Below, in pieces: positions 1 to 49,644 of a stretch of 49,644 nt of DNA. Location of the stretch: the NCBI GenBank assembly GCA_001802375.1, contig MGXK01000151.1, positions 1 to 49,644 of the forward strand, read 5' to 3'. Position numbers and translations under genes: made by a program. How positions within the stretch are numbered: the stretch's first letter is position 1; every line of letters begins with the position of its first letter. This DNA comes from Gammaproteobacteria bacterium RBG_16_51_14. Lineage in GTDB: Bacteria; Pseudomonadota; Gammaproteobacteria; Eutrophobiales; Eutrophobiaceae. The notes under the pieces are model-generated. The model did no database searches. It saw only the letters and a list, made by a program, of their open reading frames with translations, and was not told the DNA's origin.

Positions 1-398
1 TAGATGAGCACGGCGCGCATGACGATGGCGCCGAGCACGCCGTAGAGCAGCACTCGCTTTTGGAACTCTGTTGGCACCGCGAAGAAGTTGAAGAGGGTGA
101 TCCACACGAAGACGTTGTCCACGGCGAGCGACTTCTCGATGAGGTAGCCCGCGAGGTATTCCAGTGCCTTTTCGTTGGCCAGCTCCCGCCCGAAGCGCCC
201 GTCCAGGTACCACCAGAACCAACCGCAGAAGGCGAGCGAGATGGCGATCCACACCACCGACCAAGCCGCCGCTTCCTTCACGCTCACCCGGTGGCTGCCC
301 TGGGCCTTGAGCACGAAAAAGTCTACCGCCAGCAAGACGATGACGAGCAGCGTGAATCCGAGATAGAGAATCGGGGTGCCGATGGATTCGATAGTCAT
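1..398 (-). CDS. TerC/Alx-family integral membrane protein, N-terminal part, cut by window edge
   Basis: Translating the minus strand from ATG at 396-398 gives an open frame that runs off the window: 132 residues beginning MTIESIGTP. The protein is strongly hydrophobic, with a first membrane segment at about residues 5-27, a second at about 42-64, and the motif EKSLAVDNVFVW at about residues 90-101, which is characteristic of the TerC family (tellurite resistance/Alx-type membrane proteins, around 320 aa, linked to metal ion handling). The start overlaps the stop of the upstream frame (ATGA), implying translational coupling. Codons are heavily C/G-ending and local GC is high (38 of the first 60 bases), unlike the genes after 900. 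Family assignment is firm; substrate is unknown. Confidence 0.8.
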   Translation of the reverse strand, partial: MTIESIGTPILYLGFTLLVIVLLAVDFFVLKAQGSHRVSVKEAAAWSVVWIAISLAFCGWFWWYLDGRFGRELANEKALEYLAGYLIEKSLAVDNVFVWITLFNFFAVPTEFQKRVLLYGVLGAIVMRAVLI

Positions 399-634
399 CC
401 CTTGCTCTCCGGATCAGGGTCGCCTTCCTCCCGGCGACCGCGCCGCATCACGTAGTAGCCGAGGGCCAGCGCGAGCACCAAGGCGGCAATGCCCAACAGG
501 AACAGGGGCGGGGGCAGCACGTCCTAGCCGATGATCCACGCCAACTCGACGGTGGCGAGCAGGACCACCCCCGCCAGCATGACGAGCAGGGCGCGGATTA
601 TGATCCGCTCAAATGTGTCTAGGTACGGTAACAA
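395..634 (-). pseudogene. PsiE-like membrane protein gene interrupted by an in-frame TAG
   Basis: Minus-strand frame reading PYLDTFERIIIRALL, then LLATVELAWIIG, then TAG at 524-526, then continuing in the same frame with DVLPPPLFLLGI. This resembles phosphate-starvation-inducible E (PsiE) family proteins, where a segment like W-I-x-x-K-D-x-L-x-P-P-x-F-L-L follows the first helix, so the TAG probably replaced a Lys, Gln or Glu codon. After LFLLGI the sequence leaves the family pattern: a second hydrophobic stretch followed by a charged tail ending at TGA 395-397, which overlaps the TerC start. A GTG at 518-520 could restart translation to give a 41-aa membrane peptide. The upstream start is uncertain; a TTG at 632-634 follows a GGAG-like sequence. 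Either a decayed gene or two small ORFs. Confidence 0.45.
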
Positions 635-899
635 GGGGCTGCTTCTCCCATTTAACGCGGCATTGATGGTGATGCCGCAATGACGCCTAACGAAGCGATA
701 AAGAGTCTTTTGGCTGATCATGTTATATAGGCGACTGCAGGCATCAGGCATTGTGTTGATAATCATCCTGACATCATCAGGTCAGCACCGTTTGCAATCA
801 AGCGCGATGAATGGCAACCATGCTCCCTTTGCTGTTTTCAATAGCAGGATGGCCCTGGCTCCGATATCCTGTCTCGCAGGAATCATTCTGCCGCAAGAA
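635..899. other. Intergenic junction between GC-rich left edge and TCA block
   Basis: About 265 bases without a convincing gene. It holds a small hairpin (GCGGCAT at 657-663 pairing with ATGCCGC at 672-678, 8-nt loop) and the point where composition falls from about 65% GC to about 50%. ORFs crossing it show no recognisable protein pattern. It lies downstream of mdh, but no T-run terminator is visible. Confidence 0.4.
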
Positions 900-1880
900 T
901 CACCCCAGCAACTTCGCTACTGCGTCCCGCTCTTCTTCCAGTTCCTTCCGTGTAGCATCCATCCTGGCCCGGCTGAATTCGTCGATATCCAGGCCCTGGA
1001 CGATAGCATAGTCACCATCCTTGCAGGTCACGGGGAAGGAGTACATGAGGGTTTCCGGGATGCCGTAGCTGCCATCGCCAGGAACGATCATACTGGTCCA
1101 GTCACCATTCGCTGTTCCCAGTACCCAGTCGTGCATGTGATCGATGATCGCGTTGGCCGCCGAGGCCGCACTGGAGGCGCCCATTGCGTTAATGATTTCG
1201 GTACCACGCCTGGCAACACGGGGAATATATTCCTTAACATACCAGTCCTGATCCACCCTGTCTGTGGCCGGCCTGCCGCCGATGGTGGCATGGCGGATAT
1301 CCGGATATTGTGTCATGGAATGATTCCCCCAGATAATCATCCTCCTGATATCACTGATGGATGAACCGGTCTTTGCCGCCAGTTGTGCCAGCGCACGATT
1401 GTGATCCAGTCTGGTCATGGCAGAGAAATTCCCCTGGTTCAGATCCGGCGCATTGAGCATGGCCGTGTGGGCATTGGTATTGGCCGGATTTCCGACAACC
1501 ACCACTTTTACATCACGGCTCGCATTGTCATTCAGGGCCTTGCCCTGCACCCGGAAGATCCCGCCATTGGCCGCGAGCAGATCGACGCGTTCCATGCCCG
1601 GACCGCGTGGCCTTGCACCCACCAGTAAGGCATAATCGATGTCCGTAAATGCCTTGTTGACATCGTCCGTCAGGACATAGCCTGCCATCAGCGGACAGGC
1701 GCAGTCATCGATCTCCATGGCCACACCTTCCAGCACTTTCATGGCCGGGGTGATTTCAAGCAAGTGGAGGATCACCGGTTGATCCGGCCCCAGCATTTCC
1801 CCCGTTGCGATTCTGAATATGAGTGAATAGCCGATATGGCCGGCTGCACCTGTTACAGCAATACGAACTGGTGCCTTCAT
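900..1880 (-). CDS. mdh: Malate dehydrogenase (NAD-dependent, MDH type 2)
   Basis: 326 aa. Cytosolic enzyme interconverting malate and oxaloacetate in the TCA cycle. The N-terminal Rossmann motif [12 protein letters not shown] (residues 9-20), the substrate-loop stretch [15 protein letters not shown] (about 88-102), NPANTNA (about 131-137), and the catalytic IWGNHS motif (about 185-190) are those of the LDH/MDH superfamily branch with a V-T-G-A-A-G-x-I-G start, the form seen in Burkholderia and Legionella rather than the E. coli type. Length matches the family (around 326-330). A GGAGGA sequence lies upstream of the ATG. It follows gltA by 58 bp on the same strand, so the two are likely co-transcribed, which fits joint production and use of oxaloacetate. 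Confidence 0.95.
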
Positions 1881-1938
1881 CTCTCTGGATCCTCCATTAT
1901 TGTTTGTTGTTGCCCTCTGCCAGGTTGTATATCAGCCG

Positions 1939-3234
1939 TCAAACCCGCTGATCAATCGGGATATAATCCCTCTTTTTCGGTCCGATATAAAGCTGTCGCG
2001 GGCGTCCTATGCGTAACTCGGGATCCTCCATCATTTCCATCCACTGCGATATCCATCCTGCGGATCGGGCCAGGGCAAACAGCACAGTAAACATCGAGGT
2101 GGGTATAATCAGCGCCCTGAGGATGATTCCGGAATAAAAATCCACATTCGGATAAAGCTTTCTTTCAATAAAATACTCATCCTTCAATGCGATCTCCTCC
2201 AGCCTCATGGCGATTTCGAACAGGGGTTGATCCACGGTACCCAGGTCTTCAAGCAACTCATGACATACCTTGCGTATGAGGGTCGCCCGCGGGTCATAAT
2301 TCTTGTACACGCGGTGGCCGAATCCCATCAGCCGGAAAGGATCGTTCTTGTCCTTGGCCCGGGCAATGAATTTCGGGATGTTTTCAGGTCTTCCTATTTC
2401 ATCCAGCATGCGCAGGACGGCTTCATTGGCACCCCCGTGCGCACGCCCCCAGAGGGTCACAATACCGGCTGCGATACAGGCAAAGGGATTCGCCTCTGCA
2501 CTCCCTGCCAGACGCACGGTTGAGGTCGATGCATTCTGTTCATGGTCGGCATGCAGGATCATCAGGATATCCAGGGCGCGCACGGCCGAGGCAGGCGGAT
2601 CGTAATGATGATTAGGTACGGAAAACATCATATTCAGAAAATTTTTCACATAGCTCAGATCATCCCGCGAATATACAAAAGGGTGTCCAACAGAATGCTT
2701 GTAGCAGTTGGCTGCCAGGATCGGCATCTTGGCGATGACACGCTTGGCCGTGAGGTCACGGTCCTCCGGATCATGGATATCCATGGCCTCATGATAATAG
2801 GAAGAAAGTGCCCCGGTGATGCCAATCAGCATTGCCATGGGGTGGGCATTATGCAGGTACCCGGAATAAAACTGCATGAGATGTTCATGAACCAGATTGC
2901 GCTTGTTCAGATCGGCCCTGAACGCCTCGTATTGTGCCTGGGTTGGCAGTTCGCCATAGAGCAACAGGTAACACACTTCCAGATAGGTACTCTGTACTGC
3001 CAGTTGTTCAATAGGATAGCCCCGATGCAGAAGTATGCCCTTGTCTCCATCGAGGTAGGTAATGGCACTGCGGCAGGAAGATGTTGCAAGAAAACCGGGA
3101 TCATGCACGAATAAATCCAGTTCACGATTCAAATCCCTGATATCGATGACAGGGGTGCCGTAGGTCCCTTTAATGATTGGGCACTCAACCTGCCTGCCTG
3201 TTCTGTTATCAATAATGGTGACCGTATCCGCCAT
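1939..3234 (-). CDS. gltA: Citrate synthase, type II
   Basis: 431 aa. Condenses acetyl-CoA with oxaloacetate to citrate, the entry step of the TCA cycle. Matches the hexameric gram-negative citrate synthase family in length and motifs: [10 protein letters not shown] (substrate-binding His), AHGGANEA (catalytic His), MGFGHRVYK (catalytic His) and NVDFYSGI (catalytic Asp), in that order in the second half. The N-terminal extension of about 40 residues is the domain that in the E. coli enzyme carries NADH inhibition, so allosteric NADH control is inferred. The start ATG is preceded by GGGAGG at a good distance. First gene of a probable gltA-mdh unit, divergent from sucA across a 304-bp control region. 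Confidence 0.97.
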
Positions 3235-3538
3235 GTTGACCTCCCTCTGTCCGGGTTATTCTTTCAATTTTATCAATTGGAACCTATCAAATTATTTGAA
3301 CTTGTTATTCAGGATACAGTCCCTATTGCATTGCAGCAAGACTGGATAACCTGGTTCGATGGTAATATTGAACTCCTATATGATAAACCATCGGAACATT
3401 TACACTTGCCGGTTGATAAATCGAAACATCTGAAATCGTCATCCCGTGCCCGTGAGATCTCAGGATTAACTATAATTTATAATTAAACTAAATAGTTACG
3501 AATTCAGTCCGGTCATAACAACAACTCAGGAAATAGTC
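3235..3538. promoter_or_regulatory. Divergent control region gltA / sucA
   Basis: 304 bases between divergent TCA genes, so it should hold promoters for both strands. It is AT-rich. Visible elements: overlapping TATAAT-like hexamers at 3471-3476 and 3478-3483 facing sucA, a 10-bp perfect palindrome TGAGATCTCA at 3453-3462 just upstream of them, and a GGGAGG ribosome site for gltA. No good -35 was found at standard spacing, so promoter placement is tentative. The 69-codon ORF at 3277-3486 has no ribosome site or family pattern and is treated as noncoding. Confidence 0.4.
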
Positions 3539-6388
3539 ATGGCAAAACCGGTACCCTCATACCTCTATAGCGGGAATGCCTGGTTCATTGAAGATCTGTA
3601 TGAATCTTTTTTACATAACCCGGACAGCATAGACCCGGAATGGCGAACCTGTTTCGACTCCCTGCTAAAGAGTGACCCTGCATTACACCGGGATGTCCCG
3701 CATACGCCAATCCAGCATGTCATTGCAGAGGCGACAAGACACCGGGGGAACCTCCTTCCTGCAATTGCCTTTTCTTCAGATGCGGTCTCACATCAGAAAC
3801 AGGCGACTGTCCTGCAAATCATCAATGCCCACCGTTTCATAGGACATCGACGGGCCGATCTGGACCCCCTGAAACAATATGCACGGCCCGAGGTACCGGA
3901 ACTGGACCCGGCCTGGCATGGTTTGTCGGAATCCGATATGGATAAGACCTTCAATACAGGCTCATTATTTGCCCCCGATGAAATCACACTGCGCGAGATC
4001 CTCAAGATTATCAGCAAGACCTATTGTCGCAGCATTGGTGCTGAATACATGCATATCAATGAGACTGAACAGAAACGCTGGATACAGAAGCGCCTGGAAT
4101 CGACATTGGCCACGCCGGATTTCAGTCATGAACAAAAACGTCGAATCCTGGACCGTATAATCGCGGCCAATGCCCTGGAAGAATATCTGCATAGTAAATA
4201 TGTCGGACAGAAACGCTTTTCCCTCGAAGGTGGCGAAACCCTGATCCCGTTACTGGATGAGCTGATTCAATACGGCGGTACAAGGGCGGTCAGGGAAATC
4301 GTCATCGGCATGGCCCATCGCGGACGGTTGAATGTGCTGATCAATATCATCGGTAAATTCTCCAGTAATTTGTTTGACGAATTTGAAGGGAAAATGGCTG
4401 CAAATACAAATGGTTCAGGCGATGTTAAATATCACCTGGGGTTTTCCTCGGACATTCACACCCCGGGAGGGAGTGTTCATCTGACGCTTGCGTTCAACCC
4501 GTCACATCTTGAAATCATCGACCCGGTTGTTGAAGGTTCGGTGCGCGCACGCCAGGACAGACGGCGGGACTATACCCGTGAACAGGTCCTCCCCGTCCTG
4601 ATCCATGGCGATGCCTCCTTTGCCGGTCAGGGGGTGGTTATGGAGACGTTCAATCTGTCGCAGACCCGGGGTTATGCCACCGGGGGGACAATCCATGTCA
4701 TCATCAACAACCAGATTGGTTTCACCACCAGTGACCCGCTGGATACACGCTCGACCCTGTATTGCACCGATGTCGCCAAGATGGTGCAGGCACCGATTTT
4801 TCATGTGAATGGAGAGGACCCTGAGGCGGTTGTATTTATTACCAGACTCGCGCTTGATTATCGCATGGAATTCAAAAAGGATATCGTCATCGATATGATC
4901 TGTTACCGCAAACATGGCCACAACGAAGCGGATGAACCCGCTGCAACACAACCGATCATGTATGAAAAGATCAGGAAACATCCGGGGGTCCGTGCCTTGT
5001 ATTCCGGGAAACTCATAAAGGCAGGGGTTATCACGGGTGATGATGCACAGAAAATGGCAGATGAGTATATCGAATCACTCGAGGGCAACCGGGCCGTTGC
5101 AGGCACACGCGTGGAACACGCCAACCCTGAATACCTGATTGATTTCTCGCTTTTCAAAGGAAAACCGTGGTATACCAGCGTCGATACAACCTTAACACCG
5201 GACAGCGTAGCCCGGCTGAATGAACGCATCACTTCCGTCCCGGGGAATTTCAACCTGCATCCCACCGTCGCCAGGGTCATCGAATCCCGGCGCAAGATGG
5301 GTCAGGGGAAATTGCCCATGGATTGGGGTTATGCAGAGACCATGGCTTACGCTTCCCTGCTCGATCAGGGATATCCCATCCGCATTTCCGGCCAGGACAG
5401 TTGTCGCGGGACTTTTTTTCACCGGCACGCAGTGTTGCACAACCAGAACGATGGCAGTACCTATCTTCCCCTGCAGAATATCAAACAGGGCCAACCTCCC
5501 TTCCTGGTGATCAATTCAACCCTGTCTGAAGAAGCCGTGCTGGCGTATGAATACGGTTATGCCAGTTCCGAACCAAATGCCCTGGTGTTATGGGAGGCAC
5601 AGTTTGGCGATTTTGCCAATGGTGCCCAGGTAGTATTTGATCAATTTCTCAGCTCCTCGGAAGCAAAATGGGGACGTTATTGTGGTCTGGTCGTCTTTCT
5701 GCCCCATGGATACGACGGTCAGGGGCCGGAACATTCTTCAGCACGCCTGGAGCGCTATCTCCAGTTGTGTGCGGAAGATAATATCCAGGTATGTGTCCCC
5801 AGTACTGCTGCCCAGATGTTCCATATGCTGCGGCGTCAAATGCTGCGCCCCTATCGTAAACCCCTGATCGTCATGAGCCCGAAAAGCCTGTTGCGGCATA
5901 AACTCTCAACCTCCCCTGTGGAAGAATTGATCAATGGTGAATTCCTGACCGTCATCGATGAGGTCGACGATATGGATCCATTGCTTATATCAAGGTTGCT
6001 GGTGTGTTGCGGCAAGGTTTACTATGACCTGCTTGAAGCCAGGCGCAAAAACAGGATTGACAACATTGCCATCGCCAGAATGGAACAACTTTACCCCTTT
6101 CCACGCGCAGATATGAAAAAAATACTGGATCGTTACCCCAACATGAATGAGATCGTATGGGTGCAGGAGGAACCAAAAAACCAGGGATGCTGGTACTATA
6201 TGCAGTCACGAGGCACCATGATTGGTTGTCTCAATGATCGGCACACATTCGGTTATGCAGGGCGTTTTTATTCTGCTTCACCGGCAGCCGGCTATATGTC
6301 AACGCACTTGGCACAACAACGACAGCTGGTGGCCGACGCCCTGCAACCCGACAAACTGGAAGTCACCCATAAAAAGACCTTTATATGA
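3539..6388 (+). CDS. sucA: 2-oxoglutarate dehydrogenase E1 component
   Basis: 949 aa. Thiamine-diphosphate-dependent decarboxylase that converts 2-oxoglutarate and transfers succinyl to the lipoyl group of E2. Order of features: short N-terminal E2-interaction segment (YSGNAWFIEDLYESF at residues 10-24), the motif GMAHRGRLNVL around 257-267, FNPSHLE, the ThDP-site stretch with GDASFAGQG and NNQIGFTTS, HGHNEADEP, then the transketolase-like pyrimidine-binding half with GYASSEPNALVLWEAQFGDF and HGYDGQGPEHSSAR. Length agrees with the family (around 930-950). An AGGAAA ribosome site precedes the ATG. sucB follows after 75 bp and then lpdA, giving the complete complex. Confidence 0.97.
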   Translation: MAKPVPSYLYSGNAWFIEDLYESFLHNPDSIDPEWRTCFDSLLKSDPALHRDVPHTPIQHVIAEATRHRGNLLPAIAFSSDAVSHQKQATVLQIINAHRFIGHRRADLDPLKQYARPEVPELDPAWHGLSESDMDKTFNTGSLFAPDEITLREILKIISKTYCRSIGAEYMHINETEQKRWIQKRLESTLATPDFSHEQKRRILDRIIAANALEEYLHSKYVGQKRFSLEGGETLIPLLDELIQYGGTRAVREIVIGMAHRGRLNVLINIIGKFSSNLFDEFEGKMAANTNGSGDVKYHLGFSSDIHTPGGSVHLTLAFNPSHLEIIDPVVEGSVRARQDRRRDYTREQVLPVLIHGDASFAGQGVVMETFNLSQTRGYATGGTIHVIINNQIGFTTSDPLDTRSTLYCTDVAKMVQAPIFHVNGEDPEAVVFITRLALDYRMEFKKDIVIDMICYRKHGHNEADEPAATQPIMYEKIRKHPGVRALYSGKLIKAGVITGDDAQKMADEYIESLEGNRAVAGTRVEHANPEYLIDFSLFKGKPWYTSVDTTLTPDSVARLNERITSVPGNFNLHPTVARVIESRRKMGQGKLPMDWGYAETMAYASLLDQGYPIRISGQDSCRGTFFHRHAVLHNQNDGSTYLPLQNIKQGQPPFLVINSTLSEEAVLAYEYGYASSEPNALVLWEAQFGDFANGAQVVFDQFLSSSEAKWGRYCGLVVFLPHGYDGQGPEHSSARLERYLQLCAEDNIQVCVPSTAAQMFHMLRRQMLRPYRKPLIVMSPKSLLRHKLSTSPVEELINGEFLTVIDEVDDMDPLLISRLLVCCGKVYYDLLEARRKNRIDNIAIARMEQLYPFPRADMKKILDRYPNMNEIVWVQEEPKNQGCWYYMQSRGTMIGCLNDRHTFGYAGRFYSASPAAGYMSTHLAQQRQLVADALQPDKLEVTHKKTFI

Positions 6389-6463
6389 TAGTACCCTGGT
6401 AATAAAACAGTGCTTACCATGTCATTACCCTGATACAGAACACACAAGATTGAGGAGAAGACC

Positions 6464-7942
6464 GTGCTCGTTGAAGTCAAAGTTCCCGTTTTAGCTGAAT
6501 CGATCTCCGAGGCCACCTTGATGAACTGGCACAAGCATATCGGCGATGAAGTCAAACGGGGTGAGAGCCTGATCGATATCGAAACAGACAAGGTTACGCT
6601 GGAGATTGCTGCGCTGAATAATGGTGTGATTGTAGAAATACTGAAAGCGGATGGTGAACTGGTCCAGAGCGATGAAGTAATTGCCCGTATCGATACAGAC
6701 ATACATGAAAAAATAACAGTAGCCGGTACTACTGGACAGGTTACGGTACCTGAACAACAGTATTTCCCCGATATGGAACCTGTCACGAGTACACCTCAAA
6801 TAAAATTGAGCCCCGCTGTCCGTAATCTTATCGAAGAACATCATCTTGATGCCGCCATCATACCGAAATCAGGTAATAACGGGCGTTTAACGAAAGAAGA
6901 TGTTCTGCACTATCTGGCAGATAAACCAGTCGCTGCTGTGACTACCGAAGTACCCACACTCATGCATCTGGCAGGTGATGAGTACCCCGAAGAAATTATA
7001 CCGGCAAAAGCAACCATGCCTGCAGCACCTGAAGTACCAGCAATCGAAAGCACGGCAGATACATCTCCTGAAAAAGATGAAATCCCCGTTGCCTACGTAC
7101 CCGCTGCCCGTGCAGAACCTGAAATACCAGCAATCGTCAGCGCGGCAGATGCAGCCCCTGAAATGGATGAACTCCCCGTTACAACCGTACCCGCTGACCA
7201 TGCAGCGCCTGAGGTATCAGTACCCATGCACGTGGCAGAAGGAAGACCTGAAAAGAAAGTCCCCATGACCCGCTTACGAAAGCGGGTTGCAGAACGCCTC
7301 CTGGCCGCACAGCATGAAAATGCCATCCTGACGACCTTTAATGAAATAAATATGCAACCCGTAATCGATATGCGAACACGCTACAGGGAAGAATTCGAGA
7401 AGACCCATGGCGTCAAGCTCGGTTTTATGTCTTTCTTTACCAGGGCCACCGTCGAAGCCCTGAAAAAATTTCCAGTCATCAATGCCTCCGTCGATGGCAG
7501 GGATATCATTTATCATGGCTATTTTGACATTGGTATCGCGGTCAGCACACCCCGTGGCCTGGTTGTCCCGATAGTACGCAATGCGGATGTGCTGTCACTC
7601 GCAGAAATTGAAATCCGGATCAGGGAATTTGGCGAAAAGGCACTCGACGCCAGTCTGACAATAGACGAATTAACCGGTGGCACCTTTACCATTACCAATG
7701 GTGGTATCTTCGGTTCCCTGCTTTCAACACCGATTATCAATCCACCACAAAGCGCCATTCTGGGGATGCACAAGATCCAGCAACGGCCCATCGCTGAAGA
7801 TGGCGCCGTTGTCATTCGCCCGATGATGTATGTGGCCCTGTCCTACGACCATCGGATAATCGACGGGAGTGAGGCCGTCCAGTTCCTCGTTGTCATCAAA
7901 CAACAAATTGAAGACCCCACACGGCTCATGTTACAGATCTAA
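6464..7942 (+). CDS. sucB: Dihydrolipoyllysine succinyltransferase, E2 of 2-oxoglutarate dehydrogenase
   Basis: 492 aa, GTG start chosen because TGAGGAGA lies just upstream. Domains: one lipoyl domain (about 1-77; lipoylated Lys43 in IETDKVTL), a peripheral E1/E3-binding domain (about 110-148: [11 protein letters not shown] to TKEDVLHYL), an Ala/Pro/Glu-rich linker of about 110 residues containing 30-residue tandem repeats, then the acyltransferase core (about 265-492) with the catalytic His463 and Asp467 of SYDHRIIDG. It is longer than the usual SucB of about 405-430 aa because of the repeated linker. It forms the core of the complex with SucA and Lpd and lies between them. Confidence 0.96.
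7021..7222 (+). repeat. 90-bp tandem repeat encoding the SucB linker
   Basis: Two full 90-bp units (7021-7110 and 7111-7200) and the start of a third (7201-7222). Units begin TGCAGCACCT, TGCAGAACCT and TGCAGCGCCT. Each encodes about 30 residues of the form APEVPAI-(S/T)-AD-SPE-DE-PV-VPA. The repeat preserves frame and is divergent at many third positions, so it is old or under selection for composition rather than a fresh duplication. Flexible Ala/Pro linkers are normal in E2 proteins; this amount of duplication is not. Confidence 0.85.
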
Positions 7943-8025
7943 CAGGCATATCGATAAAAAGACTGAATTTATGAATTATCTGTTGACCTGGCATATGACC
8001 AGGAATAGAGGCCAGGGGAACATTT

Positions 8026-9450
8026 ATGAAAAGCTATGATGTCGTTGTCATCGGTGCCGGTCCGGGTGGTTACGTGGCTGCCATCCGTTGTGCACAACTG
8101 GGTCTGACGACAGCCTGCGTAGAAAGTTGGGCTAATGACAAAGGCGAACCCACCCTTGGTGGAACCTGCCTGAATGTGGGATGTATCCCGTCGAAGGCAT
8201 TACTTGACTCGTCGCACCAGTATCAACAAATCAAACAGGAGGCCAATGTCCACGGCATCACCGTTTCAGGAGTCAGTATCGATGTAAACAGGATGATCGC
8301 GCGTAAGGATACTATCGTGCACATCCTGACCCAGGGTATCGCCGGCCTGTTTCGCAAACACAAGATTGACTGGTTGCAGGGACACGGGCGACTGCTTTCT
8401 GACAATCAGATTGAGATCAGTCCCGTCACCGCAGCGCATGGTGAAATGACCACTGTATCAGCGAAACACATCATCCTCGCTACCGGTTCTGTCCCAATGC
8501 AGATACCTGCTGCCCGTATAGACAACAAACTCATCGTGGACTCTTCCGGTGCCCTGGCATTTAATGAAGTGCCACGAACCCTGGGGATTATCGGTGCCGG
8601 TGCGATTGGCCTGGAACTGGGGAGTGTCTGGAATCGCCTGGGGGCAAAGGTCATTATCCTTGAGGCCCTGGAAGAATTCCTTGTTCCCGTTGACAGGCAG
8701 ATTGCGGCACAAGCTCACAAGACCCTGCAAAAACAGGGACTAGATATTCACCTTGGGACACGGGTAACCGGAACCGGTACCAATAACCGGCAGGTTATCA
8801 TCACCTTTGATCACTCCGGTGACAAGCAGCAAATCATCGTTGATAAGCTCATCGTAGCTGCAGGGCGTCAGCCGAATACGGCTGGCCTGGGCGCACAAGA
8901 ATATGGTTTACAGCTTGATAATCGAGGTTTTATTGAAGTGGATGCGAATTGCAGGACAAATCTCCCGAATGTCTATGCCATCGGCGACGTCGTACGCGGA
9001 CCCATGCTGGCACATAAAGCCTCGGAGGAAGGTGTTGCCGTCGCCGAGGGGATTGCAGGCCATACCGGCCATGTCAACTACGAGGTGATCCCATGGGTGA
9101 TCTACACCTGGCCCGAGATCGCCTGGGTCGGCAGGACCGAACAGGAACTCAAGGAAAGGGCTCACCCCTACAAGAGCAGCGCCTTCCCATTCATGGCCTC
9201 AGGCCGTGCTCGCGCGATGGGGGAGACGACCGGCATGATAAAGATACTGGGTGATGAAAAAACAGATCGTATCCTGGGGGTGCACATGTTCGGACCCAAC
9301 GCCTCCGAACTGATCGCCGAGGCTGTTCTTGCCATGGCGTTTGATGCCAGCACAGAAGACATTGCGCGTACTATCCATGCCCACCCTACCTTGTCCGAGG
9401 CCCTGCATGAAGCTGCACTGGGGATAGACAAACGGGCCCTGCATATCTAG
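8026..9450 (+). CDS. lpdA: Dihydrolipoyl dehydrogenase (E3)
   Basis: 474 aa FAD- and NAD-dependent flavoprotein that reoxidises dihydrolipoamide in 2-oxo acid dehydrogenase complexes. Features: FAD-binding GAGPGGYVAA (residues 10-19), redox-active disulfide Cys48/Cys53 in GGTCLNVGCIPSK, NAD-binding GAGAIGLELGSVW (about 191-203), second FAD motif YAIGDVVRGPMLAHKA (about 316-331), and the C-terminal catalytic His in HAHPTLSEALHEA. Length is standard. It is the last gene of sucA-sucB-lpdA, 83 bp after sucB with a small CCTGG/CCAGG hairpin between, and a strong terminator follows. A ribosome site AGGGGAA precedes the ATG. Confidence 0.97.
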   Translation: MKSYDVVVIGAGPGGYVAAIRCAQLGLTTACVESWANDKGEPTLGGTCLNVGCIPSKALLDSSHQYQQIKQEANVHGITVSGVSIDVNRMIARKDTIVHILTQGIAGLFRKHKIDWLQGHGRLLSDNQIEISPVTAAHGEMTTVSAKHIILATGSVPMQIPAARIDNKLIVDSSGALAFNEVPRTLGIIGAGAIGLELGSVWNRLGAKVIILEALEEFLVPVDRQIAAQAHKTLQKQGLDIHLGTRVTGTGTNNRQVIITFDHSGDKQQIIVDKLIVAAGRQPNTAGLGAQEYGLQLDNRGFIEVDANCRTNLPNVYAIGDVVRGPMLAHKASEEGVAVAEGIAGHTGHVNYEVIPWVIYTWPEIAWVGRTEQELKERAHPYKSSAFPFMASGRARAMGETTGMIKILGDEKTDRILGVHMFGPNASELIAEAVLAMAFDASTEDIARTIHAHPTLSEALHEAALGIDKRALHI

Positions 9451-9480
9451 TTACAAGCATTTCGTAAATTCAATGGGACA

Positions 9481-9511
9481 CCCTGTTTAATACGCAACAG
9501 GGCGTTTTTTT
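9481..9511 (+). terminator. Rho-independent terminator of sucAB-lpdA
   Basis: Perfect 7-bp stem CCCTGTT (9481-9487) with AACAGGG (9496-9502), 8-nt loop, followed by CG and a run of seven T. It starts 30 bases after the lpdA stop, as expected for the end of this operon. Confidence 0.85.
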
Positions 9512-9533
9512 CATTTACGGCCTGAATGAACGG

Positions 9534-9917
9534 TTAATGGGAATGGCCCATTTGCCGCCTTTCAACGATTGGCCAGTGCAAGTAGAAAACACCCATATCA
9601 ATCATTAAAATAACAAAAACGATGATAAGGCCCCTGATAGCACTGTTTCGTTCATTCACAATCTCTCCCTCAAGACTCTCAATCCGTTGGGTAGTAATCT
9701 GCATATCAGTCAGATATTCATATAGATTACTTTTATAATGAGAATGGATAAATGATTGATTATCCCTGTGATCCTGTACGATCTCTGCCGATAACATATA
9801 GCCAGGTGCAGCTATTTCAATGACGTTATAAACACCTGCCCCGAGAAATATCACTCCACAGGATACGGTTACAAAACATATGAGGTACGCATATAAACTG
9901 ACGATTGCTTTTTTCAT
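9534..9917 (-). CDS. Small two-helix membrane protein of unknown function
   Basis: 127 aa when started at the ATG at 9915-9917, which has AGGTGA four bases upstream; an in-frame upstream ATG would add 11 residues but lacks this site. N-terminal membrane helix (about 2-30, beginning MKKAIVSLYAYL), a polar periplasmic or cytoplasmic segment of about 65 residues with coiled-coil character (DMQITTQRIESLEGEIVNE), then a second helix (about 92-113, GLIIVFVILMIDMGVFYLHW) and a His-containing tail. No family recognised. It directly follows the ORF at 9922-10134, whose stop codon overlaps its ribosome site, and both are divergent from the LysR gene. Confidence 0.65.
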   Translation of the reverse strand: MKKAIVSLYAYLICFVTVSCGVIFLGAGVYNVIEIAAPGYMLSAEIVQDHRDNQSFIHSHYKSNLYEYLTDMQITTQRIESLEGEIVNERNSAIRGLIIVFVILMIDMGVFYLHWPIVERRQMGHSH

Positions 9918-9921
9918 AATT

Positions 9922-10134
9922 TCACCTATGTAACTCGCCGGATTGCTCAATAGTTAAATAATCCAGGGAACGACTAAAATTCCACTGCATAGCCATGGCG
10001 ATCTCATTATTTAGAGATAGATCAAACAGCCCATCTGTACGGCCTGTATTCGAGGCATATGCCTGAAACTGGATCATTGTCACGATGGCAGTTGCCAGAT
10101 ATTTGCTGACAACTATGGTTATAGTTAGTGTCAT
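9922..10134 (-). CDS. Small putative exported protein, unknown
   Basis: 70 aa. The first 28 residues (MTLTITIVVSKYLATAIVTM through AYASN) look like a signal peptide with a possible cut after AYA; the remaining 42 residues are polar. Stop TGA at 9922-9924 lies inside the ribosome site of the next gene, five bases before its start, a typical sign of coupled translation and the main reason for believing the ORF. Its own ribosome site is weak. No family recognised. Confidence 0.45.
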   Translation of the reverse strand: MTLTITIVVSKYLATAIVTMIQFQAYASNTGRTDGLFDLSLNNEIAMAMQWNFSRSLDYLTIEQSGELHR

Positions 10135-10160
10135 ATCAAGTTACAATACCGATTCTATGG

Positions 10161-10179
10161 AAATATTGTATCCATATTT
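10161..10179. promoter_or_regulatory. Candidate LysR-type operator
   Basis: Inverted repeat AAATAT (10161-10166) and ATATTT (10174-10179) with a 7-bp spacer, containing a T-N11-A pattern. It lies in the 67-bp gap between the divergent small membrane-protein unit and the LysR gene, where LysR regulators usually bind. Confidence 0.4.
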
Positions 10180-10201
10180 GAAATAATATTGGGGAAGATG
10201 G

Positions 10202-11122
10202 ATGGATAGACTCACTGCAATGAAGGTGTTTTCCATGGTAGCCAGACTTGGCAGCTTTTCGACCGCGGCCGAAAAGTTGAAGATATCACGGGCTATGGCC
10301 TCCAAACATGTGCAATATCTTGAAAACAGTCTTGGCGTCCGCCTGTTGAACAGGACCACCCGGCATCTCAGCCTGACCGAAGTGGGTGCCTCCTATCAGG
10401 AGCGGATCAACCTTATCCTTTCAGATATTGATGATGCCGAACTTGCGATTACACAACTAAATTCGGAACCACGTGGTACGCTGAGGATTATGGCACCTCC
10501 CTCATTCGGTGCCTTCCATCTGGCCCGTTTCATCGCCACCTATAAAAAGAGTTACCCGGATGTAACCATCGATATGGTTTTAACTGACAGGGCGCCTGAC
10601 CTCGTGGAAGAAGGGCTGGACATGGCGATCCATGTCGGGGTGATGGATGATTCGAGTCTCGTGACCCGAAAACTTGCATCCGCGAGGATGGTTGTCTGTG
10701 GATCGCCGGAATTCCTGGAAAAATACGGCAGCCCGAAAACACCTGCAGAACTGGACCATTATAATTGCCTGCTTTTCACACCCCACATCCCGGTAAATGA
10801 ATGGCAATTTTCAATCAACGGCAGGGAAACAAATCAACATATCACCGGGACATTCAGATGCAATGTGGGGGATGCCCTGCGCGTCGCTGCGATCAAGGGG
10901 TGTGGACTGGTCCAGTTACCCACCTACATGGTGGGTCTGGATATCAAATCAGGCCATCTGCAACCGGTGCTGAGGGAATTTGCACCGGCAGAAAAACCAA
11001 TCTATGCCGTTTATAATCATCGGAAATTTCTGTCCGCAAAGATTCGTACTTTCGTCGATTTTTTATCTGAAATGCTACACCCTGTCCCGTATTGGGACGA
11101 ATGGACTGATGAACAGGTATAA
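10202..11122 (+). CDS. LysR-family transcriptional regulator
   Basis: 306 aa. N-terminal winged HTH (residues 1-60: MDRLTAMKVFSMVARLGSFSTAA, then SRAMASKHVQYLE and RLLNRTTRHLSLTE), followed by the periplasmic-binding-like effector domain (about 90-295). The HTH and the start of the effector domain (LRIMAPPSFG) resemble the DmlR/CrgA/AaeR-type subgroup. GGGGAAG lies 8 bases before the ATG. The gene is divergent from two small ORFs (9534-10134), the likely targets. Downstream, phaA begins 189 bp later on the same strand; control of phaA is possible but not indicated by any site I can see. Effector unknown. Confidence 0.9.
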   Translation: MDRLTAMKVFSMVARLGSFSTAAEKLKISRAMASKHVQYLENSLGVRLLNRTTRHLSLTEVGASYQERINLILSDIDDAELAITQLNSEPRGTLRIMAPPSFGAFHLARFIATYKKSYPDVTIDMVLTDRAPDLVEEGLDMAIHVGVMDDSSLVTRKLASARMVVCGSPEFLEKYGSPKTPAELDHYNCLLFTPHIPVNEWQFSINGRETNQHITGTFRCNVGDALRVAAIKGCGLVQLPTYMVGLDIKSGHLQPVLREFAPAEKPIYAVYNHRKFLSAKIRTFVDFLSEMLHPVPYWDEWTDEQV

Positions 11123-11311
11123 TAATATTCGATGGATGATGATGTCTTTTCAAGTGTTACCTGGTAATAATTAATCATGACTGGTGTATGCCCTGGCTTT
11201 CTGCTAATATGCCACGCGAATTGTGCACTGCAACATTTTTTATTTTAAAACACCCCCTTGTCGAGAATTATTGTTTGAAGACATGAACTACCCTGTGAGG
11301 AGTAAGTGGTA

Positions 11312-12508
11312 ATGACAGAGAACATAGTCATCGTTTCCGCTGGACGCACAGCCATTGGTAATTTCAACGGATCATTAGCGAGTATACCCGCATACATCCT
11401 TGGCGCCAGGGTCATCAGCGCGGTCCTGGAAAGGGCCGGGATTCAACCGAACCAGGTTGATGAAGTCATTTTCGGTCATGTATTGACCGCGGGTACCGGT
11501 CAAAACCCTGCCCGCCAGGCCGCTATAGAAGCGGGTCTGCCACATGAAGTGCCGTGCATGACTATCAATAAGGTCTGTGGCAGTGGTTTGAAAACAGTTC
11601 ATCTGGCTGCCCAGGCCATCAAATGCGGTGATGCCCATATCATCGTTGCCGGCGGCCAGGAAAATATGAGCCTTGCCCCTCATGTTCTGCCAAAATCACG
11701 TAATGGCGTAAAAATGGGTGACTGGACCATGCCGGATTCCATGATCGTTGATGGTTTGTGGGATGTATTCAACAATTACCATATGGGTGTTACTGCCGAA
11801 AATATAGCAAGGAAATTTACTATTTCACGGGAAGAACAGGATGAATTTGCAGTTGCAAGCCAGAAGAAGGTGGAAGCTGCCCGAAAAGAGGGCAGATTCA
11901 ACGATGAAATCATTCCGATTAAGATCCCACAAGCCAAGGGTGATCCCCTTGTTTTCGACAAGGATGAATTCCCGCGTGCGGGTGTAACTGCTGATGGAAT
12001 TGCTAAACTGCGACCCGCATTTGACAGAAATGGTACTGTAACAGCAGCCAATGCCTCGGGTATTAACGATGGGGCAGCTGCCGTTGTTGTCATGTCGGAA
12101 AGTATGGCCAGGGAACTGGGGCTCAAGCCTTTGGCCACTATCAAGGCCTACGCCAGTGCTGGTGTCGATCCCGCGATCATGGGTACTGGACCAATCCCGG
12201 CCACCCGAAAATGCCTCGAAAAAGCAGGCTGGTCAGTCGATGATCTGGATCTTATTGAAGCCAATGAGGCGTTCGCCGCACAGGCGATTTCGGTAAACAA
12301 GGATATCGGCTGGGATCCGGGCAAGGTGAATGTTAATGGTGGGGCCATCGCCCTCGGACACCCGATCGGGGCCTCCGGCTGCCGGATCCTGGTCACCCTT
12401 CTGCATGAAATGAAACGCCGTAATGCCAGAAAAGGTCTGGCCACACTGTGCATCGGTGGTGGCCAGGGTGTTGCCCTTGCCGTAGAAAGGGAGGGCTGGC
12501 AGCAATGA
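11312..12508 (+). CDS. phaA: Acetyl-CoA acetyltransferase (beta-ketothiolase)
   Basis: 398 aa. Condenses two acetyl-CoA to acetoacetyl-CoA, first step of poly-3-hydroxybutyrate synthesis. Nucleophilic Cys89 in [16 protein letters not shown] (about 318-324), catalytic His in [14 protein letters not shown] and the second catalytic Cys in TLCIGGGQG are all present. The ATG at 11312 is preferred over a GTG at 11306, because GAGGAGT sits nine bases before the ATG. Biosynthetic rather than beta-oxidation function is inferred from the neighbouring phaR. phaB and phaC are not in this window. Confidence 0.9.
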
Positions 12509-12625
12509 TAGTTGCTAATCATTGTCACGATCACGATACTTTGGCACAGCCGCAGAATTTTCAGTTAATGGTGGTCAGCCTGTATCGCAGATGGTATTGC
12601 CTGGCTTGTGCAGTTATTCTGTAAA

Positions 12626-12645
12626 ACTGTAAAATCAGTGCGCAA
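12626..12645 (+). repeat. 20-bp box, copy 1, upstream of phaR
   Basis: ACTGTAAAATCAGTGCGCAA, ending 29 bases before the phaR ATG. It matches 13301-13320 in 19 of 20 positions. PhaR proteins are known to repress their own gene and phasin genes through TGC/GCA-containing sites, so this is a candidate PhaR autoregulatory operator. The assignment is inference; the repeat itself is visible. Confidence 0.6.
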
Positions 12646-12674
12646 ATGACAGAAATTCGCGGATTCGACAGAAT

Positions 12675-13160
12675 ATGAATAATAAACGTATCATAAAAAA
12701 ATATCCCAATCGTCGTCTTTACGATACCGAGGCAAGTAAATACATCACCTTGGAAGACGTTAAAAATCTTGTACTCAGTGGCCAGGAATTCATCGTTATC
12801 GATGTTAAATCAGATGAAGACCTGACGCGTAATATCCTCCTGCAGATCATTATCGAACAGGAACATGATGGAGAACCGATCTTTTCAATCCAGGCCCTGT
12901 CACACATCATCCGGTTTTACGGTAATTCCATGCAATCCCTGGCGGCGGATTATCTGCAAAAAAGCATCAGTCTGTTTGTTTCTCAGCAACAGCAAATGCA
13001 GGAACAGTTACAAAATGCCGTTACCACCAACCCCCTGACCACCATAGCGGAAATAACTGAACGCAACCTGGAACTCTGGAAACAGATGCAGGAAAGCTTC
13101 TTTAGTGTCGCATCAGGCAAGACAAAACCCACGGCTGCCGGAAAGGAAGACAAGGACTGA
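12675..13160 (+). CDS. phaR: PhaR, polyhydroxyalkanoate synthesis repressor
   Basis: 161 aa. N-terminal PHB/PHA accumulation regulator DNA-binding domain (residues 3-65: IIKKYPNRRLYDTEASKYIT is diagnostic), followed by the PHB accumulation regulatory domain and a Gln-rich tail (QQQQMQEQLQ) ending in Lys-rich residues. In studied bacteria PhaR binds PHA granules and free DNA alternately, repressing phasin and its own gene when no polymer is present. It lies 166 bp after phaA on the same strand, with the 20-bp box just before its start. The ribosome site is weak (no clear GGAG). Confidence 0.93.
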   Translation: MNNKRIIKKYPNRRLYDTEASKYITLEDVKNLVLSGQEFIVIDVKSDEDLTRNILLQIIIEQEHDGEPIFSIQALSHIIRFYGNSMQSLAADYLQKSISLFVSQQQQMQEQLQNAVTTNPLTTIAEITERNLELWKQMQESFFSVASGKTKPTAAGKEDKD

Positions 13161-13253
13161 CAAGATCAAGTCTGTAACAGCGGGCACAAATATAATAAGG
13201 CTTGCCCCTCTTTACTAGTAAAATCCTGATCCATCCGGTTACTGATTTATGTA

Positions 13254-13371
13254 TAGAATGTAATTCTATTTATAATTCTGAAGGGAGATTCAAATACTGC
13301 ACTGTAAAATCATTGCGCAACACAAATACAATTAAACTTCGGGGACCTCTGGAGAAACATCACGAACAATG
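13254..13371 (+). promoter_or_regulatory. Orphan promoter-like segment with second 20-bp box
   Basis: In the gap between phaR and the convergent purF: an inverted repeat TAGAAT-GTA-ATTCTA (13254-13268), a TATAAT hexamer (13271-13276), the second 20-bp box ACTGTAAAATCATTGCGCAA (13301-13320), a GGAGA ribosome-site-like sequence (13351-13355) and an ATG at 13369-13371. The arrangement looks like the control region of a PhaR-regulated gene such as a phasin, but the frame after the ATG (65 codons) lies antisense to the purF 3' end and resembles no phasin. Either a promoter left after loss of its gene or one making an antisense or small transcript. No good -35 was found. Confidence 0.4.
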
Positions 13372-13374
13372 AAC

Positions 13375-14892
13375 TCAGCCACCATTGGACAGATCGGTCA
13401 GGCCATCATCTCCCATTTCCACTGTTTGCCTGGCGGAATCATTGCGCAACGCTTCTATATGTGCCAGGTAATCCACTGTGACATCACCTGTGACATATTC
13501 ACCACTGAAACAGGAGGTATCAAACCTTGTGATCGATGGATTCCCTTTCCTCGCTGCAGCAATTAAATCTTCCATATCCTGATAGACCAGCCAGTCAACA
13601 CCGATGACCTGGGCAATTTCTTCCACAGTCCGGTTATATGCAATCAGTTCCCTGACAGATGGCATATCAATACCGTATACATTCGGATAACGGACAGGCG
13701 GCGCTGCGGATGCAAAATAAACCTTTTTTGCACCGGCGTCCCGCGCCATCTGCACAATCTCCCTTGATGTTGTACCACGCACAATAGAATCGTCTACCAG
13801 CAAAACATTCTTGCCCTGGAATTCAAGATCGATGGCATTCAGCTTCTGGCGCACGGATTTCTTCCGAATAGTCTGTCCCGGCATGATGAATGTGCGAGGG
13901 ATATATCGATTCTTGATAAACCCTTCACGGTATTTCACCCCGAGGGACTGGGCCAGAGGTAATGCCGCAGTACGACTCGAATCCGGAATTGGAATGACAA
14001 CATTGATATCGTGGTCCGGGTAGAGACGAAGGATTTTGCTGGCAAGCGACTCACCCATTCGCAACCGTGCCCTGTAGACGGAAATCCCATCAATGATCGA
14101 ATCAGGCCGGGCAAGATAAACATACTCAAAGATGCAGGGTGCGTATTCATGCTGATCGGCACATTGCCGGGTATGCAGTTCACCATCCACAGTAATGAAC
14201 ACGGCTTCCCCTGGTTCAATATCCCTTATTATTTCAAAATCAAGTGAATCTACAGCCACACTCTCTGAGGCTATGATGTATTCATTTCCCCGATCGGTCC
14301 GGCGCCTGCCAAATATGATCGGACGAATGCCATGCGGATCACGAAATCCCAGTATACCAACGCCGGTAATCATGGCGACCGCCGCATAGCCACCCCGGCA
14401 CCGCTGATGCAAGCGCCTGACAGCCAGAAAGATATCCTCAATCTCAATATCTTTGCGGGGTTTATCAGCATGGTGTAATTCATGGGCGAGAATATTCAGC
14501 AAGACTTCAGAATCCGAGTTGGTATTCAGGTGACGCAAATCTTCCCGCATCAGGTCATTTTTCAGTGCCTCACTGTTCGTCAGGGTCCCGTTATGTGCAA
14601 GTGTGATACCGTAGGGGGAATTGACATAAAACGGCTGGGCCTCGGCGGAAGAGGCACAACCGGCAGTCGGATAACGGACATGCCCTATGCCCATATTGCC
14701 TTTCAGATTCAGCATATGCCGTGTATGAAAGACATCACGGACCATACCGTTGCTCTTTCTCAAATATAACTGCTTGTCATCACAAGTCACCATACCGGCT
14801 GCATCCTGCCCACGGTGTTGCAAGACGGTCAGGCCGTCATAAATCATCTGATTTACATAATTCTTTGCTACCAAGCCAATAATGCCACACAT
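13375..14892 (-). CDS. purF: Amidophosphoribosyltransferase
   Basis: 505 aa. First committed step of purine synthesis: transfers glutamine amide nitrogen to PRPP. The start is set at the ATG giving MCGIIGLV, because the N-terminal Cys exposed after Met removal is the catalytic nucleophile; an in-frame ATG 21 bases upstream would bury it. AGAGG precedes the chosen ATG. Ntn-hydrolase glutaminase domain about 1-235 ([23 protein letters not shown]), phosphoribosyltransferase domain about 240-470 with the PRPP loop [13 protein letters not shown]. Last gene of the block, 17 bp after cvpA, the order found in many gammaproteobacteria. Confidence 0.96.
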
Positions 14893-14909
14893 AATCCTCT
14901 GACCTATGC

Positions 14910-15419
14910 TCAAGACCCTGTTTTAGGATGCCCATACCCGTGATATTCGGCAATATTCTCGGGCAAAAAGGCCTTTGCCCAGGTACCAATCTTCTGAAAG
15001 GGATCCACCAGTTTCGATTCCTGCCACCAGATATCCTCGGGGTAGGCTGTGAACCCCGCCAGGAAAACAACAATAGCCACTATTAATCCTCCCAGCCCCA
15101 TACCGAAAAACAGACCCAGAATCCTGTCAGTGGCCGTCAAACCTGTCCTGCCCAATAATTTAACAACAAAAAACCCGAGACCACTCAGGATCATCAGGCC
15201 AACAATAAATAATCCTGCGAATGCGAGTATGACCCTGAGGATTGGTGTGTCAATATAACTTTCCAGCATGGGGGAAAAATAGGGTACCAGTTTTACCGCG
15301 GCACCCAGCGCCAACGCCCACGCCAGTAAAGAAAAAATGATATTCAGAAAACCGTAAAATACACCCACGATCGTAGGGATGACGATGACGACAAGGATAA
15401 CAATATCTGTCGCGGGCAT
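14910..15419 (-). CDS. cvpA: CvpA family membrane protein
   Basis: 169 aa. Four predicted membrane helices (about 4-22, 28-46, 62-84, 103-126) in the CvpA arrangement, including the conserved D-I-V start and the R-(I/L)-L-G-x-x-F-G-(M/L)-x-x-G segment ([12 protein letters not shown]). Family members are inner-membrane proteins needed for colicin V production in E. coli and linked to envelope homeostasis; exact activity is not established. AAGGTAATT precedes the ATG. Located between dedD and purF as in Pseudomonas and E. coli. Confidence 0.9.
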
Positions 15420-15572
15420 AATTACCTTGCCTGTTGCCCAAGGGCGGTTCTGGAAGGCATCTGCTGATCAACAACATTGATTATGGTATGCCAAATCTGC
15501 CCGTATATCTGAATTACAGTGTGCATCCGTTAATTAACCTGTTAAATACTATTCGCAATGCCGGTGGAATGA

Positions 15573-16154
15573 TCAAGGATATTGCCGCACAAACCCATTC
15601 AGATTCATAGATGACTTCAACCTGGCAAGTAATGCCTCTGCATCCGAACGCAACAGCTCGGGTCCCACACGTACACGGTAGATTGTACCATCCTCCTGTT
15701 TAAGTGGTTCCACAAACGCCGGATAACCGGCCTTGCGTAATTTTTCATTCAGGAGTTCGGCATTCTCCCTGGTGTTGAAGCTTCCCAGTTGTACCACCCA
15801 TGCAGTCAGGCCGACACGTTTTGATTGCTGTTTATCAGCAGGTTTTTCCTGTATTTTTGTTTCCTCTGTAACTTCCAGCGTTATCTCCGGTGGTTGTGCC
15901 TCTGCCTGAATATCGACAGGTTCAACGTCTTTTCCCCTTGTCTCATCTGTGCCTGTGTTGGCAATATCTGTCTGGGTCACCTGCAGTGGTACGACGCGGG
16001 AACCTGATTTACTGATCGGTCTTTCCGGTATATTTGTTTCAGTAATAAGCTGGTCGGATTCCGGGGAACCACCCAGCAGCATGGGAATAAAGATGACTGC
16101 CAGAATCACCAGAACGGAGGCGCCAACGAGCCGTTCCTTCAATCTCTGTTCCAT
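15573..16154 (-). CDS. dedD: SPOR-domain protein, DedD-like
   Basis: 193 aa. Short cytoplasmic start, one membrane helix (about 8-29, LVGASVLVILAVIFIPMLLGG), a low-complexity Thr/Glu-rich periplasmic linker (about 30-110), then a C-terminal SPOR domain (about 113-190: WVVQLGSFNTRENAELLNE, YRVRVGPEL). SPOR domains bind denuded septal peptidoglycan, so the protein is a likely non-essential division protein. It begins one base after folC ends, indicating an operon; a 153-bp gap separates it from cvpA. Confidence 0.9.
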   Translation of the reverse strand: MEQRLKERLVGASVLVILAVIFIPMLLGGSPESDQLITETNIPERPISKSGSRVVPLQVTQTDIANTGTDETRGKDVEPVDIQAEAQPPEITLEVTEETKIQEKPADKQQSKRVGLTAWVVQLGSFNTRENAELLNEKLRKAGYPAFVEPLKQEDGTIYRVRVGPELLRSDAEALLARLKSSMNLNGFVRQYP

Positions 16155-16155
16155 A

Positions 16156-17484
16156 TCAACTCAAGCCTGGAAGATTCAAATGTTGTATTGCCGCACTGAC
16201 GGTCAGGAAAGAACCCGTCACAACGAGTCTGTCTCCTTGAACGGCACCGGCACGGATCATATCCAAGGCACTTGCAACACTCTCATATCTGTTTATAGCA
16301 CCCGTAAACCCCGTTTGCCTCAGGTCACCACACAAGGTTTCTGCATCCGCACCCCGTTCCTGCGGCAAGGTAACCGTATGCCAGACATCAACAATCGGAG
16401 ACAAAGCCTCAAATACAGCAAGGCGATCCTTGTCTTTAAGCATACCAATCAGGACATGGGTTGTGCCATTACCTGGTAATAAACGCAGATTTTCGGCGAG
16501 TGTCCTTGCAGCCTGGCGATTATGTGCAACATCAAGAATGATCTGAATCTCTCCCGGGATTATCTGGAACCGGCCAGGCAAGTGAAAATCCTGCAAACCC
16601 TGCCTGATTGCCTTTTCCTCAACGGGACTGGTTTTACTTAATAACGTCAATAACATCAACACACCGGCGGCGTTATAAATCTGGAAATCGCCGTATCGTA
16701 CTGGTCTGGGCAGGTCAACATAATGCTTGTCAGCCGAATACCACGACCAGGTATTTTTTTCCATCCTGATATGGAAATCCCTGCCTTGCAGATAAAGTGA
16801 TGTACCCAGTTCTGCCGCATAATCGATAAGACTCTGCGGTGTGTCTATATCAGAACATACTGCGGGGGATGAACTACGGAAAATGCCCGCCTTCTCCCTT
16901 GCAATCGAATCACGATCATTGCCCAGCCACTGTTGATGATCCAGATCAATACCGCTGACCAATGCCAGGTCAGCATCGAGAATATTTACAGCATCGAGCC
17001 TGCCCCCTAACCCGACCTCCAGAATTGCCAGATCGATTCCAGAAGCCATGAACAGATCCAGCGCTGCAAGTGTACCAAATTCAAAATAGGTCAGTGTAAC
17101 ATCACCACGTGCCCGATCTATACGCTCAAATGATTCGCACAACTGATCATCCGTCACCTCATTACCATTGATACAGATTCGTTCGTTATAGCGTATCAGA
17201 TGAGGTGATGTGTAACGGCCTACCTGATAACCGGAATTTCTCAGGATTAAATCCAGCATGGTGACACTGGATCCCTTGCCGTTAGTCCCGGCGACACTGA
17301 TGACCTTAAAATCAGGGTTAAGCAGTCCCATCTTTGCAGCGATGCAACGGCAACGGTCAAGCCCGAGTTCGACTGCTGTAAAATGAAGACGCATCTGCCA
17401 GGTTAACCATTCTGCAAGTGTCCTGAAACGCAGGGAATCCGTTTTATTGATATCCGGATATGCGAGATTCGATATAGGAGTCAT
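16156..17484 (-). CDS. folC: Dihydrofolate synthase / folylpolyglutamate synthase
   Basis: 442 aa. ATP-dependent ligase that adds glutamate to dihydropteroate and extends folate polyglutamates. Mur-ligase-like features: TLAEWLTW near the N-terminus, P-loop SVAGTNGKGSS at about 63-73, RYTSPHL, EVGLGGRLDAVN and DLDHQQWLG, and in the C-terminal domain ILDVAHN. Length typical (around 420-440). Lies in accD-folC-dedD order, 47 bp after accD. Confidence 0.95.
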   Translation of the reverse strand: MTPISNLAYPDINKTDSLRFRTLAEWLTWQMRLHFTAVELGLDRCRCIAAKMGLLNPDFKVISVAGTNGKGSSVTMLDLILRNSGYQVGRYTSPHLIRYNERICINGNEVTDDQLCESFERIDRARGDVTLTYFEFGTLAALDLFMASGIDLAILEVGLGGRLDAVNILDADLALVSGIDLDHQQWLGNDRDSIAREKAGIFRSSSPAVCSDIDTPQSLIDYAAELGTSLYLQGRDFHIRMEKNTWSWYSADKHYVDLPRPVRYGDFQIYNAAGVLMLLTLLSKTSPVEEKAIRQGLQDFHLPGRFQIIPGEIQIILDVAHNRQAARTLAENLRLLPGNGTTHVLIGMLKDKDRLAVFEALSPIVDVWHTVTLPQERGADAETLCGDLRQTGFTGAINRYESVASALDMIRAGAVQGDRLVVTGSFLTVSAAIQHLNLPGLS

Positions 17485-17531
17485 TGCCTGGTGGTGAAGA
17501 TACTTATCGGGTATCCGAATTCATATGCCCA

Positions 17532-18395
17532 TTATATTGGTGCAGGCTGGTGCATCATAATGGATAACAGCGAACTGATACGATCCCTCATTTCCCTTCT
17601 GTCGACAATCATATCAATCGCACCATGTTCAAGCAGAAACTCACTCCGTTGAAATCCGTCCGGCAAGGTTTCCCGAACTGTCTGTTCGATAACGCGTGAT
17701 CCGGCAAAGCCGATGAGGGCGTTAGGTTCGGCGATGTTGATATCACCCAGGGTTGCAAGACTTGCTGATACCCCACCCATGGTTGGATCGGTCAATACGG
17801 ATATATAGGGTATCCCTTTACTGCGCAACGTTGCCAGGGCGGAACTGGTTTTCGCCATTTGCATAAGTGAGAAAAGTGCTTCCTGCATCCTGGCCCCACC
17901 ACTGGCGGCAAAACATACCAATGGTATGTTTTTTTCTATAGCGCTGTCTGCGGCACGCACAAATCTCTCACCAACTACTGAACCCATTGATCCGCCCATG
18001 AATTCGAACTCGAAAGCACAAGCGACTAAAGGCATTCCCTTGACCTTCCCCATTATTACAATCAGTGCATCATTTTCGCCGGTTTTTTTCTGGGCCTGTC
18101 CCAGTCGATCCTTGTATTTTTTGCTGTCCCGGAATTTCAGGATATCAACCGGTTTGATTGCCGCACCAATTTCAAGACGTGGTTCAGGATCAAGGAAATG
18201 ATCAAGACGTGCACGTGCATGAATGCGCGCATGATGTGAACACTTGGGGCATACTTCAATATTACGTTCCAGTTCAGCTCGATATAAAACAGCATTGCAT
18301 TCGTCACATTTCGTCCAGACACCTTCCGGTATGGTACGTCGACCTGCACCATTTGTTTTAATCCTGGAAGGAAGCAGTTTTTTGAACCAGTTCAT
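17532..18395 (-). CDS. accD: Acetyl-CoA carboxylase carboxyltransferase subunit beta
   Basis: 287 aa. Transfers the carboxyl group from biotin to acetyl-CoA to form malonyl-CoA, with AccA. N-terminal zinc finger with Cys30, Cys33, Cys49 and Cys52 (KCDEC, CPKC), then the crotonase-fold carboxyltransferase domain containing [21 protein letters not shown], split here into ASGGARMQE and [11 protein letters not shown], and [10 protein letters not shown]. Length matches the family. 34 bp downstream of trpA on the same strand. Confidence 0.96.
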
Positions 18396-18429
18396 TTTGT
18401 CAATTCAGTTAATCAATATTCTGTACAGT

Positions 18430-19236
18430 TTACACGGCATCCAGTGCATGCCTGATGGAAGACAAGAATATCGTGATCACGCCTGGTAACTCGTCCGTCT
18501 TGCCGTTAAAGGCACTTATCCGTTCCACCAATGCACTGCCTATGATGACAGCATCGCTTATCTTTCCAAGTTGGGCAGCGGTTCTGGCATCCTTGATACC
18601 AAATCCGACGCCTAAGGGTAAATCTGTTCTGGTACGAATCCGTTGCAATTTTTCTTTAACGGAATCGACATCAAGCCGATCACTTCCGGTTATACCCTTT
18701 AATGAGACATAGTAAAGAAAACCACGTGCCAGATTGCATATCATGTCCAGACGTTCTTCACTCGTATTCGGAGCTATTAAAAAAATCTGATCGAGATCTT
18801 TTTGATTAAGGGACACCCGCAATGAACCCGCTTCTTCCGGTGGCAAATCGACAATCAACACCCCATCAACACCGGCATTCGCAGAGGTATCTGCAAATGG
18901 CAGATATCCCATCACCTCGACAGGATTCAGATACCCCATGAGAACAACCGGCGTTTCACTGTTATCCTTGCGGAAATCAGCCACCATAGCGATAACATCC
19001 CTCAGACTCGTTCCATGAACAAGGGCACGTTCACTGGCCCGCTGGATCACCGGACCATCCGCCATGGGGTCAGAGAAAGGAATTCCAAGCTCAATAATAT
19101 CGGCCCCCCCCTTGACCAGTGCATGCATCAGAGGAACAGTCATTTCCGGTTCTGGATCCCCCGCAGTGATAAACGGAATGAGGGCCGTACGTGCCTTTTG
19201 GCGCAGGGTTGTGAAACAGTGATTTATCTTGCTCAT
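18430..19236 (-). CDS. trpA: Tryptophan synthase alpha subunit
   Basis: 268 aa TIM barrel that cleaves indole-3-glycerol phosphate to indole and glyceraldehyde-3-phosphate and channels indole to TrpB. Visible: FITAGDP near residue 23, catalytic Glu and Asp in ELGIPFSDPMADGP, catalytic-loop neighbourhood RASERAL, and phosphate-binding GVGFGIKDA in the C-terminal part. Separated from trpB by a 63-aa ORF and about 190 bp of noncoding sequence, instead of the usual tight trpB-trpA junction. Confidence 0.96.
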   Translation of the reverse strand: MSKINHCFTTLRQKARTALIPFITAGDPEPEMTVPLMHALVKGGADIIELGIPFSDPMADGPVIQRASERALVHGTSLRDVIAMVADFRKDNSETPVVLMGYLNPVEVMGYLPFADTSANAGVDGVLIVDLPPEEAGSLRVSLNQKDLDQIFLIAPNTSEERLDMICNLARGFLYYVSLKGITGSDRLDVDSVKEKLQRIRTRTDLPLGVGFGIKDARTAAQLGKISDAVIIGSALVERISAFNGKTDELPGVITIFLSSIRHALDAV

Positions 19237-19426
19237 TTCAAATCAATATCAGGCCTGAATACCGGAATATTATCATGGGGATAGACAATATGCTGGAATT
19301 GTTCAGTGGTATGTTAAATCGAAAAATGACAAATCCGAATGACATGAGAAACACAACAACAATAAGAATTGTCACTCCCTCAGATAGTTAATTCACCCTT
19401 TAAAAGACACACTGCCCATGCCCGAA

Positions 19427-19618
19427 TCACGATTTCATAGCCAGCTTTAACTCAAGTAATTCAATCGCCATATCCGGAATTTCTTCATGGTTGCGTATAT
19501 CATTAGGCAACAACCAGTGATCAACAGTCTCGCTTTTCACTTTCAGCATTTGCGCCAGTTCTCTGCGTTCCAGATTGTGTTCTATCATCAAATCAATCAG
19601 TTTTTCACGATTATTCAT
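19427..19618 (-). CDS. 63-aa HTH-like protein between trpB and trpA
   Basis: 63 aa, starting 11 bp after the trpB stop. The sequence REKLIDLMIEHNLERRELAQM followed by KVKSETVDHWL has the spacing of an XRE/lambda-repressor-like helix-turn-helix (R-x-E-L-A-x-x-L-x-V-x-x-x-T-V-x-x-W), then an acidic Glu/Leu-rich C-terminal helix. It covers barely one HTH domain. Position inside the trp genes suggests a regulator or accessory factor, but that is inference. The next 190 bases to trpA have no gene. Confidence 0.6.
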   Translation of the reverse strand: MNNREKLIDLMIEHNLERRELAQMLKVKSETVDHWLLPNDIRNHEEIPDMAIELLELKLAMKS

Positions 19619-19629
19619 GGCTACATCCC

Positions 19630-20877
19630 TTAAATGTCAATACCCGCGCGCGTCGCAACGGTATGTATATCTTTGTCTCCGCGACCTGACAGGTTCACAA
19701 TAATAATCCTGTCCTTCTCTGTTTCCGGTGCCAGTTTGGTTGCATAGGCAAGGGCATGGCTGGATTCCAGTGCCGGCATAATACCCTCTGTTCGCGTCAA
19801 GTCATGAAATGCTGCCAGTGCTTCATCATCGTTGATGACGACATAATTGGCACGACCACTGTCTTTAAGCCAGGCATGCTCCGGTCCTACACCGGGATAA
19901 TCAAGCCCGGCTGATACAGAGTGTGTTTCAATAATCTGGCCATCCTTATCTTCCAGCAGATAGGTACGGTTACCGTGCAGGACCCCCGGGGAACCCGCAT
20001 TCAATGAAGCAGCATGACGACCTGTTTCAATTCCCTCACCACCAGCTTCAACCCCAAACATGGCAACATTCCTGTCTCCAATAAACGGGTAAAACAGACC
20101 AATAGCATTGGATCCACCACCGACGCAAGCGATCAGGACATCTGGCAGACGGCCCGTCTGTTGTATGCACTGCTGTCTGGCTTCACGCCCTATGATAGCC
20201 TGAAAATCACGCACCATAACAGGGTAAGGGTGCGGACCAGCCACTGTGCCGATTATATAAAATGTATTGTCAACATGGCTTACCCAGTCGCGCATGGCCT
20301 CATTCAATGCATCTTTCAGCGTTTTTGACCCGGCCTCAACCGGCACCACCACAGCCCCGAGCAATTTCATTCTGAAGACGTTTATCGCCTGGCGTCGAAT
20401 ATCCTCTGACCCCATATAGACCACGCACTCCATACCAAGGCGCGCAGCCACGGTTGCAGTTGCCACACCATGCTGCCCGGCACCGGTTTCAGCGATAACC
20501 CGATTCTTGCCCATGCGTTTCGCGAGCAGGGCCTGCCCAACCGTATTGTTGATTTTATGGGCACCGGTATGGTTTAAATCTTCACGTTTGAGGTAAATTT
20601 GTGCAACGCCCAGTTTTTCTGACCACCGTTTTGCGTGGTACAGGGGGGAAGGTCTACCCACATAATTCCTTAATTCATCATCGAATTCAGCCAGAAAATC
20701 AGGGTCCTGAATGTAGCGTTTGTACGCAACAGTCAGTTCCTCCAGCGGGCCCATCAGGGTTTCGGCTACAAAACGGCCCCCATAGGGACCGAAGTGACCT
20801 GCTTCATCCGGCAGTTGCACCGCCATGTCAGACCTGTACAGGTGTGCAGTGCCTGCCTCTGAATTCATCTTGTGCAT
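19630..20877 (-). CDS. trpB: Tryptophan synthase beta subunit
   Basis: 415 aa from the ATG at 20875-20877, or 398 aa from an in-frame ATG at 20824-20826, one base after the trpF stop. The longer start has AGAGGTG at ideal spacing but overlaps trpF by 50 bp and adds a non-conserved MHKMNSEAG tail; the shorter form begins close to the conserved FGPYGGRF and equals the usual length of about 397. PLP-dependent condensation of indole with serine: PLP Lys in [15 protein letters not shown], phosphate-binding GGGSNAIG and the ESSHALA segment are present. Partner of TrpA. Confidence 0.95.
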
Positions 20878-21514
20878 TTGTCACCTCTTGCATAAATGCA
20901 GCTATTTTACCAGCATCCTTGATTCCCTTGCCTGTTTCAACACCCCCACTGACATCGACACCATACGGTTTCACCTGTGTGATCGCCCTGCGGACATTTG
21001 CCGGAGTCAACCCACCAGCCAATATGATCGGTTTGTTGCATACCGGTGGAACTATTGACCAGTCAAACGCAATACCGGTACCCCCCCGTGTACCCTGTAC
21101 ATAGGAATCAAGAAGTAATGCCGATGCCCCCGGATAGCGGTTCAGAAGATCATCCAGTTCAAGTTGCTCTCTCACCCTGATCGCCTTGATATACGGTCTG
21201 CCGTATTGTTGGCACTGCTCATCCGATTCATCACCATGAAACTGCAGAATATCGATAGGTATATTTTCCAGTACAGCCCTGATTTTATCCTTTCCTGCAC
21301 CGACGAATAAGCCAACTATTGTAACGAACGGCGGTATTGCTTTCACAATCGCCTTTGCGCTATCCACCGTGACATGACGCAAACTCTTCTCGTAAAATAC
21401 CAGCCCGATCGCATCTGCACCAGCATAGGCCGCAGCAAGCGCATCCTGTGACCGGGTAATACCGCAGATTTTGACTCGTGTTCGAGTCAGGTTATTCAAA
21501 TCAGAACCCGTCAT
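20828..21514 (-). CDS. trpF: Phosphoribosylanthranilate isomerase
   Basis: 228 aa TIM barrel converting N-(5-phosphoribosyl)anthranilate to CdRP in tryptophan synthesis. The start motif [13 protein letters not shown] carries the catalytic Cys, LQFHGDE and the catalytic Asp region LLLDS are present, followed by [11 protein letters not shown] and VDVSGGVE phosphate-binding loops. The tail after about residue 212 is unusually polar and overlaps the longer form of trpB. In other gammaproteobacteria trpF also follows truA in this block. A 381-bp gap separates it from truA. Confidence 0.95.
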
Positions 21515-21895
21515 ATTATCACTGTGAATTCAGTTGCAATGGCTGTGTCTGTAATCATGCCTGGTCGCTGCCAGACGCCATTCAGTACAGGGTTATTCTC
21601 CTGTGAAGTACACATAAAGTATGTCTATGAATTAAAACAGGAAAGCAATAATTACATTCCCCTTTCCCTCCAACGGAAACGAATATATGGAAGGTCTGAA
21701 TAATTCCATACCCCACCAGGGGGTACCAAAGTCCTGGAATTTTCACATTACGCAATGAAAAATGCGATCTCTGCTTTTCTCGCATTTTCAATGACTTATC
21801 TGCCATTGAAATGGCGGTACCCCCATCTATCGTGGAAACCCTGAATTACTCAGAATTTCCTATACGAAACCCGGATTGTCCTATCTGCCTGCCAA
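21515..21895. other. truA-trpF gap with nested inverted repeats
   Basis: 381 bases. The notable content is a 106-bp element bounded by GGGGGTACC (21719-21727) and its complement GGTACCCCC (21816-21824). Inside are a hairpin of TGAAAAATGCGA (21756-21767) with TCGCATTTTCA (21780-21790; one bulged A, 12-nt loop) and a small GCCAT-TGAA-ATGGC hairpin. Could be a folded leader for trpF on the minus strand or a small miniature inverted-repeat element. The 74-codon ORF at 21582-21806 has no ribosome site or family pattern. Confidence 0.45.
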
Positions 21896-22678
21896 TCAGG
21901 CCAGATATAAGGTCCGGGATTTGGCATCCGGGAATAAATATTTACCAGGATACTCCACATTAAGGAGATACAGGCCATGTGGCGGGGCAGTCACACTGCC
22001 TTTCGTTCTGTCATGTGCATCAAGAACCCGCTTTGCCCACACCGGTTTTTCCTTGCCGTAACCAATATTTATCAAAACACCGGCAATATTACGCACCATG
22101 TGGTGCAAAAAGGCATTTGCTTCAATTGTCATTACAATAATTTCATTGTGTCTGTCCAGACTGATTTGTTTGACGGTACGTACCGGCGATTTCGCCTGGC
22201 AGGCAATTGCACGATATGAGGTAAAATCATGCTCACCTATCAGATAATCTGCCGCTTCCTGCATTTTTTCGACATTCAATTGCCGATATACCCATGTGAC
22301 TTTCCCGGCATGCAGACCTGGACGTGAACTCCTGTCCATTATGAGATATCGATATATTCTGGCTGTTGCAGAAAACCGGGCATGAAAATCATCATCTACC
22401 TGCCTTGCCCAGAGGACACTGACATCTTCGGGCAGATTGACATTACTGCCCAAAACCCAGGAATGTAATTCGCGAATTACCTGCGTCTCAATGTGGATTA
22501 TCTGCTGAACAGCATGTACACCCGTATCTGTTCGTCCGGCACAGATGGTTGTGACAGGATGATTTGCAACAAATGAAAGTGCCTCTTCAATCGACTGTTG
22601 TATTGTTCGAACTCCAATTTGCCGCTGCCAGCCAAAAAATCGTGTGCCACAATATTCAATACCCAAGGCGATCTTCAT
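21896..22678 (-). CDS. truA: tRNA pseudouridine(38-40) synthase
   Basis: 260 aa. Isomerises uridines 38, 39 and 40 in the tRNA anticodon arm. Nucleophilic Asp51 lies in AGRTDTGVHA; other family marks are YCGTRFFGWQRQ near the start, FHARFSATARIYRY (about 117-130) and FLHHMVRNIAGVLINIG (about 206-222). Length is standard. It follows fimV after 110 bp, as in Pseudomonas. Confidence 0.95.
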   Translation of the reverse strand: MKIALGIEYCGTRFFGWQRQIGVRTIQQSIEEALSFVANHPVTTICAGRTDTGVHAVQQIIHIETQVIRELHSWVLGSNVNLPEDVSVLWARQVDDDFHARFSATARIYRYLIMDRSSRPGLHAGKVTWVYRQLNVEKMQEAADYLIGEHDFTSYRAIACQAKSPVRTVKQISLDRHNEIIVMTIEANAFLHHMVRNIAGVLINIGYGKEKPVWAKRVLDAHDRTKGSVTAPPHGLYLLNVEYPGKYLFPDAKSRTLYLA

Positions 22679-22788
22679 GATGTGCAGGGATACCAGATTA
22701 CAACAGGGTTATTCTAATAACCGATGGTGACAGCTTGTCTGTAACAGCAAGCCTTTCAGTTGTTCTAATCAGACTCGCACGGATATGA

Positions 22789-25700
22789 TTATATTTGACC
22801 TAACAATTCCTGTGCCTGCTGCCGCTGATCAGTATTCCCTTCAGCCATGACTTCAGCAAGGATAATCTTGGCACTGTCTTTATCCCCCAGTTCGATATAG
22901 GCCTTGGCCAAATCCAGCTTGGTAGTGATTTCTTCTTCATCGGATTGTTCTTCCGGCTGCATTGAACGTGGTACGAAGACAGTCCGGGCATCTCCCTCAA
23001 TATCGTCATCCATGTCCAAATCGAACTTTGGTATTTCCACCGTCCCTTCTATATCGATCTCATCCTCGCCTGTACCGGTACCTTCATCATCCAGGGTAAG
23101 ATCTATCTCGGGGACCTCATTCCCCTCCATCTCGCCATTATCCATAGACATGCCCACGCTGCTCTTTTTCATCTCCATCGTCATATTCATATCTATTTCA
23201 TCATCGGCATTTCCCTCCCCTGGGCCTGCAATATCAAACATGGAGTCTATATCTGCCTGTACAGTGGCATCTCCTTCAATATCCAGGCTCAGGCTAAATT
23301 CATTCCCCGAATCGTCGGATTCACCCGAAATATCACTCAAATCAAGTTCAATTCCTCCATCTTTTTCCCCTAAATCATCCCCGGCGGCACCAAGACTCAG
23401 TTCCAAACCTTCATCATCCCCGCCCTCCCCTGCACCGGATGCGGTAATATCAAATTCAATAACATTATTGACATCACTCTCGATGGTCTCTGCCTGATCA
23501 GATTCCATCTCCAGAGCACCAACGTCAAAATCGATTACGTTATCATCTTTAACACCGGATGCAGCGTTTACTTCCCTTTCAAAATCTATTTCAAGTAGCT
23601 CATCGCTGTCTGCTCCGGCGCTGGTCGCAGCAGTCACATCAAGTAAATCTTCATCTGAATCCAGTTCCAGAGCGGAGGAAGCGGAAGAAGTCATGGAACT
23701 AGTTACATCCAGAAGATCAACACCACTTCTTTTCTCCTTGGAAACATCGAGTATGTCTTCACTGACCGTTAGATCAAGGAGTTTTCCCTCGTTGCGATCA
23801 ACCATCAATTCCATACCTGCTGCCTCTTCAGCACCTACTGTCAAATCCAGCATATCTTCCTCTTCAGCACCTGCCGTGATATCCAACATTCCTCCCTCTT
23901 CAGCACTTGTCGTGATATCCAGCATTCCTCCCTCTTCGTCACCTGTCGTGATATCAAACATTTCTTCTGCATCTGTCCTGGACTCAGCGGCCTCATCTTC
24001 AACAAGCCCAACCGCTGCAGTAACATCCAGCAAATCATCACTACTTGTATCCACAGCCGCCGTTATATCCAGAATATCATCTTCCGATTTACCCCCAGCC
24101 CGACCTGCAGCTGAACCAAGATCGAAATCCAGACCGGCATCGCCAGCCGCCTCATCATCCGCTGTAAGATCGACAATCCCGCCACGGGTAATAGAACTTC
24201 CGGTTTCCCTTTCTTCACCTTCTACCGGGGCCTCGAACAAGGCCCGCCCAGGAGACATCTCCTGCCACATTGCTACTGCCATTGACCAATGTTCACCCTT
24301 TCCACCGAGCTTGTTGTGCAATACCCGGGCAGCTTCCTCATAGGATTTCTTGTTACCGGATGTGTAAAACACTTCAAGTAGCTTGATATGATATTCCGGA
24401 TTATCCGGTTCACTATCCAGTGCCTTCCGGACAAATTCTTCTGCCTGACCAAACTGTTCGAATGCCAGGTAGGTATTTACCTCCTGCATGGGGTCTTCTT
24501 CCAGTTCTTCCCCCGCAGGTGCCCCACCCGGTAATTGCATCTTCTTAGCTTCTGCATCGGCGGCGATCCCGGCCATTTCCAGGCTCTCTGGAATAACAGT
24601 TACTGCCTCAGACTCATCAATACCAGTTATACGTTCAGAGTCTGTTATCGACAAACCATCGACTTCCCCTTCATTGAAATCCGGAAATTCTGTGGTAATA
24701 CTTTCCGCTTCAGGTGCGGTTGCAGAACGACCCCGTATCTTGATGAACACACCAAGCAGGATAAGGACGAGCAGAATACCGCCACCCGCAATAGCAATCA
24801 TGCGGTTGCCTGCCACAATATCCTTTACGGGCCCCAGATACTGGCTTACAACACCTGTTAAACCCGAAGGTGTGCCGGGCGGCTGCATATCCGTGGTTTC
24901 ACTGGCCGCCTCCTCTGCAGGTGCTATCTCTTCAGCCGCCTCTTCTGCAGGTGCTACCTCTTCAGCCGCCTCCTCTGCAGGTGCTACTTCTTTCGTTTCC
25001 TCCACAGCCTGTGCCTGTGCCAACTGATTTTGCAAGGAAACGAGTTCATCATCCTTAAGTGCAATCAAACGTTTGAGGTCATCAATCAAAACCTCCGATT
25101 CTTGCAGCTTATCCTGTAACTCGGTATTTTCCTGGGTAAGTGATTCAACCGATTCCTTTGCTAATACCAGTTCTTCAGCTGAAACGGTTGCTCCGGTTTC
25201 AGCACCTTTTTCACCAACTGCTACCTGATCGGATCCTTCCCCCTTACCTGTCGGGGTAACCAGTCTTAGTTCAGCCTCACTTACGACTTCTTCCTGTGTA
25301 ACCGTGGCCTCTTCTACCGGGGTTGTTTCCGATAGTATCTCAGCTGGTATTGATACAGCAGGACGCTCAGTAACGGTTTCCGACACTGTTGCACGGATCT
25401 CATCACCCCACATGGCATATTGTGATTTGACCTCCGCAAGTGCCTCACTCTCTGTCAGCGCATTAATCTCATTTGCGTCCGGCGTATGCAGGATCTGACC
25501 ACGCCTGAGCCCATTGATATTATTTTTAATAAAAGCCTCAGGATTGGTCCTCAACAAGGCCAGCATCATTTGATTCACAGTGATTGAATCATCAGGACGC
25601 ATTGCCTTTGCGATTGACCACAATGTATCTTGTGATTGAGTCAGACCATAGTCGCCGCCAGAATAACTGGTTTGCGCACCTGCTGTGTGGCGAGTGAATT

Positions 25701-26181
25701 CGTCAGCATAGACAACCTTGTTTCCCTGTATTGCGCTTTCCGGCACCGGAGCAACAGATTGTGAGAATTCCAGCATCTTCTTGGATGGATCGTACAAAGG
25801 GGGATCCAGCAGAACGGTATATTCACGGAATAACCTTCCCTTGGACCAACTGACCTCCAGCAGGAAATTCAGGAAAGGTTCACGAACAGGTTCGGAACTA
25901 TGAATACGGATATAGTCAGGTCCATCCTCTGAATCACGCACTGAGAATTTTAACCGGCTGAGAAAGAAGGGCCTGTCAATATTTGCACGCCGGAAAGCCT
26001 CGGCATCCGCCAAGCCGGCCTTAAGGCTTTCCAGATCTTCCGCAGTTGTTGAAAGTAATTCAATCCTTGCATCAAACGGTTCATTCAGGGCGGAATTGAG
26101 ATCAATATTACCCAGACCAAGGGCATATACACGCCCTTGTGATATCACCAATAACAAGATGAGCGTCAGTATCCGTTTCAT
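22789..26181 (-). CDS. fimV: FimV-like peptidoglycan-binding polarity protein
   Basis: 1130 aa. Signal peptide 1-20 (cut after VYA), conserved FimV N-terminal domain about 21-130 (NSALNEPFDARIELLS, REPFLNFLLEVSW), LysM-type peptidoglycan-binding region about 178-240, coiled coil about 340-395, three 10-residue EVAPAEEAAE repeats, one membrane helix 461-481, then a cytoplasmic part with a TPR stretch about 570-620, a long acidic region rich in L-D-(I/V/L)-T repeats, and the C-terminal FimV TPR motif (about 1085-1130, TTKLDLAKAYIELGDKD). In Pseudomonas FimV sets the cell pole, type IV pilus assembly and twitching. No pilus genes lie in this window. Confidence 0.93.
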   Translation of the reverse strand: MKRILTLILLLVISQGRVYALGLGNIDLNSALNEPFDARIELLSTTAEDLESLKAGLADAEAFRRANIDRPFFLSRLKFSVRDSEDGPDYIRIHSSEPVREPFLNFLLEVSWSKGRLFREYTVLLDPPLYDPSKKMLEFSQSVAPVPESAIQGNKVVYADEFTRHTAGAQTSYSGGDYGLTQSQDTLWSIAKAMRPDDSITVNQMMLALLRTNPEAFIKNNINGLRRGQILHTPDANEINALTESEALAEVKSQYAMWGDEIRATVSETVTERPAVSIPAEILSETTPVEEATVTQEEVVSEAELRLVTPTGKGEGSDQVAVGEKGAETGATVSAEELVLAKESVESLTQENTELQDKLQESEVLIDDLKRLIALKDDELVSLQNQLAQAQAVEETKEVAPAEEAAEEVAPAEEAAEEIAPAEEAASETTDMQPPGTPSGLTGVVSQYLGPVKDIVAGNRMIAIAGGGILLVLILLGVFIKIRGRSATAPEAESITTEFPDFNEGEVDGLSITDSERITGIDESEAVTVIPESLEMAGIAADAEAKKMQLPGGAPAGEELEEDPMQEVNTYLAFEQFGQAEEFVRKALDSEPDNPEYHIKLLEVFYTSGNKKSYEEAARVLHNKLGGKGEHWSMAVAMWQEMSPGRALFEAPVEGEERETGSSITRGGIVDLTADDEAAGDAGLDFDLGSAAGRAGGKSEDDILDITAAVDTSSDDLLDVTAAVGLVEDEAAESRTDAEEMFDITTGDEEGGMLDITTSAEEGGMLDITAGAEEEDMLDLTVGAEEAAGMELMVDRNEGKLLDLTVSEDILDVSKEKRSGVDLLDVTSSMTSSASSALELDSDEDLLDVTAATSAGADSDELLEIDFEREVNAASGVKDDNVIDFDVGALEMESDQAETIESDVNNVIEFDITASGAGEGGDDEGLELSLGAAGDDLGEKDGGIELDLSDISGESDDSGNEFSLSLDIEGDATVQADIDSMFDIAGPGEGNADDEIDMNMTMEMKKSSVGMSMDNGEMEGNEVPEIDLTLDDEGTGTGEDEIDIEGTVEIPKFDLDMDDDIEGDARTVFVPRSMQPEEQSDEEEITTKLDLAKAYIELGDKDSAKIILAEVMAEGNTDQRQQAQELLGQI
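23819..23962 (-). repeat. 36-bp tandem repeats encoding LDIT motifs in FimV
   Basis: Four consecutive units of 36 bp starting at about 23819, 23855, 23891 and 23927. Each encodes 12 residues of the type (E/G)-x-M-L-D-(I/L)-T-x-x-A-E-E. Weaker copies (LLDVTA, LLDLTV) extend through the surrounding 500 residues. The central units are close to identical at the DNA level (CCTCCCTCTTCAGCACTTGT versus CCTCCCTCTTCGTCACCTGT), suggesting recent expansion. Confidence 0.75.
24905..24994 (-). repeat. 30-bp tandem repeat (x3) in FimV
   Basis: Three adjacent 30-bp units starting with GCCGCC at 24905, 24935 and 24965, differing at only a few positions. They encode the APAEEAAE repeats just outside the FimV membrane helix. 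Near-identity suggests recent slippage and probable length variation between strains. Confidence 0.85.
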
Positions 26182-26203
26182 CAGTTAAATCAATTCCCCC
26201 TGT

Positions 26204-26608
26204 TTATCGCTGTACGAACGGGTCTATAAGCAATGAATATTCACGCAGATAACGACCGCCTGACCAGATCGCTTCCACTAAAAATCTGAATACAGGTTCG
26301 CGGACTGCGTCTCGTGTCGTTACCTTGATATAAGTGCCCGTTTCATCCTGAATAAGTTCATGTTGTAAATGGGGAAGCATATGATTGCCTGCACCCTCAT
26401 TAAGAACTGTGACTTTTATCTCCAGGCTCTCCATCTCATTCGCAGCTGATGTTAAAAGTCGTATTCTAACGTCAAGCAGTTGATTAAGCGATGATTTTAA
26501 TTCTAAATCAGCGAGTGCCAATGCATATACATCGGCTGATAGCATGGTTACTAAAAAACACACAGAGATAATCTGCAATGCTCTTGACTTCATCACAAAT
26601 GTAGCCAT
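26204..26608 (-). CDS. Stand-alone FimV N-terminal domain protein
   Basis: 134 aa. A signal peptide (cleaved near VYALA) followed by about 105 residues that align with residues 20-130 of the adjacent FimV: ALALADLELKSSLNQLLDVRI against GLGNIDLNSALNEPFDARI (each within the first 40 residues of the mature parts), REPVFRFLVEAIWSGGRYLRE against REPFLNFLLEVSWSKGRLFRE, and both reach LIDP or LLDP. It then stops, without LysM, membrane helix or TPR. The frame is intact. It lies 22 bp upstream of fimV on the same strand, so it is a tandem duplicate kept as a small exported protein. The ribosome site is weak; ATG at 26591-26593 is an alternative start. Confidence 0.75.
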   Translation of the reverse strand: MATFVMKSRALQIISVCFLVTMLSADVYALALADLELKSSLNQLLDVRIRLLTSAANEMESLEIKVTVLNEGAGNHMLPHLQHELIQDETGTYIKVTTRDAVREPVFRFLVEAIWSGGRYLREYSLLIDPFVQR

Positions 26609-26781
26609 AAATAAAATTATCGTTTGAATATCAACAAGTTACTGTTTGCTAATCAACTATATCTACACCCAGAGGAATCTACATCCGCTTCGCTTCTCCC
26701 CTCCGGAATTTATATATCACAGTGGGTAGACCCGTCTTAGAAACCTGCGAATGTGCTTTATATTTACCCTATAACTATAGT

Positions 26782-27804
26782 TTACAAGTAATGTTTTACC
26801 AAAATTTCTGCGATTTGAATACTATTTAATGCTGCGCCTTTACGGATATTATCCGAAACAACCCAAAGATTAATGCCTTTGGGATGGGAGATGTCCTCCC
26901 TGATCCTGCCGACATAAACCGGATCCTGGCCAGCGGAATCACTTACAGCAGTCGGGTAACCCCCGTTGGCACGCTCATCGATGACCACTACACCTGGCGC
27001 TGCATTTAGTAATGCCCGGACATCAGCCGAGGTGATTTTTTCCCGGGTTTCGATATGCACCGCCTCAGAATGTCCATAGAAAACAGGAACCCTGACCGTT
27101 GTCGGGTTCACCTGGATAGTCTCATCCTCAAGAATTTTTCGTGTCTCCCACACCATCTTCATCTCCTCCTTGGTATAGCCATTATCCTGGAATGCATCTA
27201 TATGGGGGATTACATTAAAGGCTATCTGTTTTGGGTAAACCTTGCATTCAACTGGTTTGCCATTAAGCAACTGGGCTGTTTGTCCTGCCAGTTCCTCAAT
27301 TGCACGCCTGCCTGTACCAGACACTGCCTGGTATGTACAAACGTTTATTCGCTCGATGCCGACTGCATCATAGATGGGTTTTAATGCCACAACCATCTGT
27401 ATGGTAGAGCAATTTGGATTGGCAATAATACCGCGATTGGTATGCTGTGCAATCGCATGTGAATTAACCTCCGGCACGACAAGGGGTATATCCTTCTCGT
27501 AACGGAAACGGGATGTATTATCTACGACGACGCAACCAGCTGCGGCAGCGCGCGGGGCATGCACATCCGATACCGATGCCCCCGCGGAAAACAGACCGAT
27601 ATCGACCCCATTAAAATCAAAGGCATCCAGTTCTTTCAGCACGATCCGCTTGCCCTTGAAAGACACACCGTTTCCAACCGACCGGCTACTGGCCAGTGCA
27701 TGGATTTCACCGACCGGGAAATCACGCTCCCCAAGGATAGAAAGCATGGTTTCACCAACAGCACCGGTTGCACCAACAACCGCAATATTAAATTGCTTGT
27801 TCAT
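26782..27804 (-). CDS. asd: Aspartate-semialdehyde dehydrogenase
   Basis: 340 aa. NADP-dependent reduction of aspartyl phosphate to aspartate semialdehyde, the branch point to lysine/diaminopimelate, threonine and methionine. Nucleotide-binding GATGAVGETM (residues 11-20), catalytic Cys132 in NPNCSTIQM, QAVSGTGRRA and the GHSEAVHIET motif with the acid-base His. The sequence fits the group common in gram-positive bacteria and many gammaproteobacteria (USG-1 related) in length. Upstream of fimV as in Pseudomonas, and preceded by a dead leuB fragment where leuB normally stands. Confidence 0.95.
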   Translation of the reverse strand: MNKQFNIAVVGATGAVGETMLSILGERDFPVGEIHALASSRSVGNGVSFKGKRIVLKELDAFDFNGVDIGLFSAGASVSDVHAPRAAAAGCVVVDNTSRFRYEKDIPLVVPEVNSHAIAQHTNRGIIANPNCSTIQMVVALKPIYDAVGIERINVCTYQAVSGTGRRAIEELAGQTAQLLNGKPVECKVYPKQIAFNVIPHIDAFQDNGYTKEEMKMVWETRKILEDETIQVNPTTVRVPVFYGHSEAVHIETREKITSADVRALLNAAPGVVVIDERANGGYPTAVSDSAGQDPVYVGRIREDISHPKGINLWVVSDNIRKGAALNSIQIAEILVKHYL

Positions 27805-27929
27805 TTTGTTTACCTAAGTATTGATATTGTTACTTAACTTAATAATTATCCATATTCCGGATTCGGCAGCCAACAGACAAGGATTCAGGTTTCTTCCTGC
27901 CGTGATGTCTTGACTGTGTCCCGGCTATT

Positions 27930-28316
27930 TTACAGTGTGGCGACAACCGTATCACCTGTGACCTGTGTCCCGAACCGCAGCATCCCTTCAAAATAAATCC
28001 CAGTCGTTCTGGGACTACTTGCCACTTTATCAGCTTCATCCAGCGCAAAACGTATTATCATTGCCACAGACAGAACGATTACCATGGGATTAGTGATATC
28101 AAAACCGGCAATTTCAGGAACTTAACCATGAATTGGTTCACACCTGGCATCACCGTTCGCATCCAGGGCAGGTGATGGTAGCATACCGAACGTACCCGTT
28201 AATATGGATGCACGAACTGACAGGATATCACTAAACTTATTTGTGGTAAGTATGACATCAAACTAATTTGGTGCCCGCACCAGTTACATGGCTGCACTAT
28301 CTACATACATATATTT
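27930..28316 (-). pseudogene. leuB: leuB relic (3-isopropylmalate dehydrogenase C-terminal third)
   Basis: Minus-strand translation in one unbroken frame gives YMYVDSAAM[29 protein letters not shown], then [20 protein letters not shown]-stop-VPEIAGFDITNP, and an ending GMLRFGTQVTGDTVVATL with stop at 27930-27932. This tracks the C-terminal part of LeuB (MYVDNAAMQLVR, FDVIVTGNLFGDILSD, GMLPSASL, YEPIHGSAPDIAG, GTxxMGDAVVAAL). From 28310 to 27930 is 381 bases, 127 codons, with three internal stops and no net frameshift; the N-terminal two thirds are missing. leuB normally sits just before asd in related genomes, so this is a remnant of the original order. Confidence 0.85.
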
Positions 28317-28422
28317 ATGTGTCTTGACAACCTGATGAGGAGTACCGGTTCCCGGGTTTTCGATTTTAATCATGCCAGTCGAAAGGGGTTCAATTGCCCC
28401 CTGGAAGGCTGCAGGGGATACC

Positions 28423-29337
28423 TCAAGTTTCGTTCTGGTACGAATCGTTTCCGGTTTTCTCCTGTTTGATGCTGTCACGTGCGATTATCCACGCTGCCAG
28501 CATCACAATAATCCCTCCGATCCATTCCCTCAAAGTTACGACCTCTCTGGTCAATAATGCAGCTGAAACAGCACCTGCTACAACTTCAAACTCGAACAGG
28601 ATGGCTGAACGATGCACCGGCAGATGTGTTACACCATATTGCGTTAACCACGTCATGGCCAGCATCCCGAACGAGCCAAGGAGTATTGCCAGTGCAAAGG
28701 CATCCAGAGACATAACAGGGGACGGTGGTTGGACAATAACAATACCTGTCAGGGATAAGCAGATCACACCAACCCAGGCAGACAACATTTTCACATGGAT
28801 CGGGACCTGATCCGCTTTTCTCACCAGCACATTCGTCACCGCAAAGGCAAAACCGGATGAAATGGCAAGGACATCAGCGACATCAACCTGCGTCATGACG
28901 CCAATCTCATCTGACCACAGAATGAAAACAGCCCCGGACAACGCCATAAGTAACGATATCCATGCCTTAAGGGAAAGATGCTCGTGTAAAAAGAAACAGG
29001 CAAGCAGGGTCGCCCATACCGGCGACAGATAAAACAACAAAAGGACTCTCACCACTGTTCCTTCCAGAATGGCCAGGATAAATGACAGATTCGTCCATCC
29101 GGAAAACAAGCCCATTAACAGAAGCAAGCCGGACTGTTTCACATGGCCATGCCGTTTTGCCAGTAATACAGGCAACAGCGACATCAAAGCGGACATATAG
29201 ATTACCAATGTTGCCCATAGGCCCGGTATCCCTTTTTGTTCGAGGATTCGCAAGGGATACCAGAAGATGCCCCACATGATGGCAGCAATCAAACAACAGA
29301 GCACTGGCAGCAACGTATTTAATTTAACCCGGGACAT
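28423..29337 (-). CDS. EamA/DMT-family permease
   Basis: 304 aa with about ten hydrophobic helices in two EamA repeats (about 8-140 and 150-290). The first helix has the family-like MWGIFWYPLRILE and the second half ends in a conserved-type segment with E-W-I-G-G-x-I-I. DMT exporters handle amino acids, metabolites or nucleotide sugars; substrate cannot be read from sequence. The C-terminal tail is Lys/Asn-rich. It lies upstream of the leuB relic and divergent from the aminotransferase gene, so amino-acid export is possible but only inferred. Confidence 0.85.
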   Translation of the reverse strand: MSRVKLNTLLPVLCCLIAAIMWGIFWYPLRILEQKGIPGLWATLVIYMSALMSLLPVLLAKRHGHVKQSGLLLLMGLFSGWTNLSFILAILEGTVVRVLLLFYLSPVWATLLACFFLHEHLSLKAWISLLMALSGAVFILWSDEIGVMTQVDVADVLAISSGFAFAVTNVLVRKADQVPIHVKMLSAWVGVICLSLTGIVIVQPPSPVMSLDAFALAILLGSFGMLAMTWLTQYGVTHLPVHRSAILFEFEVVAGAVSAALLTREVVTLREWIGGIIVMLAAWIIARDSIKQEKTGNDSYQNET

Positions 29338-29781
29338 AACGGAATAGCCTATACCAGCTTGACGGCAATCTTTTCCGTAATGTAAAGGATTACAATCAGG
29401 GGGGCAGGAGACGTTATTTTCCTCATGTCAGAACAGCCTAATTACAATAATCATGTAGTACGTCTTCAGGATAACATTAACTCTGGACAGCCTGTTAACA
29501 ATCAGTGATCGTCTGTAAATGATCATCAGCAATACAGATTAATAACGAAAAAATGTCAATCCCCTGGCGAAACAGAAGATGATTTATGAACCGTATACGA
29601 TACTATCGCTGAACTTGACGATGTAAGGTCCTGCATGGTGTAAAATAAATTGTACCCAAAATGACAACCAGAAACCGGATGAGATAAACCTGCTCATTTT
29701 CATGCAGGCCTCTGGCAGGATTACCTGTTCAATTGGAAACAGAAAATATTTGAATTTTTTATAGGGGTTCGAGGAAAGCGT
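29338..29781. other. Divergent intergenic region, EamA permease / dapL
   Basis: 444 bases with no supported gene. It must hold promoters for both neighbours. TTGACG (29615-29620) and TAAAAT (29641-29646) face the aminotransferase but are 20 bp apart, too wide for a standard sigma-70 site. No repeat, tRNA or terminator is evident. Confidence 0.35.
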
Positions 29782-31008
29782 ATGGAGATTATGATTGCAG
29801 AGAGACTGGGTGGGAAACAGTTTGGAAAGTCCACAGAAATCTATAAATTCGAAAAAATAAAACGGGCGAAGGCCGAGGCAATAAAAAACAACCCGCAAAT
29901 ACCTCTCATTGATATGGGTGTGGGAGAGCCGGATAGTCCGGCCGATCCCGGAGTCGTCAACGTGCTGGGGAAGGAAGCGGGAAAACCTGAAAATCGATGG
30001 TATGCCGATAACGGGATTCCGGAATTTCAGGAGGCCGCGGCCGGTTATCTTGAACGGGTCTATGGGGTGAAAGGCCTGAATCCATATAAACAGGTGATCC
30101 ATGGCATCGGTTCAAAATCCATTTTTGCAATGCTCCCGCTATGTGTCATCAACCCTGGTGATGTGACTCTGACAACAATACCAGGCTATCCGGTAACGGC
30201 AACGTATACCAGATATCTCGGGGGAGAGGTCTATCAGTTGCCATTAGCGGAGAACAATGATTTTTTCCCTGATTTGGACTCCGTCCCTGCGGGTATCCTC
30301 CGCAAGACAAGATTGTTGTATCTAAATTATCCGAATAACCCGACAGGGCAGGTCACCACAAAAGAATTTTTTAAAAGTATTATTGAATTTGCCACACGGT
30401 ATAACATTATCGTTATTCAGGATGCAGCTTATGCCGCATTAACATACGACGGCTATCAACCTCTCAGCTTCCTGTCTGTTGAGGGATCAGAGAACGTCGG
30501 GGTTGAGGTCCATTCCCTGTCAAAGGCTTTTAACATGACCGGATGGCGCCTTGGATTTGTCGCGGGTAACACAAAACTGGTTCAGGCATATGCAACAATA
30601 AAAGACAACACGGATTCCGGGCAATTCCGGGCAATCCAGAAGGCCGGGATATACGCTATGAATAACACGCATATTACAGACAGGATCTGTGAAAAATATT
30701 CACGGCGATTTGATCTGCTGGTGAATGCACTGACCAATGTGGGCTTTTCTGTAAAAAAACCGAAAGCGACGTTCTATTGCTATGCCAGATGCCCGGTGGG
30801 TACTGCAACAGGAGAAAGGTTCCAGACTGCGACTGAATTTTCGGAATTTTTACTGAAAAAAGCACTTATTTCGACAGTCCCCTGGGATGATGCCGGAAAG
30901 TACATCCGTTTTTCCGTGACATTTGAGGCCAGGGATGGCAAACATGAGGAAACCATTATCCACGAAATACAAGAGCGTATGATGCGTCTGGAATTGACCT
31001 TCGAATGA
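29782..31008 (+). CDS. dapL: LL-diaminopimelate aminotransferase (DapL-like)
   Basis: 408 aa class I/II PLP aminotransferase. Best match by pattern is DapL, which converts tetrahydrodipicolinate directly to LL-diaminopimelate with glutamate: GVGEPDSPAD (46-55), WYADNGIPEFQEAAAGYL (73-90), YPNNPTGQV (183-191), QDAAYAALTYDG, and PLP Lys248 in HSLSKAFNMTGWRLGF, all typical of that family, and length is right (around 410). GAGG precedes the ATG. DapL is known mainly from plants, Chlamydiae, Bacteroidetes, Deltaproteobacteria and others, and is uncommon in Gammaproteobacteria, which mostly use the DapD/DapC/DapE route. Alternative: another alanine- or aspartate-type aminotransferase. Confidence 0.75.
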   Translation: MEIMIAERLGGKQFGKSTEIYKFEKIKRAKAEAIKNNPQIPLIDMGVGEPDSPADPGVVNVLGKEAGKPENRWYADNGIPEFQEAAAGYLERVYGVKGLNPYKQVIHGIGSKSIFAMLPLCVINPGDVTLTTIPGYPVTATYTRYLGGEVYQLPLAENNDFFPDLDSVPAGILRKTRLLYLNYPNNPTGQVTTKEFFKSIIEFATRYNIIVIQDAAYAALTYDGYQPLSFLSVEGSENVGVEVHSLSKAFNMTGWRLGFVAGNTKLVQAYATIKDNTDSGQFRAIQKAGIYAMNNTHITDRICEKYSRRFDLLVNALTNVGFSVKKPKATFYCYARCPVGTATGERFQTATEFSEFLLKKALISTVPWDDAGKYIRFSVTFEARDGKHEETIIHEIQERMMRLELTFE

Positions 31009-31214
31009 CGACTTGCCAGGTTTCCCGCCGAATCTGTAATACCCGGTTTATCCTGATTCAACAGGGTTTACGCTGCCAACATAATGTGGATACCATTATC
31101 CAGAGACAGCCATTACCTTCTGATGTGTACAACCTCGTTTGAGGATCATCATGCACTGAACATATCTGCATGGTGGCGGTTGTAACCGGGTGATTTTCAA
31201 AAACGTCCTGCTAT

Positions 31215-32561
31215 CTACGATGTATTTTGTATGACGTTTTCCACTTCATTGGCAAGACTGCGTACGATCATCTCTACCTGCTTCTCATCCTCACCCTCAA
31301 CCATGACGCGAATCAGTGGTTCTGTTCCTGAGGGTCGTAACAGAATACGTCCATACTCACCCAATTCTGTTTCTGCAGCCTTGACAGCATCTGCAAGGCA
31401 ATCGAGTTTTGACAAATCAACCGTTTCCTGAATTCTTATATTGATCATCTTCTGGGGAAATTTTTTCATGCCGGCTTTCAGTTCATGCAATGTCTTCCCT
31501 GTTTTAGCCATTGTCTCCAGTATTTGCAAACCGGAGAGAATGCCATCTCCTGTTGTTGTCATATCCAGGTTGATAATATGACCTGACGTCTCACCGCCCA
31601 GCCTCAAATTATCTCTCTGCAATATCTCCATGATGTAGCGGTCACCCACTTGTGCCCGTATAAAATCCAGATCAAGTTCCCGAATGGCATGTTCCAGTCC
31701 CAGATTACTCATAACGGTTCCAACAACAGCACCATTAAGCAATGCCACCCTTGCAGCAGCAATGATGTAAAGAATCTCGTCACCATCAACAATTTCACCC
31801 TTATTATCAACCATGATGATGCGATCACCATCTCCATCCAGTGCGATGCCTGCGTCCGCACCGGATTCCCTTACCATCTTCTGCAGGATATGAGGGCGTG
31901 TTGCACCGCATTGATCATTGATATTCAGTCCATCAGGCTGAATCGCATGTGTAATTACATCTGCACCCAGTTCTTCAAAGACCTTCGGTGCAATATGGTA
32001 GGTTGCACCATGTGCACAATCGATGACGATTCTGAAATTACTCAGGTCAATATCCGGGCTTATCTTGCTTTTACAGAATTCAATATAACGGCGTGGGGCA
32101 TCTGTCATCCGACGGGCCTTGCCCAGATGTCTTGAATGTACAGGCTGTAATGGTTTATCAAGTTCAAGTTCGATATCCATTTCAACGTCATCCGGTAATT
32201 TAGTCCCGTCACCGGCAAAGAACTTTACGCCATTATCATAAAACGGATTATGTGAAGCGCTGATCACGATCCCGGCCTGTGCACGCGTATTGTGTGTTAA
32301 AAATGCAATCCCCGGGGTTGGCATGGGACCCAACAGGCGTATATCAACCCCGGCTGCAGAGAGTCCTGCTTCCAGGGCAGATTCAAACATATATCCGGAT
32401 ATACGAGTATCCTTTCCGATTAACACCGGACCTTTCCCTTGCTTTGCAAGCACGCGTCCGGCAGCCCATCCCAATTTCATCATGAACTCCGGGGTAATAA
32501 CCCCTTCGCCCACCTGACCGCGAATTCCATCAGTACCAAAGTACTTTCGCTTGCTATTCAT
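31215..32561 (-). CDS. glmM: Phosphoglucosamine mutase
   Basis: 448 aa. Interconverts glucosamine-6-phosphate and glucosamine-1-phosphate for UDP-GlcNAc, feeding peptidoglycan and [12 protein letters not shown] at the start, phosphoserine Ser103 in [12 protein letters not shown], Mg-binding DGDGDR (about 242-247), sugar-binding GETSGH and phosphate-binding [12 protein letters not shown] near the end. Length is standard. Last gene downstream of ftsH (117-bp gap); folP, which commonly lies between them, is absent here. Confidence 0.96.
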
Positions 32562-32678
32562 GACCAGTGAATTATGAAAGGAAACATCCGGGACACGTGA
32601 GTTTCGCTCTGTGTCTACCTGATAGTTTGATAATTATCCATTTATGCAGAAGAGTCATGCACACCAGGAACACAATAC

Positions 32679-34604
32679 TCAGGCTGGTTTTGCGGGAGGT
32701 TCATTCGTCGGTGCATTTTCACCCTTGTGTTTGTCCGGTTCCGGCATTTTGCGGATATGCCCCTCGTCGTTATCGTCTTCCCAGTTTGCAGGCGTTTTGG
32801 GAACCTTGCCTGCCATGATGTCATTGATTTGATTGGTATCAATGGTTTCGTATTTAATCAATGCTTCAGCCATCAAGTGGAGTTTATCCAGATTTTCCTT
32901 CAGGATTCTTTCAGCCCGTTCATAATTCCGGTCGATGAATTTACGAATCTCTTCATCAATCAAATGTGCCGTCTCATCCGAGACCGCCTTATGTTTGGTT
33001 ACAGAATGTCCGAGAAATACTTCACCGTCATCCTCACTGTAGGTCAACGGTCCAAGTTTTTCCGAAAGTCCCCATTTGGTGACCATGTTACGCGCCAGTT
33101 GTGTAGCCCTCTCTATGTCATTGCTGGCCCCGGTCGTAACCTTGTCTATTCCATAAATAAGTTGTTCAGCAATGCGTCCTCCGAACAGACTGGATAATTT
33201 GCTTTCCAGGTGTTCCTTGCTGTAACTCAGACGATCTGTTTCAGGCAGAAACATAGTGACACCCAGTGCACGTCCACGTGGAATAATCGTCACCTTGTAA
33301 ACCGGGTCATGTGAGGGTACCAGTCGTCCCACAATGGCATGGCCTGCTTCATGATAGGCCGTGAGTTTTTTCTCATCCTCGCTCATAACCATGGAACGGC
33401 GTTCAGCACCCATCATGATCTTGTCCTTGGCGCGTTCAAAGTCATCCATTTCCACCAGTTTCTTGTTACCACGTGCAGCAAACAAAGCGGCTTCATTAAC
33501 GAGGTTTGAGAGATCGGCACCTGAAAAACCGGGTGTACCGCGGGCAATAATGTTAGGTTTAACATCATCCGCGATTGCTACCTTGCGCATGTGCACTTTC
33601 AGTATCTGCTCACGTCCACGGATATCAGGCAAAGGCACCACCACCTGCCGGTCAAAACGTCCCGGACGTAGCAGCGCAGGATCGAGCACATCGGGGCGAT
33701 TGGTAGCGGCAATCACAATCACACCTTCATTCCCTTCAAAGCCATCCATCTCGACCAGAAGCTGGTTCAAGGTCTGTTCACGTTCATCGTGACCACCTCC
33801 AAGACCCGCACCTCGATGGCGTCCGACTGCATCAATTTCATCAATAAAAATAATACAGGGGGCATGTTTCTTGGCCTGGTCAAACATATCCCTTACTCGT
33901 GAGGCACCGACACCGACGAACATTTCGACAAAATCGGAACCTGAAATTGTAAAGAAGGGGACACGGGCCTCACCCGCAATCGCCCTGGCAAGCAGTGTCT
34001 TGCCTGTTCCAGGGGCACCTACCATCAGCACCCCGGAAGGGATCTTGCCACCCAGTTTCTGGAATTTGCCGGGATCACGCAGAAACTCGACAAGTTCGGC
34101 CACTTCCTCCTTTGCCTCTTCCACACCTGCAACATCACTGAATGTTATCTTGACCTGGTCCTCACCTAACAGGCGCGCCCGGCTTTTCCCGAACGACAAG
34201 GCACCACGCCCGCTACCCCCCCCCTGCATCTGACGCATGAAATAGATCCAGATTGCCAGCAACAGCAAGATAGGAAACCAGGAAATGAAGGCATGCGCCC
34301 AGAATGAGTTTTTATTTGGTTCTATGCCCTCAATATCAATATTGTTTTTTAACAAGGTACCAATCAGGGCATCGTTACTGGTTTCCGGGCTATAGGTTGT
34401 GAACCGGTTCCCGTCGGTCATTTTGCCTCTGATGGTATTACCATCGATCAAGACCGACTCGACGCGACCTGTATTTACATCAGAAATAAACTGGGAATAT
34501 TTGATTTCGCCCGTCATTGTCGGGTTACCAAAATTCCTGAACACCATCATCAATACCATTGCGATGATAATCCAGAGCACCAGATTTTTTGCCATATCGT
34601 TCAA
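32679..34604 (-). CDS. ftsH: ATP-dependent zinc metalloprotease FtsH
   Basis: 641 aa membrane AAA+ protease that degrades damaged membrane proteins, and in E. coli LpxC and sigma-32. Two N-terminal membrane helices (about 5-24 and 105-125) flank the periplasmic domain; Walker A GAPGTGKT (about 195-202), Walker [16 protein letters not shown], the SRH region [20 protein letters not shown], which is read here as ATNRPDVLD and RPGRFDR, and zinc motif HEAGH (about 418-422) are all present. The C-terminal tail is polar with Pro/Glu. 56 bp after rlmE on the same strand, a conserved pairing. Confidence 0.97.
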
Positions 34605-34660
34605 ATTACTATCCTCAACTAATCCTCAACTACCTGAAAAATTCCGGAAAACTACGATAA

Positions 34661-35281
34661 CTATACCTTATAGGACCTGGCCAAGACATAACATTCGCGC
34701 GAATTAACACGGGATGCCTTGGGTATTCGAGTGTTTACTTCACTGAAATGTTCCTCCAGATCACACCTGAATTCTGTTGCACCTTCGCCTTCGAATAACT
34801 TCAATAGAAGACTACCACCCGGTTTTAAGGCCCGCAGGGCAAAATCCCGGGCTTGTTCAACCAATGCCATGGTACGTGCCTGATCGGTCACCCTGATTCC
34901 CGATATATTGGGGGCCATATCCGATATCACAAGGTCTGCACCCGCTTCACCAATCTGTGCCAGGCATGCATCAAATACCCGTTTTTCCCTGAAATCACCC
35001 TTTATAAACAATACGTTATCTAAATCTTGCATGGTGAGTATATCGACTGAAATTACCCGGCCTTGCGGCCCGACCTTTGCAGAAGCGTACTGTGACCAGC
35101 TACCCGGGGCAGCACCCAGGTCAACAATGGTCTGGCCTTTTTGAAAGAGCCTGTCTTTTTCATCAATTTCCATGAGTTTATAAACCGCACGTGACCGAAA
35201 CCGGGCCTTTCGGGCCTGTTTTACATAGGGATCCCTGTGTTGACGCTGCAACCAGCGACTGCGACTGGAATTTCTGGCCAT
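34661..35281 (-). CDS. rlmE: 23S rRNA (uridine-2'-O-)-methyltransferase
   Basis: 206 aa. SAM-dependent 2'-O-methylation of U2552 in 23S rRNA during late 50S assembly (FtsJ/RrmJ). N-terminal basic segment RSRWLQRQHRDPYVKQA, AdoMet-binding VDLGAAPGSWSQY (about 58-70), conserved Lys near RSRAVYKL, Asp in SDMAPNISG (about 121-129) and Lys in LLLKLFEGEG complete the K-D-K pattern. Length typical. Between greA and ftsH; the small yhbY gene usually found beside it is missing. Confidence 0.96.
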   Translation of the reverse strand: MARNSSRSRWLQRQHRDPYVKQARKARFRSRAVYKLMEIDEKDRLFQKGQTIVDLGAAPGSWSQYASAKVGPQGRVISVDILTMQDLDNVLFIKGDFREKRVFDACLAQIGEAGADLVISDMAPNISGIRVTDQARTMALVEQARDFALRALKPGGSLLLKLFEGEGATEFRCDLEEHFSEVNTRIPKASRVNSRECYVLARSYKV

Positions 35282-35381
35282 ACCGGGTCAATCGTGGGGC
35301 GTGGCACGCATATTTATCAGATAAGAGTGGTTAAATCTGAAACGAATGATTGTCCTGAACCCGGGATTTCAGTACGCCAAA

Positions 35382-35858
35382 TCAAGCATAACGCACTTCC
35401 AGGATTTCGTACTCGGCATTCCCGCCAGGGGCCACCACCGTGACAACATCCCTTTCCTGTTTACCTATCAAGGCACGTGCGATGGGTGAAGTAATCGATA
35501 TCATATTCTCATTAATATCAGCTTCTTCTTCACCCACGATCTGATAACTGACTTCATTCTCATTATTCAGGTTCAACAGGACAACCGTTGAACCGAATAC
35601 GACTTTTCCCTCCGCATTGACTCGGGTGACATCTATTATCTGTGCATTTGCAAGGGCATGTTCCATCGCAGCAATTCTTCCTTCGATGAAACTCTGTTGT
35701 TCACGTGCAGCATGGTATTCCGCATTTTCACTTAAATCACCATGCGCACGTGCCTCGGCAATCGCCCTGGAGATCCGGGGCCGTTCTACCGTTTTTAATT
35801 CCTGTAATTGTTCGCGCAATTTCTGTGCCCCCCTGATCGTCATAGGTGACTTACTCAT
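35382..35858 (-). CDS. greA: Transcription elongation factor GreA
   Basis: 158 aa. Stimulates RNA cleavage by backtracked RNA polymerase. N-terminal antiparallel coiled coil (about 1-75) with the acidic tip ([15 protein letters not shown] around 40-54), then the FKBP-like C-terminal domain with [10 protein letters not shown] (about 123-132). The start overlaps the end of carB by eight bases, indicating coupled translation. Order carA-carB-greA is widespread in Gammaproteobacteria. Confidence 0.96.
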
Positions 35859-38800
35859 ATCTCTCTCCCGAATGCAGGTCCTGCAATGTAATCACACGAT
35901 CAAAATCTTTCTGTTTCAGGGCCTCAATAGTTGCTATTGCCCCCGCTACCGTCGTGTTATAGAACACCCGATGCTGCAATGCCGTGCGGCGGATGGAATA
36001 GGAATCAGAGATCGCCTGTTTCCCCTCTGTTGTATTTACTATCAAATCAATTTCGTCGTTTTTCAGCATATCCACGATGTGGGGTTGTCCTTCACTAACC
36101 TTGTTAATCCCCCGGCACTCAAGCCCGGCCTTGCGTAACGCGTCAGCCGTACCATGGGTAGCACACAGGGTATATTTCAGTCTGACCAGTTCTCTTGCAA
36201 CCGTCACGATGACCGGCTTGTCGCTGTCCTTGACGCTGATAAAGGCCAGTCCTGAACGTGGTAAATTTTCTCCCGCCGCCAGTTGTCCCTTGGCAAAGGC
36301 CTCACCAAAAGATTTGCCAATGCCCATAACTTCACCGGTGGATTTCATTTCCGGACCCAGCAGCGGATCAACCCCGGGAAATTTGATAAAGGGAAACACG
36401 GATTCCTTGACGGAATAGTAGTCAGGAATCACGCTGGTTGTTAATCCCTGACTGACCAGGCTCTTGCCTACCATGCAGTTTACCGCGATCCGTGCGATGG
36501 GGATCCCGGTGGCCTTGGAGACAAACGGAACGGTACGGGAAGCACGGGGATTCACCTCCAGTACGTAAATGTCATCCCCCTGGATGGCAAATTGTGCGTT
36601 CATCAGTCCAATCACGTTCAGGGCCCTGGCCATGGCGCCGATTTGCTCGGCAAGACTATCCTGTATCGCGCTACTGAGACTGTGCGGTGGCAATGAACAG
36701 GCTGAATCGCCTGAATGTACACCGGCCTGTTCAATGTGTTCCATGATGCCCCCGATAAATACGTCCCTGCCATCTGAAATCGCATCGACATCAACCTCGG
36801 TGGCATCGTTCAGAAAACGATCCAGCAACACAGGTGATTCATTGGATACTGCAACGGCCTTATCCATGTATTGCCTGATATCATCTTCGTTATAAACGAT
36901 CTCCATGGCACGCCCGCCCAGGACATAGGATGGACGCACGACAAGAGGATAACCAATTTCGTTCGCACACCTGATCGCCTGATCCACATTCCTGGCCACC
37001 CCGTTTGGTGGTTGTCTCAGTCCGAGCCCTATTAATAATTGCTGGAAACGCTCACGGTCTTCAGCCAGATCAATGGAGTCCGGCGTGGTACCGATGATAG
37101 GGGCACCGGCTGCTTCCAGTGCACGCGCCAGTTTCAGTGGTGTCTGTCCTCCGTACTGGACGATAACACCATACGGTTTTTCAACTTCAATAACCTCAAG
37201 TACGTCTTCCAGGGTAAGTGGTTCAAAATAAAGCCGGTCCGAGGTGTCATAATCAGTGGATACCGTCTCCGGATTACAATTCACCATGATGGTTTCATAG
37301 CCGGCTTCCCGCATCGCCAAGGCGGCCTGCACGCAACAATAATCAAATTCGATTCCCTGCCCGATCCGGTTGGGACCACCCCCCAGCACCATGATCTTCA
37401 GCCGGTCGCTCGGTCTGGCCTCACACTCTTCCTCATAAGTGGAATAAAGATAGGCTGTCGTAGATGCAAACTCGGCCGCGCAGGAATCCACCCGTTTATA
37501 AACAGGCCGGATGGCATGCCGGTGCCTCAGCTCACGAATATACTGCTCAGTCGAACTGACAAGTTCGGCTAATCTGCAATCGGAGAACCCTTTCCTTTTC
37601 AGCGTTCGCATGCGTGCCGCATCCAGACTGGCCAGGCCATCCCGCTTCAGCTTGGTCTCTTCATTAACAAGATCCTGAATCTGCGCAAGAAACCAGGGAT
37701 CGATATGACTGAGTCTGGTTACCTCATCTACAGTCATCCCCTGCCGGAAGGCATCCGCGACATACCAGAGCCGGTTGGCACGCGGGACACGTAATTCGCG
37801 CTGAATTATTTCAATAGCATCCTCCGTCTCCCCCACAATCTGTTCATTCAAACCGGTCATTCCGGTTTCCAGCCCGCGCAGGGCCTTTTGCAATGATTCC
37901 TGGAAGGTACGCCCGATGGCCATTACCTCCCCCACGGACTTCATCTGTGTCGTCAGCCGGTCATCCGCCTGGGGAAATTTCTCAAAGGTAAACCGCGGCA
38001 CCTTGGTAACAACATAGTCAATCGTCGGCTCAAACGAGGCCGGGGTTACACCACCTGTGATTTCATTTACCAGTTCATCCAGGGTATAACCGACCGCCAG
38101 TTTCGCGGCAACCTTTGCAATGGGGAAACCCGTCGCCTTGGACGCCAGGGCCGAGGAACGGGAAACCCTTGGATTCATTTCGATGATGATCAATTCACCA
38201 TTATCGGGATTGACCGCAAACTGGACGTTGGAACCACCCGTATCAACCCCGATCTCCCGTAACACAGCAATCGAGGCATTACGCATGATCTGGTATTCCT
38301 TGTCCGTCAACGTTTGTGCCGGCGCTACGGTAATCGAGTCTCCGGTATGCACGCCCATGGGATCGACGTTTTCTATGGAACAGACAATAATGCAGTTGTC
38401 TTTATGATCGCGCACCACCTCCATTTCAAATTCCTTCCAGCCCAGGACAGACTGTTCCAGCAAAACCTCGCCGGTCGGTGACGCAGCGAGTCCACGCTCA
38501 CATATCTCAAGAAACTCATCGCGATTATAGGCAATGCCCCCGCCGCTCCCCCCCAGGGTGAAGGATGGCCGGATAATGGTTGGATAACCTATATCAGGCT
38601 GTACTTCCCTGGCTTGTTCAAGATTATGTACAAGAACTGATTTCGGCATGGCAAGGCCGATTTTTTTCATCGCTTCACGGAAACGTTCACGGTCCTCCGC
38701 TTTATCAATGGCCTCCTGCGTTGCCCCGATCATCTCTACCTTGAATTTTTCCAAAATACCCTCGCGGGCAAGGTCCATTGCGCAATTTAACCCTGTTTGT

Positions 38801-39075
38801 CCACCCATGGTCGGCAAAATGGCATCCGGCCGTTCCTTTTCAATGATACGTGCAACGGTCTGCCAAAGTACCGGTTCGATATAGGTGGCATCTGCCATCT
38901 CCGGGTCCGTCATGATAGTGGCCGGGTTGGAATTAACCAGGATGACCCGGAAGCCTTCCTCGCGCAGGGCCTTGCAGGCCTGGGCACCGGAATAATCAAA
39001 TTCACATGCCTGCCCGATAATAATCGGGCCGGCACCGATAATCAGAATACTCTCAATGTCAGTTCGTCTGGGCAT
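35851..39075 (-). CDS. carB: Carbamoyl-phosphate synthase large subunit
   Basis: 1074 aa. Makes carbamoyl phosphate from bicarbonate, ATP and ammonia from CarA, for arginine and pyrimidines. Two homologous ATP-grasp halves (about 1-400 and 550-935; [17 protein letters not shown] and [18 protein letters not shown]), an oligomerisation region between them, and a C-terminal methylglyoxal-synthase-like allosteric domain (about 940-1074) that in E. coli binds UMP and ornithine. Full length. Six bases after carA, overlapping greA by eight. Confidence 0.98.
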
Positions 39076-39081
39076 ATTCTG

Positions 39082-40224
39082 CTACCGACCCCGGTACACC
39101 TTCATTAATGCAACAAAATACTCGAACAATGAACGCACATCATGAGGTCCGGGACTGGCTTCAGGATGACCCTGGAATCCGAATGCCGGTGCATCCCGGT
39201 GATGAACACCCTGCAGTGAACCATCGAACAGGGAACGATGTGTCACGCGTAAAGTCCCTGGAAGGCTGCCTTCGTCAACGGCAAAGCCATGGTTCTGACT
39301 GGTAATCATGACACGGCCTGTTTCCAGACACTGGACAGGATGGTTGGCGCCGTGGTGACCAAATTTCATCTTCACGGTTTTTGCCCCCATTGCCAGTGCC
39401 AATAACTGATGACCCAGACAGATACCAAACGTGGGAATACCGCTCGAGACGATTTCCTGAATGGCTGCGATGGCGTAATCACAGGGTTCAGGATCGCCAG
39501 GACCATTGGAGAGAAACACCCCGTCGGGTTCCTCTGCCAGGACCTCGTTCGCCCCGGTTGTAGCGGGGACGACATCAAGACGGCAACCCGCATCAAAAAG
39601 AATACGCAGGATATTGCGTTTTATTCCAAAGTCATAAGCGACAACATGCCATGGCATATCACGTTTCCCTGACGGTTCCGGCAGGCCATCTGCAAGCGAC
39701 CACGTCCCCTGGCACCACATATAAGGCTTCATGGTAGTGACCTCCCTTGCGAGATCAGCACCGACCAGACCCGAAGATTCACGGGCAGCCTTAATCGCTG
39801 CATTTTCATCAATGGACTCACCTGCTACCAGACACCCCTTTTGCGCCCCTTTTTCGCGCAGGATACGGGTCAGGCAACGCGTATCGATATCGGCAATGGC
39901 GACGACATTATTACCGGCAAGATAGGCATCCAGTGTCCCCTGAGAGCGCCAGTTACTTACCAGTAATGGCAGATCGCGAATGACCAGTCCACTGGCATAG
40001 ACAAGCCGGGATTCGTTGTCATCTGTATTGACACCGACATTGCCAATGTGTGGCTGGGTCAGGGTTATTATCTGTTTGAAATAGGACGGATCCGTGAGGA
40101 TCTCCTGATAACCGGTGATGGCTGTATTAAAAACGACTTCACCAACAGTACGACCTTCCACGCCAATCGATTTGCCATAGAACAGGGTACCATCCTCTAA
40201 TGCAAGCAGGGCCGGTGTTGTCAA
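39082..40224 (-). CDS. carA: Carbamoyl-phosphate synthase small (glutaminase) subunit
   Basis: 380 aa. Releases ammonia from glutamine and channels it to CarB. N-terminal CarA domain ([17 protein letters not shown]), then class I amidotransferase domain with nucleophile Cys in [13 protein letters not shown] (about 270) and catalytic His/Glu in [11 protein letters not shown] near residue 355. The start is TTG at 40222-40224, supported by AGAGGTGA seven bases upstream; no ATG fits the conserved N-terminus. A 10-bp hairpin lies 24 bases upstream of the start. Confidence 0.96.
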
Positions 40225-40626
40225 AAGGGGTCACCTCTACACATAGAAAACGGGAGTACCCGTATGGCTACTCCCGTTGTTTCGGATTAGGTAAATTGTA
40301 CTTGAGTCAGTCGTCCGCTGTCCATGTTCTGAAAATATCTGGATTCGTGTCTGAGAGCCCGTATTCCTTGCCATGTTTGTGCCATATCACAAATCGGACG
40401 AGGGTACCCCCTGGTGAGGCAGGGCTGCAACCGTTAAATATGTTCGTTGTGTGCAGGGATGACAACACAAGTCTGGTTTTTCAGCCACATGAATCACATT
40501 TTTTTACATTCATTGGCTAAATCATTGATTTAAACATATTCTATGTTTTGATTTAATCGTAAACAACACGGAATCTGGTGCTAATCTGATGCTAATCATT
40601 ATGAATGCTCCGGAAATTTGCCATTC
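40225..40626. other. Divergent region carA / kinase gene
   Basis: About 400 bases without a supported ORF, holding the carAB promoter side with the 40249-40278 hairpin, and near the kinase start a tandem TGCTAATC (40579-40586 and 40590-40597, 11-bp period) in an AT-rich stretch. No clear -35/-10 pair was found for the kinase gene. Confidence 0.4.
40249..40278 (-). promoter_or_regulatory. Hairpin in carA leader
   Basis: Perfect 10-bp inverted repeat, AACGGGAGTA (40249-40258) with TACTCCCGTT (40269-40278), 10-nt loop. On the carA (minus) strand the stem ends CCCGTTTTC, a GC-rich stem with a four-T run, shortly before the ribosome site of carA. It could be a weak attenuator for carAB or a terminator for transcripts arriving from the right. 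Function is inferred. Confidence 0.5.
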
Positions 40627-42381
40627 ATGCACCATCTGGAATCTGTTCCTGTGAGAAAGAAGAAACTACATATCAATTCATTGAAACCAGGCTATAAACT
40701 CCACTGGTATGAGATCATCAGTATCCTTGGAGAGGGTGGATTTGGCATCACCTACCTTGCCCGTGATGTCAATCTGATGCATGAGGTTGCCATCAAGGAA
40801 TATTTCCCCAGAAATATGGTCATGCGGGAGGAAAATGGACTTGTTCATCCCGTTAATAACGAACAATATCCACGATACCACTGGGGGCTGGAACGCTTCC
40901 TGGAGGAAGGACGCACCCTTGGGCAATTTAAACACCCTAACATTGTCCGTGTCCGTAATGTTTTCGAGGAAAACAATACGGCCTATATGGTGATGGATTA
41001 CGAACTCGGCGAAAGTTTCCAGGAGATCCTGAACCGCCGCAAGACACTTGATGAAGAAGACATCAAGACAATCATCTTTCCAATTATTGACGGGATGAAA
41101 GTGGTTCATGCCGCCGGTTTTATTCACCGGGATATTAAACCGGCTAATATCTTTCTCCGCGTCGATGGGGATCCCGTGCTCCTGGATTTTGGTTCTGCGC
41201 GCACCTCATTTGAAGAAAACAAGGCATCTCTTACCAGCATTTTTTCGCGTGGCTATGCACCCATTGAACAATACCATTCGACAGAAGATACACAGGGACC
41301 ATGGACTGATATTTATGCCCTTGGGGCAACTATTTACCGCACTATCGTTGGTGTTGCACCCTCCGATGCAATTGATCGAAGTGCTGCAATCGCACAGATT
41401 GCCAGGGATACCTACGTCTCGGTAGTGGAGGTCGCAAGGGGAAGATACTCAAATGAATTACTGGAAGCAGTTGACTATGCACTGCAATTCAGACAACAGA
41501 ACCGTCCACAAACAGTATCTGAATGGCGTTCAGCCTTTGATGTTGTAAAGGAAGCCAGCAGTGCAGACTCCGGACAGCATGATGTCAAGGCAGAAACTGA
41601 ATCCAGAGATTGGATCGAATCCTGTCAGAAGGCGGCTGAGTCAGGTGATACCAATGCCCAGTCTTCACTCGGTTTCATTTATGCCAGAGGTGCTGGAACT
41701 GAAAAAGATAACACCAAAGCCGTCAAATGGTACCGCATGGCAGCGGAACAGGGACATCGTAATTCCCAATACAACCTCGCTGTCATGTATGCCAAGGGAA
41801 GAGGCGTTGAACAGAACTACACAGAGGCATTCAAATGGTACAAACGGGCAGCGGAACAGGGGGATGCCACTTCACAGGCAATCTTGGGCATGATGTGTGC
41901 AAAGGGAATCGGGACAGAAAAAGACGATAAGGCCGCGATAAACTGGTATCACAAGGCCGCAGTACAGGGACATGTCATCGCCCAGTTTAGTCTGGCGAAG
42001 ATGTTTGCCAGGGGAAGGGGGGTGCCAATCGATGAACAGGAAGGGTTTGCATGGTACCTCAGGGCAGCCGAACAGGGGCATACCGGCGCCCAGATAAACC
42101 TGGCATTCATGTACGGGAGAGGCCAGGGTGTGGCACGGAACGACACAGAAGCATTCCACTGGTTCCGTAAAGCGGCTGAACAGGGACACCCGAACGCTCA
42201 ATACAACCTTGGTATAATCTATGCCAAGGGCAGGGGTATCACAAAAAACATTGATGAAGCCAAAAAATGGTTTGGTAAGGCCGCTGCACAGGGTGATAAA
42301 AATGCAGAACGTATACTTCGTAAACTCAAACAGCAGCTGGCAACGCAAGCTGAACCCGGGGAAAGGAAACAAACCGGGTAA
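40627..42381 (+). CDS. Ser/Thr protein kinase with C-terminal Sel1 repeats
   Basis: 584 aa from ATG at 40627 (a TTG at 40618 would add three residues; no strong ribosome site for either). Hanks-type kinase domain about 25-300: Gly loop LGEGGFGITYLA, ATP-binding Lys in VAIKEYF, catalytic FIHRDIKPANIFL, DFG in LLDFGSAR, and a GYAPIEQY activation segment typical of bacterial kinases of this kind. After a polar linker (about 310-325), six Sel1 repeats and a partial seventh (pattern W-Y-x-x-A-A-E-Q-G-H-x-x-A-Q-x-x-L, split over about 330-570) form a solenoid for protein binding. No membrane helix, so cytoplasmic. Targets unknown. Confidence 0.92.
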   Translation: MHHLESVPVRKKKLHINSLKPGYKLHWYEIISILGEGGFGITYLARDVNLMHEVAIKEYFPRNMVMREENGLVHPVNNEQYPRYHWGLERFLEEGRTLGQFKHPNIVRVRNVFEENNTAYMVMDYELGESFQEILNRRKTLDEEDIKTIIFPIIDGMKVVHAAGFIHRDIKPANIFLRVDGDPVLLDFGSARTSFEENKASLTSIFSRGYAPIEQYHSTEDTQGPWTDIYALGATIYRTIVGVAPSDAIDRSAAIAQIARDTYVSVVEVARGRYSNELLEAVDYALQFRQQNRPQTVSEWRSAFDVVKEASSADSGQHDVKAETESRDWIESCQKAAESGDTNAQSSLGFIYARGAGTEKDNTKAVKWYRMAAEQGHRNSQYNLAVMYAKGRGVEQNYTEAFKWYKRAAEQGDATSQAILGMMCAKGIGTEKDDKAAINWYHKAAVQGHVIAQFSLAKMFARGRGVPIDEQEGFAWYLRAAEQGHTGAQINLAFMYGRGQGVARNDTEAFHWFRKAAEQGHPNAQYNLGIIYAKGRGITKNIDEAKKWFGKAAAQGDKNAERILRKLKQQLATQAEPGERKQTG

Positions 42382-42494
42382 CCGCTTCCTGATCAGGGCA
42401 TGAAGATCTGCGATTCACACGGGACCTGCTGAAACGCATTGCACAGATCAGGGCCTTCCCGGCATTGGATAGTACGTGATTTTCCGGTCTGTTC

Positions 42495-43856
42495 TCACTC
42501 AGGTTTCTGTCGTGTCACAGGCAGCCTCAATTCAGCACGAAGACCTCCAGTCCCTGCCTCACCTAATGTAAGCGTTCCGCTGTACAGGCCAACAATAGTA
42601 TTAACGATACTGAGTCCTAAACCACTCCCCGCTTGCATTTCATCATGGCGTATGCCGCGCCTGATCACTTCCTCTCTGTATGAGGATGGAATACCGGGCC
42701 CATCATCCTCAATAACAATAATGATATCCTGTTTACAAGCAACGACATCGACTGTGACGGTATGTCGGGCCCATTTGCAAGCATTGTCCAGGAGATTGCC
42801 GAGCATCTCCTCCAGGTCTTCAGTATCAACACGTACAGAAATGCCGTCCAGTTGATTTAACCGGATATCAATTTCCCGGTTCTTGTAAAGCACACCCAGT
42901 GAGAACTTCAGGTCTTCTGCAACGCGATTCAAGTCAGAAACTGCGCCGAGAACATTGGTTGCCCCTGCAATACGGGCCTTGTGGAGATGGTAATTCACAC
43001 TATCGATAGCAACACGTAACTGATGCCGCATGATATTCCCGCACTCGCCGTTCATGCCTTCGACTTCATTAGCCAGCACCGCCAACGGGTTCTTGAGCGC
43101 GTGCGCGAGGTTTCCGACCTGGGTTCTTGCCCGTTCCAGCAGGGCCTTGTTGAAATCAAGCAGACTGTTTAACTCTGTGACGAGAGGACGGACCTCCATC
43201 GGGAAATCGTCAGGCAAACGTTTTTTATTACCTGAACGAATATCGGACAGGGCCAGTTGAATCCTTCTCAAAGGCCTGAGGCCAAAGAAAATCTGGAACC
43301 AGACCAGCCCCAACAGGAAAATTGCCAGGATAGACAGGATAAAGGCAAGACGGTATGAGAAACGGTAAACATCTGATGTGATATCCGAAATCGGCCCTGC
43401 TGCAAGGAAGATATAGGGTTGGTGTGCACGGGGGAGACCGATAATACGTTCGTACATATAGAGCGTTTGACCTTGCGGGCCTTGCCCTTGAAAGAAGCGT
43501 GAACTCATCTCAATATTACGGGAAGGAAGTTCAAAGGCAAACGTTCCTGAAGAGGATGAGCGATGCAGGATATTGTCTGTCCCCGCTGACAGGATAAGCC
43601 AGTACCAGCCGGATTGAGGCCGGCGAAAGCGCGTATCGGCAGGAGTCCAGGAAAGGGTCAGCTGGCCGGATTGATCGATATCACTCGCTGCAACCAGTTC
43701 TTCCAGATGGTCGATCAGCTGATTCTCGAATCGCTTCTTGATGTGCCCATGGAAGAGGTAGACCACCAGGACGCATGTTGCCGCCAGAGTGACAATGATC
43801 CACAGGGCTGATGATAAAACCAGCCTGAGTTCCAGAGAATCATGCCGTAGTAACAT
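42495..43856 (-). CDS. Sensor histidine kinase, PhoQ-like
   Basis: 453 aa. Membrane helix about 12-36, periplasmic sensor about 37-165, second helix about 168-192, HAMP linker, then HisKA with the H-box GNLAHALKNPLAVLANE (His about 250), whose H-x-L-K-x-P-L form resembles PhoQ, and a HATPase with N-box DNACKWA, G1 EDDGPGIP and G2 GSGLGLSIV. The start overlaps the response-regulator gene by 17 bases. The signal is unknown; the divergent cytochrome genes suggest a redox, nitric-oxide/oxygen or metal cue, by inference. Confidence 0.92.
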   Translation of the reverse strand: MLLRHDSLELRLVLSSALWIIVTLAATCVLVVYLFHGHIKKRFENQLIDHLEELVAASDIDQSGQLTLSWTPADTRFRRPQSGWYWLILSAGTDNILHRSSSSGTFAFELPSRNIEMSSRFFQGQGPQGQTLYMYERIIGLPRAHQPYIFLAAGPISDITSDVYRFSYRLAFILSILAIFLLGLVWFQIFFGLRPLRRIQLALSDIRSGNKKRLPDDFPMEVRPLVTELNSLLDFNKALLERARTQVGNLAHALKNPLAVLANEVEGMNGECGNIMRHQLRVAIDSVNYHLHKARIAGATNVLGAVSDLNRVAEDLKFSLGVLYKNREIDIRLNQLDGISVRVDTEDLEEMLGNLLDNACKWARHTVTVDVVACKQDIIIVIEDDGPGIPSSYREEVIRRGIRHDEMQAGSGLGLSIVNTIVGLYSGTLTLGEAGTGGLRAELRLPVTRQKPE

Positions 43857-44511
43857 CCGCCGTCAACCGGTAACCACGCCCGCGATGTGTATGGATGTGC
43901 TGTGCTCCAATCTTGTTGCGTACACGGTTCACAAGCACTTCAATGGTGTTGGAGTCCCGATCCGTATCGTACTCGTAAATATGCTCGGCAAGTTCTGTTT
44001 TGGAGATCACTCGTTCGGGGTGATGGATGAGATAGGATAAAAGTCGATGTTCTAAAGCCGTTAATATCAGGGTTTCAGAATCCAGAAAAAACTTTCCATT
44101 CGAAGTATCCAGCTGCAATGGGCCGCATGAAAACAGGGTAGAAGCGTGTCCTGCATTTCTGCGGATCAAGGCTTCCACCCGGGCGAGGAGTTCTTCCATT
44201 GCAAACGGTTTTGACAGGTAATCATCCGCACCTGCATGCAGGCCGATGACTTTCTCACGCCAGGTATTGCGCGCAGAGAGAATAAGGACAGGAAATGTAT
44301 GTCCTTTCTTTCTCCATTGTTCCAGGGCATCAAGTCCACTGCGTCTGGGTAGCCCCAGATCCAGGATGATTGCATCGTAGGGTTCAGTCTCACCGAGAAA
44401 ATGCCCTTCCTCTCCATCATAGGCAACGTCAACAGCATATCGGGCCTCACTCAAGGCAGAGGAAACCTGCTGTGCCATATCTACATCATCCTCAAGCAGC
44501 AAAACCCGCAT
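43840..44511 (-). CDS. Response regulator, OmpR/PhoB family
   Basis: 223 aa. Receiver domain 1-115 with acidic pocket Glu7/Asp8, phosphoacceptor Asp51 (IILDLGLP), Lys in YLSKPF, and an OmpR-type winged-helix DNA-binding domain about 125-220 (LTALEHRLLSYLIHHPERVIS, read here as LTALEHRLL and HPERVISKTEL, then VRNKIG and RGRGYRL). The PhoP/QseB-like class fits the adjacent PhoQ-like kinase. Eight bases after the PepSY gene, so PepSY-regulator-kinase is one operon. Confidence 0.93.
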   Translation of the reverse strand: MRVLLLEDDVDMAQQVSSALSEARYAVDVAYDGEEGHFLGETEPYDAIILDLGLPRRSGLDALEQWRKKGHTFPVLILSARNTWREKVIGLHAGADDYLSKPFAMEELLARVEALIRRNAGHASTLFSCGPLQLDTSNGKFFLDSETLILTALEHRLLSYLIHHPERVISKTELAEHIYEYDTDRDSNTIEVLVNRVRNKIGAQHIHTHRGRGYRLTADVTTA

Positions 44512-44519
44512 CGCCCACC

Positions 44520-44867
44520 TCAGTCATCCTCATCGGACCATTGACGCCAGCTACTGCCTTGCTCGACATTCAACACCTGTAATGTGTATGCATCATATTC
44601 TATTTCGGCCACACTACCATCATCGTTCAGGACTTTCACTTCATAAATCCATGAAGTGTTATCTGTTTCGTTTTCCAATTCCACCTTCAGAATGTGCCCC
44701 TCGAAATCGGTTCTTACCTGCGCAAGCAACTCTTCCATTGTTGCGGCGCCTGCTGCTTTTGTTTGTGACTGTGAATCTTGACGATAAGGGTACTCATCCC
44801 CTGCTACGGTTCTGGCAATAAAGAGCAGAAATAAAGCAATACATAAAATGGCTGTCAACTGTTGCAT
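44520..44867 (-). CDS. Exported PepSY-domain protein
   Basis: 115 aa. Signal peptide (about 1-22, cut near TVAG) and a PepSY domain (about 45-105: MEELLAQVRTDFEGHILKVELE, quoted as EELLAQV and GHILKVELE, then YEVKVLNDDGS and EIEYDAYT). PepSY proteins next to two-component systems and b-type cytochromes are common in proteobacteria and are thought to modulate envelope sensors or proteases. The C-terminal tail is acidic. It is first in the operon with the regulator and kinase, divergent from the b561 gene. Confidence 0.85.
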   Translation of the reverse strand: MQQLTAILCIALFLLFIARTVAGDEYPYRQDSQSQTKAAGAATMEELLAQVRTDFEGHILKVELENETDNTSWIYEVKVLNDDGSVAEIEYDAYTLQVLNVEQGSSWRQWSDEDD

Positions 44868-45006
44868 GGTACATACCCATTCAATTTTCCCTTTCTATAG
44901 TGCCATATCCAACCTGAACAGAACCTTAAACCACACTTCAGCGTGGTATCAGGTGAAATGTGTATGCTCCTTAATGCATCCGCAAGACGAATATAAGGAG
45001 ATAAAC

Positions 45007-46137
45007 ATGACCAAAACCTATTCAGCAAAAGAGCAAGGTGCTACCAAGGTATGGGATTTGCCGACGAGGCTTTTCCATTGGGGACTGGTCGCTGTTGTTA
45101 CTGGTGCGGCCATTACCGGATTCATTGAACCGGAATGGTGGCTCTCCATTCATGTGTGGTTTGGATACTGTGTCCTCTCCCTCATTTTGTTTCGCCTCAT
45201 CTGGGGATTTACAGGATCCCGATACAGCCGGTTTTCATCATTTCTGTATTCTCGAGGTGAAACTTTTGAGTTTATGCATAATCTCGTCCGGGGGAAACCG
45301 CCTCATTATCCTGGGCACAATCCGGCCGCTGCCATTATGATTTTCGCACTATTGGCAATCCTGACAGGACTGGTGCTCAGTGGTCTGCTGGCATTGGGTG
45401 GAATTGAAAATCAGGGGCCTTTCGCCAGACTGGTTCCCTACTGGATCGGTGAAGGGTTTGAAGAAATCCATGAAGTCATGGCCTTTATACTCCTGTTTCT
45501 CCTTGGTGGTCATCTCCTGGGTGTTATTGTCGAAAGTCATCTTAGGTCTGAAAACCTTGTCAAATCCATGATCACCGGGAAGAAGACTGTTTCGAGTGTT
45601 ACTGCTGCACAACCTGTTAAATGGTCGACCTCTCTTTCCGGCATCACACTAATCGCTGTCAGTGTCACTGTTGTTCTGATCAGCGCCTCGGCCCTGAGCG
45701 CAGCTAACTTGAATTTTTCATTTCCGGACTCTGTGGCAGGGACACTCTATGAAAAGGAATGCGGGGATTGTCATCATGCTTATCATCCGAGTCTGCTGCC
45801 GGAATCGAGTTGGTCCGGGATGATGGCTGGTCTGGAGAATCACTTCGGAGAAGACGCCTCTCTTGATGCAGTGACAATATCGGCACTGAATCATTTTATT
45901 GAGGTAACCAGTGCGGACCACGGATACACCAAGGCAGCCAATCTTTTTCGCACGGTTGCCCCAAACGACCCACAACGTATTACGTCTACACCTGTGTGGA
46001 AAAATATCCATGACGATATTTCCGACAACGAATTTCGCCGCAAGGGTGTAGGTGGACGGACGAATTGTAAAGGCTGTCATCGTGATGCACTACAGGGCTG
46101 TTTCGCCGAACGAAATATTCAGTTACCGGAGGATTGA
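45007..46137 (+). CDS. Cytochrome b561 fused to a dihaem cytochrome c (DHC) domain
   Basis: 376 aa. ATG at 45007 chosen because AAGGAG lies seven bases upstream; the longer open frame to 44848 has no conserved sequence. Part 1 (about 10-220): Ni/Fe-hydrogenase-type b561 with about four to five helices and haem-ligand His residues in the helix regions (LPTRLFHWG, SIHVWFGY, IHEVMAF, LLGGHLLG). A further helix at about 215-238, then a periplasmic C-terminal DHC domain (about 240-376) with two c-type haem motifs CGDCH and CKGCH. Role inferred: quinol oxidation in the membrane with direct transfer to periplasmic haem. The stop overlaps the next ribosome region. Confidence 0.88.
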   Translation: MTKTYSAKEQGATKVWDLPTRLFHWGLVAVVTGAAITGFIEPEWWLSIHVWFGYCVLSLILFRLIWGFTGSRYSRFSSFLYSRGETFEFMHNLVRGKPPHYPGHNPAAAIMIFALLAILTGLVLSGLLALGGIENQGPFARLVPYWIGEGFEEIHEVMAFILLFLLGGHLLGVIVESHLRSENLVKSMITGKKTVSSVTAAQPVKWSTSLSGITLIAVSVTVVLISASALSAANLNFSFPDSVAGTLYEKECGDCHHAYHPSLLPESSWSGMMAGLENHFGEDASLDAVTISALNHFIEVTSADHGYTKAANLFRTVAPNDPQRITSTPVWKNIHDDISDNEFRRKGVGGRTNCKGCHRDALQGCFAERNIQLPED

Positions 46138-46139
46138 CC

Positions 46140-46556
46140 ATGGAAAAGAAGATAGTCGTTATTCTGGCATTAATAAACCTGCCAATTACGGGCGCACTGG
46201 CAGAATCACAAAATATTGATGTACTTGGGCAATATGAATTACTGGCACGCAAGCATTCTTCAGTCTTTACCGGGTTCTCTGCACCGCGGGGAGAAACCCT
46301 TTTCAGGGAAACTTATGAAGGGGGAAATTCTGACACTCCTTCCTGCACATCCTGTCACTCAACATCCCCCCATGAGGCCGGTAAAACACGTGCCGGAAAG
46401 AAAATTGACCCAATGGCATTGTCCAAGACACCCGATCGTTACGCTGATTTCAAGAAAACAGAAAAGTGGTTTTACCGAAACTGTCGCAGTGTCATGGGGC
46501 GTGAATGTACAACGGCAGAAAAAGGTGACTTTATTACGTTTATGACCGGGAAATAG
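46140..46556 (+). CDS. SHP-type monohaem cytochrome c (DUF1924)
   Basis: 138 aa. Signal peptide 1-22 (cut near ALA), one CTSCH haem motif at about 75, and the SHP/DUF1924 pattern RGETLFRETYEGG and CRSVMGRECTTAEKGDFI. The Rhodobacter sphaeroides haem protein (SHP) binds oxygen and NO at a high-spin haem and is reduced by DHC. ATG at 46140 is preceded by GGAGG; the alternative TTG six bases earlier overlaps it. Three bases after the b561-DHC stop, so coupled. Confidence 0.88.
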   Translation: MEKKIVVILALINLPITGALAESQNIDVLGQYELLARKHSSVFTGFSAPRGETLFRETYEGGNSDTPSCTSCHSTSPHEAGKTRAGKKIDPMALSKTPDRYADFKKTEKWFYRNCRSVMGRECTTAEKGDFITFMTGK

Positions 46557-46585
46557 CATGAATACCAAATAACAGGAGAGACAGA

Positions 46586-47065
46586 ATGAGACACATAAAA
46601 TTACTTGCCATCGTTATTCAATGCGTAATCGTACCCTCCGTTTTCGCTGACAGTGATCGTTTTCCGGCAGTTACTGATGATGTAACCAGAAAGGAATGCG
46701 GTGCCTGTCACATGACATTCCAGCCACAACTGCTCCCTGCAAGATCATGGGCAGCCATCATGGGCAATCTGAACAATCACTTTGGTGAAGATGCGGGCCT
46801 GGATCAGGAAACAACCGATTATATTGAAGAATACCTGGTGAAGAATGCTGCTGATACTCGAAGGAACGGTTTTCGGGATTACGGTGTATTACAGGGAATT
46901 AAGAATAGCCAGACTCCCATTCGAATTACCGATCTCCCCTACTGGATACATGAGCATACGGGAGAATTATCTCCCACCGTATGGAAGCGCACTGATATTG
47001 GTACTAAAGCAAACTGCCTTGCATGCCACAGCGACGCCGACCGGGGATACTACGAAGACGATTGA
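46586..47065 (+). CDS. Dihaem cytochrome c (DHC), free-standing
   Basis: 159 aa periplasmic protein: signal peptide about 1-21 (cut near VFA), haem motifs CGACH (about 38-42) and CLACH (about 144-148). It is a paralogue of the DHC domain fused to b561: KECGACHMTFQPQLLPARSW against KECGDCHHAYHPSLLPESSW, and NHFGEDAGLDQET against NHFGEDASLDAVT. In Rhodobacter and Shewanella DHC donates electrons to SHP. ACAGGAGAGA precedes the ATG. Last gene of b561-SHP-DHC. Confidence 0.9.
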   Translation: MRHIKLLAIVIQCVIVPSVFADSDRFPAVTDDVTRKECGACHMTFQPQLLPARSWAAIMGNLNNHFGEDAGLDQETTDYIEEYLVKNAADTRRNGFRDYGVLQGIKNSQTPIRITDLPYWIHEHTGELSPTVWKRTDIGTKANCLACHSDADRGYYEDD

Positions 47066-47425
47066 TTAAAAATGGGTATCCGTACGTCAACAGGATATTC
47101 GGCATTAATGGAGACAAGATGCGGTTTGAATCTATTCTGGAAAACTGATCGAACACACCTCTGTCCTGATAAGCATCGGGTGATCAACCCCGCTAATTCA
47201 TGTCGTAACAAGACGACGTTACCCTGATTCAATTTCGTTGAATCAGGGAGTTTATATTGTTTTTCCCCATTACCAAGGCACCCTGCAGAAAACAAACAAT
47301 GTACTTATCCTAAAGAATTTATAGGCTTATCTATGAGATTAAAGTATTCAGGAACAATTATTGTAAATGGCATTGTATTTGTCTACTACAAGCATAAATG
47401 AAACAGAAACGGTTTTCTTGAAAAC
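47066..47425. other. Intergenic region after the cytochrome operon
   Basis: 360 bases without a supported gene. It contains the strong hairpin at 47222-47248 and, nearer the PilZ gene, an AT-rich stretch that may hold its promoter, though no clear -35/-10 pair was found. Confidence 0.4.
47222..47262 (+). terminator. Hairpin terminator downstream of the cytochrome operon
   Basis: Perfect 11-bp stem CCCTGATTCAA (47222-47232) with TTGAATCAGGG (47238-47248), 5-nt loop TTTCG, then AGTTTATATTG and a five-T run. It is 157 bases after the DHC stop. The T-run is interrupted, so efficiency is uncertain. Confidence 0.65.
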
Positions 47426-47800
47426 ATGGGACTGGAAGACAAACGACAATTAAAACGTTCACTCTGTTATTTCGATGTGCACGAGGAGACAACAGGCAAG
47501 ATCATCGGCAATGCGTACGACATACATCATGAAGGGTTCGGGTTGATCAGCAAGTCCGAGGTACCGTTATTCGAGGAACTTTCAATCTGTGTGAAAACCC
47601 AGGGGACGGATGCCAGCATCCAGCTGGTAATCAAAGGTATCTGGAACCGGGTGCACGAGGAACCCGTACACTACAATACTGGTTGCCGGATCATTAACCC
47701 GTCACCGGAAACCATCCATGCAATCAACGAACTGGTCAAGTCCTTGACAAAAAGGACCGGGAGACCCGTTAAATTCTCTGCACCTGTTGCTTCTGCCTGA
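47426..47800 (+). CDS. PilZ-domain protein, probable c-di-GMP receptor
   Basis: 124 aa single-domain cytoplasmic protein. R-x3-R at Arg7 to Arg11 (RQLKR) followed 21 residues later by Asp32-x-His-x-x-Gly37 (DIHHEG), the PilZ c-di-GMP signature D/N-x-S-x-x-G with Ser replaced by His. The middle (LFEELSIC, LVIKGIWNRV) fits the PilZ beta barrel and GCRIINPSPE its end. The substitution may weaken binding. No strong ribosome site. Confidence 0.7.
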   Translation: MGLEDKRQLKRSLCYFDVHEETTGKIIGNAYDIHHEGFGLISKSEVPLFEELSICVKTQGTDASIQLVIKGIWNRVHEEPVHYNTGCRIINPSPETIHAINELVKSLTKRTGRPVKFSAPVASA

Positions 47801-47943
47801 AAGCATCATCACATGACTTCCTGATCAGCAATCTCGACGTAGTATCAGGGCATCACTGTTATACTATCTCCGGATAGCGATCGATAATCCATTCACCAGT
47901 CATTCATGTACATTACGATTATTGATCGGAAGGAGACAATTTT

Positions 47944-48297
47944 CTGGAACTAATATTATTTGCAGTTGTTTTGTTTATTGGAGGATTTACAGGTGACCTT
48001 GCCTTGAGACGAGGTCTTGTTATTTATCGATTCGGCCTGCTTACCGCAATACAATGGTATAACGAAGGTAAACTCATATCAGCTGTCCCGGTAATTCGAT
48101 ATGGTTTGATACTGTTATTTTTAATTGTACTTTTCATTTCTGTGACCTATATCGTCATAACCGGTTATCGTGATTATACAGCCCCATATGCCATAGGTAT
48201 GGCCATCATGTTTTACTATGGGCATTCAAAAAGCGTCCAATATAAAGATAACACGGAGGATTTCGTCAAGTACAATATTGAATATATAAAAGAATAA
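47944..48297 (+). CDS. Small membrane protein, probable CTG start
   Basis: 117 aa if started at CTG 47944-47946, which lies eight bases after a strong AAGGAGA; no ATG, GTG or TTG stands at that place in this frame. A TTG at 47971 (108 aa) is possible but lacks a ribosome site. N-terminal helix (ELILFAVVLFIGGF), amphipathic middle (RRGLVIYRFGLL), second helix about 52-75 (GLILLFLIVLFISVTYIVI), third about 85-98, and a polar tail. Family not recognised. Confidence 0.55.
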   Translation: MELILFAVVLFIGGFTGDLALRRGLVIYRFGLLTAIQWYNEGKLISAVPVIRYGLILLFLIVLFISVTYIVITGYRDYTAPYAIGMAIMFYYGHSKSVQYKDNTEDFVKYNIEYIKE

Positions 48298-48352
48298 CTG
48301 TATTTGATAAGACTCTGCGGGTTTGCAGGTAGTATCCCAGAATGATCCGAAA

Positions 48353-48979
48353 TCATGGATATGCACCAAGCCCCTTTAACATACTGATTGCCGGTTGGTA
48401 ATTCTGTTTGGCAGCCATGCGTAGCATCCTGACCCCCATATCATATTGTCGTTGATCACCACTTTTACGATATGAATTAATTCCCCACATCCCCAATACA
48501 TACTGTGCATCCACAAGTCCTTTTTTTGCCCCTTTCACCAGTAACGCCTGGCCTTCAGCAACAGTCCTCCCAAGACCTTCACTGTTGGCTATATATGCCG
48601 CACCAAGCAGGAAATCGGCAAATGGATGATGCTTTTTGCTCGCTCGCTGCAACCACATAATTGCCTCTTTGGACTGATCAAGACGGTTATAGTATTCGTA
48701 GAGCAGCATCTGGGCGTAAACATTCCCGCTCAAGGCCAGTGACTTTATCGATTGTGCCGCCTCCAGGTAATTCCCTGATCCTGCTTTTTTATGGGAATCA
48801 GCAAAAACTCCGGCTTCTGCCTCTGTTGAAGTATCGATAATCTCGTCCTTAATCCGTGAGTATAGGGATGTATATCCTGTAGCATAATAAATACTCTCAG
48901 GTTGAACCGGTTCATCTGGCCTGGTTACCTGTTTATCCTCATCCTCTCCGGGTTGATTCCGGTTTTCTGTCTTCTTCAT
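48353..48979 (-). CDS. Sel1-repeat protein, cytoplasmic
   Basis: 208 aa. Charged N-terminus rich in Glu, Asp and Pro (about 1-30) with no signal peptide, then about four degenerate Sel1/TPR-like repeats (about 60-205: KEAIMWLQRASKKHHPFADF, AEGQALLVKGAKKGLVDAQY, MGVRMLRMAAKQNYQPAIS). Related in repeat type, not closely in sequence, to the Sel1 region of the kinase at 40627-42381. Possible scaffold; role unknown. Confidence 0.75.
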   Translation of the reverse strand: MKKTENRNQPGEDEDKQVTRPDEPVQPESIYYATGYTSLYSRIKDEIIDTSTEAEAGVFADSHKKAGSGNYLEAAQSIKSLALSGNVYAQMLLYEYYNRLDQSKEAIMWLQRASKKHHPFADFLLGAAYIANSEGLGRTVAEGQALLVKGAKKGLVDAQYVLGMWGINSYRKSGDQRQYDMGVRMLRMAAKQNYQPAISMLKGLGAYP

Positions 48980-49182
48980 AGATTTGTCTCTTAAAAAACG
49001 TACGCATTCCCTCCAGAAACACGCACTATTTTAGTTTAGGCGGCTTTATCACGCTGCCCAAATCGTCAGTCTCCGGATTCTCAAACTGCTTCTCACTGTG
49101 TCAAATTGATGTGTATATCAACCACAGACTGTACTGATCTTGTCACATTTAGCTTGAACCCAGGTATTAGGTGTTATTGTAT

Positions 49183-49644
49183 TTACTCCTCTTTGGTTGT
49201 TATTTTATTGTCCTGAACCAGTCGAAATCCCAGGTTTTTGTAGCGGGAAGAAGAATTATTCCAGGTACGGGCGGCAGAGCGTATATTAACAGGCCTATTA
49301 TTAAACGAACCACCACGACATACGCGGAGGGTGCAGTACCCACCCGTAGTCCATGCCTGGCCATCCTGTAGCGCACCCTCGTAGGTGGCATGCCAACAAT
49401 CTGCAGTCCATTCCCAGACATTACCGATCATGTCAAACAGTCCGAATTTATTTGGCGGGAACTGTCCAACTGGGACCGACTTTCCCCATCGCTCATGGCC
49501 GATTGCCTGTTCACTGCAACATTCATCACTGCCATAATTTGCATGTTCATGGCTTGCCTCATAACCCCAGGGGTATTTTAATGAACTGCCTGCCCGGGCA
49601 GCGTACTCCCACTCTGCCTCAGAAGGCAGGCGGTAATTCTCACC
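49183..49644 (-). CDS. SUMF1/formylglycine-enzyme-fold protein, C-terminal part, cut by window edge
   Basis: Open frame enters from the right edge: 153 residues starting GENYRLPSEAEWEYAARAGS, then YPWGYEASHEHANYGSDECC, PVGQFPPNKFGLFDMIGNVWEW, split here at GLFDM and IGNVWEW, then CRGGSFNNRPVNIRSAARTW and NLGFRLVQD, ending at TAA. RLPSEAEWEYAAR, GNVWEW, GGSF and GFR are the standard SUMF1 fold motifs. The paired Cys of true formylglycine-generating enzymes near this last segment are absent, so sulfatase activation is unlikely. Such domains are also carried by kinase-linked proteins and by variable proteins of diversity-generating retroelements. Confidence 0.85.
   Translation of the reverse strand, partial: GENYRLPSEAEWEYAARAGSSLKYPWGYEASHEHANYGSDECCSEQAIGHERWGKSVPVGQFPPNKFGLFDMIGNVWEWTADCWHATYEGALQDGQAWTTGGYCTLRVCRGGSFNNRPVNIRSAARTWNNSSSRYKNLGFRLVQDNKITTKEE

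What the first reader, a model, noticed from the sequence alone, without database searches (positions are those of the whole stretch)
45007..47065. DHC occurs twice: fused to b561 and as a free protein
The b561 protein ends in a dihaem domain clearly paralogous to the free DHC two genes later, with SHP between. Electrons could pass quinol - b haem - fused DHC - free DHC - SHP, a longer wire than the three-protein scheme known from Rhodobacter. I do not know of a description of this exact set.
Basis: partly seen in the sequence, partly recalled or inferred. Interest (0 to 1): 0.6.

Follow-up and report, generated by a model that had tools for sequence, protein, structure and literature searches.

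The report
Known oxygen-binding cytochrome operon (SHP)

Summary
Window 45007-47065 (+) encodes a b561-type membrane cytochrome ending in a dihaem cytochrome c domain (CytB/DHC), then SHP (DUF1924), then a free dihaem cytochrome c. All haem ligands are present. The novelty claim fails: the Rhodobacter sphaeroides operon used as the contrast is itself CytB/mDHC chimera - SHP - soluble DHC, in the same order, and the route quinol > CytB > mDHC > sDHC > SHP was proposed in 2010 (PMC2909971). The divergent PepSY protein, response regulator and sensor kinase match that paper's Orf1/RR/SK1 set. In my survey 33 of 80 loci from a public genome scan and 16 of 58 sampled gammaproteobacterial loci carry fused DHC + SHP + free DHC, including single-contig genomes and a Ruegeria plasmid, so misassembly is ruled out. 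The duplication is not local: all sampled fused DHCs fall on one side of a supported branch, and pairing the window's two copies is rejected (AU p 0.006). One modest twist: all three window genes group with alphaproteobacterial versions, while two relatives in the window's own family carry the unfused form, so the operon was probably acquired horizontally. Ordinary, already described.

The parts
45007..46137 (+). CytB/mDHC chimera, 376 aa: four-helix b561-type cytochrome (H24, H49, H155, H169), fifth helix about 212-230, periplasmic dihaem domain (CGDCH at 252, CKGCH at 354, likely axial H279 and H335)
   Evidence: Pfam PF01292 and PF09626; ligand conservation across 54 fused relatives
46140..46556 (+). 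SHP, sphaeroides haem protein, DUF1924, with signal peptide, CTSCH, and the W84/N88 and C89/C97 positions of R. sphaeroides SHP
   Evidence: Pfam PF09086; best solved relative 1dw0, E 8.1e-29; residues conserved in 111 of 112 other SHPs
46586..47065 (+). free (soluble) dihaem cytochrome c, sDHC, with signal peptide
   Evidence: Pfam PF09626; best solved relatives 2fw5/2fwt, DHC, E 7.8e-36
44520..44867 (-). PepSY-domain protein, counterpart of 'Orf1' in the 2010 paper, divergent from the cytochrome operon
   Evidence: Pfam PF03413; same neighbour in other SHP loci
43840..44511 (-). OmpR-type response regulator
   Evidence: Pfam, NCBIfam
42495..43856 (-). PhoQ-like sensor histidine kinase, SK1 type by gene context; SGWYW motif present, RSRSLWD motif not conserved

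Best explanation
This is an SHP operon of the CytB/mDHC-chimera type, as in Rhodobacter sphaeroides. Quinol is oxidised at the four-helix di-b-haem part; electrons pass to the tethered periplasmic dihaem domain, then to the free dihaem cytochrome, then to SHP, which when reduced loses its Asn ligand and binds O2 or NO. Its probable role is an oxygenase or NO-detoxifying reaction. The divergent Orf1-RR-SK genes probably control expression. Shown here: gene order, domains, ligands, relatives, age of the duplication. Shown in the literature for R. sphaeroides: reduction of SHP by sDHC, ligand switch, O2 binding. Inferred: quinol as donor, the order mDHC then sDHC, the physiological substrate.
For: Domains; solved relatives 1dw0 (SHP) and 2fw5/2fwt (DHC); published operon with the same order and the same proposed route; same architecture in 33 of 80 and 16 of 58 loci; annotated isolate example with PepSY/RR/kinase on Ruegeria plasmid pTHAF33_b; four b-haem His and both CxxCH plus axial His conserved; five helices with positively charged inner loops, placing the DHC domain outside.
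Against: No biochemistry for this organism. The order of transfer between the two DHCs is not established; most SHP loci in the class sample (39 of 58) show only a free DHC and an unfused CytB or none, so the fused domain is not essential to the pathway. The sensor kinase keeps only one of the two published SK1 motifs.
Confidence: 0.9

Rival explanations
1. The two DHC copies come from a recent duplication in this lineage, giving a new extended wire.
For: Both copies lie within 1 kb of each other and are 36% identical.
Against: 53 fused DHCs from several classes separate from 113 free ones by a single branch (SH-aLRT 94; 98/95 on a 52-row set); holding the window's two copies together is rejected, p-AU 0.006.
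Confidence: 0.02
2. The fusion is an assembly artefact joining a b561 gene to a DHC gene.
For: The window lies in a draft genome of 154 contigs.
Against: Uninterrupted frame; the same fusion in dozens of independent genomes, including single-contig genomes G082, G122 and G311 (loci L179, L159, L177) and a complete Ruegeria plasmid.
Confidence: 0.01
3. The two DHCs act in parallel rather than in series: the fused domain reduces SHP directly and the free DHC serves another partner or is a buffer cytochrome.
For: Many operons have only a free DHC with an unfused CytB, so a free DHC can take electrons straight from CytB; the literature reports Wolinella with a chimera and no sDHC.
Against: sDHC reduces SHP in R. 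sphaeroides (literature); the free copy is kept in nearly every chimera locus.
Confidence: 0.2

Closest known systems
Rhodobacter sphaeroides SHP operon (CytB/mDHC chimera - SHP - sDHC), PMC2909971
   Same: Same three genes, same domain fusion, same order, same SHP ligand residues
   Different: R. sphaeroides has no regulatory genes beside the operon; here Orf1-RR-SK lie divergently, as reported for Rhodospirillaceae
Rhodospirillaceae MAG NIOZ-UU42 locus (L067)
   Same: CytB/DHC - SHP - DHC with divergent Orf1-RR-SK; closest fused relative in the public genome scan (44% identity, residues 14-376)
   Different: An additional unfused CytB gene lies in between
Ruegeria sp. THAF33 plasmid pTHAF33_b (L207)
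   Same: PepSY, RR, kinase, CytB/DHC, DUF1924, diheme cytochrome c, annotated
   Different: Regulators on the same strand upstream; two PepSY genes; on a plasmid
Unfused SHP operon of relatives in the window genome's own family (L147, L148)
   Same: CytB, SHP, DHC, Orf1, RR (and SK in L148)
   Different: CytB is not fused to DHC; free DHC has a CxxxCH first haem motif; the genes fall in other branches of the trees

Membership tests
SHP operon | SHP with CxxCH, Asn88 sixth ligand, Trp84 and C89-C97 pair | tested here: met
   Alignment to 1dw0 and conservation in 111 of 112 other SHPs
SHP operon | Adjacent soluble dihaem cytochrome c | tested here: met
   PF09626, 46586-47065; 2fw5/2fwt relatives
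SHP operon | Adjacent membrane cytochrome b | tested here: met
   PF01292; four conserved His
CytB/mDHC chimera type of SHP operon | DHC domain fused to the C-terminus of CytB in addition to a free DHC | tested here: met
   paper
CytB/mDHC chimera type of SHP operon | Fused DHC belongs with other fused DHCs rather than with its own free copy | tested here: met
SK1/Orf1-regulated SHP operon | Orf1 next to RR and sensor kinase with SGVYWQ-like and RSRSLWD-like motifs | tested here: inconclusive
   Orf1-RR-SK present and SGWYW present; the second motif reads RSSSSGTF and is not met
SHP operon | Ligand switch and O2 binding on reduction | not testable with these tools
   needs spectroscopy

The most novel reading that the evidence does not exclude
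The CytB/mDHC fusion arose once, anciently, and spread with the operon, including transfer from an alphaproteobacterium into this gammaproteobacterium, against the 2010 view that the chimera arose more than once.
Probability: 0.4. Interest if true: 0.2.

Novelty: already known. Interest (0 to 1): 0.1.

Why it matters
It corrects the premise: the fused plus free DHC set is the published Rhodobacter arrangement, not an extension of it. The survey adds that the set is widespread and that fused and free DHC are two old, separately inherited lineages. That is mildly useful to anyone studying what SHP does, which remains unsettled.

Tried and rejected
A relative of the fusion in viral contigs: none confirmed. 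Local duplication: rejected by trees and AU test. Misassembly: rejected. NCBIfam hits of the free DHC to SorB and TorC are far below the curated cut-offs and were not followed. The careful version of the 166-row tree did not finish; the quick tree was used, then a careful tree on 52 rows. The fusion was not modelled, since a model without haems would not settle electron transfer. The chimeras of Rhodoferax, Campylobacter, Arcobacter and Wolinella, and R. sphaeroides' own chimera, were not in the trees, so a single origin of all fusions is not shown.

Full report
Observation. The 376-residue product of 45007-46137 matches Pfam Ni_hydr_CYTB over residues 15-191 and DHC over 248-366; 46140-46556 matches DUF1924; 46586-47065 matches DHC. 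Each gene has a plausible ribosome-binding site, and the spacings (2 bp and 29 bp) fit one transcript (read from the sequence). A whole-genome search finds no other DHC or DUF1924 gene. Among solved structures the closest relative of the DUF1924 protein is 1dw0, which I know as R. sphaeroides SHP (the record itself says only 'cytochrome c'); the closest of the free DHC is 2fw5/2fwt, DHC.

Anatomy. The fused protein has five predicted helices. The first four carry the His residues expected of a two-haem b561-type quinol oxidoreductase (H24, H49, H155, H169; His in every one of 54 fused relatives where the position is aligned), with positively charged loops on the inner side. The fifth helix delivers the DHC domain to the periplasm. 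Both CxxCH motifs of each DHC and the two likely axial His residues are present and near-invariant in relatives. SHP keeps the Trp and Asn at R. sphaeroides positions 84 and 88 and the C89-C97 pair, so it is of the oxygen-binding type, not the Asp88 type of Rhodospirillum rubrum.

Prior description. PMC2909971 (BMC Biochem 2010, 11:24) states that Rb. [quoted passage not shown] It proposes that quinol reduces CytB, which reduces mDHC and sDHC, which then reduces SHP. The paper also describes Orf1/RR/SK1 genes divergent from SHP operons in Rhodospirillaceae. The window has this set at 44867-42495, although its kinase keeps only the first of the two diagnostic motifs.

Survey. Among 80 loci from one scan of GTDB species genomes, 33 have fused DHC, SHP and free DHC; 24 of these are in the window's order and 9 have SHP-DHC first. 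The scan was seeded with fused proteins, so it is enriched for them. Among 58 loci taken around SHP/DHC matches in an even sample of the window's class, 16 have all three and 39 have SHP with only a free DHC. At least five loci occur in both sets, judged by equal contig lengths (L068/L197, L079/L200, L088/L193, L091/L169, L097/L151). In a phylum-wide sample 17 of 398 genomes besides the window's own carry a full-length fused match (counted). Ten other loci combine the chimera with an Orf1 gene. Ruegeria sp. THAF33 plasmid pTHAF33_b is an annotated isolate example with PepSY, RR, kinase, chimera, DUF1924 and diheme cytochrome c in a row.

Age of the duplication. In a tree of 166 DHC domains the 53 fused ones are separated from the 113 free ones by one branch (SH-aLRT 94, quick tree, few columns). 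A careful 52-row tree including R. sphaeroides sDHC gives 98/95 for the same split and rejects a pairing of the window's two copies with p-AU 0.006. So the fused domain is an old, separately inherited lineage. R. sphaeroides sDHC falls in the same mainly alphaproteobacterial group of free DHCs as the window's free copy (90/86).

Origin of this copy. Yet the window's fused DHC (95/85), free DHC (90/86) and SHP (98/89) all fall in groups made up mainly of Rhodospirillales and Hyphomicrobiales records, while two relatives from the window's own family (L147, L148) carry an unfused operon on distant branches. Of 24 other members of the family searched, only those two have a DHC at all. The CytB part alone does not resolve its place. 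Horizontal acquisition is the simplest reading; differential loss is not excluded.

Verdict. Real, well formed and already described; interest low. The one small addition is evidence that fused and free DHC are two ancient lineages, which bears on, but does not settle, the 2010 suggestion of multiple fusion events.

Noticed in passing
L147 and L148 (free DHC genes of G389 and G377): In two relatives from the window's family the first haem motif of the free DHC is CxxxCH (ECGGDCHMAY) instead of CxxCH; the only two such cases among 113 free DHCs examined.
   Followed up: partly
window 42495-43856: The sensor kinase lacks the RSRSLWD-like motif found in 30 of 34 other Orf1-linked kinases, while keeping SGWYW.
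   Followed up: partly
L067, L069, L089, L090: A second, unfused CytB gene lies beside the fused operon, divergent (L067, L069) or just upstream (L089, L090).
   Followed up: no
L101, from 5923: A Magnetovibrio MAG has SHP fused to CytB, the arrangement reported for Rhodospirillum rubrum.
   Followed up: no
window 40618-42381: Ser/Thr protein kinase domain followed by Sel1-like repeats, judged by eye from the translation; a second Sel1-like protein at 48353-48979 on the minus strand.
   Followed up: no
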